NCBI GenBank assembly: GCA_018661705.1
Contig: JABJHR010000017.1
Coordinates: 1-64,000, forward strand
Origin: Candidatus Woesearchaeota archaeon
GTDB lineage: Archaea; Nanobdellota; Nanobdellia; Woesearchaeales; DSVV01
Reading direction: 5' to 3'
Length of the DNA: 64,000 bases
Shown here: one piece after another, positions 1-64,000 of the stretch
Layout: each line of letters begins with the position of its first letter
Numbering within the stretch: the stretch's first letter is position 1
Translations under genes and position numbers: made by a program
The notes under the pieces: model-generated
The model's database searches: none
Seen by the model: only the letters and a program-made list of their open reading frames with translations
Told to the model about the DNA's origin: nothing

Positions 1-18
1 AATTCTCAATATGTTAAA

Positions 19-618
19 ATGGTTCTTAAGAAAAACTATGATTTAAAAAAATATCAATTAGTAAATAGTATATCAGAAATACTTGATGGTGTTGATCATA
101 TTAATCCTGAACCTTATGAAGGGGATGCTAAGATCATGAATACTCCTTCTCCAATAGAATTGAAAAAATTTAAGAAAAAGAATCTGATAAAAGTCTATTA
201 TTTGTTACAAGCACTTTCTGATTCAGATTTCAGACAAAAAATAGGAGAAGAGCTTGAAAAAGATATGAATGATACTTCATGCGAATATGGAGGCGTATTG
301 TATCTTTTGGAAAATGGCGAAGTTAAAATTCAAATGTTACCTCACGATCCTTTGAAATGCAGTTTAGATATAAGATCCAAGATTGGTTCTCTTGCAGATT
401 ATCGCTATTGCTTACCAGATGTAGATTATGCAATAGACAAATTAGCAGTATTCCATTTCCATTCACATAAGACATATAATAGACAATCTACAGCCCTTTC
501 ACCTGGTGATGGCGGAATTGTTTTTTCTAGAATGGATGGAAATAGATTCAATGTTGACATTGGTCTTCGTTGTAAAAAAGAATTTGTTAATCTTGATTTG
601 GGAGTGTATAGATATTAG
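19..618 (+). CDS. Putative JAB/MPN (JAMM-like) metalloprotease-domain protein
   Basis: Members of the JAB/MPN family use a zinc-bound water to cleave isopeptide bonds to ubiquitin-like modifiers or similar substrates. Seen here is a JAMM-like core in the C-terminal half: Glu89 in CEYGGVLYL, His148-Ser-His150, then Ser161 and Asp164 in SPGD. The gap from HSH to Ser is ten residues, longer than the classical seven, so the match is imperfect and the assignment is inference. Residues 1-85 match nothing I recognise. The frame is open to the window edge upstream of this Met, so the true start may lie outside the window. Its stop overlaps the convergent neighbour by 4 bases. Confidence 0.5.
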   Translation: MVLKKNYDLKKYQLVNSISEILDGVDHINPEPYEGDAKIMNTPSPIELKKFKKKNLIKVYYLLQALSDSDFRQKIGEELEKDMNDTSCEYGGVLYLLENGEVKIQMLPHDPLKCSLDIRSKIGSLADYRYCLPDVDYAIDKLAVFHFHSHKTYNRQSTALSPGDGGIVFSRMDGNRFNVDIGLRCKKEFVNLDLGVYRY

Positions 619-1205
619 TTTAATCTTTCTTTTAATAATTCAATAATCTTTAAATCTTTTTCTTTACTTGCTATGTATTTTATGTTACCTTCTCTTAAGT
701 TACTAGCACGTTCATCAAGAGGTTGTTTCCTTACATATGAATCAAATGCTTTTAAGTATGCAATGTCTTTTTTAATCTGTCCTTCTAGTGCATCAAGTGC
801 TAATGAATATCTATGTGCTGCTTTGTCAAGGTCTGCTTCTGCCCCATAAACTCTACTTTCCTTAAATGTTTGAAGAACTTCAGTATGATCTTCTAAGTAT
901 GTTTCAAGATAATCTGCAAGATCACTTGCATCAGTATCTGCATCTCTAAGTGTCCTTGCTAAATAATCACCAGAAATACCAACATATTTTATGAATGTTT
1001 CTTCAATTGGAATAAACCTTTCAACAAAAAACTCATTACTATAATCAATACCTTCTTGATATGTATTCTCTGGCTCAGGTTGCGGTTCAACCTTTGCTGG
1101 TTTTTGTTCAACTTCTACAATTGGTGCCGTTACTCGTTCTTGCTGTTCAGGATAGCAAGAAACTAGAAAACCCACAATTGTCATTAAAGTTATTGCCTTT
1201 CTCAT
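615..1205 (-). CDS. Predicted lipoprotein, unknown function
   Basis: The N-terminus MRKAITLMTIVGFLVSC has a short charged region, a hydrophobic stretch and a lipobox-like LVSC, so the mature protein probably begins at Cys17 and is lipid-anchored outside the membrane. A Pro/Glu/Val-rich spacer (residues 20-50) follows, then a mostly helical, charged domain of about 140 residues with no motif I recognise. A TATA-like TTTATATATC lies 20-30 bases before the start, which suggests a leaderless transcript. It may be a surface or cell-envelope protein; I cannot name a family. Confidence 0.65.
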   Translation of the reverse strand: MRKAITLMTIVGFLVSCYPEQQERVTAPIVEVEQKPAKVEPQPEPENTYQEGIDYSNEFFVERFIPIEETFIKYVGISGDYLARTLRDADTDASDLADYLETYLEDHTEVLQTFKESRVYGAEADLDKAAHRYSLALDALEGQIKKDIAYLKAFDSYVRKQPLDERASNLREGNIKYIASKEKDLKIIELLKERLN

Positions 1206-1312
1206 GTATAGAGATAAACATTAGTGATATATAAAGGGATGTGGTAGTGAGGGGGACAACTGGGGGAATATTTAAATATAAAAGTACATATTATGTGTTG
1301 TGGGGTGTTAGA

Positions 1313-1441
1313 ATGGGATTCAAATGTTTATTTGGTCATAAATGGGACAAATTAGGTGGACTAATGAATAAAAGTAGTGGCCTTTTTGAACAAAAGTATG
1401 TATGCCTCAGATGTAGAAAAGTAAAGTATGTGAGAAAATGA
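1313..1441 (+). CDS. Small CxxC-containing protein (42 aa)
   Basis: The short product starts MGFKCLFGHKWDK and ends with YVCLRCRKVKYVRK. The pattern Cys...GHKW...CLRC resembles small zinc-binding proteins of the prophage DUF1660 type (CRLFGHKW...C..C), in which Cys and His hold one metal. The open frame extends 24 codons upstream, but a TATA-like TTTAAATA at about 1271-1278 and a GGTG just before base 1313 place the real start here. Function unknown. Confidence 0.5.
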   Translation: MGFKCLFGHKWDKLGGLMNKSSGLFEQKYVCLRCRKVKYVRK

Positions 1442-1454
1442 AAAATAGAAATAA

Positions 1455-1799
1455 CTATTTCTTTTTTATTCCTTTATTAATTATGTAAAAAACTAAAAAA
1501 AACAATAATGTTACATCAAAAAAAATCAAGATCAACATCCCTATTGCTGAGAAAATTGATTCTTTAAGAGAACCAGCAATTAATGTAAAATCCAATTTAA
1601 AAATCGGCGTGATTAAGCGGTCTAAGATCAGTACTACAGAACCTGAAACAATTCCAGTTATCAGTCCCTCTCCATATCTTAATGCCAATTTAGGATCTTT
1701 CCTTACAAATTTTTTAATCTTATTAAGATAGTAATTAGCACGAAAAGCTAAAAAAATTGCTATTATAAGGAATAAGTACATAATGATTAAGTCTTCCAT
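1455..1799 (-). CDS. Small integral membrane protein, unknown
   Basis: The 114-residue protein has three hydrophobic segments: about residues 4-20 (MYLFLIIAIFLAF), 45-65 and 85-108 (IGMLILIFFDVTLLFFLVFY). The first two are separated by a basic cytoplasmic-type loop (KIKKFVRKDPK), and the C-terminus is NKGIKKK. No family is recognised. It stands alone between a convergent small gene and the 2H/metallophosphoesterase gene. Confidence 0.55.
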   Translation of the reverse strand: MEDLIIMYLFLIIAIFLAFRANYYLNKIKKFVRKDPKLALRYGEGLITGIVSGSVVLILDRLITPIFKLDFTLIAGSLKESIFSAIGMLILIFFDVTLLFFLVFYIINKGIKKK

Positions 1800-1890
1800 A
1801 AAATCTAGAAGTTCTTGACGCTATTTAAATTCTATGAAACAGTCTTAGAAAGTTTTTTAAATTTAATTAATAAACCCTTAAAACATTTAA

Positions 1891-3081
1891 TCAGTTTTCA
1901 ATCAATCTTATCAATTCATCCATATCAATTGGCATATATTTTGTTAATTCAACCGAGATATTTATTTTTTTATTTTTCTTATCAATAAAAGGGTATTCTT
2001 GTGGTTTATTATTATGGTGATGACCACAAATTGCCCAACCTTTCCAACTTCTTGGCACGTTGGAAGGATCATGTGTTAAATAAAAAGTATGATCTTTATA
2101 TTCAAATTTATAATTTTGGTGGAAATCAATATTTTTTGATTTATCATGATTTCCTTTAATAAAAATAATCTTACCATTTAATTGCTTTAACCAATAATCG
2201 GTTGTTTTACTTCCTTTACCAAAAGCCAAGTCCCCTAAAAAATAAACAGTATCCTTATTTGTGATAGTGTTATTCCAATTCTGTATAAGAGATTTATTCA
2301 TTTCTTCTGTATTAAGAAAAGGTCTTTTACAATATTTAATTATATTAGTATGATCCAAGTGTAAATCAGAAGTAATAAAAGTTTTTGGCTTTGTAAAAAT
2401 CTCCTTAACCCAACTAAATAAACTTTTATCTTGTACATTTCTTTCTTCTTCTTTAATATTTTGATTAGGATCATATTTTCCTTCAAAAAAAGCGTTTAAT
2501 AAATCCATTGTTTTAGAATAAATTTCTCTACTTTTTGCTAATCTTCTTGTTAATGGTCTTCTAAGTAAAAAGTCATATTCTCTTAGGATAATCCCACCCT
2601 TGAGTAATGTTGCTCTAACTAAAACATATCTGTACTTAGGTCTTTTCATTCTATGTACATATGATTTAACTATTTTGAATTTATTGTAAGGTAATCTCAT
2701 TGCAAGAGTTGCATGAAAAGAAAAATTTCGTTCATAATCAAAAGGTCTTAATTTACAATAAGATTTCAATCTTTGAGATAATTCCCACCTAAATTCATCT
2801 AACTTTTTATCAGGATTAATATTAATATATACAACATTACTATGATTAAATGTATCAAATCCATCCACTGTAAATTTCATTAAGGGAAAAGAAGAACAAA
2901 TATTATTAAAATCACCAATTAATCTTTTTTCATTATTAGTTGCTAAAGGACCAACCAGAGTAATATGTGGTACGGGTCTTTTATTTGGCCTAATATGAAA
3001 TTTTTTATTTAAACTCCAAATCATCCTTTTTATTTCATACTTGGCTTTTCCTTGGAATCTAAATTCAATAAGATATGACAT
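1891..3081 (-). CDS. Fusion of 2H (LigT-like) phosphodiesterase and calcineurin-like metallophosphoesterase
   Basis: Residues 1-175 look like the 2H phosphoesterase superfamily (2'-5' RNA ligase/2',3'-cyclic phosphodiesterase): the two catalytic HxT motifs are His39-Ile-Thr41 (PHITLVGPL) and His123-Ala-Thr125 (FHATLAMRL). After a linker, residues 233-390 form a calcineurin-like phosphoesterase with Asp240-x-His242 (SDLHLDH), Gly284-Asp285, GNHD at 311-314, THDP near 338 and GHHH at 354-357, all metal ligands of that family. The first domain opens cyclic phosphates at RNA ends; the second would remove or cleave a phosphate ester. A role in RNA-end healing is inference. Both active sites look intact. 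Confidence 0.85.
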   Translation of the reverse strand: MSYLIEFRFQGKAKYEIKRMIWSLNKKFHIRPNKRPVPHITLVGPLATNNEKRLIGDFNNICSSFPLMKFTVDGFDTFNHSNVVYININPDKKLDEFRWELSQRLKSYCKLRPFDYERNFSFHATLAMRLPYNKFKIVKSYVHRMKRPKYRYVLVRATLLKGGIILREYDFLLRRPLTRRLAKSREIYSKTMDLLNAFFEGKYDPNQNIKEEERNVQDKSLFSWVKEIFTKPKTFITSDLHLDHTNIIKYCKRPFLNTEEMNKSLIQNWNNTITNKDTVYFLGDLAFGKGSKTTDYWLKQLNGKIIFIKGNHDKSKNIDFHQNYKFEYKDHTFYLTHDPSNVPRSWKGWAICGHHHNNKPQEYPFIDKKNKKINISVELTKYMPIDMDELIRLIEN

Positions 3082-3148
3082 AACAATAGTATATTGTATG
3101 AATATATAAAGTTTTTTAGAGAATATCTAAATAAAACAATACATTAAC

Positions 3149-3907
3149 TCACCCTACCATTTCATATTTCTTTTCCCATCTTTCTGGTCTTTCATGGAGA
3201 ACTAGTTTACCTTTTGTAGTTAGATAGTCACAGAAGAAATCACAATCGTGTCCACCAATACCTAAGTCAGGTGCAATCTCTTTCCAGGATAATCTTTTCC
3301 CTGGTGTAAAGAATGATAAAACATCTTCTTCTGTAACTTTTGCAGGAAGATCAAATAGATTATAATAACATGTTTCAGTAAAGCCATGCATTTCTTGAAA
3401 TTCTTTAGTGAACTGCATTAATTTATCCCAATAACCAAGCATTTGTTCAGCTGTGTGTTCTATATTTACAGTCATAATTGGTTGTTTTATTACAGCATTT
3501 AATCTAGCATCTGCAGAATCATACCATGTAAATTTAAATGGAACTCTTTCTTCATGACATCTTACAGCTAAATGTTTGTAGAATTCATGGTGAGAATAAC
3601 TTCCTTCAAATTTATCTAAAGTATCTTGATCAAATTTAAATTCATTTTCTCCTCTGGAGACAATAATATGTGGACGATCATAATTCCATCTTTTCTCTCC
3701 CCAAGATTCATGTACTTTAGTTCCAACACATGAAAAAACAGTACTAACACCAGGAATTTTAAACATTTCAAGACATATTTCTCTGACTATATCCTCAACT
3801 TCACCTAAATGACCAATTTGATCAGCTTTTCTAGCTGCATTAATATAATCTAATGAATCTACAACTTTTATCTCTGGTGGTGGTCTTAAAAATTCTTTAC
3901 TTAGCAT
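3149..3907 (-). CDS. Hypothetical protein, 252 aa
   Basis: A soluble protein with no signal peptide or membrane segment. It has a mixed alpha/beta character, scattered His and Cys residues and a C-terminal region from about residue 180 (DVLSFFTPGKRLSWKEIAPDLGIGGHDCDFFCDYLTTKGKLVLH) that could be a winged-helix-like fold, by its helix-turn-helix and beta-hairpin spacing. I do not recognise the family. A TATA-like TTATATAATATAAT lies upstream at about 3947-3960 and is shared with the divergent neighbour. Confidence 0.6.
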   Translation of the reverse strand: MLSKEFLRPPPEIKVVDSLDYINAARKADQIGHLGEVEDIVREICLEMFKIPGVSTVFSCVGTKVHESWGEKRWNYDRPHIIVSRGENEFKFDQDTLDKFEGSYSHHEFYKHLAVRCHEERVPFKFTWYDSADARLNAVIKQPIMTVNIEHTAEQMLGYWDKLMQFTKEFQEMHGFTETCYYNLFDLPAKVTEEDVLSFFTPGKRLSWKEIAPDLGIGGHDCDFFCDYLTTKGKLVLHERPERWEKKYEMVG

Positions 3908-3970
3908 TTCAGAAGGTAACGCAGTTTATTTTAAAAATCTTTATATAATATAATACTATACCTATATTAT

Positions 3971-4441
3971 ATGGCACAATTAGAGGATATTGCTAAGAGG
4001 TTGAAGTTTGGGATGAGTCTTCAGGGTTTTAGGGATGTAAGTAAAAGACCAAGGGAGTTTCAGAGGTATGAAAAGGAAGAGAGTTCTGTTGGGTTTGTAG
4101 TTGGGATTGAGTATGATACTAAACTAAAGGATCTTTATGTTGATTTAGTGTGTAGTTATGATGTGCCTGAATATGTTGATGCAGAGCAAATGTTTCCTGA
4201 GCAAAGTTTAGTAAAAACATTCTTAGAGAATGTAGGTATAGAATATTACCATGAAAAAGCTGCTGAGGAATTAAGTTTAGAAAATAGATCAATAACAATG
4301 GATTGCCAATTAAAAGTTAGTCCTGATATTGATGAGAGTGTTCTTATAACTGCAACATCTTCATTAATTGATTATATTTGTGATGCAGTTACTAGAAATG
4401 TAGAAATGATGAAAACAGCACATAGTATGGGAGATTTGTAA
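3971..4441 (+). CDS. Hypothetical protein, 156 aa
   Basis: A small acidic soluble protein, divergent from the 252-aa gene. The TATA-like stretch at 3948-3968 is almost adjacent to the start, consistent with a leaderless transcript. The sequence alternates beta-like segments (VGFVVGIEYDTKLKDLYVDLVCSY) with helices. No motif or family is recognised. It ends 3 bases before the convergent winged-helix gene. Confidence 0.55.
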   Translation: MAQLEDIAKRLKFGMSLQGFRDVSKRPREFQRYEKEESSVGFVVGIEYDTKLKDLYVDLVCSYDVPEYVDAEQMFPEQSLVKTFLENVGIEYYHEKAAEELSLENRSITMDCQLKVSPDIDESVLITATSSLIDYICDAVTRNVEMMKTAHSMGDL

Positions 4442-4444
4442 ATT

Positions 4445-4783
4445 TCACTTCTTCTTTTTAGCAGCTTTTACAGCTATTTCTTTTTCTTCATATTCTTCTG
4501 CTATTAATTTCAAACAATCTTTGAATGCTTTCATGAGAAGCTTTACTCTTAGATTTTTTTTATTTAGTTTATAGAGTTGTGTTTTGCCAAGAATTCTTGA
4601 TTTCTCTATATAACCTTTTTTTTCATATTCATATACTAATTCATAGGCTTTTGGTTTAGATATTTCAATTCTGTCAACAACAGTGCATGCAGCAAAGTCT
4701 ATATCCCTATATACTAAAATAGTCTCTAAAAATGCATTTCTTAAATTTCGTCCATAAATATCACAAAAAGCACCACATATCAT
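4445..4783 (-). CDS. Winged-helix transcription regulator
   Basis: A 112-residue protein. Residues 40-75 (VDRIEISKPKAYELVYEYEKKGYIEKSRILGKTQLYKL) have the recognition-helix and wing pattern of archaeal winged-helix regulators; the C-terminus is a helix ending in a Lys-rich tail. It is the second gene of a pair: its start overlaps the stop of the upstream 86-aa gene by 4 bases (ATGA), so the two are probably co-translated. The promoter ahead of the pair has three operator-like repeats, so self-repression is a plausible inference. Confidence 0.65.
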   Translation of the reverse strand: MICGAFCDIYGRNLRNAFLETILVYRDIDFAACTVVDRIEISKPKAYELVYEYEKKGYIEKSRILGKTQLYKLNKKNLRVKLLMKAFKDCLKLIAEEYEEKEIAVKAAKKKK

Positions 4784-5040
4784 TTTATTACCTCTTGTAT
4801 TTCTTTGATTTTTCTAGGATTTAGACTAATATGCCAATCCATTCCTTTTTTTGTTCTTTTAAATTCCCTTATTATTAATCCATCATTAATAATTTGTTTG
4901 TATTCTTTGATAAATTCCCTTCTTTGTTTCTTATCCAGTATAATAATAATTTTTCTAAGGAACTTTTTTTCAGGTGTATGTCTACCACCGATGTATTTAA
5001 ACAAATACATGTCTTCCAATATGGTCTTTATTTCATTCAT
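4780..5040 (-). CDS. Small possible DNA-binding protein, first gene of regulator pair
   Basis: An 86-residue basic protein (TPEKKFLRKIIIILDKKQRREFIKEY, then NDGLIIREFKRTKKGMDWHISLNPRKI). The segment from residue 45 on looks like a recognition helix followed by a beta wing, so it may be a short winged-helix protein, but no named family fits. It overlaps the next regulator by 4 bases and is the promoter-proximal gene. Its start is about 45 bases downstream of a TATA-like box that is followed by three GTTAAC-type repeats. Confidence 0.55.
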   Translation of the reverse strand: MNEIKTILEDMYLFKYIGGRHTPEKKFLRKIIIILDKKQRREFIKEYKQIINDGLIIREFKRTKKGMDWHISLNPRKIKEIQEVIK

Positions 5041-5055
5041 TTTCTATTCAGACCA

Positions 5056-5096
5056 TAGTTAACAATAGTTAACTAACAGTTAATTATATTTAAATG
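5056..5096 (-). promoter_or_regulatory. Promoter with three spaced operator-like repeats
   Basis: Read on the + strand, TAGTTAAC occurs at 5056-5063 and 5066-5073, and a related CAGTTAAT at 5077-5084; spacing is 10 and 11 bases, one helical turn. On the minus strand these lie directly downstream of a TATA-like ATTTAAATATAA (about 5085-5096), i.e. between TATA box and start of transcription for the two-regulator operon. This is where archaeal repressors commonly bind. Confidence 0.6.
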
Positions 5097-5242
5097 TTAC
5101 TATTTTAATGGTCTGTGGAATAATGAAGACATAACTTCTTAATAAGTTTAATTTAGAAAAAATTGTAGATTTTCCGACGACAACCGGAAATGATATTTAA
5201 GAGAAGAATAAAACCCGGAAGATTTCCGGAAAGATTACATAG

Positions 5243-5318
5243 AAAATAATAACAATGGCCAGATGAGGCGAAGCCGAATAGGACTTTAGTCTGTCTGTGC
5301 CAAGATTGTTATTATTTT
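5243..5318 (+). ncRNA. Family 1 structured element, copy 1 (three-way-junction RNA candidate)
   Basis: Outer arms AAAATAATAACAAT and ATTGTTATTATTTT pair perfectly over 14 bases. Inside follow GGC/GCC and CAGA/TCTG, then two small hairpins: GGC-GAA-GCC and GGAC-TTTA-GTCT. The 3' end runs into a T-rich tract. A TATA-like ATATTTAAG at about 5192-5200 sits about 25-30 bases before a plausible RNA start. Two further copies (19218-19298, minus strand; 34105-34179) keep the fold with different stem sequences. No known RNA family comes to mind. Confidence 0.6.
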
Positions 5319-5341
5319 TTATATATAATCTAATTAAAAAA

Positions 5342-5851
5342 TTATTTCAACAAATCACTATAAGAAACAGAAATTAAATCTTCTTGAGATATTTTGAATA
5401 AGTTAAGGAAAAATAAGCATTGTTCATGTAACTTATCTTTGCCAATGTTACCTTGTTTGTCAATTGCTTCAATTTCTACAAAAGTTCCTAGATTTTTGAC
5501 AGTATCAAGATGAAATTTTACATTATCAATGAAATATATTTCCCTTTGTTTATCAACAACAATTAAAATACCTAAAGCCTTTGTTAAAACTTCCTTTAAA
5601 GAAGAGTTAGGAATGTTTTTGAATAATGATATATTTGATTGTTTAGGTCCTTCTTTATCTTCCCTATTGTAATAGATTAAATTATTCTCAATTTTTCCCT
5701 CTCTTAGTTTTAATCTACCTGAATTTAAATTAAAATAAGTATCTATTTGATGATCAACACCTTTGAACTCGGCATTTTTAGATTTTAATATATTTCTTAT
5801 TTCATTATGATTAATTGCTTTTGCCTTTATTTCTATGTTTATGATCGCCAT
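5342..5851 (-). CDS. CYTH-domain protein (CyaB / class IV adenylate cyclase-like)
   Basis: CYTH proteins form a beta tunnel that binds triphosphates with metal; members include CyaB-type adenylate cyclase, thiamine triphosphatase and inorganic triphosphatase. Seen here: the N-terminal signature NIEIKAKA (the ExExK-like strand), GRLKLREG at about residues 49-56, and FVEIEAID near residue 128, all typical acidic and basic strands of the tunnel. The length (169 aa) is normal. The true substrate cannot be told from sequence; in archaea most are CyaB-like of unknown role. It stands alone. Confidence 0.85.
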   Translation of the reverse strand: MAIINIEIKAKAINHNEIRNILKSKNAEFKGVDHQIDTYFNLNSGRLKLREGKIENNLIYYNREDKEGPKQSNISLFKNIPNSSLKEVLTKALGILIVVDKQREIYFIDNVKFHLDTVKNLGTFVEIEAIDKQGNIGKDKLHEQCLFFLNLFKISQEDLISVSYSDLLK

Positions 5852-5917
5852 TAAATTATGTAAAGTGTTGTTGTTTATTAAGGTTTTCTTGTTAGAAAGA
5901 TAAATTGTTACTAATTT

Positions 5918-6676
5918 TTAGGTCTTCAAATACATAGCCATAACTCTGAACTTATCTTCGTGTCTGTCAGAACCAATTATTACATTTGGATCTACTGTTA
6001 GCATACACATACCTAATCCTCTTACTAATGGTGCATTAGATAATGGGTTTAATCTTCTACGAATATCTGCATAAGTTCTTGCTTTTCCTACAGAAGGTAA
6101 AGCATTATTTTCATGATATATTCTTTCTGCTTCTTTAACAGAAAGTCTTTTTAGTTTTTCAAGATCACCATGATCTTCTACTGTTACTAATATTCCATTA
6201 GACCCACCATAGAAATGCATGTGAACATCACCATTTTTCCCATATTTAGAAGCATGTTCCATTGCATTATACAAAACATCCCAAACTGGAAATGCTCTTG
6301 GATTATAATCACCTTCATTATGATTTAGATCTGCACCAATTTCTTCTTCATGGTCTATAAGTAATTCAGACAATCCAATCATTCCAACAGCCATTAGTAA
6401 TCTACTAGAAGCTATAGTAGTTTCTCTACTATTCATGCCACTTTCTTTTTGGATCTCTCTGTATCCTTTAAGTGCTTGAATAATTTCTGAATCTTTGTTA
6501 AATCTCCATAACACATCATAATGATCTTTACTATATTCAATACCAAACATTCTATCGTACTCTTGAGATTTCCTTCTAGTAAAATCCAATGACATTAATG
6601 ACTCTTCAGAAAGTGAAACTAATTGCCCTATACTTTCTCTTGCTGCTTCAAATGTTAATTTAGTATCAATTGTCAT
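5918..6676 (-). CDS. GHKL (HATPase_c) domain protein
   Basis: The C-terminal half has the ATP-binding boxes of the GHKL fold: N-box around Asn137 (VLYNAMEHASKYG), G1-like EDHG at 167-170 and a G2-like RGLGM at 219-223. The first 120 residues are helical and could be a dimerisation region, but there is no clear phospho-acceptor His box and no receiver or sensor domain. It could be an orphan kinase-like regulator or an ATPase of anti-sigma type; archaea lack sigma factors, so the partner is unknown. A TATA-like TTTAAAAAGG lies before the start. Confidence 0.65.
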   Translation of the reverse strand: MTIDTKLTFEAARESIGQLVSLSEESLMSLDFTRRKSQEYDRMFGIEYSKDHYDVLWRFNKDSEIIQALKGYREIQKESGMNSRETTIASSRLLMAVGMIGLSELLIDHEEEIGADLNHNEGDYNPRAFPVWDVLYNAMEHASKYGKNGDVHMHFYGGSNGILVTVEDHGDLEKLKRLSVKEAERIYHENNALPSVGKARTYADIRRRLNPLSNAPLVRGLGMCMLTVDPNVIIGSDRHEDKFRVMAMYLKT

Positions 6677-6764
6677 AGAACAAGGGAATGAAGTTTTATT
6701 TAAAAAGGTTACTACTTGGTGGGCGTAAATGAGATAAAACAGTTATAAACACACACACAATAAT

Positions 6765-7028
6765 TTAAGTAGTAGAATCACTATATCTAATCTTCAATCC
6801 CAATTGTATAAAACTAATTATTAATGCAAGGGCATTACATAATATCATTGGCCATGCATTTAATAAGATACCATAAGTTAACCAAAGAATACAATTAATA
6901 ACATAAACAATAACCATTACATAAGATAAATCTCCAACACTTTTTGTTTTAATGGATTTAATTACTTGCGGGAGCATTAAAGAAGTTCCAACAACTGCTG
7001 CTGAATAACCAATTATTTCTGTTATCAT
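6765..7028 (-). CDS. SemiSWEET sugar transporter (MtN3/PQ-loop family)
   Basis: An 87-residue, three-helix membrane protein of the length typical for prokaryotic SemiSWEETs, which dimerise to form a passive sugar pore. The first helix carries the PQ motif (Leu19-Pro20-Gln21) followed by the loop KSIKTKSVGDLS, the best-conserved part of the family. The third helix is ILCNALALIISFIQLGLKI. It stands alone; the TATA-like TATTTAAATA upstream suggests its own promoter. The sugar carried cannot be told from sequence. Confidence 0.85.
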   Translation of the reverse strand: MITEIIGYSAAVVGTSLMLPQVIKSIKTKSVGDLSYVMVIVYVINCILWLTYGILLNAWPMILCNALALIISFIQLGLKIRYSDSTT

Positions 7029-7051
7029 GTTTCTTTTAAATGAAGTTGTAT

Positions 7052-7606
7052 TTAAATAGTTATCAGTTTATAACCAATTCTTTTTTCTAAGACTTCTGCT
7101 TCGCGTGAATGAACTATGACTATGTCAGGTTCATATAGTTTGATTGCTTTTTCCATAAATGCAGTTTTATTTTCAAGGTAACCATCTGCCATTTCACGTG
7201 CTTTATTCCATACTTGAGTTAAATGATTAGCCATTAGGGTATCAGGAGCTTTGGGAAGTCCTTCAAGAAGTGATTCTAAATGTCCTTTAACAGTTGAATA
7301 ATCACTAAACTGTTCAAAAACTTTAGCTGCATCTACTTCAATGTTATCTCTTTTGGGTTTATCCAAAGGTATTACTACCCCTCTTGAAAATTTAAAATAT
7401 CTTTTTATTGAATTCCAATAACCAGATTCTGGAAATTTAACTAATGGATTATCAGAGGTATCAACACCAGGGAGCAGATCATAAGTAACTGGATCAATTC
7501 CTAAACCAACTAAACCAGTAGATTCCATTCTAAAAACATCTGTAAGTTTATTAAAAACAGTAGTGTTTACATTCCATATTGGATAACTAACTAATATTTT
7601 TGCCAT
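7052..7606 (-). CDS. Hypothetical protein, 184 aa
   Basis: A soluble protein that begins MAKILVSYPIWNVNT, a strand that could open a Rossmann-like fold, and ends with DIVIVHSREAEVLEKRIGYKLITI, also a strand-helix-strand pattern. The middle is helical. No catalytic motif or family is recognised. It lies head to head with the radical SAM gene at 7680, and both have TATA-like boxes close to their starts. Confidence 0.55.
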   Translation of the reverse strand: MAKILVSYPIWNVNTTVFNKLTDVFRMESTGLVGLGIDPVTYDLLPGVDTSDNPLVKFPESGYWNSIKRYFKFSRGVVIPLDKPKRDNIEVDAAKVFEQFSDYSTVKGHLESLLEGLPKAPDTLMANHLTQVWNKAREMADGYLENKTAFMEKAIKLYEPDIVIVHSREAEVLEKRIGYKLITI

Positions 7607-7679
7607 AATAGAAAGGAATCAAGTTTGATTTAAAAAGATTCACCAAACCTTTATAAACTCAAATCCATTATTTCATCGG

Positions 7680-9017
7680 ATGAAAAAGATATTATTAATT
7701 TATTTACCATTTTGTACTCCAGCTAGTCCCCCATACTCATTAACTAATTTATACTCTTTTTTGAAGGCTAATTCCAAGCATAAGATTGATATCTTAGATT
7801 TGAATTTAGAATTTCATAAAATAAAGTTTCCAAAATATCATGAATATTATAAAAAAGGTAAATGGAATGATTATGCTGAGGTTACTGCAGAGTTTAAGAA
7901 ATTATGTTCAAAAGCTTACTCTGAAAATAATAAGAAAGTTGTTCTAGGTAAAAAACCAGAGCTATTAAACAAATTAGTAAAACAAATCAAAGATAAAAAA
8001 CCAGATATTGTGGCATTTAGTATTGTTTATTCTAGCCAAGCATTTTATGCACATTCTATTATGAAAGAATTGAAAGATATAGAATGTGTTATTGGTGGAC
8101 CTGCTGTTAATGATAAATTAAAAAAAGTAGCAGATAAAACATTAAAGAATGAATTAGAATTCTTAGAATACATTAACAAAACAAAGAATGATAAACTAAA
8201 ATTTAATTATACAACTGATTTCTCAGTGTATAAATTAAATGATTACTTTTCACCTTGCGCAGTTATCCCAATAAAAACATCTAGCACATGCTATTACAAG
8301 AAATGTGCATTTTGTAGTCACTTTACGGATATTCCTTATTGCGAATATCCACTTAAAACAATCAAAGAAACAATTTTGTTATCAAAACAAAATCATCTTT
8401 TTGTAATCGATGATATGATCCATGCAAAACGATTATTAGAGATTGCTGAGATGTTAAAACCACTAAAAGTAAAATGGACATGCCAATTAAAGCCAACAAA
8501 AGAATTTACAATAGATGTATTAAAGAAATTAAAAGAATCTGGACTAAGAATGATTATGTGGGGAGTAGAGTCTGGAAATAATCGAATATTAAAGCTAATG
8601 AACAAAGGCACAAACAAAAAAGATGTGATTAAAGTTTTAGAAAATGCAAAAAAGGTAGGTATTGCTAACATTGCCTATATGCTGTATGGTTTTCCATCTG
8701 AAACTAAAGAAGAATTTATAGAAACAATGGAATTTCTTAAAGATAATGAGAAAAATATTGATTTAGTCTCATCTTCTATCTTTGGTTTACAAAAAGATAC
8801 AGCAATCTACAAGAATCCAAGAAAATTTGGAATAACTAAAATAAACAAGGAAAAAAGAACCATATTAGAACCAAAAATCAGTTATGAAGTAAAGAAAGGA
8901 CTAACCCAAAAACAAGCAAACAAACTCAGAGACAAATACAAGAAAACAATCAATAAGATCAATAAATACCCTAAAGAAATGAATTACTTTAGAGAACATA
9001 TGCTAAGTTTGGTTTAA
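7680..9017 (+). CDS. B12-binding-type radical SAM protein
   Basis: The C-terminal two-thirds is a radical SAM barrel: the iron-sulfur site is Cys204-YYKK-Cys209-AF-Cys212 (the C-x4-C-x2-C form seen in B12-binding radical SAM proteins), followed by WTCQLKPT and MIMWGVESGN typical of the barrel. Residues 1-140 look like the degenerate cobalamin-binding Rossmann domain that usually precedes it (ILLIYLPFCTPASPPYSLTNL, DIVAFSIVYSSQ, VIGGPAVN). The classic DxHxxG cobalamin motif is not visible. The reaction is unknown; such proteins often methylate or rearrange unactivated carbons. TATA-like CTTTATAAAC lies 27 bases before the start. Confidence 0.85.
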   Translation: MKKILLIYLPFCTPASPPYSLTNLYSFLKANSKHKIDILDLNLEFHKIKFPKYHEYYKKGKWNDYAEVTAEFKKLCSKAYSENNKKVVLGKKPELLNKLVKQIKDKKPDIVAFSIVYSSQAFYAHSIMKELKDIECVIGGPAVNDKLKKVADKTLKNELEFLEYINKTKNDKLKFNYTTDFSVYKLNDYFSPCAVIPIKTSSTCYYKKCAFCSHFTDIPYCEYPLKTIKETILLSKQNHLFVIDDMIHAKRLLEIAEMLKPLKVKWTCQLKPTKEFTIDVLKKLKESGLRMIMWGVESGNNRILKLMNKGTNKKDVIKVLENAKKVGIANIAYMLYGFPSETKEEFIETMEFLKDNEKNIDLVSSSIFGLQKDTAIYKNPRKFGITKINKEKRTILEPKISYEVKKGLTQKQANKLRDKYKKTINKINKYPKEMNYFREHMLSLV

Positions 9018-9127
9018 TTAGAATCGGAATATTTCCGGGCAATCTGTTTTTTTATAATTTCTATAAGTTTTATAAGGGATTAGAATAAATATTAATTGTA
9101 CTTTCCTTACATAAAAGGTTGATAAAA

Positions 9128-9631
9128 ATGTGTATAGGTACTTTATGTCAGGAAGAATTACATCAGAATGATAAATTAGAAACAATAGAAATAAATACAA
9201 CAGGAGTTTATACACTATATTGTAGACATTATCCTGGGACAGTTGATATGGCCTGTCCAAAGTGTGCAACCCAAAATCCAATGGATCAGGATTTTTACAG
9301 TACAGGTCCGCAAAGGTTTGATGATCAGAAAACACTTCAGGATTTTGGAATAGTTGAAAGAGAGCCCATGCCTTTGATGGAACTGCCACCCTTACCCATT
9401 GTAGAACCAAGATTACCAGATCTTTTTGTAGAACCTTATAGGAGAGGTATGGAATTGGAAGGTGATTTAAGATTATGTGGTAACAAATCATCAGCAATAA
9501 TTCATGATCCAAGCAGCGGTATAGATATTCATCACCATAATTTAGGCGGGGGAGCATTAAATTATGGAAGAGATAGAATTGATATTCTTCCTTGGTCAAG
9601 GCAATCTAAATTAAGAGAATATGAAGAATAA
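9128..9631 (+). CDS. Hypothetical Cys/Pro-rich protein
   Basis: First gene of a rightward trio (9128, 9651, 9979). The start is placed at the ATG after a GGTTGA Shine-Dalgarno-like site. The N-terminal 60 residues hold a possible metal site (CIGTLCQ, then MACPKCATQ), the middle is Pro-rich with short acidic repeats, and the C-terminus has a His cluster (IDIHHHNLGGG). No family is recognised. Confidence 0.5.
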   Translation: MCIGTLCQEELHQNDKLETIEINTTGVYTLYCRHYPGTVDMACPKCATQNPMDQDFYSTGPQRFDDQKTLQDFGIVEREPMPLMELPPLPIVEPRLPDLFVEPYRRGMELEGDLRLCGNKSSAIIHDPSSGIDIHHHNLGGGALNYGRDRIDILPWSRQSKLREYEE

Positions 9632-9650
9632 TTCATGAGGATTGATCATT

Positions 9651-9998
9651 ATGATTGATAAAATAAAAATAGATGAAAACAATATTGGAAATAGAATAGG
9701 AGATGCCATAGAAAACAAAGATGAAACACTCTTAAAAGAATTAATTCTCTCAGCCATGGCATTTTATTTAGAAGACAAACTAACCAAAGAAGAGTTGGAT
9801 GTTCTTGCAACAATGTATTTAACCATACCAATTGAATTAAAATGGGAAGATGAATTTAAGTTTAAAGATAATAAGTTGCATTATGTTATGGAAGAACTTA
9901 GTGCTATTGAGGTTGTCGAAGACAAAAGAGCAAGAGAGAATGTAAAAAGATTCATATTATATTTACAGGACAAGGAATATGAAAAGCTTGAAACATAA
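9651..9998 (+). CDS. Hypothetical small helical protein
   Basis: An acidic, mostly helical protein of 115 residues (DETLLKELILSAMAFYLEDKLTKEELDVLATMYLT). The start is the ATG preceded by GAGG about 10 bases upstream, rather than the TTG nine bases earlier. Its 3' end overlaps the next gene by 20 bases, so the two are probably translated together. No family is recognised. Confidence 0.5.
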   Translation: MIDKIKIDENNIGNRIGDAIENKDETLLKELILSAMAFYLEDKLTKEELDVLATMYLTIPIELKWEDEFKFKDNKLHYVMEELSAIEVVEDKRARENVKRFILYLQDKEYEKLET

Positions 9999-10485
9999 AG
10001 TAGATGAATTTCTTTTAAAAGAGATAGGAATTATTCCAATTATAAGTTCTTATGTTATACATACAGATTATGAAGCATATTGTAAAAAATTTAAAAGAGA
10101 TCCTAAATCAGAAAGTTTCTTTGCAGTAAGAGGATTAGTTTCACATCTAAGAGCTGATTCTCCCTCGTTAGCACAAAACTTTTTGCATGAACATTATGGG
10201 CACGGCTTATTTTGTGAATATTCAAAAACAGGAAGAAGATTATGGCAATATGAACAAGATCTTGCTGGGCTTGAAAAACAATTGTTAGGAGTTGATAAAC
10301 TTCCAGAAGATGTTGTACTTAATGTTTCAGCACATCATCCTTTAATTCCTGATTACTTGAAATTAAAAAAGGAGTCAGAAAGATTTTTTCTTGAAAACTT
10401 AGACAAATATGAAGGGTTTGCTTATTGGATAGAAGCGTGGCTTGGAAAAAAGTTTAATTGTGGAAGGGGAAAATTCCACAATTGA
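9979..10485 (+). CDS. Putative zincin-like metal-binding protein (HExxxH)
   Basis: A 168-residue protein with the cluster His70-Glu-His-Tyr-Gly-His75 (LHEHYGHGLF) and, later, YEGFAYWIEAWLG. An HExxxH zinc site is known from the M49 dipeptidyl peptidase III family (HELLGH), and an EGxAxxxE helix is a common third-ligand region of zincins. The match to a protease is inference from these two motifs only; total length is far shorter than M49. It overlaps the 9651 gene by 20 bases. Confidence 0.4.
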   Translation: MKSLKHKVDEFLLKEIGIIPIISSYVIHTDYEAYCKKFKRDPKSESFFAVRGLVSHLRADSPSLAQNFLHEHYGHGLFCEYSKTGRRLWQYEQDLAGLEKQLLGVDKLPEDVVLNVSAHHPLIPDYLKLKKESERFFLENLDKYEGFAYWIEAWLGKKFNCGRGKFHN

Positions 10486-10496
10486 AATCTAAAAGA

Positions 10497-10865
10497 TCAT
10501 ATAATCCTATCCAAGGGTGAAGTAATAAAACCTTGCCTTTGTTTTTCGACTACAGAATCCTGTGTTAAACAAAATATTGTACGATATTCAGATTCTGGTT
10601 CTTCACCATACTCTAAAATGGTTTTTTCTAAGGCAACCTTTTTTTCAGCAGATCCTGAATCAAGACAATCTAAAGCATAAGCTAATCCTATATGATTTAT
10701 ACTTGCAATCATCATTACTTTTGCACCATCAATACTTTTTCTTCCAAAAATTCTTCCATCTTCTGTAATCTTGTATTCGGATCCTGATTCTGTAACAAAT
10801 GTTTTACCATAATACTGTTGTACATCTCTTGGATCATAAGCTTTTGTATCATATGCGTGTTCCAT
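10497..10865 (-). CDS. Hypothetical protein, 122 aa
   Basis: Last gene of the leftward operon 11712-10497. The start is the ATG preceded by AGGTGA (8 bases upstream); a GTG nine bases earlier is less likely. The sequence starts MEHAYDTKAYDPRDVQQYYGKTFVTESGSEYKI and has a beta-rich N-terminus and helical C-terminus. No family is recognised. It follows its upstream neighbour after only a few bases. Confidence 0.5.
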   Translation of the reverse strand: MEHAYDTKAYDPRDVQQYYGKTFVTESGSEYKITEDGRIFGRKSIDGAKVMMIASINHIGLAYALDCLDSGSAEKKVALEKTILEYGEEPESEYRTIFCLTQDSVVEKQRQGFITSPLDRII

Positions 10866-10874
10866 TTTTATCAC

Positions 10875-11465
10875 CTAGTTCCTGTATATTGGTCGTCCTT
10901 GATGATACAGTTCAGCTGCTTTATTGCTAACAAATTCAAGACCAAGATCCAATTCTTGTATTGATTCTACAAGTCCTTTTTTCCCCTTAAAAGCAAATGC
11001 TTTAGCCCCTGTATTTAGTCCAAGAATTGTCATGAAATTTCTTCTGATGGTTGAAAAATTCATGCCAAAACTTTCACTAACCTTCCTTAACAACTGAAGT
11101 TTAGCATCATACATTTTCATTCCATCATAAATTGTAGTTAACTCATTTTCCACAACAATAAAATCTCCTTCTTTTCTATACTGTGTTGGTTCTTCAAACA
11201 CAGGCATTGCATTGCCAAGAGAAAGATGTGTGTTAAGAGTATCAACAACTATTTTGATGTTCTCTCTTAGATGATTTGTTCCATTTGGTGCATTTACCAG
11301 TTTATAGCTTGGTATCCATCCCACTTTATGGGATTCTCCGCCTTTTCTGTCTAAGGTTCCTGCAACTGAGTCATAATGTTTCCAAACAGCATCATGTAGT
11401 TCCATTAATTTATAGACATCATCTGTTTTTGCTTTTTCTAATATTCCCACTAATTCAAAATTCAT
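10875..11465 (-). CDS. Hypothetical protein, 196 aa
   Basis: Middle gene of a three-gene leftward operon headed by a ribbon-helix-helix protein. It is a soluble, mainly helical protein with no signal or membrane segment (VESIQELDLGLEFVSNKAAELYH at the C-terminus). No motif or family is recognised. Its start overlaps the upstream gene by 11 bases, which implies coupled translation. Confidence 0.5.
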   Translation of the reverse strand: MNFELVGILEKAKTDDVYKLMELHDAVWKHYDSVAGTLDRKGGESHKVGWIPSYKLVNAPNGTNHLRENIKIVVDTLNTHLSLGNAMPVFEEPTQYRKEGDFIVVENELTTIYDGMKMYDAKLQLLRKVSESFGMNFSTIRRNFMTILGLNTGAKAFAFKGKKGLVESIQELDLGLEFVSNKAAELYHQGRPIYRN

Positions 11466-11712
11466 TTAATTCACCCTTGTTGTTGTTTTTATCGTTGTCA
11501 CTCTCTTTTGCATAATGTTCCCTTAACATTTCTAGCTCTTTCTGTTTTCTCTTTTCAGCATCTTTTAATCTTTCAATCACATGTTTATGTTTCTCTAACT
11601 CACTTTGAATTAAATCTAAAACAATTTTATCCCTAAGGTTACGTATTCCACCTGAAAGTATGTCTAAATGCTCATACATATCCTCTTCAATATCTACTAC
11701 TAACCGCTTCAC
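11455..11712 (-). CDS. Ribbon-helix-helix-like DNA-binding protein with coiled-coil tail
   Basis: The N-terminus MKRLVVDIEEDMYEHLDILSGG followed by RNLRDKIVLDLIQSELEKH has the strand-helix-helix pattern of ribbon-helix-helix repressors (CopG/Arc type), which dimerise through the strand that contacts DNA. Residues 45-85 are a charged coiled coil. The start codon is GTG, supported by a GGGGGT site about 9 bases upstream; the ATG overlapping it is out of frame. Palindromes in its promoter fit self-repression (inference). Confidence 0.6.
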   Translation of the reverse strand: MKRLVVDIEEDMYEHLDILSGGIRNLRDKIVLDLIQSELEKHKHVIERLKDAEKRKQKELEMLREHYAKESDNDKNNNKGELNEF

Positions 11713-11761
11713 ATTAATCTACCCCCTAGTATGGTCTCTTAGAACGTCTTTTTTTACTATT

Positions 11762-11818
11762 GTTACTGGATAACGATTATTCCCTATATAAATTTGTGTT
11801 GTAGTGACGATTACAACA
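11762..11818 (-). promoter_or_regulatory. Promoter with two palindromes ahead of the ribbon-helix-helix operon
   Basis: GTTA-ctgga-TAAC (11762-11774) lies downstream and TGTTGTA-gtgacgat-TACAACA (11797-11818) upstream of a TATA-like AATTTATATAGG (minus strand, about 11784-11795). The second palindrome has 7-base perfect arms. The arrangement flanks the TATA box of the operon whose first gene is a ribbon-helix-helix protein. Confidence 0.5.
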
Positions 11819-11941
11819 GAGTACCTACTTTAGAGTGGTTAAGGATTTAGCTTAAGAATCTTAAGAAAAGGTAGTAAAACGAGCTTTTTCACCCCAAAAA
11901 TGTGGTAATATTTATAAATATTAGATAATATCTATAGATAT

Positions 11942-12532
11942 ATGGGAAGAAGAAGGTTTATTAAGAATACTTTAGCTGTAATAGTAGGTGGTGGTTTGTT
12001 ATTAGCTCCTTCTAGTGTACAAGCAGTTGGGAAAGGATTGGAAACAATCGCTGGTGAAGGTGAAAGTTCTAGAAAAGAAGAAGCACCAATTTCTGAAAGT
12101 GAATTTAACAGATTAATGAACTATGATACAGTTGATGATGTTCTTGCAGAGTATAACATTGAACCAGTTGATGATAATTCCTATGATGAGAAAGTATTTG
12201 GATCTGATAAACATGTGATGGTATTGTTTTATGGGAATAAATCAGACGAATCAAAGAGTTTAGCAATCCTGACAGGTTTACTTTCACAAAAATTTGGAGA
12301 ACATTTTGACGTATATGCATACAAAGCTGTTGAAGGTGAAACTATTTATAGATCACAATTTGAAAAATTAAAAGCAAAACATGGAACTAAAGACATTCCA
12401 ACCTTAAATATCTACAGAAATACTGGAGATAAAATTCAACATGAAGATAACGTTTTTAAAATTGAATCAAGCCACGCATCTCTTGGTAGATTACTTCCAA
12501 GAATTGAAAGACATTTAGAAAAAAATTATTAA
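11942..12532 (+). CDS. Tat-exported thioredoxin-fold protein
   Basis: The N-terminus MGRRRFIKNTLAVIVGGGLLLAPSS is a twin-arginine signal (RRRFIK plus hydrophobic core), so export in folded form is predicted. Residues 95-190 follow a thioredoxin-like pattern (HVMVLFYGNKSDES, then FDVYAYKAVEG, KDIPTLNIYRN with the cis-Pro type IPT), but no CxxC is present, so it is not an ordinary disulfide oxidoreductase. TATA-like ATATTTATAAATA about 27 bases before the start points to a leaderless transcript. It heads a cluster of exported proteins. Confidence 0.7.
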   Translation: MGRRRFIKNTLAVIVGGGLLLAPSSVQAVGKGLETIAGEGESSRKEEAPISESEFNRLMNYDTVDDVLAEYNIEPVDDNSYDEKVFGSDKHVMVLFYGNKSDESKSLAILTGLLSQKFGEHFDVYAYKAVEGETIYRSQFEKLKAKHGTKDIPTLNIYRNTGDKIQHEDNVFKIESSHASLGRLLPRIERHLEKNY

Positions 12533-12547
12533 TTACTTATTTTTAAA

Positions 12548-13990
12548 ATGATTAAAAAAAGAGGCATTTACATAATAATTCTATTAATCCTATTTATTCT
12601 CCTTGCAAATAACTCAATATCACCAGATTTTACTGATAAAGGTTCAGGAATTGTTGTCGAAGATCCTGAAACACCCGCACAAGTTGAAACTGCTGCACAG
12701 GCTGGTACTCCTGGAGTTACCACTCAAGTTGATGCAGATATTGAGACGCCTCATGGAACTGAAGCACATCTTCCTAAGGATACTGATATGGAATCAGATG
12801 GAAATACATTAACATTAAGTTCAGATGGGGAAATAACTGATGATGGGAATTCTTTTTCAAATACTAAGAATTTAATGATTAGTGAATTAGGTTACTCTGC
12901 TGAATCAGCTGAATCAATTCAAACAGACATAGTTACTGCAACTGGTGTTGAAGGATATACGGAAATGAAAGGAACTGGTTATGTTAAAGCAACTCATGCA
13001 GATGCAATTCAAATTGGAACTACAACATTAACTAATGTGGATAATTTAGAGATTGGAAGTAAAATAGAATTTGATCATGCGGATTATGTTAAGACAGATG
13101 AGTTTGAAGCATTCAATATAAGTGAGTTCTCACAAGATGCAACTAATTTAGAAATGAAAAGTGTAGAAACATTGACAACTGAGTGTTTAGAACTTACAGG
13201 GTTAGAAGATTCAAAAGTGATTGTTGATGACGACAAACTCTTTACTAAGACACAGAGTGTTAACTTGAATGATTGTGTTAATCAAAATACTATGTTCCAA
13301 GGGTTTGATGAAAGCTCTGCTATTATTGTTACAAAAGAAAAACCTTCGCATTACTCAATATCAAAGGGAATTTTAACTTTACAATTAGAAGAAATTGATG
13401 AAATCCTTACAACAAAATCAACATCAGCAGCAACAGTTAATGAATATGGTTTTTCAATGTTAGAACTAAACCCATTATCTTCTTACTTATACAAAAATAA
13501 AGTTAACAAAATGTTGGACTTTAAAATAGAAACAAACAATGAAGAGTTTTTATTCTTCACAAGAAAAAATGGAGATACTCCCCCAGACATTAGTTTCTGT
13601 GATCAATGTGGATTCATAGATTTTATTGAAAAGAAAATTGAACTAAAAGGAATAATTACATTCTCCAAACGAATTGGAACTAGCTTAGAAACATTCTTTC
13701 AAGGATTTAAATCTACACACGCAGAGTTTCTTATGAATGAAAACAAGTTTTCATTAGTTAAAATTAATGGCGATGCATTTACTAAACCAGCTACTTGGTT
13801 AGAGATACACGAAAGAGATGGGCACAGAATAGTAAATCTATTAGATGAACCAAGTGATTCAATTATTTCTTTATATTCATCTGAAGATAATCCAGACCTA
13901 GTTTATGAAAATAATAATAAAAGATTCGTCATGGAAAAAGGAAAAGGTAGAGTAGAGATTTACCATCCTGATAATGAGGTGTTTCCATGA
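12548..13990 (+). CDS. Exported/membrane-anchored protein, beta-rich, unknown
   Basis: A 480-residue protein with an N-terminal anchor (GIYIIILLILFILLANNS, residues 6-23), then a Thr/Ala/Gln-rich spacer and a long beta-rich extracellular domain. Repeated phrases such as VDNLEIGSKIEFDHADYVKTDEFEAF suggest a beta-solenoid or repeated strands. Cys pairs occur near residues 215, 240 and 355-360 (CDQCG). No family is recognised. It overlaps the next gene by 4 bases. Confidence 0.6.
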   Translation: MIKKRGIYIIILLILFILLANNSISPDFTDKGSGIVVEDPETPAQVETAAQAGTPGVTTQVDADIETPHGTEAHLPKDTDMESDGNTLTLSSDGEITDDGNSFSNTKNLMISELGYSAESAESIQTDIVTATGVEGYTEMKGTGYVKATHADAIQIGTTTLTNVDNLEIGSKIEFDHADYVKTDEFEAFNISEFSQDATNLEMKSVETLTTECLELTGLEDSKVIVDDDKLFTKTQSVNLNDCVNQNTMFQGFDESSAIIVTKEKPSHYSISKGILTLQLEEIDEILTTKSTSAATVNEYGFSMLELNPLSSYLYKNKVNKMLDFKIETNNEEFLFFTRKNGDTPPDISFCDQCGFIDFIEKKIELKGIITFSKRIGTSLETFFQGFKSTHAEFLMNENKFSLVKINGDAFTKPATWLEIHERDGHRIVNLLDEPSDSIISLYSSEDNPDLVYENNNKRFVMEKGKGRVEIYHPDNEVFP

Positions 13991-14610
13991 AAAAAGCACA
14001 AGTTTCATTATTTATTTTATTAGGTATATTCATATTAGTAATAATAGTAATTACAATGTTCCTAACAAATGGAGTTACAATACAAAAACAAACAACTAGC
14101 CCAACAAAAGAACATATCAGAGCTGCACTCAGAGATATTTCCATTGAAGCAATGAGAGATGTTTCCGATAGTGCAGGTTATTATGATGAATTAGATGAAA
14201 TAATAACTTTAAGTGAAGAAAAACAATTACTTAGTTTAAAAGAAGTTGAAACCTCATTAGCTAAATTTGTTAACGACAACCTAAAAATAACATTCCCAAA
14301 TAAAATAGTTGAACAAGAACCAATCCAAACAAAAGTCATGATTAACAAAAACGATGTTATCTTTAGAATTATTTCTAAATTCACAGAAGATAATACAGAA
14401 ATAACAAATATTGAAATAAAACACACAATTAATCTATACGGAATCTATGAACTAACTGCAGACACAATCAAACTAGAAGAAACATTTGACACAACAAAGT
14501 ATGTAGAAGATTTCATAACAAAAATAATCAAAAAAGAAGGAATTACTTATTATTCTGTAGAAGATCCTTTTACTGAGTTAGATGGTGTTGTTTGGATGTT
14601 TGGGAATTAG
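13987..14610 (+). CDS. Exported protein with type-IV-pilin-like N-terminus
   Basis: The N-terminus MKKAQVSLFILLGIFILVIIVI is a short basic leader plus one hydrophobic helix, very like the KKAQ-x-S-LFI leaders found on many surface proteins of woesearchaeal genomes and similar to archaeal class III signal peptides. The remaining 175 residues are charged and helical/beta mixed with no motif recognised. Its ATGA start overlaps the upstream gene, so both are likely made together and may sit in one envelope complex (inference). Confidence 0.6.
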   Translation: MKKAQVSLFILLGIFILVIIVITMFLTNGVTIQKQTTSPTKEHIRAALRDISIEAMRDVSDSAGYYDELDEIITLSEEKQLLSLKEVETSLAKFVNDNLKITFPNKIVEQEPIQTKVMINKNDVIFRIISKFTEDNTEITNIEIKHTINLYGIYELTADTIKLEETFDTTKYVEDFITKIIKKEGITYYSVEDPFTELDGVVWMFGN

Positions 14611-14653
14611 TGAAAAGCAAATATTTTTAATTACTATTAGATTCCCCTTAATA

Positions 14654-15133
14654 ATGGAAGAGATTAAACTAGGTCTAGAAGGGATAATTGCCTTAAGTGC
14701 AGTAGTTGTTGCAGCCGGTGGGGTGGCTGTATTTGCTTCATTATATTTTCATGAACTAAAAAGAAGAGATGGATTTAAAAATAGTTTGCAAGCATCTCTT
14801 GCAGCATCTAAAAAAGGATATAACTCTTCTGATGAGATATTAGGTAATATTGGCCCATTAATAAGAGCATATGAAAGAAATGAAGACCCAGGTTATCAAA
14901 CAGAAGAAGGAAAACTTTTAAACTTAGACCCATTAAAAACAATTCCATTAAACTATCATTGGTCTTGGGGATTAGGAAGCACATTAAAAGTTGGATTACA
15001 ATCACATATTGTTGAACAAGGTGTTAAAGTTGGAGCAGATGCTTATTTTCTTTCTCATATGGTTAGTGGACATGGCAATCCAATGTATGCTTTAACATTT
15101 TTCAAAACTAGAAAAAATTATGATCGTAGATAA
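14654..15133 (+). CDS. Single-pass membrane protein, unknown
   Basis: The frame opens 24 codons upstream, but the ATG at 14654 follows a TATA-like AATATTTTTAATTA by about 25 bases and gives a sensible N-terminus: MEEIKLGLEGIIALSAVVVAAGGVAVFASLYF, one membrane helix. The rest is a soluble domain of about 125 residues without recognised motifs (YGSTLKVG-type strands, HMVSGHGNPMYALTFFKTRK). Its 3' end overlaps the convergent MutS-like gene by 16 bases. Confidence 0.5.
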   Translation: MEEIKLGLEGIIALSAVVVAAGGVAVFASLYFHELKRRDGFKNSLQASLAASKKGYNSSDEILGNIGPLIRAYERNEDPGYQTEEGKLLNLDPLKTIPLNYHWSWGLGSTLKVGLQSHIVEQGVKVGADAYFLSHMVSGHGNPMYALTFFKTRKNYDRR

Positions 15134-16761
15134 GGAAATCTGTCTAAAAGTAATCTATCTAAAGATTCTTCATCAACACCAACATCTTTAGCAACTAATT
15201 CTCCAAAACTTTGTCCTGCTTTTCCTGGCAACACCTTATGAGTTAATCTTGGTTTACCACCTTCTTGCTTAATTTCAACTTGAAGATTATGTGCATAAGG
15301 ATAATTTTCAATATCTTCTGGAATTTCATGCATATGAGTAGCAAAAAGTGTTTTAGCTGTTAACATATGTGATTTTCTAACTGTTGTTAATGATTGAGTT
15401 ATACCTTGACCTGCATCTGTTCCACCACAAGGTTCATCAAATAGTAAAAAACTATCTGGAGTTGCATTTTCAAAAATATATCTTAATTGTAAAAGTTCTT
15501 GTCTATATCTACCTCTCTTTTTTTTAACATCATCTTTAGGAATCATATGAGTGTATATACCATCAAAAATATCCATATACGCTTCTAAAGCAGGAATAGG
15601 ATAACCACTTTGTCCTAAAAGAATTGCTAATCCAACTGCTCTTAAATAAACAGATTTACCACCATCGTTTGGACCAGTTATAACGTATAATCTTTTCTCG
15701 TCGTCAAAATATACGTCATTGGGAGTAGAACTAAATTCATCTGTTAATTCTTGAAAAAGTAATAAAGGATTATGCATTTCTTTAATTTTAAGATGATTTC
15801 TTTTTTCATAATCAGGAAGAATTGATGGCATTCCCCTTTTATTCAATAGTTCACTAAAAGTTGAGGTTCCTAAATAAAATTCAAGCTCTCCAACAGTGGA
15901 AGCAAGTGTTAAAATATCCGGAGTATTTTCTTCAATAAAAGTATCTACCATATCCATAATTGCACTTGTAAGAAAAGGAGAATATTTTCTTAGTGAAAAT
16001 TTTTGTCTAAGATGAGGATCTATTGTTGCAGCACTAACAGGCATTAGTTTCTTTTCAGTAATACCACCCAATAAACTAAATGACATTTGCACATTAGCTG
16101 AGATAGTAAGATGTTCAGAAACTCCCATTACATACTGTGCCATATCTTTGAATCTTGTACTAGTTTTTATTTTTTTAGCATAGTCTACTAATCTACTTAA
16201 TCCTGAATTAAAAGAAGACGTACTTATTTTTTCAACAGCTTTAAAATAATGATATAATAAAGAAACCTTACCTGCAAATTCTCTAGCTTCTCCACCACGT
16301 TCAGGATAATACCATGAATGAGTCATATCTCCTAAACTACCCCCAGCTAACATTAATTGTTGATATGATTCTACTATTTTTCCTAGAGAACCGTAAATGG
16401 TATCTACTCTTTCTCTTTTTGAAGCATTCTGAATTTCCTTAGCAATCTCTTGTCTAAAATGAATTGTTTCAAGATCAAATGGAGCAGCTTTTAATACTTC
16501 ATATACAAATGGTCCTGCATAAGTTGGTTTTAACATTTCTTTGACAATAGTTGATAAATAAAGATCACTTGCAAAATGGTTTCCAGAAAAACAAGTTTGA
16601 GGAATTGTTGTAGAACTTGCTAAAACTTGAGCAATTGCCATTTTCGGTAATTGAAACCTGTCTTTTGCAGAGTGAAATATATCTGCAATTTGGCTAGTTA
16701 ATGGCAATCCCCTCACTGCATCTTTAGTTTGAAATAATAAGTCTGCTTTTTCTACTACCAT
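15118..16761 (-). CDS. MutS-family ATPase without mismatch-recognition domain
   Basis: Residues 345-520 are a MutS-type ABC ATPase: Walker A TGPNDGGKS (362-370), Walker B FLLFDEP with Glu443 and the ABC-like CGGTDAGQG, and THMHEI with His476. Residues 100-320 fit the helical lever/core domain III. The N-terminal mismatch-binding domain with its Phe-x-Glu motif is missing, as in MutS-related proteins MutS2/MutS7-type and MSH4/5-like forms; the C-terminal Smr nuclease of MutS2 is also absent. It may act on branched DNA rather than mismatches (inference). Confidence 0.85.
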   Translation of the reverse strand: MVVEKADLLFQTKDAVRGLPLTSQIADIFHSAKDRFQLPKMAIAQVLASSTTIPQTCFSGNHFASDLYLSTIVKEMLKPTYAGPFVYEVLKAAPFDLETIHFRQEIAKEIQNASKRERVDTIYGSLGKIVESYQQLMLAGGSLGDMTHSWYYPERGGEAREFAGKVSLLYHYFKAVEKISTSSFNSGLSRLVDYAKKIKTSTRFKDMAQYVMGVSEHLTISANVQMSFSLLGGITEKKLMPVSAATIDPHLRQKFSLRKYSPFLTSAIMDMVDTFIEENTPDILTLASTVGELEFYLGTSTFSELLNKRGMPSILPDYEKRNHLKIKEMHNPLLLFQELTDEFSSTPNDVYFDDEKRLYVITGPNDGGKSVYLRAVGLAILLGQSGYPIPALEAYMDIFDGIYTHMIPKDDVKKKRGRYRQELLQLRYIFENATPDSFLLFDEPCGGTDAGQGITQSLTTVRKSHMLTAKTLFATHMHEIPEDIENYPYAHNLQVEIKQEGGKPRLTHKVLPGKAGQSFGELVAKDVGVDEESLDRLLLDRFPYLRS

Positions 16762-16783
16762 TTTCCCAGGGAAGTTAGTTTAT

Positions 16784-16845
16784 GTTTTAAATCTTTCCAC
16801 TTGTATTCGATAAAAGAAAGAATTTCGTCATGAAAAGGTTGTGAA
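16784..16845 (-). repeat. Duplicated promoter segment, copy A
   Basis: 62 bases that match 18141-18202 at 59 positions by my alignment. On the minus strand the segment ends with the TATA-like GATTTAAAAC about 23-30 bases before the MutS-like start codon. It also holds CTTTTCATGACGAAATTC upstream of the TATA box. Confidence 0.8.
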
Positions 16846-16861
16846 ATTAAAAGAAAAAGAA

Positions 16862-18124
16862 TTATCTTCCTTGAGGTTTCCATACACTTGCTGATCTCTG
16901 ATCATCCCTATTCGCAATTACTGTGGAAACTTCTTTTAATTTATCTCTATAAGATCTATTTAAAGTTGGTAAATTACCTGTTGAGAAAGTATTAAATCTC
17001 CAATCATTAGTAATGCCATCTCCATTTACATCTCTAACAGCAAATGAATCTTCAGTCCCTAGTAAATGATCTCGCTCAGTATATGAGAAAACAAAAACAC
17101 CTGTAGTGGCATTATAATTTATCGTAGCATAATCACCCTGGATCATTGCTGAAGCTCTATTTCCTGCTTCTGCTATTTCTTGAATTCTTTTACATTCTTT
17201 TTCACTTAAGATGATAGGAACATTCCACTCTGAATTACTTTCTGATGTCCGAGAACCATACTCAATGAGAGCATTAACTAATTGTCTTATTTCAGGTGCT
17301 TCAGCTATTTTAGGAATCTCTTGTTCTGCTTCTTGTTCAGTTGCTTTTAAGTATTTTACATATTCAGAAAGGTCTGCTATCTCTCCAGTATATGATCCTA
17401 AAAGTCTTTCCACTTGCCAACTTAAACCCAGCCTTGCACTTTTTACAACAATATTATCCATAATTGGAGAATAACCTTTCATTTGATTTCCAACAGTAGA
17501 TAAGGTCACATAAATCTGCTCTGCTTTGTCATAATGTTCTAAAAATCTTGTCCAATCTTCTGTTTTAATATCAGCACTTGCTTGGCCTAACAAATCTCCT
17601 AATTCGTTTGTTTTTTTATTCATAAACTCATTTAACTTTTTAACATCTTTAACAATATCAAACTCGTTATCAAATAAATGAATAGTTTGTTTGTAACGAT
17701 CATCCATCATAGAAGTAACATAACCACATTCTTTTAGGGCCCTTTGATTAGATGCTTCTGCTGCATCACATGATATTTTAGTTTCTTCACAACTTGCTTC
17801 TGTACGTGCATTATCTCTTCTGATTCTATTTCCTTCTTCTTTACAGTTATCTGTTGCTCTTTTTGTACACTCTGCAACTGCTTTTTCTTTCCAATCATCT
17901 ATTTTTTCATCTGCTTCTTTTTCAGGTTCTTCTTGTTGATCAGGTTGTGACATATTATTATTATACCAAGTTGTAAATGGTTCATAAGCAAAAAACAAAC
18001 CCACAGTAAGAGCACTTACGATAGTTGGAACAACAATCCAAGATGTAAATGATCTTTTCATAGGAGTTTGAACAACATCTCCTATTTCTCTTTCAGTTGG
18101 TTCAATTTCATGTGGCATTTTCAT
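16862..18124 (-). CDS. Membrane-anchored protein with Cys-rich stalk, unknown
   Basis: An N-terminal cytoplasmic tail of about 26 residues precedes one membrane helix (SWIVVPTIVSALTVGLFFAY). The outer part starts with a charged coiled-coil segment that holds six Cys (AECTKRATDNCKEEG, ASCEETKISCDAAEA, ALKECGY), then a long helical region and a C-terminal domain with a Ca-binding-like DVNGDGITND (about residues 365-374, dockerin/EF-hand spacing). No family is recognised. It shares a duplicated promoter with the MutS-like gene next to it. Confidence 0.6.
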   Translation of the reverse strand: MKMPHEIEPTEREIGDVVQTPMKRSFTSWIVVPTIVSALTVGLFFAYEPFTTWYNNNMSQPDQQEEPEKEADEKIDDWKEKAVAECTKRATDNCKEEGNRIRRDNARTEASCEETKISCDAAEASNQRALKECGYVTSMMDDRYKQTIHLFDNEFDIVKDVKKLNEFMNKKTNELGDLLGQASADIKTEDWTRFLEHYDKAEQIYVTLSTVGNQMKGYSPIMDNIVVKSARLGLSWQVERLLGSYTGEIADLSEYVKYLKATEQEAEQEIPKIAEAPEIRQLVNALIEYGSRTSESNSEWNVPIILSEKECKRIQEIAEAGNRASAMIQGDYATINYNATTGVFVFSYTERDHLLGTEDSFAVRDVNGDGITNDWRFNTFSTGNLPTLNRSYRDKLKEVSTVIANRDDQRSASVWKPQGR

Positions 18125-18140
18125 AGAAAAAGGTGTATAA

Positions 18141-18202
18141 GTTTTAAATCTTTCTACTTGTATTCGAGAAAAGTAAGAATTTCGTCATGAAAAGGTTGTG
18201 AA
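18141..18202 (-). repeat. Duplicated promoter segment, copy B
   Basis: Second copy of the 62-base promoter segment (see 16784-16845); three differences only. Its TATA-like GATTTAAAAC lies about 17-26 bases before the start of the membrane-anchored protein gene. It ends one base before the stop codon of the dihydrouridine synthase gene. Confidence 0.8.
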
Positions 18203-18203
18203 T

Positions 18204-19160
18204 TTAGTGGGTTTTAAAATACTCATTAACTAATTCTAGAAGTTCATTTTCATCTTTTGTTTGCATTAATTTAACCCTAAACTCTTTTGCTCCCTTCAAC
18301 CATTTCCAGGACCACATTATATGTTGCTTTAGTTCACCAAACCTATATTTGTTTTGTTTGTTTTTGTATAAGTCCATTAATCTTATAGTTGCATCATGCC
18401 TTTCTTGCATAGAAGGTCTATATTCTTTTCCTCGCTCCAAGAAATCATTGCATTCTTTAAACACAAAAGGATAACCCATTGCTCCCCTACCAATCATTAC
18501 AAAATCACAACCTGTTTTATCTAACATTGATTTACCTAAAAAACCATTTGTAACATCACCATTACCAATAACAGGAATGTTTACTGCATCTTTTAATTTT
18601 TTAATCAAAGTCCAATCTGCTTTTCCAGCATAAACTTGCTTTTTAGTTCTTGCATGCAAAGCAACTGCCTCTGCACCACTATCCTCAATCATTTTTCCAA
18701 CTTCAACGCAATTAATTGATTTTTCATCCCAACCTGATCTGATCTTTGCCGTAACTGGTTTATTTGTAGCACCAATTGCCGCTCCCAAGATTTTAGGAAT
18801 TTTATCAGGATGTTTTACTAAGTATGCACCCATTTTCCAACCTAAAACATCACCATCAGGACAACCAAAATTAAAATCAATAATATCTGCATATGGCTCA
18901 ACAATCTCAACTGCTTCCTTAATTGTTTTAGGATCATTTCCAATTAACTGAACAGCTATTGGTTTTTCCTCTTTACAAAATTCAATTGCCTCTGGCAGCT
19001 TTTTTTCCTTAACTAGCCAATTAACATGTATCATAGAACTATAAACTAATCCTGCGCCATATTCCTTACATAACAACCTAAAAGCCATACAATTAACACC
19101 ATGCAATGGAGCTAAGATAAATGGATTTTCTAGCTTTACTTTACCTATTTTAAGTGTCAT
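18204..19160 (-). CDS. tRNA-dihydrouridine synthase
   Basis: Flavin enzyme that reduces uridines in the tRNA D-loop. The TIM-barrel motifs of the Dus family are present: NPFILAPLHGVNCMAFRLLC at the N-terminus, FNFGCPDGDVLGWKMGAYL (with the catalytic Cys and Lys region, near residue 100), ALHARTKKQVYAGKADW (substrate/FMN phosphate loop), PVIGNGDV and VMIGRGAMGYPFVF. Length (318 aa) is normal. The family consensus around the Cys is NxGCP; here it is FGCPDGDVLG. Ends one base from the duplicated promoter. Confidence 0.92.
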   Translation of the reverse strand: MTLKIGKVKLENPFILAPLHGVNCMAFRLLCKEYGAGLVYSSMIHVNWLVKEKKLPEAIEFCKEEKPIAVQLIGNDPKTIKEAVEIVEPYADIIDFNFGCPDGDVLGWKMGAYLVKHPDKIPKILGAAIGATNKPVTAKIRSGWDEKSINCVEVGKMIEDSGAEAVALHARTKKQVYAGKADWTLIKKLKDAVNIPVIGNGDVTNGFLGKSMLDKTGCDFVMIGRGAMGYPFVFKECNDFLERGKEYRPSMQERHDATIRLMDLYKNKQNKYRFGELKQHIMWSWKWLKGAKEFRVKLMQTKDENELLELVNEYFKTH

Positions 19161-19217
19161 AAAGTTAGTTTAATGGTTTTGGTTTAAATAATTAACTGGT
19201 TTCTTGTTAAATGAATT

Positions 19218-19298
19218 AAAAATACAACAACAACAAAGGCTCAGACGGACTAAAGTCCTATTCACCTTCGGTTCATCTGGCCATGTTATTGCATTTTT
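19218..19298 (-). ncRNA. Family 1 structured element, copy 2
   Basis: Minus-strand copy. Outer arms (minus-strand reading) AAAAATGCAATAAC and GTTGTTGTATTTTT pair over 14 positions, with two G-U/U-G wobbles that would be mismatches on the other strand; this fixes the RNA strand. The inner hairpin is ACC-GAA-GGT and the next GGAC-TTTA-GTCC, with CAGA/TCTG closing the junction. A TATA-like ATATATAT at 19317-19324 is 20-25 bases ahead. It lies between the divergent Dus and OTCase genes. Confidence 0.6.
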
Positions 19299-19386
19299 AA
19301 ATATCAAAATCTAACATATATATCCCAAATGCATAATCTTTTTAAAGAAAATTAAATTAAATTCAAAAAACTCAACAGGTGATAAA

Positions 19387-20316
19387 ATGAAAGACCTACT
19401 AAGTCTAAAAGATGTAAATAAGGAATTTGTTCTGAGTGTGATTGAAAAAGCAATTGATATGAAACAAAATCCAGATAATTATAGAACAGCTCTAAAAGAT
19501 AAAACACTATTAATGATATTTGAGAAACCATCATTAAGAACTAGAGTTAGCTTTGAAGTTGGAATGACTCAAATGGGAGGGCATGCTATTTATTATGATG
19601 TCTCAACTAGCCCATTAGGTAGAAAAGAAACTATTGAAGATACTGCAAAAACATCTGAAAGATATGTTGAGATAATTATGGCAAGATTAAATCATTTTTC
19701 AGATTGTAAAGCTCTTGCAGAGAATGCAAAAATTCCTGTAATTGATGCACTAAGTGATATGAACCACCCTTGCCAAATATTATGTGATCTACAAACTATC
19801 AAAGAAAAGTTTGGAAAATTAAATGGACTAACATTAGCATATGTTGGTGATTCTGAAAATAATGTTACTTATAGTTTAATGCATGGTTGCGCACACGTCG
19901 GTATAAATGTTAGAGTTGGATGTCCTAATGATCCAGAACATAAACCAAAACAAGAAATTGTTGAGGAAGCAAAACTAATTGCTGCTCAAAACGGTTCAAC
20001 AATTGAAGTTTTCCATAATGCGGCAGACGCAGTCAAAGATGCAGACGTGGTTTATACAGATTCATGGATGAGTTATCATATTCCTGTAGATCAAATGGAA
20101 GTTAGAAAACAAAAACTAATGCCATACCAAGTAACATCTGCATTAATGCAACTTGCAAAACCAACTGCTGTATTCATGAACTGCTTGCCAGCAATGAGAG
20201 GCTTAGAACAAACAGCTGAAGTAGTAGACGGTCCACAAAGTATTGTATTCGATCAAGCAGAAAACAGATTGCATGTGCAGAAAGCAATAATGTTGAAGTT
20301 GTTGGGTATGTTTTAA
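19387..20316 (+). CDS. argF: Ornithine carbamoyltransferase-like protein with altered signature motifs
   Basis: The enzyme family joins carbamoyl phosphate to ornithine (or related amines). Seen: carbamoyl-phosphate loop SLRTRVSFE at 49-57 (usual S-T-R-T-R), NHPCQ at 126-130, FVGDSENNV-type dinucleotide fold at about 153, and the C-terminal CLPAxRG region. Two parts deviate: the ornithine-side HCLP is Asn265-Cys-Leu-Pro268, and the SMG loop reads DSWMSYHIP (225-233). The substrate may thus be another amine. GGTGA is placed 5 bases before ATG, with TATA-like TTTTTAAAG upstream. No other arginine gene is nearby. Confidence 0.8.
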   Translation: MKDLLSLKDVNKEFVLSVIEKAIDMKQNPDNYRTALKDKTLLMIFEKPSLRTRVSFEVGMTQMGGHAIYYDVSTSPLGRKETIEDTAKTSERYVEIIMARLNHFSDCKALAENAKIPVIDALSDMNHPCQILCDLQTIKEKFGKLNGLTLAYVGDSENNVTYSLMHGCAHVGINVRVGCPNDPEHKPKQEIVEEAKLIAAQNGSTIEVFHNAADAVKDADVVYTDSWMSYHIPVDQMEVRKQKLMPYQVTSALMQLAKPTAVFMNCLPAMRGLEQTAEVVDGPQSIVFDQAENRLHVQKAIMLKLLGMF

Positions 20317-20393
20317 TTTGTTTTATTGTTCTTCTTTAATTTTATTATTCTAAATATAAATATTTATAAATTCTGGACGATTTTCTTGTTCTT

Positions 20394-20900
20394 ATGGCAA
20401 AAGATACAATATGTGGAATAGTGTTAAAGGCAGAGACAGACTCAAACAGAGAAGACGATAGATTATGGGAAAAAGATACTTCAAGAGATGAAGAAGGTTT
20501 TTATGTATGTAAGTTAAATGGATTATATGAAGAATTGTTTTCAGCTTTAAGACATTCAAAAACAGGTGATTTGACATCTTATGAACAAGTTAGCGGCATA
20601 GGTAGGAATGACACAACCACCAGAAAAGGATTTGCATCTGGAGCAAGTTGTATGATATATGTAACATATCAACAGAATGATTCTATGTTTGATGAATCAT
20701 CTAGCATTTCTGTTTATTTAGTTGACTTTAGATTAGAACGATCAACAGAAGATACAAGATATCATGTTCAAAGAGTAAGAGACAAATTAAGAGAAGAACA
20801 TCCGTTGTTAGATCTCTTTACTGAATCTGAATTAAAATACAACGAATTAACAAAATTCAAAGAAAAAGAAGGAAAGGCTTTAGAGATTATTTCTTTTTAA
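20394..20900 (+). CDS. Hypothetical protein, 168 aa
   Basis: A soluble, charged protein; starts MAKDTICGIVLKAETDSNREDD. The middle has Ser/Thr-rich and beta-like stretches (ASCMIYVTYQQNDSM, SSISVYLVDFRLER), the end is helical. No family is recognised. TATA-like ATATTTATAAATT lies about 27 bases before the start (leaderless). A family 2 hairpin follows its stop. Confidence 0.55.
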   Translation: MAKDTICGIVLKAETDSNREDDRLWEKDTSRDEEGFYVCKLNGLYEELFSALRHSKTGDLTSYEQVSGIGRNDTTTRKGFASGASCMIYVTYQQNDSMFDESSSISVYLVDFRLERSTEDTRYHVQRVRDKLREEHPLLDLFTESELKYNELTKFKEKEGKALEIISF

Positions 20901-20911
20901 TTTCTTTTTTT

Positions 20912-20935
20912 ACTAGGTCCGAAGGACATGTTTCT
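20912..20935 (+). repeat. Family 2 hairpin repeat, short copy D
   Basis: ACTAGGTCC-gaa-GGACATGT: the stem GTCC/GGAC closes a 3-base loop. It sits just after the stop of the + strand gene and in front of a convergent gene. The same core with other loops occurs at 34826-34903, 37489-37524 and 44282-44371. Confidence 0.65.
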
Positions 20936-20970
20936 ATGGAAAAATCTTAATCAGAAAAATCAAATGGCAT

Positions 20971-21276
20971 TTATCTTTTTTGTTCAGAAGGAAGTACTAT
21001 TGGAACTGGAATATCAATCTTTATTTCTTCCATTAATTTCCCATGACCAGCAATAACCATATCTTCTAACATATTCAAAGCATGTGCTCTTCCATTTGCA
21101 CCAGCATCTCGCATTAAAAAATCATGATCAGTCATTGTTAATGATAATACATTCTCTGCTAAGAACTCTGCTCTTTCCCAGGGTGATTCCCTAGAAAGAT
21201 GATATTTATCATACAATCTCGTTAAAGGTTCATATGACCTAGGTTCATATCTTCCAACTTCTTCTGTTGACCACAT
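20971..21276 (-). CDS. Hypothetical protein, 101 aa
   Basis: A small soluble helical protein (ESPWERAEFLAENVLSLTMTDHDFLMRDAGANGRAHALNML) ending in VPIVLPSEQKR. No family is recognised. It has its own TATA-like region (about 21298-21310) and faces the 20394 gene. Confidence 0.5.
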   Translation of the reverse strand: MWSTEEVGRYEPRSYEPLTRLYDKYHLSRESPWERAEFLAENVLSLTMTDHDFLMRDAGANGRAHALNMLEDMVIAGHGKLMEEIKIDIPVPIVLPSEQKR

Positions 21277-21358
21277 AAATAGAAAGAAATATCTTATAGT
21301 ATAAATGTTTATGGTAAAAATAATAAGAAATAAAGATAAGAAGAAAAAAATAATTTAT

Positions 21359-21955
21359 CTATCTGCTTGAATCAGCTTGCCTTTCCATTTCGTTCTTTTT
21401 AGCAAGTGCAGTTGATTGTGTACTTAGGCCGTAAGCATTAATGATTTCGTCTGCTAAAGTGTTAACAATACTTTTCTTGGAGTTAAAACTCTTCTGATAA
21501 GCACCTTGAGTCATTAATTTCAAAGTTTGATCAACTCTTCTTTGAGGAGCAGATTCAACAGCTCTTGGATACCTTGCACCACCATACTCAATTGTTAGAA
21601 TTTCTTCCCTAGGGGCTGCATTTTCAACTGCTTTAACAAAAACCAGAACTGGATTTTTCTTTGTTCTGTTTTCTACAACTTCAAATGCTTTTTCAACAAT
21701 ATTATATGCTGTGTGAGCTTTTCCTGTATTGTAAGCACTTGTTTTAAAATGCTTTTTTGCTTTATGGCCAGAATTCATTATCTTGTTAATAAGTCTTTCA
21801 ACAATATTAACCTTAGATTTATGAAATCTATTGCCAGCATGTCTTGCACCAGTTCTTAAAACAATCACAGGTTTAATATTAATGTATCTCTTAAGACCAG
21901 GATCATCTACTTTGATGCCTTCAACACTCCATTTATTAAATAATTTTACTTCCAT
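21359..21955 (-). CDS. rps7: Ribosomal protein S7 (uS7)
   Basis: Small-subunit protein that nucleates assembly of the 16S rRNA 3' domain and lies at the decoding head. Archaeal-type motifs are present: KVNIVERLINKIMNSGHKAKKHF, KAVENAAPREEILTIEYGGARYPRAVESAPQRRVDQTLKLM and the C-terminal NTLADEIINAY. Length 198 aa is normal for archaea. Last gene of the RNA polymerase operon, 2 bases after S12. Confidence 0.97.
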   Translation of the reverse strand: MEVKLFNKWSVEGIKVDDPGLKRYINIKPVIVLRTGARHAGNRFHKSKVNIVERLINKIMNSGHKAKKHFKTSAYNTGKAHTAYNIVEKAFEVVENRTKKNPVLVFVKAVENAAPREEILTIEYGGARYPRAVESAPQRRVDQTLKLMTQGAYQKSFNSKKSIVNTLADEIINAYGLSTQSTALAKKNEMERQADSSR

Positions 21956-21957
21956 TT

Positions 21958-22395
21958 TTACTTCCTTGCCTTCTCAACTTTACCTTTTAATAAAGCGTTA
22001 AGACTTTGATCATTAACTTTTCTAACACACCATCTAACTCCAGGAATATCTCCTTTAGCTCGACCCATTTTACCACCGATACATTCGATCATAACTTCGT
22101 CGTGTTCATCAATTAATTTAGTAGCGCCATCACCTGGGCAAAATGCAGTTACCTGTTTACCATTCTTGATAAGCTGAACTCTTACACACTTTCTCATTGC
22201 AGAGTTTGGCTGTTTTGCTTCTAACTGTACTTTCTCCAAAACAATACCTTTTGCTTGGGATGATTTTCCCAAAGGATTTGATTTGTGAGCTAGTCCACCC
22301 TTTTTTTGTTTGTATTTTTTATTATACCACTTAAATACAGATCGTCTCTTCTCGAGTTTCTTTCCAGCATTTATTCCTTTTGATTTTTTTGCCAT
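21958..22395 (-). CDS. rps12: Ribosomal protein S12 (uS12)
   Basis: Small-subunit protein at the decoding centre. Diagnostic motifs: [33 protein letters not shown] (residues about 45-80; broken here only for description) with the KQPNSAxRK loop that touches the A site, FCPGDGA and [10 protein letters not shown]. Length 145 aa fits the archaeal form. It starts 1 base after nusA ends, within the polymerase operon. Confidence 0.97.
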
Positions 22396-22396
22396 T

Positions 22397-22816
22397 TTAC
22401 ATAACCTTGAGTTCTTTTATTTCATTAAAATATCTTTTAACTATGCCTTCATAGTTTCTTAAATTGGAAGCAGCTCTTCCAATCAAATATCCTCTTGTTT
22501 TTGAATCATTTGGCTCTAAAGTTGCCACATTTTCTTCAAGTTGAACTTCCTTTACCCTCAATGGGTAAATCAAATTCCTGATGAAGATTTGAACATCTGA
22601 ATTATATTCAATGATTTTGATTTTTTTGTTAAATGATTTTTCCAGGCGTTTAATGTTTACAGCCTTTTTTCCAATGGCTTTTCCAAGCTCATTAGGCTCA
22701 ACAACGAATATAAGCAAAGAGTTGCTATCAAAAAAACAATCCTTGAGCTTTGCCCTGGTTACCTGTTGAAAAATAGCCATAAGACCCATTAGCTCTGAGG
22801 TATATTTGATCTTCAC
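22397..22816 (-). CDS. nusA: NusA-type transcription factor (archaeal, two KH domains)
   Basis: Archaeal NusA is a short protein with only the two KH RNA-binding domains. KH1: [23 protein letters not shown]2: [19 protein letters not shown], each with a GxxG-type loop (GKKA, GRAA). 139 aa is the normal size. It lies in the classical archaeal order rpoA2-rpl30e-nusA-rps12-rps7, and probably acts on elongating polymerase or rRNA transcription. Confidence 0.93.
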
Positions 22817-22848
22817 TTACTTACACCTATGACTCATCTCTTTTTTAC

Positions 22849-23133
22849 TCACTTTAATAAACAAATTACTGAAATTGGAAAGGGTTTTTTACACAAAACA
22901 CCTAATTCATCATTTGGATAAATTAATTCTACAACATCAGCTTTTATTAGCTTGCTATAATACTCTAAATCTGTTTTAACATCCTCAGGAACATTCGCAC
23001 TTAGGAAAACTTTACTTACATTACCTTTCTTCAGATATTTAATAGTTTCAATAGTACCTAAAACTGCTTTATCAGTACCAATACCTTTCTTGATTTCCTC
23101 AATGTCCTTGTCAATTTCTTTTTTCTTTGCCAT
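22849..23133 (-). CDS. rpl30e: Ribosomal protein L30e-like (eL30)
   Basis: A 94-residue L7Ae/L30e-fold RNA-binding protein: GTDKAVLGTIETIKYLKKGNVSKVFLSANVPEDV followed by YYSKLIKADVVELIYPNDELGVLCKKPFPISVICL. The fold binds kink-turns. Position directly after rpoA2 is the conserved archaeal site of rpl30e. The N-terminal MAKKKEIDKDIEEIKKG extension is Lys-rich. Confidence 0.92.
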   Translation of the reverse strand: MAKKKEIDKDIEEIKKGIGTDKAVLGTIETIKYLKKGNVSKVFLSANVPEDVKTDLEYYSKLIKADVVELIYPNDELGVLCKKPFPISVICLLK

Positions 23134-23205
23134 TTTTTCACATCATATTATTACTTATGTCTAAGCATTCGGGATGCCTTTTTAAATTTTACTATAATAG
23201 CACAC

Positions 23206-24336
23206 TTATTTCCCATATGTCAGCTTAGGTAAACCACTTCCAATTGGAATCATTTGATTCAACATTACATTCTCAACAACACTATTTAAAGTATCTCTTT
23301 CACCTGAAATAGCTGCAGTCATGATATGTTTAAGAGGTGTTTCAAAAGATGCTCTTGCTAAAACACTTGATTTCTCACTTACAACACCATATCTTGTGAT
23401 TCCCTTAACATTACCTGAAATTGTCATTGTATCAGCAACAAGCATTATATGCCTAATATCAACATTTAATCCTTGAACATCAATAACTTTTGATACTTCT
23501 GCCAAAATAAGCTCTCTAACTGCTTCAATTCCCAAAACAGTTGCTACTTCCCTAATATCATTACTAGTTGTGTTTACAGGATCAATACCTTCTAATTCAA
23601 GTATAACTTTAAGATTAGATCCAGCAGTTACAATAATATATTCATCTCCTTTTTTAACTGGCAATACCTGTGTAATGCCCTTAACTCCAGAAACATACAT
23701 TCCTTTAATTTTTTCTTTTGTCTTAAACAAATTAAATACTGTATCTTCTTTGCCCCTTGGCTTAATAATAATTAAATCATTAGTTTCTCTAACACCATAA
23801 CCCTTTAAACTTGTGTTTAATGCTTTAACAATTTTAGCAGACGTTACTCTTAAAATTTTTAATTTATTTTTATCAAGAGAAATTTCAAGTGTTGAATTAC
23901 CAATGTTAACAGAAATCTCCTTTAAACACTCCTTAAGTTTTGTTTCTTTAATTTTTTCAGCAAATTCCTTAATTCCAGTTCCCTTATTCAATGGAGATTT
24001 TAAATGAATTTCCATCATAGGAGTAGAAGGTGATTTACTACAATCAAGAATTTCAATAATCCTTGGTAGACCCATTGTAACGTTCATCTCAGATACACCT
24101 GCAAAATGAAATGTATTTAAGGTCATCTGTGTTCCTGGTTCCCCAATAGATTCTGCACTAACTAAACCAACACATTCTCCAGGAGCTACATTCATTGAAT
24201 CATACTCCTCAACAATTTCTTTAAAAATTGCTTTTAGTTTTGCTTTAGTTATATTTTTAGGAACAGAAGCTTTTACTTCATCAATTATTTTTCCCGGTAA
24301 TTGTTTTGAGTATTCCTTGAATATTTCATTAGTCAT
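23206..24336 (-). CDS. rpoA2: RNA polymerase subunit A''
   Basis: C-terminal part of the largest RNA polymerase subunit, separate in archaea. It holds the bridge/trigger region: PGECVGLVSAESIGEPGTQMTLNTFHFAG (trigger loop, residues about 56-84, with the invariant GEPGTQMTLNTFH) and later jaw and cleft segments (GIEAVRELILAEV, RHIMLVADTMTISG, VLARASFETPLKH). Length 376 aa is normal. The end PIGSGLPKLTYGK lacks a long tail. Confidence 0.97.
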   Translation of the reverse strand: MTNEIFKEYSKQLPGKIIDEVKASVPKNITKAKLKAIFKEIVEEYDSMNVAPGECVGLVSAESIGEPGTQMTLNTFHFAGVSEMNVTMGLPRIIEILDCSKSPSTPMMEIHLKSPLNKGTGIKEFAEKIKETKLKECLKEISVNIGNSTLEISLDKNKLKILRVTSAKIVKALNTSLKGYGVRETNDLIIIKPRGKEDTVFNLFKTKEKIKGMYVSGVKGITQVLPVKKGDEYIIVTAGSNLKVILELEGIDPVNTTSNDIREVATVLGIEAVRELILAEVSKVIDVQGLNVDIRHIMLVADTMTISGNVKGITRYGVVSEKSSVLARASFETPLKHIMTAAISGERDTLNSVVENVMLNQMIPIGSGLPKLTYGK

Positions 24337-24352
24337 GTTAAACGCCTCACAA

Positions 24353-26956
24353 TCAGTCAGTAACTGAATTAATTATTCTTTGAACATTAATCTTTCCGCC
24401 TTCTGTTTTGGAAACATCTAAATTATCTTCACCATAATTAAATTGGATAAGATTACCAGTTGCATCTCTAACAGATTTGTCGTACTCTACTCTTACGTCT
24501 TGCATTGCATTAGCTAATCTTCTATAAAGATAACCAGATTTTGGTGTTCTCAATGCAGTATCCATTAATGAGTCCCTACCAGTCATCGCCCCAAAGAAAA
24601 ACTCACTTGGTGATAATCCTCCCTTGAAACTATTTCTAATAAATCCTCTTGAACCTGGACTTAAATCGCCCTTCTTAAAATAAGATAGTGTTCTGTTAAA
24701 GTAACCACCCTCAATTCTTTTACCTCTCAAAGCTTGCTGTCCAACACAACCAGCCATCTGAGCTAAGTTAAGTGGGTTACCTCTTGCACCAGAATTGGCC
24801 ATTATCATTGTTGCTGTTTCTTTATTAATGTCTCTTGCAACAAGAAGACCAGTTTTATTTCTTGCATCATTTAATCTTTCAAGAATCTTTAATTCTAATG
24901 TTTCTTCAACACTTCTTCCAGGGAAAGCTTCAAGTTTTCCTTCATTAAAACTATTAATTAATGCATCAACATCTTTGTAAGCATCTGATAACATCTTATT
25001 AATTTCATCTTTAGATTTTTGTGGCAGATCTGTATCATGTAAACCACAACTAAAACCTAATCTTAACAAAGTCTCAATTCCAAGCCTGAAAATCTTACCC
25101 AATATTTCGATTGTTCTATGTTCTCCATATAGTTTTACAAGATTTCTAAGCATTAAACCTGAACCTTCTCCTAAATTAGCTTTGTCCATGATTCCTGAAA
25201 TTAATTTTCCATTTTTAATGTGAACAACAGTATCATTTTTTTTGTCTTCATCTGCATTTCCAGTATAACCTTTTGATCTACCTTCAAAATTAAAATCTTT
25301 TGGTAACAATACACTAAAGATTTCTTTTCCTGTGATAACATCTTTGCTTGGCAAAGTAGAAAAATCAGTTTCTCTTGCTGCTAATAATAATTCAACTGCT
25401 TTATCACGTGGTAATTTTAATTCATTTGTTAATAAATAACAACCTGAAATTGCGTCCTGAATACATCCAATAATACTTAAACCGTATCTTGGAGAAATTA
25501 ATTGTGTTTTAACCTGCATTAAAACTTCTGCTTCAGCTCTTGCTTCTTCTGTTTGAGGAATATGTAAGTTCATCTCATCCCCGTCGAAATCAGCGTTATA
25601 AGGAGCACAAACAGCTGGATTTAATCTAAAAGTTTTATTTGGTAAGACTCTAACACGATGACACATCATACTCATTCTGTGAAGAGAAGGTTGTCTGTTA
25701 AAAATTGCAATGTCACCATCCATTAAATGACGCTCAACACAATAACCTGGTTGAATTTCTTCAATTACTTGCTCTTTGGTTTCATCTGTAATTTTTTTCT
25801 TTTTACCATCAGGTCTTACAAGATAGTTTGAACCAGGATACTTTTTAGGGCCCCTTTCAACAAACTTTTTCAAATATTCCATATTCCATTCAGTTACTTT
25901 TTCTGGAAATGTTAATTTCATTGCAACTTCAGTAGGAACTCCAATCTCATCAAGATCCAACATTGGGTCTGGACTAATAACTGTTCTTGCTGAAAAATTT
26001 GTTCTTTTACCAGCTAAGTTATGTCTGATTCTTCCTTCCTTACTTTTAATTCTTGCTGCAATTGTTTTAAGTGGTTGACCACTTCTATGACGAGCAGGAG
26101 GTAATTGAGCAACTGCGTTATCAAAAAATGTTGTAACGTGATACTGCAATAAGTCCCACAAATCTTCAATAATTATTTCTGGCGCACCAGCGTTAATATT
26201 TTCAAATAATCTTTGGTTAATTCTAACAATATCACCAAGCTTGTGCGTTAAATCGTCTTCACTTCTTTCTCCACTTTCTAATGTGATACTTGGTCTCATT
26301 GTTACTGGTGGAATTGGTAAAATAGTTAGAACAGTCCATTCAGGTCTGAAAGCAACTGGATTAATACCAAACAAAGTACAATCTTCATCAGGAACTTTTT
26401 CTAATCTTGATCTGATTTCAATTGGTGTTAATCTTTTTTCGTTTTCATAAACTGTTGTTGGTTTTTCAAGAGTAAACTTTTGTTGTCTTGATTTACACCA
26501 AGGACATTTGTTTGCTGTTTTTAGAGCAGTAATAATTGATTTAATTTTTGCTCTTCTTGCACTTATTCCGCCTTCTTTCTCAGCGTCATCTAATACCTTT
26601 GCATAACCATCAATTTTATTTTTTGGAATTAAAACTCTTCCACACTCTCTACAAGTAGACTTTAGTAAAGCTAAAGCAAGAGTAATAAAATTATAATGAA
26701 TAATTGGTCTTGCTAATTCAATATAACCAAAATGTCCAGGACATTCTTTAAGTTTTGATCCGCATGTTTTACATGTTAATCCTGGATCAATAACACCTAA
26801 TCTAATATCCATTAGGCCACCATCTACTGGATAACCTTCTTTGTCGTATAGCTCTGGAGTTACAACTTTAGCAGAAGCCATTTTCTTAATGAGTTTTGGA
26901 CTCAATACACCAAAAACAATTGATTTTACTTGTTTATGAACAGTTGGTTCAGTCAT
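24353..26956 (-). CDS. rpoA1: RNA polymerase subunit A'
   Basis: Large N-terminal part of the catalytic subunit. Seen: N-terminal zinc sites (CKTCGSKLKECPGHFGYIEL, then CRECG and CPWCKS), clamp and rudder segments, LAGKRTNFSARTVISPDP, the active-site NADFDGDEMNLH around residue 456 whose three Asp hold catalytic magnesium, and the funnel/bridge start GARGNPLNLAQM. 867 aa is typical. It follows rpoB1 by 12 bases and precedes rpoA2 by 16. Confidence 0.98.
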   Translation of the reverse strand: MTEPTVHKQVKSIVFGVLSPKLIKKMASAKVVTPELYDKEGYPVDGGLMDIRLGVIDPGLTCKTCGSKLKECPGHFGYIELARPIIHYNFITLALALLKSTCRECGRVLIPKNKIDGYAKVLDDAEKEGGISARRAKIKSIITALKTANKCPWCKSRQQKFTLEKPTTVYENEKRLTPIEIRSRLEKVPDEDCTLFGINPVAFRPEWTVLTILPIPPVTMRPSITLESGERSEDDLTHKLGDIVRINQRLFENINAGAPEIIIEDLWDLLQYHVTTFFDNAVAQLPPARHRSGQPLKTIAARIKSKEGRIRHNLAGKRTNFSARTVISPDPMLDLDEIGVPTEVAMKLTFPEKVTEWNMEYLKKFVERGPKKYPGSNYLVRPDGKKKKITDETKEQVIEEIQPGYCVERHLMDGDIAIFNRQPSLHRMSMMCHRVRVLPNKTFRLNPAVCAPYNADFDGDEMNLHIPQTEEARAEAEVLMQVKTQLISPRYGLSIIGCIQDAISGCYLLTNELKLPRDKAVELLLAARETDFSTLPSKDVITGKEIFSVLLPKDFNFEGRSKGYTGNADEDKKNDTVVHIKNGKLISGIMDKANLGEGSGLMLRNLVKLYGEHRTIEILGKIFRLGIETLLRLGFSCGLHDTDLPQKSKDEINKMLSDAYKDVDALINSFNEGKLEAFPGRSVEETLELKILERLNDARNKTGLLVARDINKETATMIMANSGARGNPLNLAQMAGCVGQQALRGKRIEGGYFNRTLSYFKKGDLSPGSRGFIRNSFKGGLSPSEFFFGAMTGRDSLMDTALRTPKSGYLYRRLANAMQDVRVEYDKSVRDATGNLIQFNYGEDNLDVSKTEGGKINVQRIINSVTD

Positions 26957-26968
26957 TTTATTTACACC

Positions 26969-28780
26969 CTAGTATTTGCTTTTTAATTCTAATTTTGGAT
27001 ATATGCATAAGCTCTTGAACTCATCCAAGATTAGCTTAAATGCATAAGCAAGTTCAATATTTGTAATCTCAGTATCATCCCCACAGATTGGACAAAAATG
27101 TCTGTTTTTGAATTCATCCTTTACTGCGATAATACCACATGTTTCACAGACAGGAACAATTGTTCTGTCTGAATCAAACCTTTCTTTTAATAATAAACTT
27201 GCACCGTGTGCAACAAAGGTATCTTTCTCCATCTCTCCTAATCTAAGACCACCTTCTTTTGCTCGACCTTCTGTTGGTTGTCTTGTCAACAACTGAATAG
27301 GTCCTCGCGCACGAGAGTGAAGTTTGTTAGCAACCATGTGTTTCAATTTCATGTAATACATGTTACCAATGTAAATTCTAGCATTAAATTTTTCACCAGT
27401 CATTCCATTGTACATTGCTTCCGTTCCATTCTCCCTAAATCCTAATGATAATAATTCTTTTCTGATATCTTCTTCTTTTTCTGCATCAAAAGTTGTACCA
27501 TCAATATGTCTTCCACCCAATGCACCCATTTTTCCTGAAACTAACTCAAGTAAGTGAGCAATAGTCATTCTTGACGGAATACCGTGTGGTGAGAAAATCA
27601 AATCAGGAACAATTCCAGATGCGGAAAATGGCATGTCTGTATGATTAACAATAATTCCTACAACACCTTTTTGACCATGACGTGATGTGAACTTATCACC
27701 AACCTCAGGTATTCTTGGATCTCTGATTCTAACTTGAACAAGTTTGTTTCCTTCTTCATTTTCTGTTATTAAAACAAAATCAATAACTCCTTTTTCTCCA
27801 TGCTTTAATGTAACAGAAGATTCTCTTCTTAAATTAGAAGCAAGATTGTATTCATCCATGCTACTTAAAAATCTTGGAGGAGAAGATTTACCAATAATTA
27901 CATCTCCTTCTGCAACTGCTGCACCAGGATAAATAATTCCATCTTCTTCTAAAAATCTATAATCTTTTTCAGTTTTATATCCTTTAACTTCTTTATCAGG
28001 AACACCAACTGTATCAATTAAACCACCTGAATATCTTAGTTCTTCTGCTACACTTGGTCTATAATAAGTACTTCTTCCAAGGCCTCTTTCAATTGAACCC
28101 TTATTCAAAACTGTTGCGTCCTCCATGTTATATCCTTTATAACTCATTACTGCAACAATTAAATTTTGTCCGGAAGGATGTCTATCATATTCTGCAATAT
28201 CATGCATAATTGTTCTAACAAGAGGAACTTGTGGAGATTGTAATAAATTAACATCCATATCCATCCTAATTAAATAATTGGCAATGTATAATCCCAAAGC
28301 TTGTTTTTGGTTTTTACTTCCTGCATTTAATCTTGTAGATTGGTTATGATCACCAAAAGGAACTAATGAAGAACAAACACCCATCTGAACTAATGGTGAA
28401 ATATCCATATGTGTATGTTCAGGTGTTAACTCATCTTCTGTAAATGCAACATAAGCACTTTCTTCTTCTAATGCATCTAAATATTCAATAATACCTTGCT
28501 TAACAAGATCTCCCCATGTTAATTCCTTTTTCTCAAGTTGCATAACATGTTTTTCTGTTAACAAAGGTTTTCCATCTTTTACAATAATTAAAGGCCTTCT
28601 TAATCTGCCTCTTCCAGCTTCAACAAAAATTTCTCCCCTTTCTTCATTGTATAAAACATTAAGATTATTTGTTAAGACATTTTTTCTTCTTTCTGTTACA
28701 ACATGATCTACAAATTCCTGAGGATTTTCAACATCCCCCACATATTTCCCATTTAAGTATACTTCTGTCATGAGTTCCAC
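26969..28780 (-). CDS. rpoB1: RNA polymerase subunit B' (C-terminal half of B)
   Basis: Motifs of the C-terminal half of subunit B: GYNMEDATVLNKGSIERGL, GDKFTSRHGQKGVVG, the hybrid-binding TEGRAKEGGLRLGEMEKD and the C-terminal zinc site CETCG...CPICG (about residues 562-583). The start MELMTEVYLNGKYVG directly follows the B'' stop. A split B gene is found in methanogens, halobacteria and several DPANN, while other archaea keep one gene. Confidence 0.97.
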   Translation of the reverse strand: MELMTEVYLNGKYVGDVENPQEFVDHVVTERRKNVLTNNLNVLYNEERGEIFVEAGRGRLRRPLIIVKDGKPLLTEKHVMQLEKKELTWGDLVKQGIIEYLDALEEESAYVAFTEDELTPEHTHMDISPLVQMGVCSSLVPFGDHNQSTRLNAGSKNQKQALGLYIANYLIRMDMDVNLLQSPQVPLVRTIMHDIAEYDRHPSGQNLIVAVMSYKGYNMEDATVLNKGSIERGLGRSTYYRPSVAEELRYSGGLIDTVGVPDKEVKGYKTEKDYRFLEEDGIIYPGAAVAEGDVIIGKSSPPRFLSSMDEYNLASNLRRESSVTLKHGEKGVIDFVLITENEEGNKLVQVRIRDPRIPEVGDKFTSRHGQKGVVGIIVNHTDMPFSASGIVPDLIFSPHGIPSRMTIAHLLELVSGKMGALGGRHIDGTTFDAEKEEDIRKELLSLGFRENGTEAMYNGMTGEKFNARIYIGNMYYMKLKHMVANKLHSRARGPIQLLTRQPTEGRAKEGGLRLGEMEKDTFVAHGASLLLKERFDSDRTIVPVCETCGIIAVKDEFKNRHFCPICGDDTEITNIELAYAFKLILDEFKSLCIYPKLELKSKY

Positions 28781-30268
28781 CTAGTTAATTGTTTTTAATC
28801 CTAAATTCTTCAATGACCCAACAATTTTCTCTTCGTTAGTATCAACACTTAATTCTGCCATTAAGGCAAGATTTTTTCTTAAACCAATATTTGTTCCTTC
28901 TGGAGTTTCTATTGGACATAATCTTCCAAAATGAGTACAATGTAATTCTCTTGCTTGGAAGTTTTCCTGAGTTGTAGATAAAGGAGATACAACTCTTTGC
29001 AAATGACTTAAACATTCCAAATAATTTATTCTTTGGATACGTTGGCTAATACCTTTTCTTCCGCCAACCCAATTACCTGTAGCCATAGAACTGTAAATTC
29101 TTGAAGTAAGTAATTTATCCCTGATAACAACTTTAATTGAAGGGAATTTACCTCTCTTAACAATTCGTTGGAAATTGTAAAGTAAATCTCCGATTAAAAC
29201 TTTAAGGTTAACTCTGAAAAGATCTGCAAGAAGATCTCCACTCATTTTTACTCTTTTGTTAAGATAATGATCTTTATCATCTGTGTGGCCTTCTTCTCTG
29301 CTAACTGCATTAAATCTCTTCAAATATTTACATAGATTGTAAGCTTTGAAAATTCTATCTTCTTTTTTTGTTCCTAAATGTGGAAGAAGATATTTGTCAA
29401 TTATTTCTTTCATTCTTTCTACTCTGATTTCTTTAGATTGTGTAATTCCAATTCTTTTTGCAACCCAATCAAGAGCTTCTTCTTCTGTTTTAATATCAAC
29501 ATACTCAAGCAAGTTTACAAAAATCTCATCACTAGGTTTATGCGCTGTAACAAATTTCATAATTTCTTCGTCTTTAATTAAACCTAAAGCTTTCATAACA
29601 ACAACAATTGGCATTCTTTTTACTCTTGTAAAACTTAAGTAAAAAATACCATCTTTCATTTTTTCAACTGTATGTGGAATCTTGAAAGAACCAAATTCTG
29701 AGAAAATTTTTCCAATGTACGCACTTGGACCAACTGATGCTTTCTCAACTAAAAATTTATTTGCGCCAAGATCTTCAACATCAATTAATACTCTTTCTGT
29801 TCCATTAATAATAAAATAACCACCTGCATCATCTGGGTCTTCTCCCCTTTTGATTAAATCTTCTCTGTTAAGATTAAAAAGATGACACTTTTTAGATTTC
29901 AACATAATTGGTAAACTTCCAACTTGTGTCGTAAAAGATTCTCTTTGAATCCCGTTAATATGTGCACTAACTTCAATATAAACAGGTGCAGCATAACTAA
30001 TTTTTCTAAGTCTTGCTTCAATTGGAAAAATTGGTCTTTTTGAACCATCTGCTTCTGTAATTTCTGGTTTAGTTACCCAAATTTTATCTAATCTTATTTT
30101 AAAGTCATCAATATTATGTGGAATAATTGTTGGTTCAATTATTCTATTTTCTTCAATAATCTTTTGTAATTCGTTGTCAATAAAAAAATCAAAAGATGCA
30201 ATATCTGAAGCAACAAAATTATGTTCTTCAAAATATTTTTTAATTAGAACTGTTGAAGCTTTATGCAT
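28781..30268 (-). CDS. rpoB2: RNA polymerase subunit B'' (N-terminal half of B)
   Basis: N-terminal half of subunit B with protrusion, lobe and fork regions: IFPIEARLRKISYAAPVYIEV, GGYFIINGTERVLI, NKRVKMSGDLLADLFRVNL, and at the end the fork FGRLCPIETPEGTNIGLRKNLAL. The break from B' falls after this fork, as in other split B genes. Its start overlaps rpoH by 8 bases. Confidence 0.97.
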   Translation of the reverse strand: MHKASTVLIKKYFEEHNFVASDIASFDFFIDNELQKIIEENRIIEPTIIPHNIDDFKIRLDKIWVTKPEITEADGSKRPIFPIEARLRKISYAAPVYIEVSAHINGIQRESFTTQVGSLPIMLKSKKCHLFNLNREDLIKRGEDPDDAGGYFIINGTERVLIDVEDLGANKFLVEKASVGPSAYIGKIFSEFGSFKIPHTVEKMKDGIFYLSFTRVKRMPIVVVMKALGLIKDEEIMKFVTAHKPSDEIFVNLLEYVDIKTEEEALDWVAKRIGITQSKEIRVERMKEIIDKYLLPHLGTKKEDRIFKAYNLCKYLKRFNAVSREEGHTDDKDHYLNKRVKMSGDLLADLFRVNLKVLIGDLLYNFQRIVKRGKFPSIKVVIRDKLLTSRIYSSMATGNWVGGRKGISQRIQRINYLECLSHLQRVVSPLSTTQENFQARELHCTHFGRLCPIETPEGTNIGLRKNLALMAELSVDTNEEKIVGSLKNLGLKTIN

Positions 30269-30506
30269 TTATTACACCTCTATAATAGACTGTTTCACCA
30301 GCAGTAGGACTTTTTCTTACAATCTTAACAACATCCCCTGCTTTTGTTTTTAGATGTTTGATTGCTGGATCATTAGAATAGATTTTAGGTAATTCCCTTA
30401 ATGTTATACTATATGTTTTGAATAACTGATTTTTTTCTCGATCAGAAATAATAATGTGCTTAGGCACGAAAATGTGTTTTGTTACATCAAATTTTGTTGT
30501 TGCCAT
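30261..30506 (-). CDS. rpoH: RNA polymerase subunit H
   Basis: Archaeal counterpart of the C-terminal domain of eukaryotic Rpb5. Motifs: FVPKHIIISDREKNQLFKTYSI (HxxL-type start), LPKIYSNDPAIKHLKTKAGDVVKIVRKSPTAGETVYYR with the conserved LP.I...DP.......GD..KI.R.S.TAG. 81 aa is the usual length. First gene of the polymerase operon; two strong hairpins lie just upstream. Confidence 0.97.
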   Translation of the reverse strand: MATTKFDVTKHIFVPKHIIISDREKNQLFKTYSITLRELPKIYSNDPAIKHLKTKAGDVVKIVRKSPTAGETVYYRGVINA

Positions 30507-30543
30507 TTTTGGAGTCCCCCTGCATATGGTTTGTGAGTATCAT

Positions 30544-30685
30544 AAAAATTGGTCACAATGCCATTATACCACACTGAAATGTGAGATATGCGTAACAGTT
30601 GTGACTAATTTTTAGGATCCAGTGAAAGCACAATGCAGCGTAACACCACATTCAGAACCCGAAGGATCTGGTTTTGTGCTTTCAC
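30544..30685. other. Two long hairpins upstream of rpoH (possible leader or small RNA)
   Basis: Hairpin one: arms at 30544-30558 and 30599-30613 (AAAAATTGGTCACAA against TTGTGACTAATTTTT) pair with one mismatch. Hairpin two: arms GTGAAAGCACAA (30622-30633) and TTGTGCTTTCAC (30674-30685) pair perfectly over 12; inside, on the minus strand, CAGATCC-TTCG-GGTTCTG forms a further stem with a UUCG loop. GTTACGC occurs in both. It lies between tRNA-Lys and rpoH, so it may be a polymerase-operon leader or a separate RNA. No known family recognised. Confidence 0.45.
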
Positions 30686-30739
30686 CCGGATAAAAATACT
30701 AATAATGCCGAATAAATCGGCATTTATTAGTGATTTGGA

Positions 30740-30839
30740 TGGGCCGTACGAGATTCGAACTCGCGACCACTCGATTAAAAGTCGAGTGCTCTTTCCTGTG
30801 AATCATATAATAATTCATACCAGGCTGAGCTAACGGCCC
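30740..30839 (-). tRNA. tRNA-Lys(UUU) with a 26-nt intron in the D-loop
   Basis: Acceptor arms GGGCCGT/ACGGCCC with discriminator A at 30740; anticodon stem ACTCGAC...TCGAGT-type with loop CTTTTAA, so anticodon UUU (30777-30779); T-loop TTCGAAT. The D-loop is interrupted at 30793-30818. The insert forms a textbook bulge-helix-bulge: outer GCTC/GAGC, central CCTG/CAGG (4 bp), 3-base bulges GTA and AAA, inner TGAAT/ATTCA. Cutting after the second base of each bulge restores the normal D-arm GCTCAGCCTGGTAGAGC. Mature length is 74. No CCA encoded. Confidence 0.93.
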
Positions 30840-30870
30840 ATTTGTTCATGTTTTTGCCCTTATTAAAGGA

Positions 30871-31025
30871 CGCCCTGGTCGGGATTCGAACCCGAGTCGA
30901 AGCCTCGACAGGGCTTCATGATAGTTTACGCCGCCTTTTTAGCCATAATAACCAAATAAGCGTTTTCGCAGTAAAATGAATACCCTACGGGCATTATTAA
31001 CTGTGCCGAGCTACACTACCAGGGC
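30871..31025 (-). tRNA. tRNA-Asp(GUC) with an ~80-nt D-loop insertion
   Basis: Acceptor GCCCTGG/CCAGGGC, discriminator G (30871); anticodon stem AAGCC/GGCTT with loop CTGTCGA gives anticodon GUC (30907-30909); T-stem TCGGG/CCCGA with TTCGAAT. After D-loop GCTCGGC an insert of about 80 bases (near 30925-31004) separates it from CTATCATG, the usual continuation of archaeal tRNA-Asp. The insert can fold into small hairpins (AATGCCC-GTA-GGGTATT and GCGAAAACGC). I could not find a canonical bulge-helix-bulge, so its ends are approximate. Confidence 0.85.
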
Positions 31026-31207
31026 ATATCTGGAAACAAGCCTGCATTCCCACCACATAGCTAAAGCTAAACTTTTTAAAATCATTTCAGCTATAAGAAG
31101 GGCACATAAGCATGTATATCATCAATCATCCTCATTTTCCATCATTTATAAACGTTTCGGAATTCATTATATATTATAGTAGATATAAATTAAGAAAAGT
31201 AAATATT

Positions 31208-31837
31208 TTACTTAGAATTCTCATAAACTCCAAAAAATTCACCTTGAAGATTGAATTTTTGAACTAATTTCAAAGATTGAGGGTGAAATTCATAGCTATG
31301 GACAATTAATTTCCCATTTAACTCATTTTGGAATTTTTCTTCTAAATCCCTATGAAATGGCCTATCAGGAGAGATATATACATAATCATAACCCCTAACA
31401 TTATGACCTAGAAAATCATCTCGAATAAATTTGGTTTTCCAAAAGTGATCAAGACCAATATGATTCTTCATATGTAAACTAACTTTGTGCAACCAATTAT
31501 CAAATTCAACCCCCACTGCCTTTTTCATACCAAACAAAGAAGCCATTAAAACAACTCTGCCATCACCACTCCCTAAATCACAAAAACTTTTACAACAAGG
31601 ATATTTTTTAGAGTTATATCTACCAGAGATGGGATTTAAATTTTTTTGATGCTCAAACAAAGTTTGAAAAACAGTAAATAATTCTCTGGTTGGAGTAACC
31701 CCCCAGTAACCTTTTTGAGTCGTAGAAGCAGGAAGCCTTCCATTTTTTAACAAGAATTCTTCAAAGTTTTTATAGGTTTGATTAATTGATTTAAAATTAT
31801 GATTATGTTTGTTTCCTACACCACCACTTTTTTTCAT
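31208..31837 (-). CDS. SAM-dependent methyltransferase-like protein
   Basis: Class I methyltransferase fold: motif I FCDLGSGDGRVVLMASLFG at about residue 95 with acidic end of strand two (AVGVEFD), then a DYVYISPD motif IV-like stretch and strands LIVHSYEF. This resembles the DOT1/PrmA-like and archaeal histone/protein methyltransferases, but the substrate is unknown. I chose the ATG at 31837 (MKKSGGVGNK) because the longer frame would run back into the neighbour; it starts 8 bases after that gene's stop. Confidence 0.7.
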   Translation of the reverse strand: MKKSGGVGNKHNHNFKSINQTYKNFEEFLLKNGRLPASTTQKGYWGVTPTRELFTVFQTLFEHQKNLNPISGRYNSKKYPCCKSFCDLGSGDGRVVLMASLFGMKKAVGVEFDNWLHKVSLHMKNHIGLDHFWKTKFIRDDFLGHNVRGYDYVYISPDRPFHRDLEEKFQNELNGKLIVHSYEFHPQSLKLVQKFNLQGEFFGVYENSK

Positions 31838-31845
31838 TTTTAATA

Positions 31846-33966
31846 TTATTCCATGGGTACTTGACTCCAAAGTTGCCAATCATTGCTTGGAGAATATGCA
31901 CCAAAGATAAAATAAGGACTTTGCATTTGTCTAAAATAACTATGTTGAACATCGGCCCATCTTCCTGGAGCACCAACACCCCAACCAGTTCTTCCAATTG
32001 GACTTCCAAAAGCTCTCCAGGTCTCTGTTAAAATTCTGCCTTGACCAAATAATGCTTCTTCACCATGACCCTCAGAAATCATGGTTCCCTCAAATCCTTT
32101 CTTTTTCAAATATTCAACAGCTGTCTTTACAGGCAAATCACCTTGACCAACTGGTAAATGGTGGTGTCCACCGCCTAATCCATCAACAACGTGTAAATGC
32201 CCAATAATGTCCGCATCCTGCATTTTTTTGACTTCATCCATATACCAACCATCAAATCTTTTCTTTCTTTCAGCCCTTGTTTCCCCTGGATTGGGAGTAA
32301 AATGTTTCCACCACATACCTAAATGTTGTGTATCAATAGTTGCTCTGATATGACTTTTAGCTAATTTTTCTGCTTCTGTTTTTGCAATACCGGTATAATG
32401 AGGATTACTAACAGTTAATAGATTTCCTTTTCTATCTCGTCTTCTACCAGGATCCTCAATTGTTTTCTCGGTTAAAAATTCAACCATTCTTTTTCTTGCA
32501 TCCTGTACAAGACCAATTAATTCTTCTGGGTGAGAACCATAACCCATCTCAGGAAAAATATTTTCTGGTGCAATCGCAATAGGATCATGTGCATATTGTG
32601 ATTTTTTAGTCATTTCCATTGCATGAATACCAGCCTCAGCATAACTTGTAGAAGTTTGATCTTTTGCATAAGCCTCAACAGGAACAACGTGTAACAAAGT
32701 TTCATAAGTCTCGTCAGCATTTGCGTCTGATGCAGCTGAACTTTCTCTTGTAAACATTAAACTCATTTTTAGCTGGTGTAAATCATCCGCAAGAATTTCA
32801 GTCGGCATTTTTTTATCTGATGGAACAAATTGTCCACCAGCATATCTACCACTGACTGTATTATGATCTTTTAATAATTTCCATTGTTCTTCAATAGGCA
32901 TATCTTTTTCTACTTTTTTGAAAAATTCATATGCTTCCTTAATTTGTTCAAACTGTCTTTTCTCGTCTTCATAAAACCTACCGTGAAACAAAGAAGAACC
33001 TCTTGCTTGCAAGATTCTAGTCTCCATCTGAGACCTAAAAAACATTTCCTCAGGAGAATATTTCCTTCCTTTTCTCCAAGGTTCTTTATTGATATTATTC
33101 TCATTCCAATCATTTGCTCTGTCTACAAAATCATCCCAAGTTAATCTATTTGTATCGAATTTTGTTTCTTCATGATTCCAAATCGGAACACGATTAAACA
33201 AATCTTTAGGACTTGTTTCATCCAAAATTCTACCATCTGCATCAGTATATCTTTCCCTACCATCCTTATCAACAACAGTCATAAATTTAGGTTCATGAAC
33301 AATTTGAGATTTTCTAACCTCTGTAATTAATTTCCCTGTTCTGTCGTCTACCATGTAAAGAACTGCACGGCCTGGTTCCTCATTATAACTCATGAATTCC
33401 CATGTGCCGTCTTCTCTTTGTTTATTCCAATCTTGGGCAGTCATATCTCTTTGAAACTCACCAGTATGAACAACAATATTTCTAGCACCAACATCAGCCG
33501 CGAACTCAACTGCTTTCTTCACTTCTTCAATCTCAATTTTTCTATGTTCATCATTAAAACCACGTTCTTGTGGATTATAACCAGACATGTTTCCAATGTT
33601 TGTAGGGGTATGAACAGAAGTAAACTTAACAGAATTTGCACGCGCAAGATCTCTCAATGCTTCCCTAGCTTCTTTTCCATAAGCTTCTGCACCAGTTGCT
33701 TCTGCACCACCACCCATGTTAGTACTTAGTTCAACCCAACCTGCACCTCTTCTAATTGCATCCGTTGTTGTCTTAAGTAAACTACCAAATCTACTACCTT
33801 CAGGAACACTCATACCTATGTCACTTGCTTTCACTATAGGTGCTTCTATATTAGCTTCTGAACCACCAGGTCCTTCACCATAACCACCAAAGGTAGTTAC
33901 ATAAGCGCCACCACTATAATCTTGAGCATCTGGCCCTAAAAAACTATATCCTGATCCAAATTCCAT
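31846..33966 (-). CDS. Large TIM-barrel protein (xylose isomerase/AP endonuclease-like)
   Basis: About 706 residues. The first part has barrel strands typical of the AP-endonuclease-2/xylose-isomerase-like superfamily: GAGWVELSTN, VKFTSVHTP, and a metal-site-like VGARNIVVHTGEF; the last part closes with IRATIDTQHLGMWW, IIGHLHVVDGLGGGHHHLPVGQGDLP and GTMISEGHGEEAL, which supply His, Asp and Glu metal ligands. A charged, mostly helical insertion of some 300 residues lies between. I chose Met33966, because the TATA-like TTTATATATTAA is 22-34 bases upstream. Exact reaction unknown. Confidence 0.75.
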   Translation of the reverse strand: MEFGSGYSFLGPDAQDYSGGAYVTTFGGYGEGPGGSEANIEAPIVKASDIGMSVPEGSRFGSLLKTTTDAIRRGAGWVELSTNMGGGAEATGAEAYGKEAREALRDLARANSVKFTSVHTPTNIGNMSGYNPQERGFNDEHRKIEIEEVKKAVEFAADVGARNIVVHTGEFQRDMTAQDWNKQREDGTWEFMSYNEEPGRAVLYMVDDRTGKLITEVRKSQIVHEPKFMTVVDKDGRERYTDADGRILDETSPKDLFNRVPIWNHEETKFDTNRLTWDDFVDRANDWNENNINKEPWRKGRKYSPEEMFFRSQMETRILQARGSSLFHGRFYEDEKRQFEQIKEAYEFFKKVEKDMPIEEQWKLLKDHNTVSGRYAGGQFVPSDKKMPTEILADDLHQLKMSLMFTRESSAASDANADETYETLLHVVPVEAYAKDQTSTSYAEAGIHAMEMTKKSQYAHDPIAIAPENIFPEMGYGSHPEELIGLVQDARKRMVEFLTEKTIEDPGRRRDRKGNLLTVSNPHYTGIAKTEAEKLAKSHIRATIDTQHLGMWWKHFTPNPGETRAERKKRFDGWYMDEVKKMQDADIIGHLHVVDGLGGGHHHLPVGQGDLPVKTAVEYLKKKGFEGTMISEGHGEEALFGQGRILTETWRAFGSPIGRTGWGVGAPGRWADVQHSYFRQMQSPYFIFGAYSPSNDWQLWSQVPME

Positions 33967-33969
33967 AAG

Positions 33970-33999
33970 TATACTCATGAGTATATTAATATATAAATG
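33970..33999 (-). promoter_or_regulatory. Promoter with 16-bp perfect palindrome
   Basis: TATACTCATGAGTATA (33970-33985) is a perfect palindrome placed between a TATA-like TTTATATATTAA (minus strand, about 33988-33999) and the TIM-barrel start codon at 33966. Its location over the expected transcription start fits a repressor site. Confidence 0.5.
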
Positions 34000-34104
34000 T
34001 TATGGTAAAATGGTTTAATAGGACAATAAATCCAATAAAATAAAAAATCCCCACGAAAAAAAGAACTTAGATGTTTAAAAGTATCACACTACTTTGCTTT
34101 AATA

Positions 34105-34179
34105 CAAAAAACAATAAGGCCAGGCGAGGTGAAACCGAGTAGGACTTTAGTCCGTCTGTGCCTTTGTTGTTGTTTTTTG
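34105..34179 (+). ncRNA. Family 1 structured element, copy 3
   Basis: Outer arms CAAAAAACAATAA and TTTGTTGTTGTTTTTTG pair with two small bulges; GGC/GCC and CAGG/TCTG close the junction; inner hairpins are GGT-GAA-ACC and GGAC-TTTA-GTCC. A TATA-like TTTAAAAG at about 34073-34080 is 25-30 bases upstream, and the 3' side ends in a T-run. It lies between the divergent TIM-barrel and cysteine-hydrolase genes. See 5243-5318. Confidence 0.6.
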
Positions 34180-34240
34180 TTGATACATTACAAACCATAA
34201 AATCAGAAAATATTTAATCTAAAAGAACTAAAAAAGATTT

Positions 34241-34801
34241 ATGACAAATGAAACAGCATTATTTGTAATTGACATGCAAAATGATTTTGTTGAAAAAGAT
34301 TCTTTGATTGAAGTAAAAGAAATTAGAGAAAACATTCCAAAATTCAAAAAATTTCTTAAAGATTGTAGAAAAAAAGGTTATTTAATAGTTCATACAAGAC
34401 ATTGTTATGATCCTAAAAAAAATCCAATTGAAGCAAAATTATTTTCTGAACTTAGAGGCGGTGGATTAAGAAGAAAAACACATGGTTGGGAAATCTATAA
34501 AGAATTAAAACCAGAAAAAGGAGAAATTGTAATTGATAAAACAAGATATGATGCTTTCTTTAAAACAGATCTTGAAAAAATTCTTAAGAAAAATAAAATC
34601 AAAAAAATAATTATCACAGGAACAATGACTAACATTTGTTGTGAATCAACTGCAAGAGGAGGAATGTACAGAGACTTTGAAATTATATTTTGTTCTGATC
34701 TTACATTCAGCAGAAATAAACAAAAACAAGAAGGAACATTAGTAACAATTAAATCACACTTTGGAAAAGTAATGAGTTCTAAAGAGATTATTAATTTGTA
34801 A
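34241..34801 (+). CDS. Isochorismatase-family cysteine hydrolase
   Basis: The family (nicotinamidase, isochorismatase, carbamoylsarcosine amidase) uses an Asp-Lys-Cys triad. Here: Asp10 in VIDMQNDF, a Lys in VIDKTRYDAFFKTDL (near residue 93-105) and the nucleophile Cys in GTMTNICCESTARGG (about residue 133). The cis-peptide VIxT region is ITGTMTNICCE. Length 186 aa is usual. The true substrate may be nicotinamide, but no DxHxxxH metal site of nicotinamidases is clear, so it is left open. Confidence 0.88.
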   Translation: MTNETALFVIDMQNDFVEKDSLIEVKEIRENIPKFKKFLKDCRKKGYLIVHTRHCYDPKKNPIEAKLFSELRGGGLRRKTHGWEIYKELKPEKGEIVIDKTRYDAFFKTDLEKILKKNKIKKIIITGTMTNICCESTARGGMYRDFEIIFCSDLTFSRNKQKQEGTLVTIKSHFGKVMSSKEIINL

Positions 34802-34825
34802 AAATAAAAAAGTTTCCAAAGCTAT

Positions 34826-34903
34826 ATGTCCTTCGGACCTAGTGTTGTAGAGTGACATGTAGTGTAATACTCTTTAACAATTGCGGATGCTATTTTTTTC
34901 ACT
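34826..34903 (-). repeat. Family 2 repeat, long copy B
   Basis: Read on the minus strand, it begins AGTGAAAAAAATAGCATCC, continues GCAATTGTTAAAGAG, TATTACACTACATGTCACTC, TACAACACTAGGTCC-gaa-GGACAT. It matches copy A (44282-44371) almost base for base along the whole length. The first 33 bases also match three coding segments of ftsY. Confidence 0.8.
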
Positions 34904-34939
34904 AAAATTTTTTGTTTTAAAAAAAGAAAAAAAGAAAAA

Positions 34940-35728
34940 CTAAACACAACGACGAACAACCGCCCCCACCAAAACATCCATTGGGTCTAAAACTGGTAGA
35001 TTTACATTTCTAAGCATTACCCCAATTTCTGTGCATGCTAATAAAACTAATTCTGCACCACCATCTTGTTGTTTATTAGTTGGTGTTTGATGTTTGTTGA
35101 CTAAGTTTTGAGATTTATTAACTAATCCCATATGTTTTTCTACCAACGCAGTTGCAATTTTTAATGGCGTTTGTTTATCAAAACCTTGGTTAAACTGAAA
35201 CACTGCTTTTCCCAATGCTAATAACTCTTCTCGAGAGGGATTAGAGTAATTAATGCCAGGAAATGCATACAACCCAAGAGAAACTGTTGAAGGAGTTCCT
35301 AGCACAGTTACATTTGTAATGTTTCTGTTCTTTAGCTCTGCTAAAACCTCTGCTCTTATGTCCAAGATTGGTGTTTTTATTTTACGTTGAAACTCTTCAT
35401 GATAAAGATGGATTGTATTACAAACCATGACAATAAAATCAGGATTTTGCTTGTCTAATTCTTTTAATCCATCAAAATATGGTTGCAAATCCTCGTCTGT
35501 GAGAGTTTCAAACACTAATTCAGGAGCAGGAATACTATTCACAATAATTTGTGGAAAATCAGCATTACTCTTGATTAATCCTTTTTCTTGAAATTTCCTT
35601 ATCAAATTATTGTAAAACATTCCAGTTGCTTCTGGACCAATTCCTCCTAAGATTCCAATTTTTATCTTATCTTTTTTGTTGTTGTTGTTGTTTAGATTAG
35701 ATTTTTTTTTCTTTTTTATCTCTGTCAT
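34940..35728 (-). CDS. Aspartate/glutamate racemase family protein
   Basis: Cofactor-independent racemases use two Cys as proton donors and acceptors. Both are visible: VMVCNTIHLY (about residue 102) and VLLACTEIGV (about residue 231). The N-terminal KIGILGGIGPEATGMFYNNLIRK is typical of the aspartate racemase subgroup (LGGxGPxAT). The first 20 residues are Lys/Asn-rich. A perfect AGGAGGTGA lies 7 bases before ATG. It follows the TyrRS-like gene directly (stop at 35729), in an operon. Confidence 0.9.
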   Translation of the reverse strand: MTEIKKKKKSNLNNNNNKKDKIKIGILGGIGPEATGMFYNNLIRKFQEKGLIKSNADFPQIIVNSIPAPELVFETLTDEDLQPYFDGLKELDKQNPDFIVMVCNTIHLYHEEFQRKIKTPILDIRAEVLAELKNRNITNVTVLGTPSTVSLGLYAFPGINYSNPSREELLALGKAVFQFNQGFDKQTPLKIATALVEKHMGLVNKSQNLVNKHQTPTNKQQDGGAELVLLACTEIGVMLRNVNLPVLDPMDVLVGAVVRRCV

Positions 35729-36586
35729 TTAGTTCACCTCCTGATAAGGCCTAACAATATTTTCCATGACGAGATTTTTGGTTTTTTTCTTTAGCTTTTT
35801 CTTGTACAAAGAGTTTATTTGTTCTTCGTCTAAAGAATCTTTTCCCAATAACAAACCAGCAACAGATGCAATTTTACAAAAATATCTTAATGCTTCATCA
35901 CACCCTTGTTGTAATTTTGCATTAACAATCCTTTCACCATCTCCTAAATACAAACGTTGCCCACCATTTGGTCCTCGAGAAGTTGAAATATAATGTACAA
36001 CTTTGTCTGGAGTTTTTGTTCCCAATGCAAATGCATCTAAGATGTAAGTAAATTCAACATCAAAGTTTAACATTTGCATTACTCGGTCGTATACAACTTC
36101 CTGAGAAGGCCCAAATTTTAGTTGATACCCTTGCGTTGCCATGTATTCAACACATGCATATTCATGTACCGGATATTCTTTTGCAGACGCTATGAATCGT
36201 TTGTTTTCTGGCACTGTTTTGATTGCAAGTTCTTCTAATGTTTTATCAGAAAAAACTTTTTGTTTTAATTCTTGGAAAATTTCCTTGTATTCTTGCGAAT
36301 TCATAAAATCAGAACACAATAAAACATTTGGTTTTGCATCATAGACTTGGTTAAGATGTCCTAAGGTTGTTAGAAAATTAGTTCTAGCAGTTTCCATCCC
36401 AGATTGTGTTGCACCATTTATTTTCAAAAACTCATCTACAACTAACAAAGTAAAATCTGAATGAATTTTGCTAAGAAAATAAATTGGCAAAATATCTATT
36501 GGTATGCTAGCACCAAAACCAATACCTAGAAATGCTTTTTTCTCTAATAAACTTATTTCAAACTCTGGAATAAGAACGCCACGCAT
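35729..36586 (-). CDS. Degenerate class I tRNA-synthetase-like (TyrRS-like) protein
   Basis: I read this as a relative of archaeal TyrRS. Matching blocks by eye: KAFLGIGFGASIPIDI where TyrRS has the KAYIGFEPSGKIHLGH start (HIGH becomes PIDI); DFTLLVVDEFLKING for the IILLADLHAYLN strand; YPVHEYACVEYM...FGPSQEVVYDRVMQML for YPIMQV.D....GGMEQRKIHMLAREL; and SRGPNGGQRLYLGDGERIVNAKLQQGC for the KMSSS loop and following helix. Both catalytic signatures are lost, and the C-terminal anticodon part is absent. It may thus use or bind activated amino acids differently. Evidence is alignment by eye, not a search. Confidence 0.5.
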   Translation of the reverse strand: MRGVLIPEFEISLLEKKAFLGIGFGASIPIDILPIYFLSKIHSDFTLLVVDEFLKINGATQSGMETARTNFLTTLGHLNQVYDAKPNVLLCSDFMNSQEYKEIFQELKQKVFSDKTLEELAIKTVPENKRFIASAKEYPVHEYACVEYMATQGYQLKFGPSQEVVYDRVMQMLNFDVEFTYILDAFALGTKTPDKVVHYISTSRGPNGGQRLYLGDGERIVNAKLQQGCDEALRYFCKIASVAGLLLGKDSLDEEQINSLYKKKLKKKTKNLVMENIVRPYQEVN

Positions 36587-36704
36587 AAGATTCTAAATCT
36601 GTAGAAATATTTCTACCTAAACCAATATTTTGTTGTCCTAATAATATAGGTGTAACTAATTGTTCTGTTTGTTCTATTTCTCGTTCTGTTTGTTTTGTTT
36701 TCAT
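36558..36704 (-). CDS. Micro-ORF (48 aa) coupled between two operon genes
   Basis: The product is MKTKQTEREIEQTEQLVTPI, LLGQQNIGLGRNISTDLESY, AWRSYSRV. Its ATGA start overlaps the upstream stop by 4 bases, the pattern of translational coupling, and its 3' end overlaps the start of the TyrRS-like gene by 29 bases. It may be a real peptide of this operon, or the N-terminus of the TyrRS-like protein split by a frameshift. No similar peptide known to me. Confidence 0.45.
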   Translation of the reverse strand: MKTKQTEREIEQTEQLVTPILLGQQNIGLGRNISTDLESYAWRSYSRV

Positions 36705-37186
36705 TTTAAGTACCTTTCATCTTCTTTTGAATACAACTCAACAAGCGTTGAAACTGCACCATCTAAAAATAACTCAACTACTTTTTTAGGTGGTGAAGAT
36801 CTCATCCTTACCTCCACACTTTCTCCAACAAGTTGTCCTAGAACAAGATGATCAATGTTTGTTATAATGTTACGATGCATTCTAGGAAAACAATCTTTTA
36901 ATTCCCCAATTTCTCTCCTCACTGCAACAGTTGGATTTATTGGTTCTTCAGCCATGAAATATCTCAAAAAATGAAGCCTTCCATCTTCTTTTTCTCTTAA
37001 TTTAAGAAAAGATTCCTGAAAAGGTAAATATTCCATAGTAGTGTAACTAGACCCACCGGGACATCCAATATCAAAATGCACTTCATAATTGATAATTGTA
37101 ACAACTCCTGTTTCAATTACCTCATCTAAAACTAATGTTTTTTTTGGTCCAAATAATTCTTTCATGATATATTCTTTAATTTTCAT
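36701..37186 (-). CDS. Hypothetical protein, first gene of the TyrRS-like/racemase operon
   Basis: A soluble 161-residue protein with GGAGG 8 bases before ATG. The sequence is beta-rich at first (KKTLVLDEVIETGVVTIINYEVHFDIGCPGGSSYTT) and later alternates helices and strands (ESVEVRMRSSPPKKVVELFLDGAVSTLVEL). No family is recognised. The operon continues through the micro-ORF, the TyrRS-like protein and an aspartate racemase. Confidence 0.55.
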   Translation of the reverse strand: MKIKEYIMKELFGPKKTLVLDEVIETGVVTIINYEVHFDIGCPGGSSYTTMEYLPFQESFLKLREKEDGRLHFLRYFMAEEPINPTVAVRREIGELKDCFPRMHRNIITNIDHLVLGQLVGESVEVRMRSSPPKKVVELFLDGAVSTLVELYSKEDERYLK

Positions 37187-37488
37187 TTTAATTCCTCCAG
37201 TTAGATTTTTAATTATTTCCCTTAAGTTAAAGGGCGGTAAACAAGGACTTTATCTTTTCTCACTAAAAAAAGCCCATTAAATTAAATTAGAACTAACGCC
37301 AACAAAAGAAACCAGAGATATAACTATTACATTTAGATATCAATGAAAATATACGTAAAACTAGTAAAAAGAAACAATTAATGTTGCCACGCGCAACCAC
37401 CTAATATAATATTTGTTGCCATACAGAAAGGTAATCATATGTCGTATATATAGGTTTCGATATTTATTCGGAAAAAGTGGTAAAAATT
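37187..37488. other. Non-coding stretch upstream of the racemase operon
   Basis: About 300 bases without a convincing gene. On the minus strand it holds GCAAC...GTTGC...GCAAC (about 37396-37430), which can form two alternative hairpins, one of them the tight GTTGC-gcgtg-GCAAC. It also has CCCTT-taactt-AAGGG about 30 bases before the Shine-Dalgarno site, and TATA-like AATATTATATT near 37415-37428. It could be a regulated leader; no known riboswitch is recognised. Confidence 0.3.
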
Positions 37489-37524
37489 ACTCTCCAACAC
37501 TAGGTCCGTTAGGACATGTCACTC
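37489..37524 (+). repeat. Family 2 hairpin repeat, partial copy C
   Basis: ACTCTCCAACACTAGGTCC-gtta-GGACATGTCACTCA: matches the right half of copies A and B, with a different loop but an intact GTCC/GGAC stem. It lacks the ftsY-like left half. It lies after the stop codon of the minus-strand SPASM gene. Confidence 0.7.
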
Positions 37525-37579
37525 ACAAATCTTTTATTTTGTTTTAAAATTTTCATGAAAAAATAAAAAAAAGAGGGAA

Positions 37580-38656
37580 TTATTTCATAGATGCATAATT
37601 AAAACATCCAACTGTTTTAACGCAACCATCTCTTTCTAAGGATTCTGTTGTTAAGTCAGTAGTGCTTCTACCAAGACAAGAATAACATTTTTTCATCCCT
37701 TTGTTTAGTTCACTTTCTTCATTGAAATTTTTACAAGTTGTGCATTTGCCAACATAAATGTGATCCCTGATAATTAATGCTAAACGAGAGTTCCAAATCT
37801 CTCCTAAACTTTGCTCTCTTGCATCCCCTAGTAAAACATCAGCTGAAGATACACAAGGATGTACTAATCCCAATTTATCAATGTATAAATGTTGATTAAA
37901 TCTAGTACAAGGCGGACTTCCAACATAAGAACTTGTTATTTCCCATTGATTTCCAAATTCTTCTTTATCAATTCGTTGAAGATCTGTTAAAACTTGTTTT
38001 ATTTTTTGATCTTCTGGATTTAAACCGCAAGTTCCTCCCCTTCCTCTTGGAATTATTGTGTCTGCGTCAAAAATTAGATTATTATTTCTTGCAAACCTAA
38101 GAATGTCAGAGATTTCATCATAATTTCCTTCCATAACTGGTGTTACAATCCCTAATCTTTTGCCGTCGTTATAACCTCTTTCCATTAACCTTTCCAAAGC
38201 TTGTTGCCTTCTATTAGTATAACCTTGATTTTGAACAAGTTTATCTTGTATTTCTGGATCAGAAGTATTGTATTTCACTAACAAAGTTAGATTTTGATGT
38301 GCATCAAGCATATCAATAATTGTATCAGTGAGTAAATCACCAGTTGTAAAAATAGTTGTAGCAATATTATTATCTGTGTTATGATCTATAACCTCAAATA
38401 AATCAGCAATGTTTCTTGCGTGAAATGGTTCACCTGCCCCAACAACCGCTATTCTTGATCCACCTAATTCTTTGAACTCCCCAAGATAAGCTAAAATATC
38501 TTTAATAGGAATGTTTCTTTCATCATTATCAATACCGCCTGACTCTGCAAAACAATAAGTACATTTCAAATGGCAACTGCCACCAATTTCTATCCATAAT
38601 TCATCTAATTTATTTGGTAATTCTCCTAAACCACTATGTGCTGAAATCTTTGTCAT
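37580..38656 (-). CDS. Radical SAM protein with SPASM-like C-terminus
   Basis: The SAM cluster site is CHLKCTYC (Cys-x3-Cys-x2-Cys, about residues 24-31 from this start) with the GGSRIAVVGAGEPFHARN motif of SAM binding. The C-terminal region has the SPASM-type Cys series: PPCTRFNQHLYID...VHPCVSS, then GKCTTCKNF, KCYSCLGRS and TVGCFN, likely binding extra iron-sulfur clusters, as in peptide-modifying enzymes and MoaA relatives. I chose the ATG at 38656 because GGGGGT lies 8 bases upstream. It may act with the 35-37 kb operon, or be independent. Confidence 0.85.
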   Translation of the reverse strand: MTKISAHSGLGELPNKLDELWIEIGGSCHLKCTYCFAESGGIDNDERNIPIKDILAYLGEFKELGGSRIAVVGAGEPFHARNIADLFEVIDHNTDNNIATTIFTTGDLLTDTIIDMLDAHQNLTLLVKYNTSDPEIQDKLVQNQGYTNRRQQALERLMERGYNDGKRLGIVTPVMEGNYDEISDILRFARNNNLIFDADTIIPRGRGGTCGLNPEDQKIKQVLTDLQRIDKEEFGNQWEITSSYVGSPPCTRFNQHLYIDKLGLVHPCVSSADVLLGDAREQSLGEIWNSRLALIIRDHIYVGKCTTCKNFNEESELNKGMKKCYSCLGRSTTDLTTESLERDGCVKTVGCFNYASMK

Positions 38657-38703
38657 TTTTTTACCCCCTACAAATATGTAATGAACAAACAAATCAATTA
38701 AAA

Positions 38704-38719
38704 TCACAAAATCATGTGA
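38704..38719 (-). promoter_or_regulatory. Palindrome in the SPASM gene promoter
   Basis: TCACA-aaatca-TGTGA lies just upstream of a TATA-like GATTTTAATTGA (minus strand) for the SPASM gene, in the region shared with the divergent Lrp-type regulator. Arms of 5 bases with a 6-base gap fit an Lrp-like or helix-turn-helix site. Confidence 0.4.
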
Positions 38720-38838
38720 AACAATAACCAATTTGCAGGTTTCATCACTCATTAGTGGTCCACATATAGTTAAAGGTTTCTACTGTTTTTTTTATCAAAA
38801 GCGTAAAATTTAAATATAATTTACCACAACATTGAATT

Positions 38839-39825
38839 ATGGAGAAAAATACACTTGATTTAAAAGATCAAAAAATATTGTTTGAATTAGATAAAAATAG
38901 TAGAAGTAGTTATTCTGCCTTAGCTAAAAAAGTAGGATTAAGCAAAGAAGTTGTATTTCACCGCGTTAACAAATTAGAGAGAAAAAATTATATTTTAAGA
39001 TATCAAGCAGTCATCTCCACATTCAGATTAGGTTACCAATCATACAAATTTTATTTTAAACTGCAAAATATGACTAAAGAAAAAAGAAAGGAAATGCAAA
39101 ATTATTTTCTTAAAAATAAAAAAGTCTATTGGCAAGGTAATTGCCAAGGAAGATGGGATTTAATAATTGCAATTTGGGTAAAAAATGTTCAAGAGTTAGG
39201 AGAATTTGAAGAAGAAACATTAAATAAATTTAGCGCACACATCTTAGAAAAAGAAGTTTCAATAAGCAGGAAGACAATACAATATAATAGAAGATGGTTT
39301 TATTATGATAAATTAGAACCAATTGAAACAACATTTGGAGAAGAACTACCATTAATCAAATTAGATAATGTCGACATGGAAATATTAAAATATCTTGCAA
39401 ATAACGCAAGAATAAAAATAACAGAATTAGCAAAAAGATTAAATGTATCTGTTACAGTCATAAGATATAGAGTTAAGCAATTAGAAAAAAATAAAATGAT
39501 AAATGGCTACAAATATGCATTAAATTCAAAACTGTTAGGACATGAAACATGCAAAGCATTTATTTCCCTAAAAAATATTACAAAAGAAAAAAGAAAAGCA
39601 CTTATATCATATTGTAAAATGATCCCACAAGTCATCAATACAGTATTAACAACAGGATCATGGGATATTGAATTTGAAGTTGAAGTTAAAAACTTTGAAG
39701 AGTATTATCAAATAATGAATCAGATTCAAGAAAAGCACAACGATATTATCAAAAGTTATAATTCTGTATTGTTTTCTTCTGAACCAAAACAAATGTTCTT
39801 CCCAGATTCATATCCAAAAATATAA
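38839..39825 (+). CDS. Tandem Lrp/AsnC-type regulator (two HTH-RAM units fused)
   Basis: Two copies of the Lrp/AsnC unit in one chain. Unit 1: LDLKDQKILFELDKNSRSSYSALAKKVGLSKEVVF...RVNKLE (HTH, residues 5-55) with a RAM-like domain to about 165. Unit 2: LDNVDMEILKYLANNARIKITELAKRLNVSVTVIRYRVKQLEK (about 178-225) with a second RAM domain to 315. Lrp proteins act as dimers that sense amino acids; here the dimer may be built into one chain. Divergent from the SPASM gene. TATA-like AATTTAAATATAAT precedes the start by about 25 bases. Confidence 0.88.
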   Translation: MEKNTLDLKDQKILFELDKNSRSSYSALAKKVGLSKEVVFHRVNKLERKNYILRYQAVISTFRLGYQSYKFYFKLQNMTKEKRKEMQNYFLKNKKVYWQGNCQGRWDLIIAIWVKNVQELGEFEEETLNKFSAHILEKEVSISRKTIQYNRRWFYYDKLEPIETTFGEELPLIKLDNVDMEILKYLANNARIKITELAKRLNVSVTVIRYRVKQLEKNKMINGYKYALNSKLLGHETCKAFISLKNITKEKRKALISYCKMIPQVINTVLTTGSWDIEFEVEVKNFEEYYQIMNQIQEKHNDIIKSYNSVLFSSEPKQMFFPDSYPKI

Positions 39826-39886
39826 TTTTCTGCGAAAGATCCATATTACATGCCCCAACAATAAACTTTTGAAGTAAACTTCAAAC

Positions 39887-39920
39887 CTTTACTATCTTAG
39901 ATGATAGTAAAGTTTATAAA
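39887..39920 (+). promoter_or_regulatory. S19e operon promoter with abutting 20-bp palindrome
   Basis: CTTTACTATC-ttagat-GATAGTAAAG (39887-39912) has perfect 10-base arms and abuts the TATA box TTTATAAA (39913-39920). The transcript would start near 39945, leaving a leader of about 100 bases. Within that leader are AAAAGTC-tagaac-GACTTTT and CTTGG/CCAAG hairpins. The Shine-Dalgarno AAGGTGA precedes the ATG at 40046. Confidence 0.6.
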
Positions 39921-40045
39921 TACCCCCAAGTTTGCTAGAAAAAGAGATAAACACATAAAAAAGTCTAGAACGACTTTTAATGGGCTTGGGAAGATTAATT
40001 AACCAAGTTGGGTTCAAAATAAGAATAATCATAAGGTGAAAACAT

Positions 40046-40795
40046 ATGGCAAGCTTTAATAACGTTCCACAATGCGAATTGGTGGATAAAACAGCAGAAA
40101 AATTAAAAAATATTCCTGAAATTAGTGCCCCAGAATGGGCAGGCATAGTTAAAACAGGCACTCATAAACAAAGGCCTCCAGCAAAATCAGATTGGTGGTA
40201 TGTTAGAGTAGCTGCAATATTAAGAACATTAGCTCTTAAAGGACCTATTGGTGTTTCAAAGCTAAGAACAAAGTATGGTGGCAAAAAAAGAAGAGGCCAT
40301 AAACCAGCTGAGTTTAGAAAAGGCTCAGGAAGTATTATTAGAAAAGCTTTGCAACAATTAGATAAAGCAGGCTTATCAGAGAAAAAAGAAAAAGATATTC
40401 ACAGAGGAAGAATTATCACAACAAAAGGCATCAGAGTATTAAATGACGCTGCAAAAGACTTATTTTCAAAATATCCTAAAGGTTCAGTAATTAAAGAAGA
40501 ACCTAAACCAGCAAAAGTTGAAGAAAAACCAGCTGAGCCAGTTGAGGAAAAACCTGTTGAGAAAAAAACAGAAGCTCCAAAGGTAGAAAAAAAACCTGAA
40601 GCACCTAAAGAAGTTAAAGAAGCTCCTAAAGTAGAAGAAAAAACAGAAGAACCTAAAGCAGCAGAAGTTAAAGAAGCTACTAAGGAAAAACCTGTTGAAC
40701 AAAAAACAGAAGAACCTAAACCAGAAGTCAAAAAAGAACCTGTTGTTGAAACTCCTAAACCAGAGGTTAAGGAAGCTCCAGCAGAGAATCAATAA
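40046..40795 (+). CDS. rps19e: Ribosomal protein S19e (eS19) with long C-terminal Lys/Glu/Pro extension
   Basis: Residues 1-146 are a full archaeal S19e: EWAGIVKTGTHKQRPPAKSDWWYVRVAAILRTLAL, GVSKLRTKYGGKKRRGHKPAEF and GSIIRKALQQLDKAGL. Normal S19e ends near there (about 145-150 aa). The remaining 100 residues are a low-complexity tail of EEKPxxPVEEK-like repeats with high Lys, Glu and Pro and no fold expected. First gene of the operon S19e-L39e-L31e. Confidence 0.95.
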   Translation: MASFNNVPQCELVDKTAEKLKNIPEISAPEWAGIVKTGTHKQRPPAKSDWWYVRVAAILRTLALKGPIGVSKLRTKYGGKKRRGHKPAEFRKGSGSIIRKALQQLDKAGLSEKKEKDIHRGRIITTKGIRVLNDAAKDLFSKYPKGSVIKEEPKPAKVEEKPAEPVEEKPVEKKTEAPKVEKKPEAPKEVKEAPKVEEKTEEPKAAEVKEATKEKPVEQKTEEPKPEVKKEPVVETPKPEVKEAPAENQ

Positions 40796-40809
40796 TAAGA
40801 GGCAAGATC

Positions 40810-40983
40810 ATGGCAAGATTTATTCATTTAAGCAGGAAATTACGATTAGCAAAAATAGGAAGAAGAACAAGATGGGCTCCATTTTGGACAGTTCCTAAAC
40901 TCTATGGTAAAGGAAGAAATGTTCATCCAGGAAGACACACAGTTGTCAAAAGAAGCTGGAGAAGAACAAAATCCAAAGCATAA
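40810..40983 (+). CDS. rpl39e: Ribosomal protein L39e (eL39)
   Basis: A 57-residue very basic protein: MARFIHLSRKLRLAKIGRRT, RWAPFWTVPKLYGKGRNVHP, GRHTVVKRSWRRTKSKA. It matches L39e, whose core pattern is K...LAK..+..+..P.W...K........+..R.WR+T.L/K, and which lies at the end of the nascent-peptide tunnel. A GAGG site precedes ATG. It is placed between S19e and L31e, as in other archaea. Confidence 0.9.
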   Translation: MARFIHLSRKLRLAKIGRRTRWAPFWTVPKLYGKGRNVHPGRHTVVKRSWRRTKSKA

Positions 40984-41004
40984 TTTCCCAATAAGGTGTA
41001 GATA

Positions 41005-41619
41005 ATGGCAAATGAACTAAAAAGAACATATAATATTCCACTAAGAAAAGAATTCATGAAAGTACCTAGACATAAAAGATCAAAGAAAGCAGTAAAAGCT
41101 TTGAAACAATTTGTCCAAAGACACATGAAAATTGATAGTATGGATAATATTAAAGTTGGAAAATTTCTAAATGAACATATCTGGAAGCATGGAATTAAAA
41201 ATCCACCACATCACGTAAAAGTTGATATAATTAAAGATATTAAAAATAACAAAGCAATTGTTGAATTGTTTGGAAAAGAAATTAAATTTGCAGATAAGAA
41301 AGAAGAAGTAAAAGAAGGTATGGCAGACAGAGTAAAAGGCAAATTAGGAGAAAAGTTTGGAATTAAAGATACTAAAAAGCCAAAGAAAAAAGAAGCTAAA
41401 GAAGAAGATGATGTTTTAGCTGAATTAAAAGGCAACAAAAAAACAGAGAAAGCAACAGAAAAGAAAAAAGAAACAAAAACTGAAGAAAAAACCGAGAAAA
41501 AGGAAGAAGTAAAAGAAACTAAGAAAGAAGAACTTCCAAAAACTCAAGATAAAAAGCCTGAGCAAGAAGTTGCTGAGAAAACAGTTGAACCAAAACAAGA
41601 CGCTCCAAAAAAGGAGTAA
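41005..41619 (+). CDS. rpl31e: Ribosomal protein L31e (eL31) with charged C-terminal extension
   Basis: Residues 1-85 fit L31e: RTYNIPLRKEFMKVPRHKRSKKAVKALKQFVQRHMK...VKVGKFLNEHIWKHGIKNPPHHVKVD. The usual length is 80-95 aa; here about 115 further residues form a Lys/Glu-rich tail (KKPKKKEAKEEDD, then EKKKETKTEEKTEKKEEVKE). The tail resembles the one on S19e. It follows L39e with AAGGTG before its start. Confidence 0.93.
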   Translation: MANELKRTYNIPLRKEFMKVPRHKRSKKAVKALKQFVQRHMKIDSMDNIKVGKFLNEHIWKHGIKNPPHHVKVDIIKDIKNNKAIVELFGKEIKFADKKEEVKEGMADRVKGKLGEKFGIKDTKKPKKKEAKEEDDVLAELKGNKKTEKATEKKKETKTEEKTEKKEEVKETKKEELPKTQDKKPEQEVAEKTVEPKQDAPKKE

Positions 41620-41742
41620 TTTTATTATTTTTCTGATTAATTATTATAATTTATTTAATAAATAGATATTAAAAATTAATTTTTATAAATTTCTATAAAA
41701 CAACTAAAAAAATAAACAAATAATTAAAGAATAAAGAGATAA

Positions 41743-41964
41743 TTATACTTGTTTTGAAGCTAATTTAATGTCTTCTTCGTGGATTGTTTTTCTACCAGCG
41801 TGTTTTGCTATCTTTGCTGCTTGTTCTGCAATATCTGTACCAATTTCTGCTAAAACTTCAGAGAAAAGATCAAGAGCACTATCACTAACTCTTTTTGCAC
41901 CCATTTTGTTTAAAATCCTTCCAAGCGGTGCTTTAGGAATGATAGCTGTTCTTCTTGTAACCAT
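41743..41964 (-). CDS. Archaeal histone
   Basis: A 73-residue histone-fold protein: IPKAPLGRILNKMGAKRVSDSALDLFSEVLAEIGTDIAEQAAKIAKHAGRKTIHEEDIKLASKQV, which shows the three helices, the dimer salt-bridge region and the RKTI-DIKLA ending common to HMf-type histones. It begins MVTRR, so the N-terminal tail is only a few residues. GGGGGAT lies before ATG. Confidence 0.95.
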   Translation of the reverse strand: MVTRRTAIIPKAPLGRILNKMGAKRVSDSALDLFSEVLAEIGTDIAEQAAKIAKHAGRKTIHEEDIKLASKQV

Positions 41965-42116
41965 AATAAATCCCCCAAAGATAAAAAATAGGAATCATCT
42001 TCCCCCTTAAAACAAAAGATGAAAACCCCTAAGTCTTTGTGTTACTAATTTTAAAGAGTTACTGGTATATAAATATTTCGATTGAAAAGATTTATTTTTT
42101 GTTAAAGTGCATTTTA

Positions 42117-42196
42117 TTAAAACACCACAACTACCGGCAGGCAGGTTGGCACCCCGACGGGGCCAACCCCCACCAACCTGCGCCAGTGGTGATGTT
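42117..42196. other. GC-rich, strongly structured intergenic element
   Basis: A GC-rich island in a very AT-rich genome. Arms: GCAGGTTGG pairs with CCAACCTGC (9 bp) plus GGC/GCC; alternatively GTTGG pairs with CCAAC around the CCCC-gac-GGGG hairpin, so the two folds exclude each other. Outer AAAACA..CCAC and GTGGTGATGTTTT also pair, with a bulge. A TATA-like TATATAAATA (about 42066-42075) lies ahead on the + strand and a T-run follows at 42191-42199. It may be a small RNA or an attenuator; it lies between histone and GluRS genes. Confidence 0.5.
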
Positions 42197-42288
42197 TTTT
42201 CTGAAAACAAATCAATAATTAGCTAATTTTCTAAAAAATTACTTTATTTACCTAAACAAATATATATCACTAATGATAAACTAAGAAT

Positions 42289-43968
42289 ATGAAAGACAAA
42301 ATATTGAAATTAGCCTTAGAAAATGCAGTAAAATACAATGGAAAAGCTTCAGTAGGTAGCGTTATTGGGAAATTAGTCTCAACTGATCCTAAGATTAAGG
42401 CAAAAATGAATGAGATTTCTAAAGATATTGGTAAAATTGTGAAAGAAGTAAATGCAATGCCAGTAGAAAAACAACTAGAAGAGTTTGAAAAACTTGGCGG
42501 GAAAATTGTGAAAGAAAAGAAAGAAAAAATTATAAAACTGCCTAAATTAAAAAAACTTCATAAGCCAGTTGTTATGAGATTTGAACCATCACCATCAGGA
42601 CCAATGCATATTGGACATGCATATGTTCTTGGACTCAATCACCATTATGCAAAAGAACACAATGGAAAACTTATTTTAAGAATTGGAGATACAAATGCAT
42701 CTAATATTTACGAACCATCATACGAATTAATTCCAAAAGATGCAGAATGGTTAACTAAAGGTAAAGTTGAAGAGTTTATGATTCAATCAGACAGATTAGA
42801 TTTCTATTATGATTATGCATTAAAATTTATTGATGCTGGACATTGTTATGTTTGTACTTGTCCTGCAGAAGAGTTTAGAGAAATATCAAAAGGAAAAGAA
42901 GAATGTCCTTGCCGAAATTTAACAGTAGATGAAAATGCAAAGCGATGGAGACACATGTTTGACAAATACAAAGAAGGAGATGCAGTATTAAGATTCAAAA
43001 CAGACATGAAACATAAAAATCCTGCAATGCGAGATTTCCCATTATTCAGAATTAATGACGATCCTCATCCAAGAACTGAAAAGAAATTTAGAGTTTGGCC
43101 ATTGATGAACTTTTCTGTATTAGTAGATGACCATGATTCTGGAATGACACATATAATCAGAGCAAAAGATCATGCTGATAACGCAAAAAGACAAGAAATG
43201 ATGTACAAGGCAATGAACTGGGATGTGCCAGAAACATTATTCGTAGGAAGAATTAATTTTCAAGACTTAGAAGTAAGTTGTTCTAAAACAAGAGAGAAAA
43301 TTGATGCTGGCAAATTTACAGGATGGGATGACATAAGATTACCATTCTTAATTGCATTAAAAAGAAGAGGCTATCAACCAGAAGCATTTATTAAATATGC
43401 ATTAGATGTTGGTATTAGCCTAAATGATAAAACAGTTTCAAAAAAAGATTTTTTCAAAACAATTAATTACTTTAACAAAGAAATCCTTGAAGAAAAATCT
43501 AACAGACATTTCTTTATTGCAAATCCTGTTAAAATAACAATCAAAGATGCACCATCACAAGAAATTGAATTAGATTTACACCCAGACCATAGAAAAGGGG
43601 GCAGAAATTTTGATTGCGGAGAAAACTATTTCCTAGCAAAGGAAGATGTTGACAATTTCAAGAAAGGAAAATTATACAGATTAATGGATTGTGTTAATTT
43701 TGAATTTATTAAAAAAGATGAATACAAATATCATTCTACTTTATTTAAAGAAGTCAAAGGTAATGCAGGATTAATTCATTGGTTACCACAACATGATACA
43801 GTTGATGTGGAAGTTGTAATGGATGATGGCAGCATTGTAAAAGGTGTTGGAGAAAGATTACTTAATGATCTTAAAGAAGGAGATACAGTACAGTTTGTAA
43901 GGTTTGGTTTCTGTAGGTTAGATAGTATTGAAGCAGATAAGTTAGTGTTTTGGTTTGGGCATAAGTGA
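42289..43968 (+). CDS. gltX: Glutamyl-tRNA synthetase (archaeal type)
   Basis: Class I enzyme that loads tRNA with glutamate (and tRNA-Gln with Glu in archaea). HIGH motif SPSGPMHIGHA (His107-Ile-Gly-His110), RIGDTNASN, then RFKTDMKHKNPAMRDFPLFRI and NFSVLVDDHDSGMTHIIRAKDH; the KMSKS-like loop is VSCSKTREKI. The N-terminal 95 residues are the helical extension of archaeal GluRS and the end (VEVVMDDGSIVKGVGE) is the beta-barrel anticodon domain. Length 559 aa is normal. TATA-like ATATATAT is about 25 bases upstream. Confidence 0.96.
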   Translation: MKDKILKLALENAVKYNGKASVGSVIGKLVSTDPKIKAKMNEISKDIGKIVKEVNAMPVEKQLEEFEKLGGKIVKEKKEKIIKLPKLKKLHKPVVMRFEPSPSGPMHIGHAYVLGLNHHYAKEHNGKLILRIGDTNASNIYEPSYELIPKDAEWLTKGKVEEFMIQSDRLDFYYDYALKFIDAGHCYVCTCPAEEFREISKGKEECPCRNLTVDENAKRWRHMFDKYKEGDAVLRFKTDMKHKNPAMRDFPLFRINDDPHPRTEKKFRVWPLMNFSVLVDDHDSGMTHIIRAKDHADNAKRQEMMYKAMNWDVPETLFVGRINFQDLEVSCSKTREKIDAGKFTGWDDIRLPFLIALKRRGYQPEAFIKYALDVGISLNDKTVSKKDFFKTINYFNKEILEEKSNRHFFIANPVKITIKDAPSQEIELDLHPDHRKGGRNFDCGENYFLAKEDVDNFKKGKLYRLMDCVNFEFIKKDEYKYHSTLFKEVKGNAGLIHWLPQHDTVDVEVVMDDGSIVKGVGERLLNDLKEGDTVQFVRFGFCRLDSIEADKLVFWFGHK

Positions 43969-44047
43969 TTCTTGATAAAATGAAAAAACATAAAAACCCC
44001 CTCTATCTTCTAGAATATATCATAATGAATTAACGCGAGGTGTTAAA

Positions 44048-44212
44048 ATGTCAGTAATAGTAAGATCTAAGATAAAAGAATATGCAAAAGACTTTAATGT
44101 TAGCGGTGACTTTGCAGATGCTTTAAACAAGAAAGTTGAGCATTTAATCAAAGATGCTTGTACAAGAGCAGAAGCAAACGCAAGAAAAACAGTAATGGCA
44201 AAGGATTTGTAA
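44048..44212 (+). CDS. Small histone-fold-like protein (DUF1931-type)
   Basis: A 54-residue product: MSVIVRSKIKEYAKDFNVSG, DFADALNKKVEHLIKDACTR, AEANARKTVMAKDL. It resembles the DUF1931 family, small proteins with a half or doubled histone fold; the ending NxRKTVxAKDL is like the last strand/helix of histones. GAGGTG precedes the ATG by 7 bases. Too short for the usual ORF list. Its function in chromatin is inference. Confidence 0.7.
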   Translation: MSVIVRSKIKEYAKDFNVSGDFADALNKKVEHLIKDACTRAEANARKTVMAKDL

Positions 44213-44281
44213 TTTTTTATTTCTTTTTTATTAATTTTTATTTCTAATAGCATAATTTTCGGAATTTAAAAAAGTAAATCC

Positions 44282-44371
44282 TAGTGAAAAAGAGAGCATC
44301 CGCAATTGTTGAAGAGTATTACACTGCATGTCACTCTACAACACTAGGTCCAAAGGACATGTTTCTCACTA
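44282..44371 (+). repeat. Family 2 repeat, long copy A
   Basis: A 90-base element from TAGTGAAAAAGAGAGCATCC, GCAATTGTTGAAGAG, TATTACACTGCATGTCACTC, TACAACACTAGGTCC-aaa-GGACATG to TCTCACTA. Its ends TAGTGA/TCACTA are inverted. It pairs GTCC/GGAC and CATGTC/GACATG. It matches copy B at 34826-34903. The left third is nearly the same as ftsY segments at 50926, 51019 and 51637. It lies just after the stop of the small histone-like gene. Confidence 0.8.
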
Positions 44372-44396
44372 ATCTTTAAAAACTAAGAAATAATAT

Positions 44397-44849
44397 TTAC
44401 TCATTCACAGAACTTCGTTCAATCTTTCTTTTTATTCTACTTAAACTTTCTTTATGGTCAATGCTAATGTCATCTAAAACAGAATACATTTTCCTTAGGT
44501 GTTCTATTTCTTTCTCAACTAACCCTAATTTATCATCATTTTCATTATATTCTTTGATTAATGCTGATTTTTCTTTAGATGTTAATTTAGGAGATTTTAG
44601 TTTTCTCTCAATTGTATAAGATCTTTTCTTTAAACTAACCAAAACTTTAGAACTTTTGGTTAATAATATAGAAAATCTTGCGTTATACTTTGAAACTAAA
44701 TTAATTTTTGAATCTAAATATTTTAATTCATCAGCATAAGTTATTTTTTTTGAATGTGCAACTGTTTTAAGAAAACTAACAACACCTTCACCACTACCTT
44801 CACTCATAAGTTGAACTATGTTTTCCTTAAGGAGAGATTCATCAGTCAT
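44397..44849 (-). CDS. Coiled-coil protein, unknown
   Basis: A 150-residue all-helical protein: after a first domain (residues 1-40) come heptad-like segments KYNARFSILLTKSSKVLVSLKKRS and ENDDKLGLVEKEIEHLRKMYSVLDDI. It overlaps the upstream 681-residue gene by 4 bases (ATGA), so both are made together and may bind one another through coiled coils (inference). No family is recognised. Confidence 0.55.
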   Translation of the reverse strand: MTDESLLKENIVQLMSEGSGEGVVSFLKTVAHSKKITYADELKYLDSKINLVSKYNARFSILLTKSSKVLVSLKKRSYTIERKLKSPKLTSKEKSALIKEYNENDDKLGLVEKEIEHLRKMYSVLDDISIDHKESLSRIKRKIERSSVNE

Positions 44850-46891
44850 TTTAGATGCATCTTTTTCTTTAAAAATCCACCAATCCCTTCTTTATGTTCT
44901 TCTTTGGGTGGGAGAGGTTGAGGCCCTCCATTTAACGGAGCAGGACCAGGTGGTGGCATAGGACCAGCAGATGGTTCAGCACCAGGTGATTGCATAGGAT
45001 CAGCAAGTGGTTCAGCACCAGGTGGAGGCATTGGACCAGCAGATGGTTCAGCACCAGGCGGAGGCATTGGGCCTTGTGTATTTGCTGCTAAATTATCAAG
45101 TTGATCCACACTCATATTTTGTGGAGATGGTAATGGACTAGCAGGTCGTTTATCTGTTTCTGGACCAGGCGGCATTACATTTGGAGGATTAATATTTGTT
45201 GGTGTTGCACCAGGAGAAGGCATTGCATTTGGTTGTGGTGCATTTTCTCTAAACTCAGCAGGTGGTGCAGGAATAGATGGAATGTCTTCTTGAGAAGCAT
45301 CTTGCCTTGCAGCCATATTTCTTAATGGTAATTTAATCTCATCACGCATTTGTTTTATTTCTTCACCTTCTCTTGCACTTGCTGCTTTTATTTCATTAAT
45401 AGAATCTGATAAACTTAAAATTCCTTGCGCAATATTTTCATTCTCCTTAAATAGTTTATTCATACTTTGATCTCCACCAGTCATTGAACTAGGTTTTTGC
45501 ATTAACTCAGTTGCAAGCCTAAACAATGAATTCATCTCAGTAATGTTATCATTCAATCTATCAATGGAAACATGCAAAGATTCAGGTTTAAAGTCTTTAA
45601 GATGAACAATATCTTTTCTAACTTTGTTAATATCAGTACCTTGCTTTTTAATATTACTACTTTGCTTTCCAATATCAGCATTTAATTTTGCTTTTTCTTT
45701 AAAAGCAACCTCTTTTTTCATGAAAGATTTTTCATTACTAGACAAAGCTTTAACAGAATCTTTAAGATCTGTTAATTGTTTCTGAAGTCGATCAATCTTA
45801 TTAAGATGCATTTTAGGAATTTCCTTTACAATTGTTTTTTGTTTTTTAACAACTGTTTTTGGTTTTACTACTTTCCTTTTGATTACCTTTTTCTTAGTTA
45901 CCTTTTTCTTAACAACTGGCTTTTTTGCTTTTTTCTTTTTCACGATCTTCTTTTTAACCTTAGCAACTTTCTTTTTAGGTTTAACAACCTTTTTCTTAGT
46001 TACTTTTTTCTTAGTTGTTTTCTTTTTAACAACTGGTTTTTTTGATTTTTTCTTTTTAGAAACCTTTTTATGAGGTACTTTCTCAATAGTTTCTGTTGTA
46101 ACAGTAGTTTTGACGATTTTTTCATTTTTTTCAGGCATTTGTATCACATCTTTTTTAGTATTTTCAGTATTTTGATTAATTGATTGTAAATGTTCATTTA
46201 ATTGTTCATCTAATTTTAATTTAGGTTCTTCAGTTTCCTCTTCAGGTTCTTCTGATTCATGTTCTTCAGTAACTTCTTCTATTTCTTCATTTTGTTCAGG
46301 TTCTTGTTCTGGTTCATCATCTTCTGAATCATGTTCTTCTGATTCTTCAGGTTCTGTTTCCTCTGTTGTTTCTTCTATTTCTTCATGGATTTCCTCATCT
46401 CTTTCTGGTTCTTCATCAGGTTCCTCAGTTTCCTCTGTTGTTTCTTCTATTTCTTCATGAATCTCTTCATCTGTTTTAGGTTCATCTTCATGTTCTTCTG
46501 GTTCTTCAGGTTCATCTTCTTCTGTTTCATCTGTTTCTTCTGAATCACCCCAAGATGGTTTTTCATGAATTTCAGGTTCAACTACTTCTGTTTCTTCTTC
46601 TGGTTCATGCTCTTCAGTTGTTTCTTCTACTTCTTCATGAATTTCTTCATCTGTTTTAGGTTCGTCTTCAGGTTCATCTTCTGAATCATGTTCCTCAGTA
46701 TTTTCTTCAGTTGTTCCTGAATCTTCTGGTTCTTCATGTTCTTCAGTTTCCTCAGTTGTTTCTTCTGTTTCTTCAGTCTCTTCAGTCTCTTCACTATCTT
46801 CATCATGCTCTTCAGAACTATCTTTATCTTTAATATCAAAGGCTTTTTCTCTTTCTTTTTCCATCTGATCTAGAATATGATTAAAATCCAT
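44846..46891 (-). CDS. Large low-complexity protein: acidic, basic, coiled-coil and Pro-rich segments
   Basis: 681 residues in four blocks. Residues 1-240: Glu/Thr-rich acidic repeats (ETEETEETTEETEEHEEPE type). Residues 255-345: Lys/Val repeats (VKKKVTKKKVVKPKKKVAKV type), as in H1-like DNA-binding tails. Residues 345-530: coiled coil with DIGKQSSNIKKQGTDINK and DSINEIKAASAREGEEIKQ. Residues 540-660: repeats of PMPPPGAEPSAG type. No signal peptide. It could bridge DNA or ribosomes, or be a scaffold; no homologue is recognised. Coupled to the coiled-coil gene downstream. Confidence 0.6.
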   Translation of the reverse strand: MDFNHILDQMEKEREKAFDIKDKDSSEEHDEDSEETEETEETEETTEETEEHEEPEDSGTTEENTEEHDSEDEPEDEPKTDEEIHEEVEETTEEHEPEEETEVVEPEIHEKPSWGDSEETDETEEDEPEEPEEHEDEPKTDEEIHEEIEETTEETEEPDEEPERDEEIHEEIEETTEETEPEESEEHDSEDDEPEQEPEQNEEIEEVTEEHESEEPEEETEEPKLKLDEQLNEHLQSINQNTENTKKDVIQMPEKNEKIVKTTVTTETIEKVPHKKVSKKKKSKKPVVKKKTTKKKVTKKKVVKPKKKVAKVKKKIVKKKKAKKPVVKKKVTKKKVIKRKVVKPKTVVKKQKTIVKEIPKMHLNKIDRLQKQLTDLKDSVKALSSNEKSFMKKEVAFKEKAKLNADIGKQSSNIKKQGTDINKVRKDIVHLKDFKPESLHVSIDRLNDNITEMNSLFRLATELMQKPSSMTGGDQSMNKLFKENENIAQGILSLSDSINEIKAASAREGEEIKQMRDEIKLPLRNMAARQDASQEDIPSIPAPPAEFRENAPQPNAMPSPGATPTNINPPNVMPPGPETDKRPASPLPSPQNMSVDQLDNLAANTQGPMPPPGAEPSAGPMPPPGAEPLADPMQSPGAEPSAGPMPPPGPAPLNGGPQPLPPKEEHKEGIGGFLKKKMHLK

Positions 46892-47016
46892 AATATCATC
46901 TCTTTTTTAACTTATAAGCTTTAATAATAGAATTCTTGGTAGAATAGTATATAAATATTTTGGTTATATAGGTAAAATAAGTAAATAATAAGAAAAAAGA
47001 GTAATAAAATAAAAAA

Positions 47017-48657
47017 CTACATCATGCCTGGCATTCCACCCATGCCACCCATATCTGGGCCTGGTCCTGGTGAAGGAGATGCTTTGCTTGAAGCAATTAC
47101 ATCATCAATTCTTAAGATCATCTGAGCAACTTCTGCTGCAGAACTAACTGCTTGTGTTTTAATCTTAAGTGGTTCCATAATTTTATTTTCCCAAGCATCA
47201 ATTACTTTGCCTGTGAAAACATCAATACCAGCCCACTTCATACCTTTATCATGAGCAGATTTAAGCTCTGTTAAAACATCAATAGGATCTAATCCTGCAT
47301 TCTCTGCTAAAGTTCTTGGAATAATTTCCATTGCATCTGCAAAACAGTTTACTGCTAATTGCTCTCTTCCAGATAATGAATCAGAAAATTTTCTAAGTTC
47401 TCTTGCTAATTCAACTTCAGGAGCACCTGCACCAGCAACAACACCACCGTTTCTTAAAGCAGAAGCAACATCTCCAATACCATCTTCAACTGCTCTTTTA
47501 ACTTCATCAGCAATATGTTCTGTGCTTCCTCGTAAAAGTAATGTTACAGATTTAGGGTTTCTACAATCTCTAACATAAGTCATGTCTTCATCCCCAACCT
47601 TTTTTTCCTCAACAACACCCGCATATCCTAAATCATCTGCAGATAAATCATCAAGGTTTGTTACAATTCTTGCACCAGTTGCTTTTGCTAATGCAGTCAT
47701 GTCTGATTTTTTAACTCTTCTTACTGCAAACAAACCTTTTTTTGCTAAGAAGTGTTGTGCTAAATCATCAATTCCTTTTTGACAAAAAATAACATTTGCA
47801 CCAGAAGCTGCAATCTTATCAACCATTGTCTTAAGCATTCTCTCCTCTTGATCAAGGAAAGCTTGGATTTGGTTTGGATCACTAATTTGAATTTTTGCAT
47901 CCATTTCAGTGCTTTTAATTTCAATTGCAGAATCAATTAAAACAACTTTTGCTTCCTTCACACCACGTGGCATTCCAGAATTAACTTTTTCTTTATCAAC
48001 AACAATACCGTTGATTAATTGTGTATCCTCAACACTACCGCCTGTTTTTTTCTCAAGCTTAATGTTTTCAATATCAATCAAGATTTTTCCATCTTCTTTT
48101 TCAACAATTGATTTAACGCCCTTAACAATCAAGTCTGAAAGTAATTCCTTAGAACTTTCTGCACCTTTTCCAGTCATTGCAGTCATTGCAATATTTTTTA
48201 AGATTGTATCATCATTTTCAGTAACTGTTTCAGCTAAATTATTAAGAATTTTGAGTGATTTTTCAGCTGCAATCCTATAACCTTTAACAATTACAGTTGG
48301 ATGAACTTCTTGATCTAATAATGTTTCTGCTTTTTTTAATAATTCACCAGCTAAAACAACAGCTGTTGTTGTTCCATCTCCTACTTCTGATTCTTGTGTT
48401 TTTGCAATTTCAACAATCATCTTTGCAGCAGGATGCTCAATATTCATTTCTTCAAGAATTGTAACACCATCATTTGTAACAATAACATCTCCTAAACTAT
48501 CAACCACCATTTTATCCATTCCTTTTGGACCTAATGTTGTTCTAATTGTTTCTGCTACTAATTTTGCAGCCATGATATTGTTTCTTTGAGCTGTTTTGCC
48601 TGTTGTTCTTTGAGAACCTTCTGGCATAATAAAAATTGGTTGTACTTGATTTGTCAT
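47017..48657 (-). CDS. Thermosome (group II chaperonin) subunit
   Basis: ATP-driven protein-folding ring complex. Motifs: [30 protein letters not shown] and [17 protein letters not shown] in the equatorial ATP-binding domain, apical domain with [13 protein letters not shown], and near the C-terminus [19 protein letters not shown]. The tail is a [10 protein letters not shown] repeat typical of chaperonins. 546 aa is normal. GGAGGAGA lies before ATG; TATA-like CTTTATAAATAC is about 75-85 bases upstream, shared with nothing. Confidence 0.97.
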
Positions 48658-48839
48658 TTTATTCTCCTCCTAACTAGTTTTTCCTCTATTATCATCAAAA
48701 TCTGACACCCCTTTTGTATTATAGAGAATTTTGGGGTATTTATAAAGATTATGTACATATAGATAGAATAAATATTAATTATGATATCTTACTAATTAAC
48801 ATAAACCTTTATAAAGTAAAAGTATTTCTTCAAAGGGTT

Positions 48840-50210
48840 ATGGTACTTGAAAAGCTAGGCACTTCATTGAAAAATAGCATATCTAAGATAGCTTCTGCTG
48901 TTTTTATTGATGAAAAGCTTGTAAATGAGCTTGTTAAAGATATGCAAAGGGCATTATTACATAGCGATGTAAATGTAAGTTTAGTGCTTAAATTAACTCA
49001 AAAAATCAAACAACGGGTCTTAAAAGAAGAAGCACCCCCTGCATTAACAAAAAAAGAGTATTTGATTAATGTTGTTTATGATGAATTAAGTGCATTTTTG
49101 GGTGGGGAATTTCAAAAAATTGAAATTACTCACAAACCATTCAAAATTATGCTTGTTGGTTTATTTGGAAACGGTAAAACAACAACTGCTGCTAAACTAG
49201 GAAAATATTTTCAGAAACGAGGAATTAAAGTTGCGTTATTACAAACAGATACATGGAGACCAGCTGCATTTGATCAATTAACTCAGTTAGGAGCAAAAAT
49301 TGGAATGGATGTTTATGGAAATAAAGGTGCTAAAAAACCAGAAGATATTTATCAAGAGTTTGCACCAAAAATGTCTAAATATGATTTAATTATTGTTGAT
49401 ACAGCTGGAAGAGATGCATTAAATGATGAATTAGTAGAAGAATTAAATGCAATAAACTCTGTTGTTAAACCAGATGAAACTTTATTAGTTATGAGCGCAG
49501 ATATTGGACAAGCCGCCCAGAAACAAGCAGAAGTATTCCATGAAACATGTGATGTTGGTGGAGTGATTATTACAAAATTAGATGGAACTGCAAAAGGAGG
49601 GGGTGCTTTAAGTGCTTGTGCTGTAACAAACGCTCCTGTTAAATTTATTGGTGTTGGAGAAAAAATTGATGATTTAGAAGAATTTAAACCAAAGAATTTT
49701 GTTGGAAGATTATTAGGCATGGGAGATATTGAAGCTTTGTTAGATAAAGCAAAAGATGCTATTACTGAAGAAGATGCAAAAGATCTTGGTAAAAAATTCT
49801 TATCTGGGAAATTTAATCTTATTGATCTTTATGAACAAATGCAAGCTATGAAGAAAATGGGGCCATTAGCAAAAGTTATGGATCTAATTCCTGGCATGGG
49901 TCAATTAAAATTACCAAAAGACTTAATTGATGTTCAAGAAGGAAAATTACAAAAATGGAGATATATTATGGATTCATGCACAAAAGAAGAGTTAGAAGAT
50001 CCTGAACAAATTACTACTACTAGAATTGATAGAATTGCAAAAGGTGCTGGATCATCTCATTCAGAAATTAGAGAATTATTAAAACAATTCAGACAAACAA
50101 GAAGAATGATGAAGATGTTCAAAGGGACTGATTCCCCTAAATCAATGGAAAAGATGATGAAAAAGTTTAAAGGTGGTATGCCTGGTATGGGCAATATGAA
50201 ATTTAAATAA
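48840..50210 (+). CDS. srp54: Signal recognition particle subunit SRP54
   Basis: GTPase that carries signal sequences to the membrane. N-domain helices from MVLEKLGTSLKNSISKI; G domain with GLFGNGKTTTAAKLGKYF (P-loop), DTWRPAAFDQL, DTAGRDALNDEL, TKLDGTAKGGGALS; M domain with methionines at the end (RRMMKMFKG, MEKMMKKFKGGMPGMGNM). The frame opens 42 codons earlier, but TATA TTTATAAA at 48808-48815 lies inside that stretch and 25-32 bases before ATG 48840, so this start is used. Confidence 0.97.
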   Translation: MVLEKLGTSLKNSISKIASAVFIDEKLVNELVKDMQRALLHSDVNVSLVLKLTQKIKQRVLKEEAPPALTKKEYLINVVYDELSAFLGGEFQKIEITHKPFKIMLVGLFGNGKTTTAAKLGKYFQKRGIKVALLQTDTWRPAAFDQLTQLGAKIGMDVYGNKGAKKPEDIYQEFAPKMSKYDLIIVDTAGRDALNDELVEELNAINSVVKPDETLLVMSADIGQAAQKQAEVFHETCDVGGVIITKLDGTAKGGGALSACAVTNAPVKFIGVGEKIDDLEEFKPKNFVGRLLGMGDIEALLDKAKDAITEEDAKDLGKKFLSGKFNLIDLYEQMQAMKKMGPLAKVMDLIPGMGQLKLPKDLIDVQEGKLQKWRYIMDSCTKEELEDPEQITTTRIDRIAKGAGSSHSEIRELLKQFRQTRRMMKMFKGTDSPKSMEKMMKKFKGGMPGMGNMKFK

Positions 50211-50239
50211 AAGGTTTGAAAGGTTCTGAAGGTAAGAAA

Positions 50240-50271
50240 GGTTTGAAAGGCAAAATTGTTCCTTTAAAACC
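50240..50271. terminator. Hairpin between srp54 and prefoldin genes
   Basis: GGTTTGAAAGG (50240-50250) pairs with CCTTTAAAACC (50261-50271) with one mismatch and a 10-base loop. GGTTTGAAAGG also occurs in part just before. It could end the srp54 message or regulate pfdA; the TATA box of pfdA (about 50270-50280) abuts it. Confidence 0.35.
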
Positions 50272-50317
50272 TTTATAACCCTTACAACCGTTAATACTTT
50301 TTAATGGAGGTTACAAA

Positions 50318-50746
50318 ATGAATGAAGAAATGCAGAAAAAATACGTAGAATTACAAATGATGCAACAACACATACAACAAATGCATCAACAAATAGAACA
50401 GTTTGACACACAATTAGTAGAACTAAAAAATGTTATTGAAGCATTAGAAGATTTTAAGAGTACAAAAAAAGATTCTGATGCACTTGTACCATTAGCATCT
50501 GGAATATTTGCTTATGCAGAAATTAAAGAAACTGAGTTTGTAAGAGTTAATGTTGGAAGCAATGTTTCTGTTAAAAAATCTGTTCAAGATACAATTGATT
50601 TAGTTAAACAACAAATAACTGAAATTGAAAATTACAAAGTTAAGTTAGTTGAAAACTTTAATATGATTAATCAGCAAGCGCAAATGGTACAACAACAATT
50701 AATGCAAATTGCTGAAAAAGATAATAAGGAAGAAAAGAAAGAATAA
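50318..50746 (+). CDS. pfdA: Prefoldin alpha subunit
   Basis: Chaperone that holds unfolded proteins in six coiled-coil tentacles and passes them to the thermosome. Two long helices flank a beta hairpin: helix 1 QMMQQHIQQMHQQIEQFDTQLVELKNVIEAL, hairpin LVPLASGIFAYAEIKETEFVRVNVGSNVSVKKS, helix 2 NMINQQAQMVQQQLMQIAEK. 142 aa is normal. Precedes ftsY by 2 bases, as in other archaea. TATA-like CCTTTATAACC about 40 bases upstream and GGAGG before ATG. Confidence 0.94.
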   Translation: MNEEMQKKYVELQMMQQHIQQMHQQIEQFDTQLVELKNVIEALEDFKSTKKDSDALVPLASGIFAYAEIKETEFVRVNVGSNVSVKKSVQDTIDLVKQQITEIENYKVKLVENFNMINQQAQMVQQQLMQIAEKDNKEEKKE

Positions 50747-50748
50747 AA

Positions 50749-52698
50749 ATGTTTAAAGCGTTAAAAGACAAATTAAAGGGTGCAATTAAAAAGTTTACCA
50801 AAGATGTTGAAGAAGCATCTGAAGAAGTTAAAGTAGAAGAAACTAGTTCTGAAGAACCTTTGGATGAGAAAAATAAAATTTCTAGTGATGAAGAGCTTGA
50901 AATAAAAGAAGAAAAGGAAGTTCCTAGTGAAAAAGAAGCACCCTCAATTGTTGAAGAGATTTCTGAAGAGCCAGAGGCTGTGGAAGAAGTAGAAGAAAAA
51001 ATAGAAAAAGAAATTTCTAGTGAAAAGGAAGCATCCGCAATTGTTGAGGAGTCTATTGAAGAGATTCCTGAAGAACCTCCGGTTGAAGAAAAAAAAGACG
51101 CAAAAGTTGAAGAAAAATTAGAGATTGAGGAAGAAATTAAAAAAGAATTCTCTGAAGAAAAAGAAATAGAAGAAGAAGTTGAAATAAAAGAAGATGAAGA
51201 ATTAAAACTAGAGGATGATGAAGAAAAGAAAGAAGAAGGTTTCTTTGGTAAAATAAAGAAGAGTATTTTTGGTGAAAAAAAGGAAGAAGTTCCAAGTGAA
51301 GAAGTAAAAAAAGAGGAAGAAAAAGTAGAAGAGCCTATTGTTGAAGAAGAAAAATTAGATGAACCCCCTAAAGTTGAAGAAAAACCAGAACAAAATGATC
51401 AATTAGATGAGTATATTACTGATATGTCTGCAAAACCAAGTACTGGTGTTGATATTCATGAAAAAGAAGAAATGATAGAGGAAAAAGAAGTAGAGATTCC
51501 TGACATTCCTTCTACAGAACCTGTAAAAGTTAAAGAGGTTCCTAAAAAAGAAGTTGTTGAAGAGCCAAAAGTTATTGAAAAAGAAATTATTGAAGAAAAG
51601 GAAGAAGAAACTAAAAAAGAAGAAAAGGAAACTCCTAGTGAAAAAGAAGCATCCGCAATTGTTGAGGAGCCAATTGAAGAAGTTCTTGAAGAGCCTCCGG
51701 CCGTGGAAGAGAAAGAAGAAGAGAAAATAGAAATTAAAGAAGAAATTTCTGAAAAGAAAATAGAAGAAGACTTACCTGAAGTTAAAGAAGAGCCAAAGGA
51801 AGAAAAAAAAGGTTTCTTTTCAAAAATTACTGATATTGTTACTAAAACTTCTTTGAATGAAAAAAGGTTTGAAGAAATATTTTGGGAATTAGAAATTGTA
51901 TTATTAGAAAATAATGTTGCCGTTGAAGTTATTGAAAAAATTAAACAAGACCTAAAAGATAAATTAGTTGGGCAACCAATTAAAAGAGGACAATTAGAAG
52001 AAGAAATTATTAAGACACTTGGAGAATCAATTAAAGAATTATTTGAAGTAGAAGGAATTGATCTAATTAAAAAAGCAGAAGAGAAAAATGCTTCAAAAGA
52101 ACCATTAGTAATTGCTTTTATCGGTGTAAATGGCAGTGGAAAAACAACAACCATTGCTAAAATTGCCAGATTATTTCAAAATTATGGTATGAAACCAGTT
52201 ATTGCAGCAGCAGACACATTCAGAGCAGCAGCTATTCAACAAATGGAAGAACATGCAAATAATCTTGGAGTAAAAATGATTAAACACGATTATGGAGCAG
52301 ATCCTGCAGCAGTTGCATTTGATGCAATCAAATATGCAAAACAAAAAGGAAATGAAGTTGTTTTAATTGATACTGCTGGAAGATTACATTCAAACGTTAA
52401 TCTAATGGATGAAATGAAAAAAATAATCAGAGTTTCAAAGCCTGACTTAAAAATATTTATTGGAGAAGCAATCACAGGAAATGATTGTGTAGAACAAGCA
52501 AGACAATTTGACGAAGCAGTTGGTATCGACGGCGCTATTTTATGTAAAGCAGATGTTGATGAAAAAGGAGGAGCTGCAATATCTGTTGGTTATGTTACTG
52601 GTAAACCAATTCTTTATTTAGGTGTTGGCCAAGGCTATGATGATCTAAAAGAGTTTGACAAGAAAATTGTTATGGATACTTTGGAGTTAGAGACTTAA
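50749..52698 (+). CDS. ftsY: FtsY, SRP receptor, with a very long acidic N-terminal region
   Basis: The last 300 residues are the NG domain: GVNGSGKTTTIAKIARLF (P-loop at about 460), AADTFRAAAIQQMEEH, VLIDTAGRLHSNVNLMDEMKK and LCKADVDEKGGAAISVGY. The first 350 residues are Glu/Lys/Val-rich repeats (EKEASAIVEE, KEEPxxVEEK), with small folded-looking inserts GFFGKIKKSIFG and GFFSKITDI. Typical archaeal FtsY has a short acidic region or none. Three repeats in this region match intergenic family 2. It follows pfdA by 2 bases. Confidence 0.95.
   Translation: MFKALKDKLKGAIKKFTKDVEEASEEVKVEETSSEEPLDEKNKISSDEELEIKEEKEVPSEKEAPSIVEEISEEPEAVEEVEEKIEKEISSEKEASAIVEESIEEIPEEPPVEEKKDAKVEEKLEIEEEIKKEFSEEKEIEEEVEIKEDEELKLEDDEEKKEEGFFGKIKKSIFGEKKEEVPSEEVKKEEEKVEEPIVEEEKLDEPPKVEEKPEQNDQLDEYITDMSAKPSTGVDIHEKEEMIEEKEVEIPDIPSTEPVKVKEVPKKEVVEEPKVIEKEIIEEKEEETKKEEKETPSEKEASAIVEEPIEEVLEEPPAVEEKEEEKIEIKEEISEKKIEEDLPEVKEEPKEEKKGFFSKITDIVTKTSLNEKRFEEIFWELEIVLLENNVAVEVIEKIKQDLKDKLVGQPIKRGQLEEEIIKTLGESIKELFEVEGIDLIKKAEEKNASKEPLVIAFIGVNGSGKTTTIAKIARLFQNYGMKPVIAAADTFRAAAIQQMEEHANNLGVKMIKHDYGADPAAVAFDAIKYAKQKGNEVVLIDTAGRLHSNVNLMDEMKKIIRVSKPDLKIFIGEAITGNDCVEQARQFDEAVGIDGAILCKADVDEKGGAAISVGYVTGKPILYLGVGQGYDDLKEFDKKIVMDTLELET
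50926..50958 (+). repeat. ftsY segment matching family 2, copy 1 (diverged)
   Basis: AGTGAAAAAGAAGCACCCTC followed by AATTGTTGAAGAG, in frame as SEKEAPSIVEE. Differs at two or three bases from the other two segments and from intergenic copies. Confidence 0.7.
51019..51051 (+). repeat. ftsY segment matching family 2, copy 2
   Basis: AGTGAAAAGGAAGCATCCGC followed by AATTGTTGAGGAG, in frame as SEKEASAIVEE. All but a few bases equal the left third of the intergenic copies A and B. Confidence 0.75.
51637..51669 (+). repeat. ftsY segment matching family 2, copy 3
   Basis: AGTGAAAAAGAAGCATCCGC followed by AATTGTTGAGGAG, in frame as SEKEASAIVEE. The preceding TCCT is also shared with intergenic copy A, which differs by one extra base and one substitution. 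Confidence 0.75.
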
Positions 52699-52699
52699 G

Positions 52700-53692
52700 A
52701 TGTCAAAACAAATATCTAAAACAGAAGATATCGAATTTAAACCTAAATTTATAGAAAGATATTCTAAATTAACTAATTTTGAAGAATTTAAAAAAGTATC
52801 TCTTACATTTTTGAGAAGATCTATTCGTGTGAATACTTTGAAAATTACTGTAGCTGAATTAAAGAAAAAAATAGAAGACAAATGGATATTAGAACCAATA
52901 CCATGGTGTAAAAATGGATTTTGGATAGAACACAAAGGAGAAGAAAAAGAAGACGAAGATGGAAATATTGAAATTGTTAAAAGAAGAGACGTAGGTAATT
53001 TACATGGACACATGTTAGGTTATTTCTATATTCAAGAAGCTGCATCAATGATTCCACCATTAGTTTTAGATCCAAAACCTGGAGAGATGGTATTAGATTT
53101 ATGTGCATCACCTGGCTCAAAAACAACACAAATTGGAATGTACATGAAAAATAAAGGGATTTTAGTAGCAAATGATTACAAATATGATAGAATAAAATCT
53201 CTTGGCTTAAATGTTCAAAGATGTGGACTAAGTAATTGTGTTATAACATTAATGATGGGACATCTTTTAAAAAAAATGGGAGAAGAAATATTTGATAAAA
53301 TATTAGTAGATGCTCCTTGTTCAGGAACTGGAACAATTCGTAAAAGTTTTAAAACTTTAAGAATATGGAATCCAAATATTGTTAAAAGAATTTCTGGACA
53401 ACAAAAACAATTAATTGAAACAGGTTTTAAATTATTAAAAAAAGGTGGGACTATGGTTTATTCTACTTGTACTTTAGAACCTGAAGAAGATGAAGGTATT
53501 ATTAGTTGGCTGTTAGAAAAGTATGATAATGCTAAAGTTGAAAAGATAGAATTAAAAGGTTTGAAAAGATCAGAGCCAGTTATGGAATTTGATGGAGTAA
53601 AATATAATTCTCAAGTAAAAGACTGTTTAAGAATATGGCCACAAGATAATGATACAGAAGGCTTTTTCGTATCAAAGATACGAAAAATATAG
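52700..53692 (+). CDS. NSUN-family RNA m5C methyltransferase
   Basis: NOL1/NOP2/Sun enzymes methylate cytosine in tRNA or rRNA. Motif I VLDLCASPGSKTTQIG, motif IV ILVDAPCSGTGTIRK with the PC Cys, and motif VI VYSTCTLEPEEDEG with the catalytic TC Cys. The N-terminal RSIRVNTLK pattern fits RNA binding. 330 aa is normal for the archaeal Trm4-like subgroup. The start is 2 bases after ftsY ends. Confidence 0.93.
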   Translation: MSKQISKTEDIEFKPKFIERYSKLTNFEEFKKVSLTFLRRSIRVNTLKITVAELKKKIEDKWILEPIPWCKNGFWIEHKGEEKEDEDGNIEIVKRRDVGNLHGHMLGYFYIQEAASMIPPLVLDPKPGEMVLDLCASPGSKTTQIGMYMKNKGILVANDYKYDRIKSLGLNVQRCGLSNCVITLMMGHLLKKMGEEIFDKILVDAPCSGTGTIRKSFKTLRIWNPNIVKRISGQQKQLIETGFKLLKKGGTMVYSTCTLEPEEDEGIISWLLEKYDNAKVEKIELKGLKRSEPVMEFDGVKYNSQVKDCLRIWPQDNDTEGFFVSKIRKI

Positions 53693-53776
53693 GCCAGCAC
53701 CCTAAACGCATTTTTTGTTTGTAAAATTAAAAAGAATTAAATTATATTAATCTTTCTTTAACTCAACACATTACAA

Positions 53777-54229
53777 TTAAATATCTGCCAATGGATCATC
53801 TTTCTTTATTTTAAATCCAAGAGCCAACCATTGTTTAATATAAGAATAAAATAAATCTTGTTTAACAGCTAAACATCTTGGCGATAGTTTTACATAATCA
53901 TCTTGTATAAATATTGGAAAATCACCACATGTTTTTGATCTCTTCAAACTTTTATGTACTAAACATTTATAGCCCTGCAAACTTGGACATGGAAAATTAG
54001 GAGTACCCATGTTTAAAGAATAATTTCCATCCTTAAGTTTTGTTAATAACTCTAATTTTTCTAATTCTTTTTTTCTTCCCTGCGTTACTTTATTCACTTC
54101 ATATTTTGTTAAAACAAGATAACCCTTTCTACAACAATAAGCCATACATTCCTCAAAACAGAATTTACTAATACTTTTTCTAGCTTTGTTTGCAATCTTT
54201 TCTGCTTTATTTGTTGCTTTTTCATCCAT
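53777..54229 (-). CDS. YkgJ-type Cys-rich zinc/iron-binding protein
   Basis: The Cys pattern CFEECMAYCCRKG...CPSLQGYKCLVHKSLKRSKTCGDFPIF and SPRCLAVKQ fits YkgJ family proteins (CxxC..CC......C..L....C.iY..+...C..FP), thought to hold an iron-sulfur cluster or zinc. The start MDEKATNKAEK (54229) is preferred over the one six codons earlier because TATA-like GTTTATAACC is 28-37 bases upstream. Role unknown. Confidence 0.75.
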   Translation of the reverse strand: MDEKATNKAEKIANKARKSISKFCFEECMAYCCRKGYLVLTKYEVNKVTQGRKKELEKLELLTKLKDGNYSLNMGTPNFPCPSLQGYKCLVHKSLKRSKTCGDFPIFIQDDYVKLSPRCLAVKQDLFYSYIKQWLALGFKIKKDDPLADI

Positions 54230-54392
54230 AGAGTTACAAAGAATCAAGAATGGGTTATAAACTTATGCTTATAAGAAAAGAGGTTTAAATAGAACAAATC
54301 AATGGATAAACGCCATAAAAGACTTAAAATTGTCAATGTTGTAACCACAACCACAACACACTTTTATATGCTCTTATTATATACATATATAT

Positions 54393-55547
54393 ATGCAGAT
54401 AATAGTTGATCCCCTAAGGTTTTTTACGTCTTACTTAGGCGTGAATCCATCATATGGTTGTAATAATGGGTGTGGTTACTGTATGTTGGAAAAGGATATA
54501 CCTAATCCTAGTAAGGTTAGAAGAATTACAACACCAAAAACAACATTAGAATTACTTATAAATGATGGAAAAGTTACAAAGACTAGTCCTTTAGCCTTCT
54601 ATAATCTTTCTGATCCATTTCATAAAGAAAATGTAAGTGATTTATTACAAATATTAGAAGGCCTGGAAAAAGCAGGCCAAGAAAATATTATTGCATTAAT
54701 AACAAAACTAAATCCAGAAAAAACAGCACCTGAACATGATGCATTAAAAAGAATTTCAGAACTAGAAAGTCTTAGACCAGTAATTGTTGTTTCTTACGCA
54801 AATGTATCTGAGAAAATTGAACCACCATCAAAAAATGAAAGAATCAAGTTAATGGCAAATGCAAAAATGTTAGGTATTCCAGTTGTACATTATGCAAGAC
54901 CTTTGTTTCATGGTTGGACAAGTGAAGAGAAAGTTATTGAGATGGCAAAAGAAACGTCTGGAATTGTTGACAGTGTAGTAATTGGAGGAATTAAGTTAGA
55001 AAAAGGAATTAGAGCAAGGCTTGAAAAAAGAGGAGTTGAAATGCCACCTTACAAAGATGATGACGGAAGAAAAATTGATAGGAAATTTATGGAATTTGTA
55101 GTCCACACTTACAACAAAATGAACCCAGAGTTAGGAGTTTTTTATAATACTTCATGTGGAATAAGCAATGCATTAAAAATTTCTCATTACATGGGTTATC
55201 AATGGAATTTTTCATTAAATAATAAATCAGGTTATTGTAAAAAACCATGCAATGCAGAACAAAGAGAAAGATGTGGAGAGGCAGAACCACCAATAAAATC
55301 ATATAGAGAAAATCAAAATGAAACACCAGAATATAGAGAAATGAGAAGAGCAGAAGAAAGAAAAGTACAAGTATGGTTGAAAACTTTTGGAATTAACAGA
55401 GCAATGTATGTGATCAAGCATGGATACATTAATCTTTTTGCTGATGTGACTTCAAAAGAAAGACAACGGATGACACAACATTTAGGAATGTTTGTACGCA
55501 CCAAGTATCAAATAAGAACAATGAAAAACATTGAACAAGTATTTTGA
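54393..55547 (+). CDS. Radical SAM protein, paralogue 1
   Basis: Cluster site CNNGCGYCMLE (Cys-x3-Cys-x2-Cys, near residues 24-31), DPLRFFTSYLGVNPSYG before it. A helical C-terminal part follows, with further Cys (YCKKPCNAEQRERCGE, about 284-300) that could bind a second cluster. Later features FYNLSDPF, IALITKLNPE and VVHYARPLF are common to both paralogues. No named subfamily is certain; the DPLRFFTSYLG-CxxxCxYC look is similar to spore-photoproduct-lyase-like proteins. TATA-like CTTTTATATGC is 22-32 bases upstream. Confidence 0.85.
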   Translation: MQIIVDPLRFFTSYLGVNPSYGCNNGCGYCMLEKDIPNPSKVRRITTPKTTLELLINDGKVTKTSPLAFYNLSDPFHKENVSDLLQILEGLEKAGQENIIALITKLNPEKTAPEHDALKRISELESLRPVIVVSYANVSEKIEPPSKNERIKLMANAKMLGIPVVHYARPLFHGWTSEEKVIEMAKETSGIVDSVVIGGIKLEKGIRARLEKRGVEMPPYKDDDGRKIDRKFMEFVVHTYNKMNPELGVFYNTSCGISNALKISHYMGYQWNFSLNNKSGYCKKPCNAEQRERCGEAEPPIKSYRENQNETPEYREMRRAEERKVQVWLKTFGINRAMYVIKHGYINLFADVTSKERQRMTQHLGMFVRTKYQIRTMKNIEQVF

Positions 55548-56743
55548 ATGATATTGTCTTAGAATGTTGTGAAAAAATAAATTTAAAAAAACAGTTGGGA
55601 AATATGTCACACACAGATAAATTAATGTGGTTTTTTACATCTTATCTAGGTATTAATCCAAGTGTTGGTTGTTACTTGGATTGTGGTTATTGTATTTTAG
55701 ATAAAGATGTTGCAAATCCTTCAAAAGTTAGAAAAAAAGATACTGCAAAATACACACTTGATAGAATTCTAAAAGATAATAGAGTTAAGAAGAAAAATCC
55801 AATGACATTTTTTAATTTGTCAGATCCTTTTCTCAAACAAAACATTAATGACCTAATGTACATCTTAGAGGGCATGGATGATGCAGGACAAGAGAATCCT
55901 GTTGTATTAATTACAAAATTAAACCCTGATAGAGTTAATCCAAAAGCAAGAGTGTTAGATAGAATTTCACAATTAGAAAACCTAAAACCAGTTCTCATGG
56001 TTACTTATGCAAATGTTCCAAAAAAAGTAGAACCTGCTTCTAGATCTGCAAGAATTGAATTAATGGCAAAAGCAAAAATGTTAGGAATTCCTGTTGTTCA
56101 ATATGCAAGACCATTATGGGAAGAGTGGACGCCAATGGATAAAATAGAAGAAATGGCTGAACAAACAGCAAACATTGTTGATAGCGTAGTTATTGGAGGT
56201 ATATTAACAACAGAAGGAATTAAACAAAAACTAGCAAGAAGATTAGAAGGTAGTGGAATTCCTGTTCCACAATGGGGAAATGATGCTGGAAGACATATTG
56301 CTAAAGATTATAGACAAAAAGTTATTGATGCATATCATTCAAAGAATCCTAATTTAGGAGTTTTTGTTAATTCTTCTTGCGGTATTAGTAATGCCTTAGG
56401 TATTCATAATTATATGGGATATTATTGGCATTTTGCTAACAAACAAGATGGAACATGTAACATGCCTTGTCAATCTGAACAAAGAGAATTATGTGCTTAT
56501 GCAACTCCTTTAATCAGAAAACAAGAAGATGTTGAAAACTTTGAAGCAGAAAGGAAGAAAGTCAAAAATATTTTAGATCAGTTTAATGCATCAAGAGCAG
56601 CATTTAATATCTGTGATGGCTATTTAGAACTATTTGTTAGATTTGGTGGACAAGAAGTAAGACAAATAAGACAAGACACAGGTATGTTTGTTTATTGGCC
56701 AGGTAATTTAAAGATGTTTGGACATAGAACAAAACAAGGATAA
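55544..56743 (+). CDS. Radical SAM protein, paralogue 2
   Basis: Tandem relative of the gene before it, overlapping it by 4 bases. Cluster site CYLDCGYCILDKD; shared blocks FFTSYLGINPSVG, FFNLSDPFLKQNINDLMYILEGMDDAGQEN, KLNPDRVNP, NSSCGISNALGIHNYMGYYWHF and the C-terminal Cys group TCNMPCQSEQRELC. The two proteins could form a heterodimer (inference from coupling). No reaction is known. Confidence 0.85.
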   Translation: MNDIVLECCEKINLKKQLGNMSHTDKLMWFFTSYLGINPSVGCYLDCGYCILDKDVANPSKVRKKDTAKYTLDRILKDNRVKKKNPMTFFNLSDPFLKQNINDLMYILEGMDDAGQENPVVLITKLNPDRVNPKARVLDRISQLENLKPVLMVTYANVPKKVEPASRSARIELMAKAKMLGIPVVQYARPLWEEWTPMDKIEEMAEQTANIVDSVVIGGILTTEGIKQKLARRLEGSGIPVPQWGNDAGRHIAKDYRQKVIDAYHSKNPNLGVFVNSSCGISNALGIHNYMGYYWHFANKQDGTCNMPCQSEQRELCAYATPLIRKQEDVENFEAERKKVKNILDQFNASRAAFNICDGYLELFVRFGGQEVRQIRQDTGMFVYWPGNLKMFGHRTKQG

Positions 56744-56755
56744 AAAATTAGAATT

Positions 56756-56908
56756 TTATCCTACAATAACTAATACACCTAAAATCATGTATATAAATAT
56801 TAAAAACCCATAAAATGCTTTCATGTGAAAGATTGAATTTGTATCTACTGTTTCTGGCATATGGATGCCTTTATCTGATTCTTCAAATGGATGTTTTGCT
56901 TTAACCAT
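56756..56908 (-). CDS. Small membrane protein, 50 aa
   Basis: MVKAKHPFEESDKGIHMPET, VDTNSIFHMKAFYGFLIFIY, MILGVLVIVG: a soluble N-terminus and one C-terminal membrane helix. It starts directly after the stop of the lipoprotein gene, so both are probably one operon. No family is recognised. Confidence 0.55.
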   Translation of the reverse strand: MVKAKHPFEESDKGIHMPETVDTNSIFHMKAFYGFLIFIYMILGVLVIVG

Positions 56909-56909
56909 T

Positions 56910-57449
56910 TTATTCACACTCCCAATTTTTCTTAAATACTGATTTAGTAACATCAATGTCATAATCTTGACATTCATATTTTGGATTAAAATCATCCCAT
57001 TCTAATTTCTTAGGATCAAATACTGAGTCTTCGCAAGTTACTGTTACTTTATGGCAACCATCTTCTAAACAAGTTTCTGTAAAAAGCATACATCGTAAAT
57101 AACCATTTTCTTCACAATACTCTTCTATTCTTTCTTCTTCTTTCCAATATTCGCCATAATCATTTCCTTGTTTTTCACTATTCCATTGCTTGATTTTCCA
57201 TTCATACTCTTCAAACTCTTCTTTTTGTTTCTTTTTTTCTTCCCAAGCTTGGAAATTGTCGTAGACTTCTTCTTCAATAACATACTTATCCATAATTCCA
57301 GCTTTGTTTTCAGATTCAACAACATATACATCCATATCAAAGTTAGATATGTCTGGAATAACTACGGGAGTAGGTTCAACACTATTCCCACAGCTAATTA
57401 ATAAGAATGATAAAATGCTTAACATAACTATAATTCCAAGTTTCTTCAT
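56910..57449 (-). CDS. Predicted lipoprotein
   Basis: N-terminus MKKLGIIVMLSILSFLLISC shows a signal peptide with LISC lipobox. The mature part is acidic with charged helices (EEKKKQKEEFEEYEWKIKQW) and Cys pairs near the end (EYCEENGYLRCMLFTETCLEDGCHKVTVTCEDS). The start at 57449 is preferred because GGGGGT lies just upstream; the TTG five codons earlier is less likely. Coupled to the 50-aa membrane gene. Confidence 0.65.
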   Translation of the reverse strand: MKKLGIIVMLSILSFLLISCGNSVEPTPVVIPDISNFDMDVYVVESENKAGIMDKYVIEEEVYDNFQAWEEKKKQKEEFEEYEWKIKQWNSEKQGNDYGEYWKEEERIEEYCEENGYLRCMLFTETCLEDGCHKVTVTCEDSVFDPKKLEWDDFNPKYECQDYDIDVTKSVFKKNWECE

Positions 57450-57640
57450 GAAAATAACCCCCAAATACTCTATATATTGTGAATATTATACACTAGAAAC
57501 GCCTTTGTTTATAAAGTTTTCGGTTATTAACTACTTGAGAGGAGTTACAGAACAAAACATTTATAGATTCTGCATCTTGTGAGCTAGGGGCTGTGTCGCC
57601 AAAATCTGGGCGTTTTGGGTTTGCCATGGAGGTGGCATGC

Positions 57641-58033
57641 GTGAAACATAAGAATGTGCAGAAAAACTTTCTAGGGAAGCTAAAATCCCTTAAAAAAGAG
57701 CTTTTAGAAGCTTTTAGTGAAGATGATGTGCGTAATCTTGCAGAGTTAATGAGTAAATTAGCTCATTATCACTACAATAAGAAAAAATATTTTATGATTG
57801 GTAAGGAAAAAGAGATTTATAATTTTCTGATAAAAAATAGTTATAATCCTTACACAGTTTATAGATGGATTCTTCTTGAGAAAGTACCTGAGGATATAAG
57901 GTTTCAGATTAAACAAAAGCAAATTACTCAAAAAAGAGCAATAGCTATAGCTTTCAAAAGAAGACATGAAACTAATGAAACATTAGCTGAGTCAATACGT
58001 GATGTTGGACTTCAACTAATTGCGAGGATGTGA
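57641..58033 (+). CDS. ParB-like HTH protein upstream of the recombinase
   Basis: The C-terminal 70 residues (NSYNPYTVYRWILLEKVPEDIRFQIKQKQITQKRAIAIA) resemble the ParB/Noc DNA-binding HTH, where LP.EV..L..G+IS..HA is the core pattern. No ParB CTPase (GxRR, NR) motifs. The GTG at 57641 is preferred because GGAGGTG lies 6 bases upstream (57628-57634); a longer reading begins at 57593. It ends in the recombinase start, so both are coupled. Confidence 0.5.
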   Translation: MKHKNVQKNFLGKLKSLKKELLEAFSEDDVRNLAELMSKLAHYHYNKKKYFMIGKEKEIYNFLIKNSYNPYTVYRWILLEKVPEDIRFQIKQKQITQKRAIAIAFKRRHETNETLAESIRDVGLQLIARM

Positions 58034-58035
58034 AA

Positions 58036-58794
58036 ATGGGAAAGAATTTTGGAAGACCAAGTACAAAACGATCATTACCTAATGTTCTTAATAAGAAACA
58101 GTTGATTAAATTGTTTGAAGCTATTGATGATAGCCATATATTTATGGGAAGTATGATTGCTTTATTTTGTGGATTAAGAATTGGTGAAGTTTGCAGTCTT
58201 AAAAAACAAGATATTGATTTAGAATCTGAGAAAGTTATTGTTAGAAAAGGAAAGGGAGACAAAGATAGAGTTGTAATGCTTCCTACTTGTATGAAACCAA
58301 TGATTGAAAAGTGGTTCAGAGCTTCTAAAGAAACTGACTATTACATTCATACAACTTACAAACATAAGTATATTGAAGGAGCTTTTGCAACTAAGTTTAG
58401 TAAAGCGTTGGTAAAAGCAGATTTGAGAATTAAAACTTTCAAAACATCTCATGGACAGCAAAGACATGCTTATAGCTTCCATACATTAAGGCATACTTAT
58501 GCTACATATTTGTTAGAGCAAGGAGTAGATCTGTATTATGTGCAGAGAAGTTTAGGTCATGTTGATATTCACACCACACAAGTTTACGCTTACATTAGTA
58601 ATAAGGATTTACAGGATAAAATCAATAAAGCATTTGGAATTAAAGCAAGTTCAAGAATATCTAAAAATTCAAATATTGATAATCCTTTTAATTTGCTTAA
58701 GCTTAAATTTGCTAATGGAGAGATAAGTATGGAAGAGTTTCAACACAAATATTCAATATTAGAAAAAATGGAGAAGACTAGCACAATCTTCTAG
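58036..58794 (+). CDS. Tyrosine recombinase (Xer-like), catalytic domain only
   Basis: Residues: Arg in FCGLRIGEV, Lys in VRKGKGDKDRVVML, His-x-x-Arg in HTLRHTYA, His in SLGHVDIHTT and Tyr in QVYAYIS: the full R-K-HxxR-H-Y set. The usual N-terminal core-binding (SAM-like) domain of 80-100 residues is missing; only about 25 residues precede the domain. ATG 58036 is chosen over GTG 58030 as GAGG lies 8 bases upstream. It overlaps the opposite recombinase gene by 4 bases. Confidence 0.92.
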   Translation: MGKNFGRPSTKRSLPNVLNKKQLIKLFEAIDDSHIFMGSMIALFCGLRIGEVCSLKKQDIDLESEKVIVRKGKGDKDRVVMLPTCMKPMIEKWFRASKETDYYIHTTYKHKYIEGAFATKFSKALVKADLRIKTFKTSHGQQRHAYSFHTLRHTYATYLLEQGVDLYYVQRSLGHVDIHTTQVYAYISNKDLQDKINKAFGIKASSRISKNSNIDNPFNLLKLKFANGEISMEEFQHKYSILEKMEKTSTIF

Positions 58795-59441
58795 TCTCCC
58801 CATATTTTATTGAAATCTTCAATAACTCTCGCCCCCGAGTAATTTAGATACATATCTGTAGTTATGAGGCTACTGTGCCCAAGTATTGATTGCAGTGCTC
58901 TAATGTTTCCTCCCTTGTGTAAATAAGTTACTGCAAATGTATGTCTCAACACGTGCGGACTAACTGGCTTTCTTATACGAGCTCGTTCTGCAACAACTTT
59001 AACATACTTTTGAATTGTTCTCATAGCTAAAGGAATATTTGGTTGTTTAGAAAAACAATGGCTCAGGAAGAATCTAGCTTTTTGGCTCATTGGAATTACT
59101 CTTCTCTTATTTCCTTTACCAATTAAAGTTATACAACCCCTTTGCCAAGAAACATTCTCATCATTTAGATTTGCTAATTCACTAACTCTCATTCCAGTAT
59201 CTAACAAAACGTTAATAATAAGTTCTTCTTCAAATGTTTTGCATGATTTTCGCATAGCATCCATTTCATCAATTTCCAAAGGTTCTCTTTTGTATGTTGC
59301 GACCATATCAAAAGAAAGTTTGAGATTACCTATAACATCTCGTCGGAAAATGTATTCAATTAGATATACAAATTCCGAGTTTAGGCTATCTTCAATTGCG
59401 AGCTTTAGTTTTGCATGATCAAAATAAACCATATTGAACAT
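58791..59441 (-). CDS. Tyrosine recombinase (Xer-like), second, convergent
   Basis: Active-site set: Arg in LDTGMRVSELANL, Lys in LIGKGNKRRVIP, HVLRHTFAV (His-x-x-Arg), LGHSSLITT and Tyr in DMYLNYSG. About 70 residues precede it, shorter than a full core-binding domain. The sequence is typical of archaeal XerA/integrase proteins. Its 5' end overlaps by 27 bases the start of the divergent methyltransferase gene, so a shorter start, such as codon 46, cannot be ruled out. Confidence 0.88.
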   Translation of the reverse strand: MFNMVYFDHAKLKLAIEDSLNSEFVYLIEYIFRRDVIGNLKLSFDMVATYKREPLEIDEMDAMRKSCKTFEEELIINVLLDTGMRVSELANLNDENVSWQRGCITLIGKGNKRRVIPMSQKARFFLSHCFSKQPNIPLAMRTIQKYVKVVAERARIRKPVSPHVLRHTFAVTYLHKGGNIRALQSILGHSSLITTDMYLNYSGARVIEDFNKIWGD

Positions 59442-60131
59442 GCAGATTGCTTAGAATACTTAAAGAAGGTTCCAGATAACTTTGTCGATTTAGTTGTGAC
59501 TGATCCTCCTTATAATGTAAGTCAAAAAAATAATATCAAATATAAAAACTTTAATGTTGTTAAGAACTTTGGTGATTGGGACTTTGGTTTTGATCCCATT
59601 CCAGTTTTAAAAGAATTAAAGCGAGTGTTAAAACCTAACGGACAGATTTATATTTTCTGTGCAACAAAACAAATCCCTTTGTACATTTCTGTATTTGAGA
59701 AAGATTGGTTCTTTAGAAACTTGCTTGTTTGGAACAAAACTAATCCTGCTCCCCGAATGAGTAAAACAAACTTTTTATTTGCTAACGAGTATATTGTTTA
59801 TGCCATTAATGAGAAAGTGAAGCCAAGTTCAGCCACTTTTAATTTTTCTAGACAAAATGAAATGCACAATATTTTTATTACTTCAGCTTTACAAGGAAAA
59901 GAACGACTTAAAGATGAGAATGGAAAAACAGCTCATCCGACCCAGAAACCTTTGTCAGTATTGAAAAAGTTAATTGAGATTTCTTCAAATAAAGGAGATA
60001 TTGTTTTAGATTGCTTTATGGGTGTAGGCTCGACGGCAGTAGCATGTAAAGAATTGAGAAGAAATTGGGTAGGGTGTGAATTAGATGAGAAATATTGTGG
60101 CATAATAAAAGAAAGATTAGCTTCTAAGTAA
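59415..60131 (+). CDS. DNA (N4-cytosine or N6-adenine) methyltransferase, beta class
   Basis: Motif IV DPPYN at residues 31-35 (VVTDPPYNVSQ) lies before motif I FMGVGSTAVACKELRRNWVGCELDE near the C-terminus: the beta-class order. The DPPY form is found in N6-adenine and N4-cytosine enzymes. ATTENTION region between holds the target-recognition part. Length 238 aa is short but fits small orphan enzymes. No restriction gene is next to it on the same strand. Confidence 0.9.
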   Translation: MIKINHIEHADCLEYLKKVPDNFVDLVVTDPPYNVSQKNNIKYKNFNVVKNFGDWDFGFDPIPVLKELKRVLKPNGQIYIFCATKQIPLYISVFEKDWFFRNLLVWNKTNPAPRMSKTNFLFANEYIVYAINEKVKPSSATFNFSRQNEMHNIFITSALQGKERLKDENGKTAHPTQKPLSVLKKLIEISSNKGDIVLDCFMGVGSTAVACKELRRNWVGCELDEKYCGIIKERLASK

Positions 60132-60456
60132 AGCTAAATGTTAAAATAATTAATCCCGTTACTACTGAAGATGCCAATTTACCAAATGTATAATAAGCTT
60201 CAAATAATCTCCATTTTAAAGCATAAGATAATATTCCCACCACACCTAAAGCTGTGACTAAGTTAGTATAAATTATTGCCCATTTAGGAATTTGATCAAA
60301 CATCATAAAAAAAGTTACTAATGCAATTGCATTTGCAAACATTGTTATTCTTCCAGTATAATGTTTTTCAACTAGAAAACCTATAAGGATTAATGCTAAA
60401 GGTGCTAAAATTCTTAATATTGATGGAGATAATAATTTTAATAACCAAATATCCAT
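60124..60456 (-). CDS. Small membrane protein, four helices
   Basis: The 110-residue protein has hydrophobic helices at about 5-24, 33-55, 57-77 and 85-108 (KLLSPSILRILAPLALILIGFLV, MFANAIALVTFFMMF, YTNLVTALGVVGILSYALKW, LASSVVTGLIILTFSF). Its start overlaps the upstream stop by one base (TAATG), so it is coupled to the nuclease gene. No family is recognised; its end also overlaps the methyltransferase gene by 8 bases. Confidence 0.55.
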   Translation of the reverse strand: MDIWLLKLLSPSILRILAPLALILIGFLVEKHYTGRITMFANAIALVTFFMMFDQIPKWAIIYTNLVTALGVVGILSYALKWRLFEAYYTFGKLASSVVTGLIILTFSFT

Positions 60457-61904
60457 TATTTATTCTCCTCGGTTATTTTCTTCAACTCATCAACAATCCA
60501 AATCATCCCCTCTGTATCTAAGCAACAATATTTCAGTAGATGTTCTCTTAGTTCCTTGTTCTCTAACATTTCTTTAATATGGCTATTGAAATATTGCACA
60601 GAAGCATCTGCTCCATTATTAATCTCTAAATCATCATAACCCTTGCCAGTTATTGCAGGCATTACTTTCTTGATTGAATAACGACCTTTTTGAGTAGGAC
60701 AATAATAATGAAATCCTTGGAAAGGTGTTGCTAGATCAACAATCCTTCCTAAAATCTTGTTAATCCATTCAGCATGTTCAGGAAAGTCTTCTGCCAATTT
60801 GGTTAAAACCATAATCTCAAAAGATTTGTTAAAAACAACTACTGAACCAGTCCCTTCAATTTGATCTTTAAGTTGTTCTAACAATTTAAAACGAGGATCT
60901 TCTTTTCCATCAGCAAGATATTCAAAGTGTTCTATTTTTCCATCTTCGTGTTGAATGTGTAAGCTATATTGAAATGGAATCTTTTGATATGGTCTAGATT
61001 TATCATAAATAGGAACAGCAGTATCGAATGTTTCAAAGTCAAAATGGAATAAAGGAAATTTTAAAGTATTCATAAAATGTGTAAGATGTTCTTTAGAAAT
61101 TTGCACTTTCTTCTCAACTGCGGCTCTTCTAATAACTTCATCTTTTGGTTTAAGTTCAATATCTTCAGGTAAATCATTTAAATCAAATATTCCTTCTTCA
61201 AATATCTTCCAATATTGTCGCCAGTTAGTTAGGTGTAAAACATTATCTTCAGGAAGGGTTCCCCAACATTCTTTCTTTAAGGGGCATTCGTAAGGATTAT
61301 TACACTTCTTGGAAATGTTAATTTCAGGAGCTTCTTGTTGTTGCATTACTTCAAAATATTTACTAATATTAGTTTCAATATCATCAATTAATTCAACTTG
61401 TTCCGTAACGTCTTCTTTAGAAACAATTTCTTCTGGATTAATCTCTCCATGTTTAACAAACTCTTTGTTTAGAAATAAAACAAAACATTTGTTTATTTTA
61501 ATACCTGTCTTTTCAATGAGAAATTTTTGAAAAGCTAAGTCAGTAATGTGTTGTGGTTTAATTGAATTAGTGGATTTAATTTCATATAAATTCCAACCTT
61601 CATTAGTAAACTCTAAAACGTCTGATCTTACAAATAAATTATCCTCTTTAAAACCTGCTTCAATAATAGTTTTATTTTTAGCAATAAATCGTTTAGTACT
61701 ATCTATGTTTCCTAAGAAATCTAAACCACTTAAATCAACCCCTTCTGGAAACAGTTTCCTAGCAACATTTTCAAACTCAAAACCTTGATCGAATCTGTGT
61801 TGATCTGCAACAGATACTTCTGGCAATAACTTTTTATTAGCATGCCAAAGTAATCTAGGGCATTGTTGTCCGTTTATGTATTTTGATTTAGTTAGTAATG
61901 CCAT
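60456..61904 (-). CDS. DUF2779-like nuclease: PD-(D/E)xK (Cas4-like) plus DEDD exonuclease-like domain
   Basis: Residues 1-110: RecB-type nuclease pattern (LTKSKYINGQQCPRLLWHANKK, VRSDVLEFTNEGWNLYEIKS with D-x-E-x-K). Residues 205-220: CNNPYECPLKKECW, a Cas4-like four-Cys iron-sulfur pattern, together with Cys15. Residues 290-470: RNase-H-like DEDD part (LFHFDFETFDTAV, FNKSFEIMVLTKLA, RIVDLATPF, YCCLDTEGM). The order fits the DUF2779 group. A role in DNA processing or defence is inference from neighbours. Confidence 0.7.
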   Translation of the reverse strand: MALLTKSKYINGQQCPRLLWHANKKLLPEVSVADQHRFDQGFEFENVARKLFPEGVDLSGLDFLGNIDSTKRFIAKNKTIIEAGFKEDNLFVRSDVLEFTNEGWNLYEIKSTNSIKPQHITDLAFQKFLIEKTGIKINKCFVLFLNKEFVKHGEINPEEIVSKEDVTEQVELIDDIETNISKYFEVMQQQEAPEINISKKCNNPYECPLKKECWGTLPEDNVLHLTNWRQYWKIFEEGIFDLNDLPEDIELKPKDEVIRRAAVEKKVQISKEHLTHFMNTLKFPLFHFDFETFDTAVPIYDKSRPYQKIPFQYSLHIQHEDGKIEHFEYLADGKEDPRFKLLEQLKDQIEGTGSVVVFNKSFEIMVLTKLAEDFPEHAEWINKILGRIVDLATPFQGFHYYCPTQKGRYSIKKVMPAITGKGYDDLEINNGADASVQYFNSHIKEMLENKELREHLLKYCCLDTEGMIWIVDELKKITEENK

Positions 61905-61956
61905 TAAAGTATGAGAGAGATGATGATTATTTAAAAGTTCTCTTTATAAACGAAAC

Positions 61957-61978
61957 ATTTATAGATGTATTACATCTA
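61957..61978 (+). promoter_or_regulatory. Promoter with 17-bp palindrome, restriction gene
   Basis: TAGATGTA-t-TACATCTA (61962-61978) has perfect 8-base arms and overlaps the TATA-like ACATTTATA (61956-61964), about 10 bases before the ATG. The position fits repression. On the opposite side the divergent DUF2779 gene has its own TATA CGTTTATAAAG near 61941-61951. Confidence 0.5.
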
Positions 61979-61987
61979 CATTATTAA

Positions 61988-62977
61988 ATGGATAAAATAG
62001 ACCTTCCAAGCTATAATAAGCTTAAATTTATTGAAAAGTTGTCTAAAGCTATATTTAAATCTCATCAGATTCAAATACCTCCAAAAAACAGTAAAAATGT
62101 TTTTGAAGCTTTAAATCTAATTAAGGAAGAAGCTAAAAATGGAGACATTAAATCTCTTTACATTGTTAGTTATTTGTATTATAACCTAGCCTCAGAGGAA
62201 AAAAGAAAGCGAAAAGTCACTGCAAGGGATTTTGAAGACTTAATTGCATCCATTTTGAATGGTGAAGTAACTGATGAAACCAAAAGACATAATGATTATT
62301 CATTAACTTCAGATGTTAGTTCTGAATTTGTTGTTAGATATATTGTAAGTAATCTAAGAGAAAAATCAGATATATTATTTGATGAATTTGGTATTTCTGT
62401 AAAAACTTCTATGCCTGACAATAAAGAGATCAATATGGGTTCTTTTGCTCGGGAAGCATTATTTCATGAAATCCTTGAGGATTATGGTGGAGAAAGAAAA
62501 AGTGGCTTGGGATCAGCTAACCAAATGAAAAAAGTATTTAATAAAATTTCTTCTGATGGTAAATGGAATAAGTTTGTAATTAGGTTTAAAGAAATGGTTA
62601 AGAACATATTCCAAGATGATTTTCTATTTGTAATTAAGGGTGGAAGTTATCTTGAAATTTTCATTCTATCTGCTAAAGAATTACAACAATTATTTTATGA
62701 TGCAATTGATTCCGGACCTGAAGAAGCCACTTGGTTAATTAATCGTTATGAGGGTAATTCGATCAGGATAAAAAGAGACCCAGTTTTAGAAAGATGCAAA
62801 AAGATTAAAATTGACTTTAAGATTTTAGTTAATAGTCCAATTAGTAAATTTAATGACTTACTTTTTAGATTTGAGGATGAATCAATTAATAGGATCATTG
62901 AAGAAAAAGATCAAGAATCATTTGAGAAAGAATTGATTAAAATATTTAAAAATGTTAAAGAAGTAATAAAAAAATAA
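61988..62977 (+). CDS. Putative type II restriction endonuclease
   Basis: A possible PD-(D/E)xK site is seen at residues 118-140: KSDILFDEFGISVKTSMPDNKE with D...(E)...SVK spacing. The position next to, and convergent with, a C5 methyltransferase is the strongest argument. No close family (recognition site) is known to me. The C-terminal half is helical and Ile/Asn/Lys-rich. Transcription likely starts close to the ATG, at the palindrome described. Confidence 0.5.
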   Translation: MDKIDLPSYNKLKFIEKLSKAIFKSHQIQIPPKNSKNVFEALNLIKEEAKNGDIKSLYIVSYLYYNLASEEKRKRKVTARDFEDLIASILNGEVTDETKRHNDYSLTSDVSSEFVVRYIVSNLREKSDILFDEFGISVKTSMPDNKEINMGSFAREALFHEILEDYGGERKSGLGSANQMKKVFNKISSDGKWNKFVIRFKEMVKNIFQDDFLFVIKGGSYLEIFILSAKELQQLFYDAIDSGPEEATWLINRYEGNSIRIKRDPVLERCKKIKIDFKILVNSPISKFNDLLFRFEDESINRIIEEKDQESFEKELIKIFKNVKEVIKK

Positions 62978-62984
62978 AGTTTTT

Positions 62985-63953
62985 CTATTCTTTAGGTAAC
63001 ATACTTGCAATATGAAATGCTAGTCTCCATGGAACAGCATTTCCTATTTGTCTAAACTGAGAAGATATTGAACCTTTAAACACAAATTTATCTGGAAATT
63101 CTTGAATTCTTGCATATTCTCTTACTGTCATCCTACGTTTTAAATTCGGGTGAGGCATAATTACGGGACCACCTGTTCCTCCACCTCTTCCAGTAACTGT
63201 TGGCGAAGGCTTATCCCACTTTGTTGCTCTATTACCTAAGTGTCCGTTAATTTTAACTTTATGGTTGTTTTTATAATGATTAAAATGACCATTCTCCTTT
63301 TTTTCTGAATAGCTTTTATTAAAAATATTTGGTTCTTCAGGAAGATCTCCAATTGCATCTCTTAAAACTTTAGGATTATTTAATGTAATGGGGGTTGGAT
63401 GAGTAAGTTTATTTTTTATGTCTTTTCTTGTTCCTAAAATAATAGTTCTTTCTCTATTCTGGGGAACACCAAAATTAACAGCGTTAAGTATTTTAAATTC
63501 AACATGATATCCTAATTTTCCTGCTTCTGATAATTCCTTTAATATTTTTTTAAATATCTTGCCTTTTTTCTGGGCTTTATCTTCTTTTGAATCATACCCT
63601 CCCAAAGAAGTTATTCCTTTAACATTTTCTGCAACAAAATATTTTGGGTTTTTTTCACTAATCACTCTTTTTAATTCTAAGTAAAGTTGATTTCGTTCAT
63701 CTTTCTCATCCCTATATTTATTTGCCACCGAAAATCCTTGACAAGGAAACCCACCAATAACTACATCACCGTCGGGAATTTTCTCGGAATCAACTTCTTC
63801 GATTGGTTTACAAACCACATTATGCTTAAAATGCTTTTTGTAAGTGTCACAAGAATCTTGATCAAAGTCATTAGCCCAAACAATTTCATGACCTGCTTTA
63901 ACAAACCCAAGATCCATGCCTCCCGCACCACAAAATAAAGAAATTATTTTCAT
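62985..63953 (-). CDS. DNA C5-cytosine methyltransferase
   Basis: All key motifs in order: I LFCGAGGMDLGF, IV GGFPCQGFSVANKY with catalytic Cys, VI ENVKG, VIII QNRERTIIL, then a target recognition region with HLGNRATKWDKPSPTVTGRGGGTGGPVI, and IX-X RRMTVREYARIQEFP, FRQIGNAVP. 322 aa is normal for a type II enzyme. It converges on the restriction gene with 7 bases between the stops. Its start overlaps an upstream partial CDS by 4 bases. Confidence 0.96.
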   Translation of the reverse strand: MKIISLFCGAGGMDLGFVKAGHEIVWANDFDQDSCDTYKKHFKHNVVCKPIEEVDSEKIPDGDVVIGGFPCQGFSVANKYRDEKDERNQLYLELKRVISEKNPKYFVAENVKGITSLGGYDSKEDKAQKKGKIFKKILKELSEAGKLGYHVEFKILNAVNFGVPQNRERTIILGTRKDIKNKLTHPTPITLNNPKVLRDAIGDLPEEPNIFNKSYSEKKENGHFNHYKNNHKVKINGHLGNRATKWDKPSPTVTGRGGGTGGPVIMPHPNLKRRMTVREYARIQEFPDKFVFKGSISSQFRQIGNAVPWRLAFHIASMLPKE

Positions 63954-64000
63954 ACTAGATCACCACCACTTAATTTTTCTTTCATAAATTTTTCTATACT
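63950..64000 (-). CDS. 3' end of an upstream gene (partial)
   Basis: An open frame runs in from the window edge and ends SIEKFMKEKLSGGDLV, with the TGA overlapping the methyltransferase ATG (ATGA). The 4-base coupling suggests a gene in the same operon; only 16 codons are visible. Confidence 0.4.
   Translation of the reverse strand, partial: SIEKFMKEKLSGGDLV

Follow-up and report, generated by a model that had tools for sequence, protein, structure and literature searches.

The question raised by this locus is whether a short intergenic sequence with a predicted three-way junction is a small RNA gene or a dispersed mobile repeat. The window analysed is a 64,000 nt stretch of DNA, positions 1–64000 of contig C12 in a 1.65-Mb Woesearchaeales genome (G000). 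It has a GC content of 31%, and only about 10% of it is outside open reading frames of 80 codons or more. The three copies proposed in a first-pass annotation are confirmed (Table 1). The stem exchanges GGC/GCC, ACC/GGT and GGT/ACC around a GAA sequence are real in these copies, as is a CAGG/TCTG variant of the CAGA/TCTG stem. Genes near the window copies (CYTH, Dus, OTCase and isochorismatase) are functionally unrelated.

Table 1. Positions of the element copies, the parts of copy 1 and an associated hairpin in the window
Feature	Position	Strand	Basis
Copy 1, whole element (outer arms and three-way junction)	5240–5321	+	R1, 81.3 bits
Copy 1, outer AT-rich arm, 5' half; partner 5305–5317, 13 of 13 pairs	5244–5256	+	Sequence; helix 1 of covariation tests
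Copy 1, P1 5' strand GGCCAGA; partners 5294–5297 and 5299–5301, U5298 bulged	5257–5263	+	
Copy 1, P2: U-A, G.A, A.G, GGC/GCC, GAA loop	5264–5278	+	Y-R and GGC/GCC covary
Copy 1, J23 = UA, near-invariant in the family; UA also in most distant members	5279–5280	+	Alignment
Copy 1, P3: GGAC UUUA GUCU, short-loop variant	5281–5292	+	Sequence, covariation
Copy 1, J31 = G	5293	+	
Copy 1, outer arm, 3' half, T-rich	5305–5317	+	Sequence; A-run/T-run symmetry
Copy 2, between divergent OTCase (19387–20316, +) and Dus (18204–19160, -) genes	19218–19298	-	R1, 83.0 bits
Copy 3, between a gene with an AP_endonuc_2 domain (31846–33978, -) and an isochorismatase gene (34241–34801, +)	34102–34182	+	R1, 81.7 bits
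Degenerate UE hairpin (second dispersed family) upstream of copy 3; ends approximate	34048–34085	+	Flank reading

Fold, covariation and strand bias

The outermost part of the fold is an AT-rich arm of about 13–14 bp (AAAAAATAAYAAC / GTTRTTATTTTTT). It encloses P1, where GGC and CAGA face UCUG, a bulged U and GCC. P2 consists of a Y-R pair, non-standard G.A and A.G pairs, and then GGC/GCC closed by the GAA loop. J23 (UA) leads to P3 (GGACUUU../..AAAGUCC), whose third pair is A-U, G.A or A.G, and J31 is a single G. Other families have a far longer P2 that contains the motif GRGG-RUUG-SCYCC-UUCG-GGRG-UG, and in distant families both G.A pairs of P2 are replaced by Watson-Crick pairs (e.g., GACGCGACG...GTCGCGTAGGAC at locus L049).

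Minimum-energy folding of the three short window copies, one sequence each, does not return the junction, so the model rests on comparison. Among 25 copies, standard pairs occupy 96.5% of the pair cells, versus 45–55% in controls with slid partners, and two-sided changes are present at 16 of 32 pairs. With 81 members from many families, 94.3% of the cells are paired versus 37–48% in controls, and there are 480 two-sided changes at 30 of the 32 pairs versus 114 in shuffles. The 81-member alignment (A4) was fitted to the structure; the alignment of 25 copies (A2), made on sequence only, is therefore the fairer test of covariation. When the 1,384 column pairs of A2 are ranked by APC-corrected mutual information, each of the top nine is a proposed base pair. 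The three-way-junction fold is supported by very strong covariation, and the proposal that compensatory changes reflect a selected fold is upheld, as pairing is far above that in slid and shuffled controls.

The core mismatches are strongly asymmetric, with a G.T to A.C ratio of 93:10, or 54:10 when the systematic A-U/G-U pair of P1 is left out. In the outer arms the ratio is 45:21. A palindrome that acts only as double-stranded DNA, or one kept symmetrical by template switching, should lack such a bias, which argues that selection most likely maintains the core fold on a single strand, either RNA or single-strand DNA. The first-pass annotation had left the choice between these two open. The apparent constraint to one strand follows from the G.T excess, and the same excess suggests RNA rather than single-strand DNA.

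Copy number, distribution and site comparison

The family is far larger than the three copies first described. A blastn search with copy 1 finds 34 places in its own genome, and the covariance model R1, built from A2, finds 79 copies in the 1.65 Mb of G000 at E < 0.01. At least 70 copies are present in a sister species (G001), and R1 has matches in 16 of 60 relatives; a covariance-model search of the genome and its relatives, suggested as a check at first pass, thus yielded many more copies. A broader model, R2, matches 73 of 288 sampled genomes of the order Woesearchaeales. In a phylum-wide sample, for which the share from outside the order is not stated, 45 of 371 genomes have R2 matches and all 45 belong to this order. 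The exact core pattern is found in 24 stretches among 84,980 prokaryote genomes, all labelled Woesearchaeota or Nanoarchaeota/Nanoarchaeia. It has no match in plasmid and phage sequences. Membership of viruses was considered and rejected, as the single pattern match in IMG/VR is an unrelated sequence that has no other family features.

No Rfam 15 family matches any copy at gathering thresholds, and permissive searches of 19 loci at E ≤ 3–5 give chance matches only; the expected absence from Rfam is borne out. Among the papers searched, none links Woesearchaeota to structured RNA or to a riboswitch, or DPANN to MITEs, and none of the six that link Woesearchaeota to non-coding RNA describes the element in its title or abstract.

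The copies are intergenic and non-coding, and no clear gene is overlapped in G000. Two overlaps with open reading frames, some tens of bases long, look like ambiguities in start or end calling. Some copies lie 4–20 nt past stop codons. The flanking genes of G000 and G001 copies together, given relative to the element, are arranged as >> in 34 cases, >< in 23, <> in 32 and << in 31. The solitary copies of G000, i.e., those that have no UE hairpin (described below; n = 43), are distributed as 17 >>, 14 <>, 9 << and 3 ><, a lean to gene upstream regions that is not seen in G001. Orientation relative to genes is random for the G001 copies and for those G000 copies that are linked to UE.

Proteins of G000 and G001 are 70–90% identical. 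About ten sites have a copy at the same position and in the same orientation in both genomes, three common sites have the core reversed, and about ten G000 sites have no copy in G001. The G001 intergenic regions that correspond to C15:20794 and C16:53748 are short and do not contain the element. The clearest inversion is between G000 C9:14149 and G001 C59:47699, where the flanks align, as do the conserved outer arms AAAATCCAACAAC ... GTTGTTGGATT, and the core directions are opposite. As read from this alignment, the change is an inversion between the element's own arms.

Association with MITEs, UE hairpins and paired copies

In UBA9638, four intact MITE units of 184 bp hold the element. The unit ends, GGCTTCATCCAAAAA...TTTTTGGATGAAGCN, are terminal inverted repeats (TIRs), and all four units have perfect 9-bp target site duplications (TSDs): TAACACTAC, CGTTGGCAA, CTCTTAAAC and TAAAAGATG. 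Similar ends flank copies in genomes G005, G008 and G007. MITEs with the same ends that do not contain the junction core also exist, and one such G005 unit (L191) retains the palindromic arms (GCAAAAAACAATAATATGATTATTGTTTTTTGC). The first-pass annotation would have been overturned had the copies proved to be ends of a known transposable element. This condition applies in part: in UBA9638 the element does lie inside a MITE with TIRs and TSDs, but this MITE is uncatalogued as far as testable and the solitary copies have no TIR. In the G000 copies, inverted similarity from flank to flank is no better than in random pairings, i.e., there is no general TIR, and no clear TSD is seen at solitary copies.

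An autonomous element with GGCTTCATCC ends could not be read in UBA9638, G005 or G007, where most unpaired ends are at contig ends or in runs of N. Contigs C2, C16, C44, C1, C10 and C99 of UBA9638 and C9, C36 and C51 of G007 begin or end in or near the GCTTCATCCAAAAA/GCTTCATCCAATAA end. This suggests an unassembled multicopy IS family that shares the MITE ends in UBA9638 and G007.

A second hairpin, UE, is upstream of 36 of the 79 G000 copies at a near-fixed distance. It is also found alone and is sometimes inverted, after the junction element. UE has the form GTGAGTGACAT-[GGC UUC GCC / GUCC UUC GGAC / GC AUCC GC]-CTAGTGTTNAAGAGT, with compensatory changes in the stems (e.g., L136–L155).

At least 12 head-to-head pairs of diverged copies are present in different genera. 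The 5' ends are always together, with a spacing of 0–15 nt (55 nt in one pair), and in many pairs the partners differ in arm type, CACCACCAC in one and ATCCAGCC in the other. This arrangement is too regular for chance. Such doubles are seen at L231–L236, L239, L135:17885–18101, L127:10017–10249, L094:2501–2719, L067 and L173; L179 is the sole close head-to-tail pair seen. Remnants of partner copies are found in the upstream flanks at G000 C18:19369 and C12:119784, one of which consists of P1 and P2 with P3 missing and the other of arms only. A third palindrome, GCTTGATGTTAATCAAGCTTAATAATTTCGACTTTAGTCGTAATTATTATT, is situated in the right outer arm of the G000 copies at C3:122537, C3:124888, C14:131030 and C16:7495, and on the left side at C1:13085. 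These are nested palindromic insertions.

Possible explanations and relation to known systems

The best explanation, with roughly an even chance of being correct, is a dispersed palindromic repeat of the Woesearchaeales that is non-autonomous and similar to ERIC/BOX repeats and MITEs, with an undescribed strand-specific three-way junction as its core. Transposases of the host or of an element would move the copies in trans, either on their own or as cargo of MITEs with different end types, and the copies would be tolerated between genes. The junction may be retained because the folded strand, a transcript or extruded single-strand DNA, is recognised by a protein, and this putative protein would be needed for mobility or for tolerance of the copies. 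Since the outer arms can form a hairpin on either strand, a copy would be functional or neutral in both orientations. Transposition is evident for the MITE-borne form only. For the solitary form we infer mobility from the dispersal, the differing occupancy of sites and the random orientation. Several results weigh against a dispersed repeat. Fold conservation on the scale of the order and the roughly ten orthologous sites in genomes at 70–90% protein identity could fit a host function equally. No transposase is tied to the element, and neither Y1_Tnp nor reverse transcriptase tracks the copies. The upstream lean of the G000 solitary copies also counts against it, although G001 does not share this lean.

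ERIC, BOX and Correia-type repeats of bacteria are imperfect palindromes of about 100 bp, found in tens of intergenic copies in both orientations, and may fold when transcribed. The element is likened to them by organisation only, as a multicopy, intergenic and orientation-independent palindrome. It differs in having at its centre a three-way junction, which shows compensatory change across the order and a G.T/A.C strand bias, and in its archaeal DPANN host. The UBA9638 form resembles a MITE in that it is short and non-coding, with GGCTTCATCC... TIRs and a 9-bp TSD, whereas solitary G000 and G001 copies have no TIR and the junction is found with different end types. The organisation is thus ERIC/BOX- and MITE-like, and there is a fair chance that the core represents a previously undescribed class of structured, mobile RNA. 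A more specific form of this idea is tentative: the core would be an independent, DPANN-specific RNA or single-strand DNA cargo, carried order-wide in several unrelated MITE backbones and spread as bare palindromes, with its fold kept by a putative protein partner and its direction flipped between its own arms, and would found such a class in archaea. The small genomes of DPANN archaea have so far yielded very few described structured non-coding elements. A covarying fold with about 80 copies in 1.65 Mb, and found order-wide, is either a major mobile element or a major RNA regulator of these ultra-small archaea that has gone unrecognised. The function of the ERIC/BOX class is a long-standing open question, and an archaeal, order-wide case would join that class. 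The question can be tested directly with the help of the covariance models, the target duplications in UBA9638 and the site with the inverted core.

A bidirectional RNA module that serves the host is rather unlikely but is the strongest of the alternatives. The element would lie between genes as, for instance, a terminator, an insulator or a protector of 3' or 5' ends, with arms that supply a U-tract on both strands and a junction that binds a putative processing or termination factor. The strictly intergenic location, the retention of orthologous sites and the strand-specific core are consistent with this, as is the U-rich arm on both strands, which would make inversion harmless. However, 14 solitary G000 copies are between divergent genes and only 3 between convergent genes, i.e., there is no convergent enrichment; the orientation of the upstream gene is random; and a covarying junction is unnecessary for a terminator. 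An intrinsic or factor-dependent terminator as such is rejected, as the upstream gene is in the sense direction in only about half of the copies in G000 and G001.

The first-pass annotation described each copy as having a TATA-like box ahead of it and a T-run after it, as expected of a gene that carries both a promoter and a terminator. That each copy is such a gene is not supported. TATA-like boxes are found at 18 of the 43 solitary copies versus 17.7 ± 2.7 in shuffles, and the T-run, although present, belongs to an AT-rich palindrome, of which it forms the 3' half, with an equal A-run on the other side. A multicopy family of trans-acting small RNAs, with a promoter for each copy, is improbable. 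The strand-specific, covarying and order-wide fold would suit such a family, but the boxes are at shuffle frequency, cores are inverted at conserved sites, and copies that lie 4–20 nt past stop codons or abut head-to-head leave no room for promoters.

It is less probable still that the element is a single-strand DNA substrate of an HUH transposase, of the IS200/IS605 or REP/RAYT-like type, with the fold as the recognised hairpin. The ends of these systems are likewise intergenic, strand-specific bulged hairpins, and the element has a strand-specific fold, a bulged T in P1, an intergenic location and a random orientation. Y1_Tnp (PF01797) is present in 12 of 16 genomes tested. These include the copy-free G002 and G004, however, and Y1_Tnp is undetected in G000 (79 copies, 92.8% complete), G013 and G007. 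No copy is within 1.5 kb of the four Y1 loci scanned, the 9-bp TSD of the UBA9638 carrier MITE is unlike IS200/IS605, and the element is a branched fold of 80–140 nt. A REP/RAYT system in particular is rejected on the G000 result and the four loci. A SINE-like retro-element is also rejected, as the two genomes richest in copies, G000 and G001, have no detected reverse transcriptase (PF00078). The attC sites of integrons keep the fold more than the sequence, have AAC/GTT in their arms and fold strand-specifically. This comparison is set aside because the element is branched, with covarying P2 and P3, and its copies are single or head-to-head and not in cassette arrays.

A candidate self-cleaving ribozyme is very unlikely. 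With its topology P1 - xUGAUGA - P2 - GAAUA - P3 - GU, the element is similar to a type I hammerhead in its helix order, in the UGA-stem II-GA arrangement and in the tandem G.A/A.G at the base of P2, and a few copies (class B) read CUGAUGA. The element sequences do not contain the conserved hammerhead core CUGANGA...GAAA...UH with A15.1-U16.1, however; this A-U pair is missing (GAA-UA ... GU). In addition, Rfam gives no ribozyme match, to the hammerhead or any other, even at E ≤ 5, the G.A pairs become Watson-Crick in other families, few unpaired positions are conserved, and the core nucleotides vary across the family.

A cis riboswitch or leader element is the least probable reading and is largely refuted by orientation: 31 of the 43 solitary G000 copies are sense to the downstream gene, but G001 has no orientation preference and cores are inverted at conserved sites. 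The orientation pattern and the unrelated functions of neighbour genes are a strong argument against a simple terminator or riboswitch.

A separate observation concerns positions 30748–30805 of the window (minus strand). An Rfam tRNA model matches here with 30.2 bits, barely over the gathering score, and ARAGORN reports no tRNA; the match raises the question of a degenerate or split tRNA gene.
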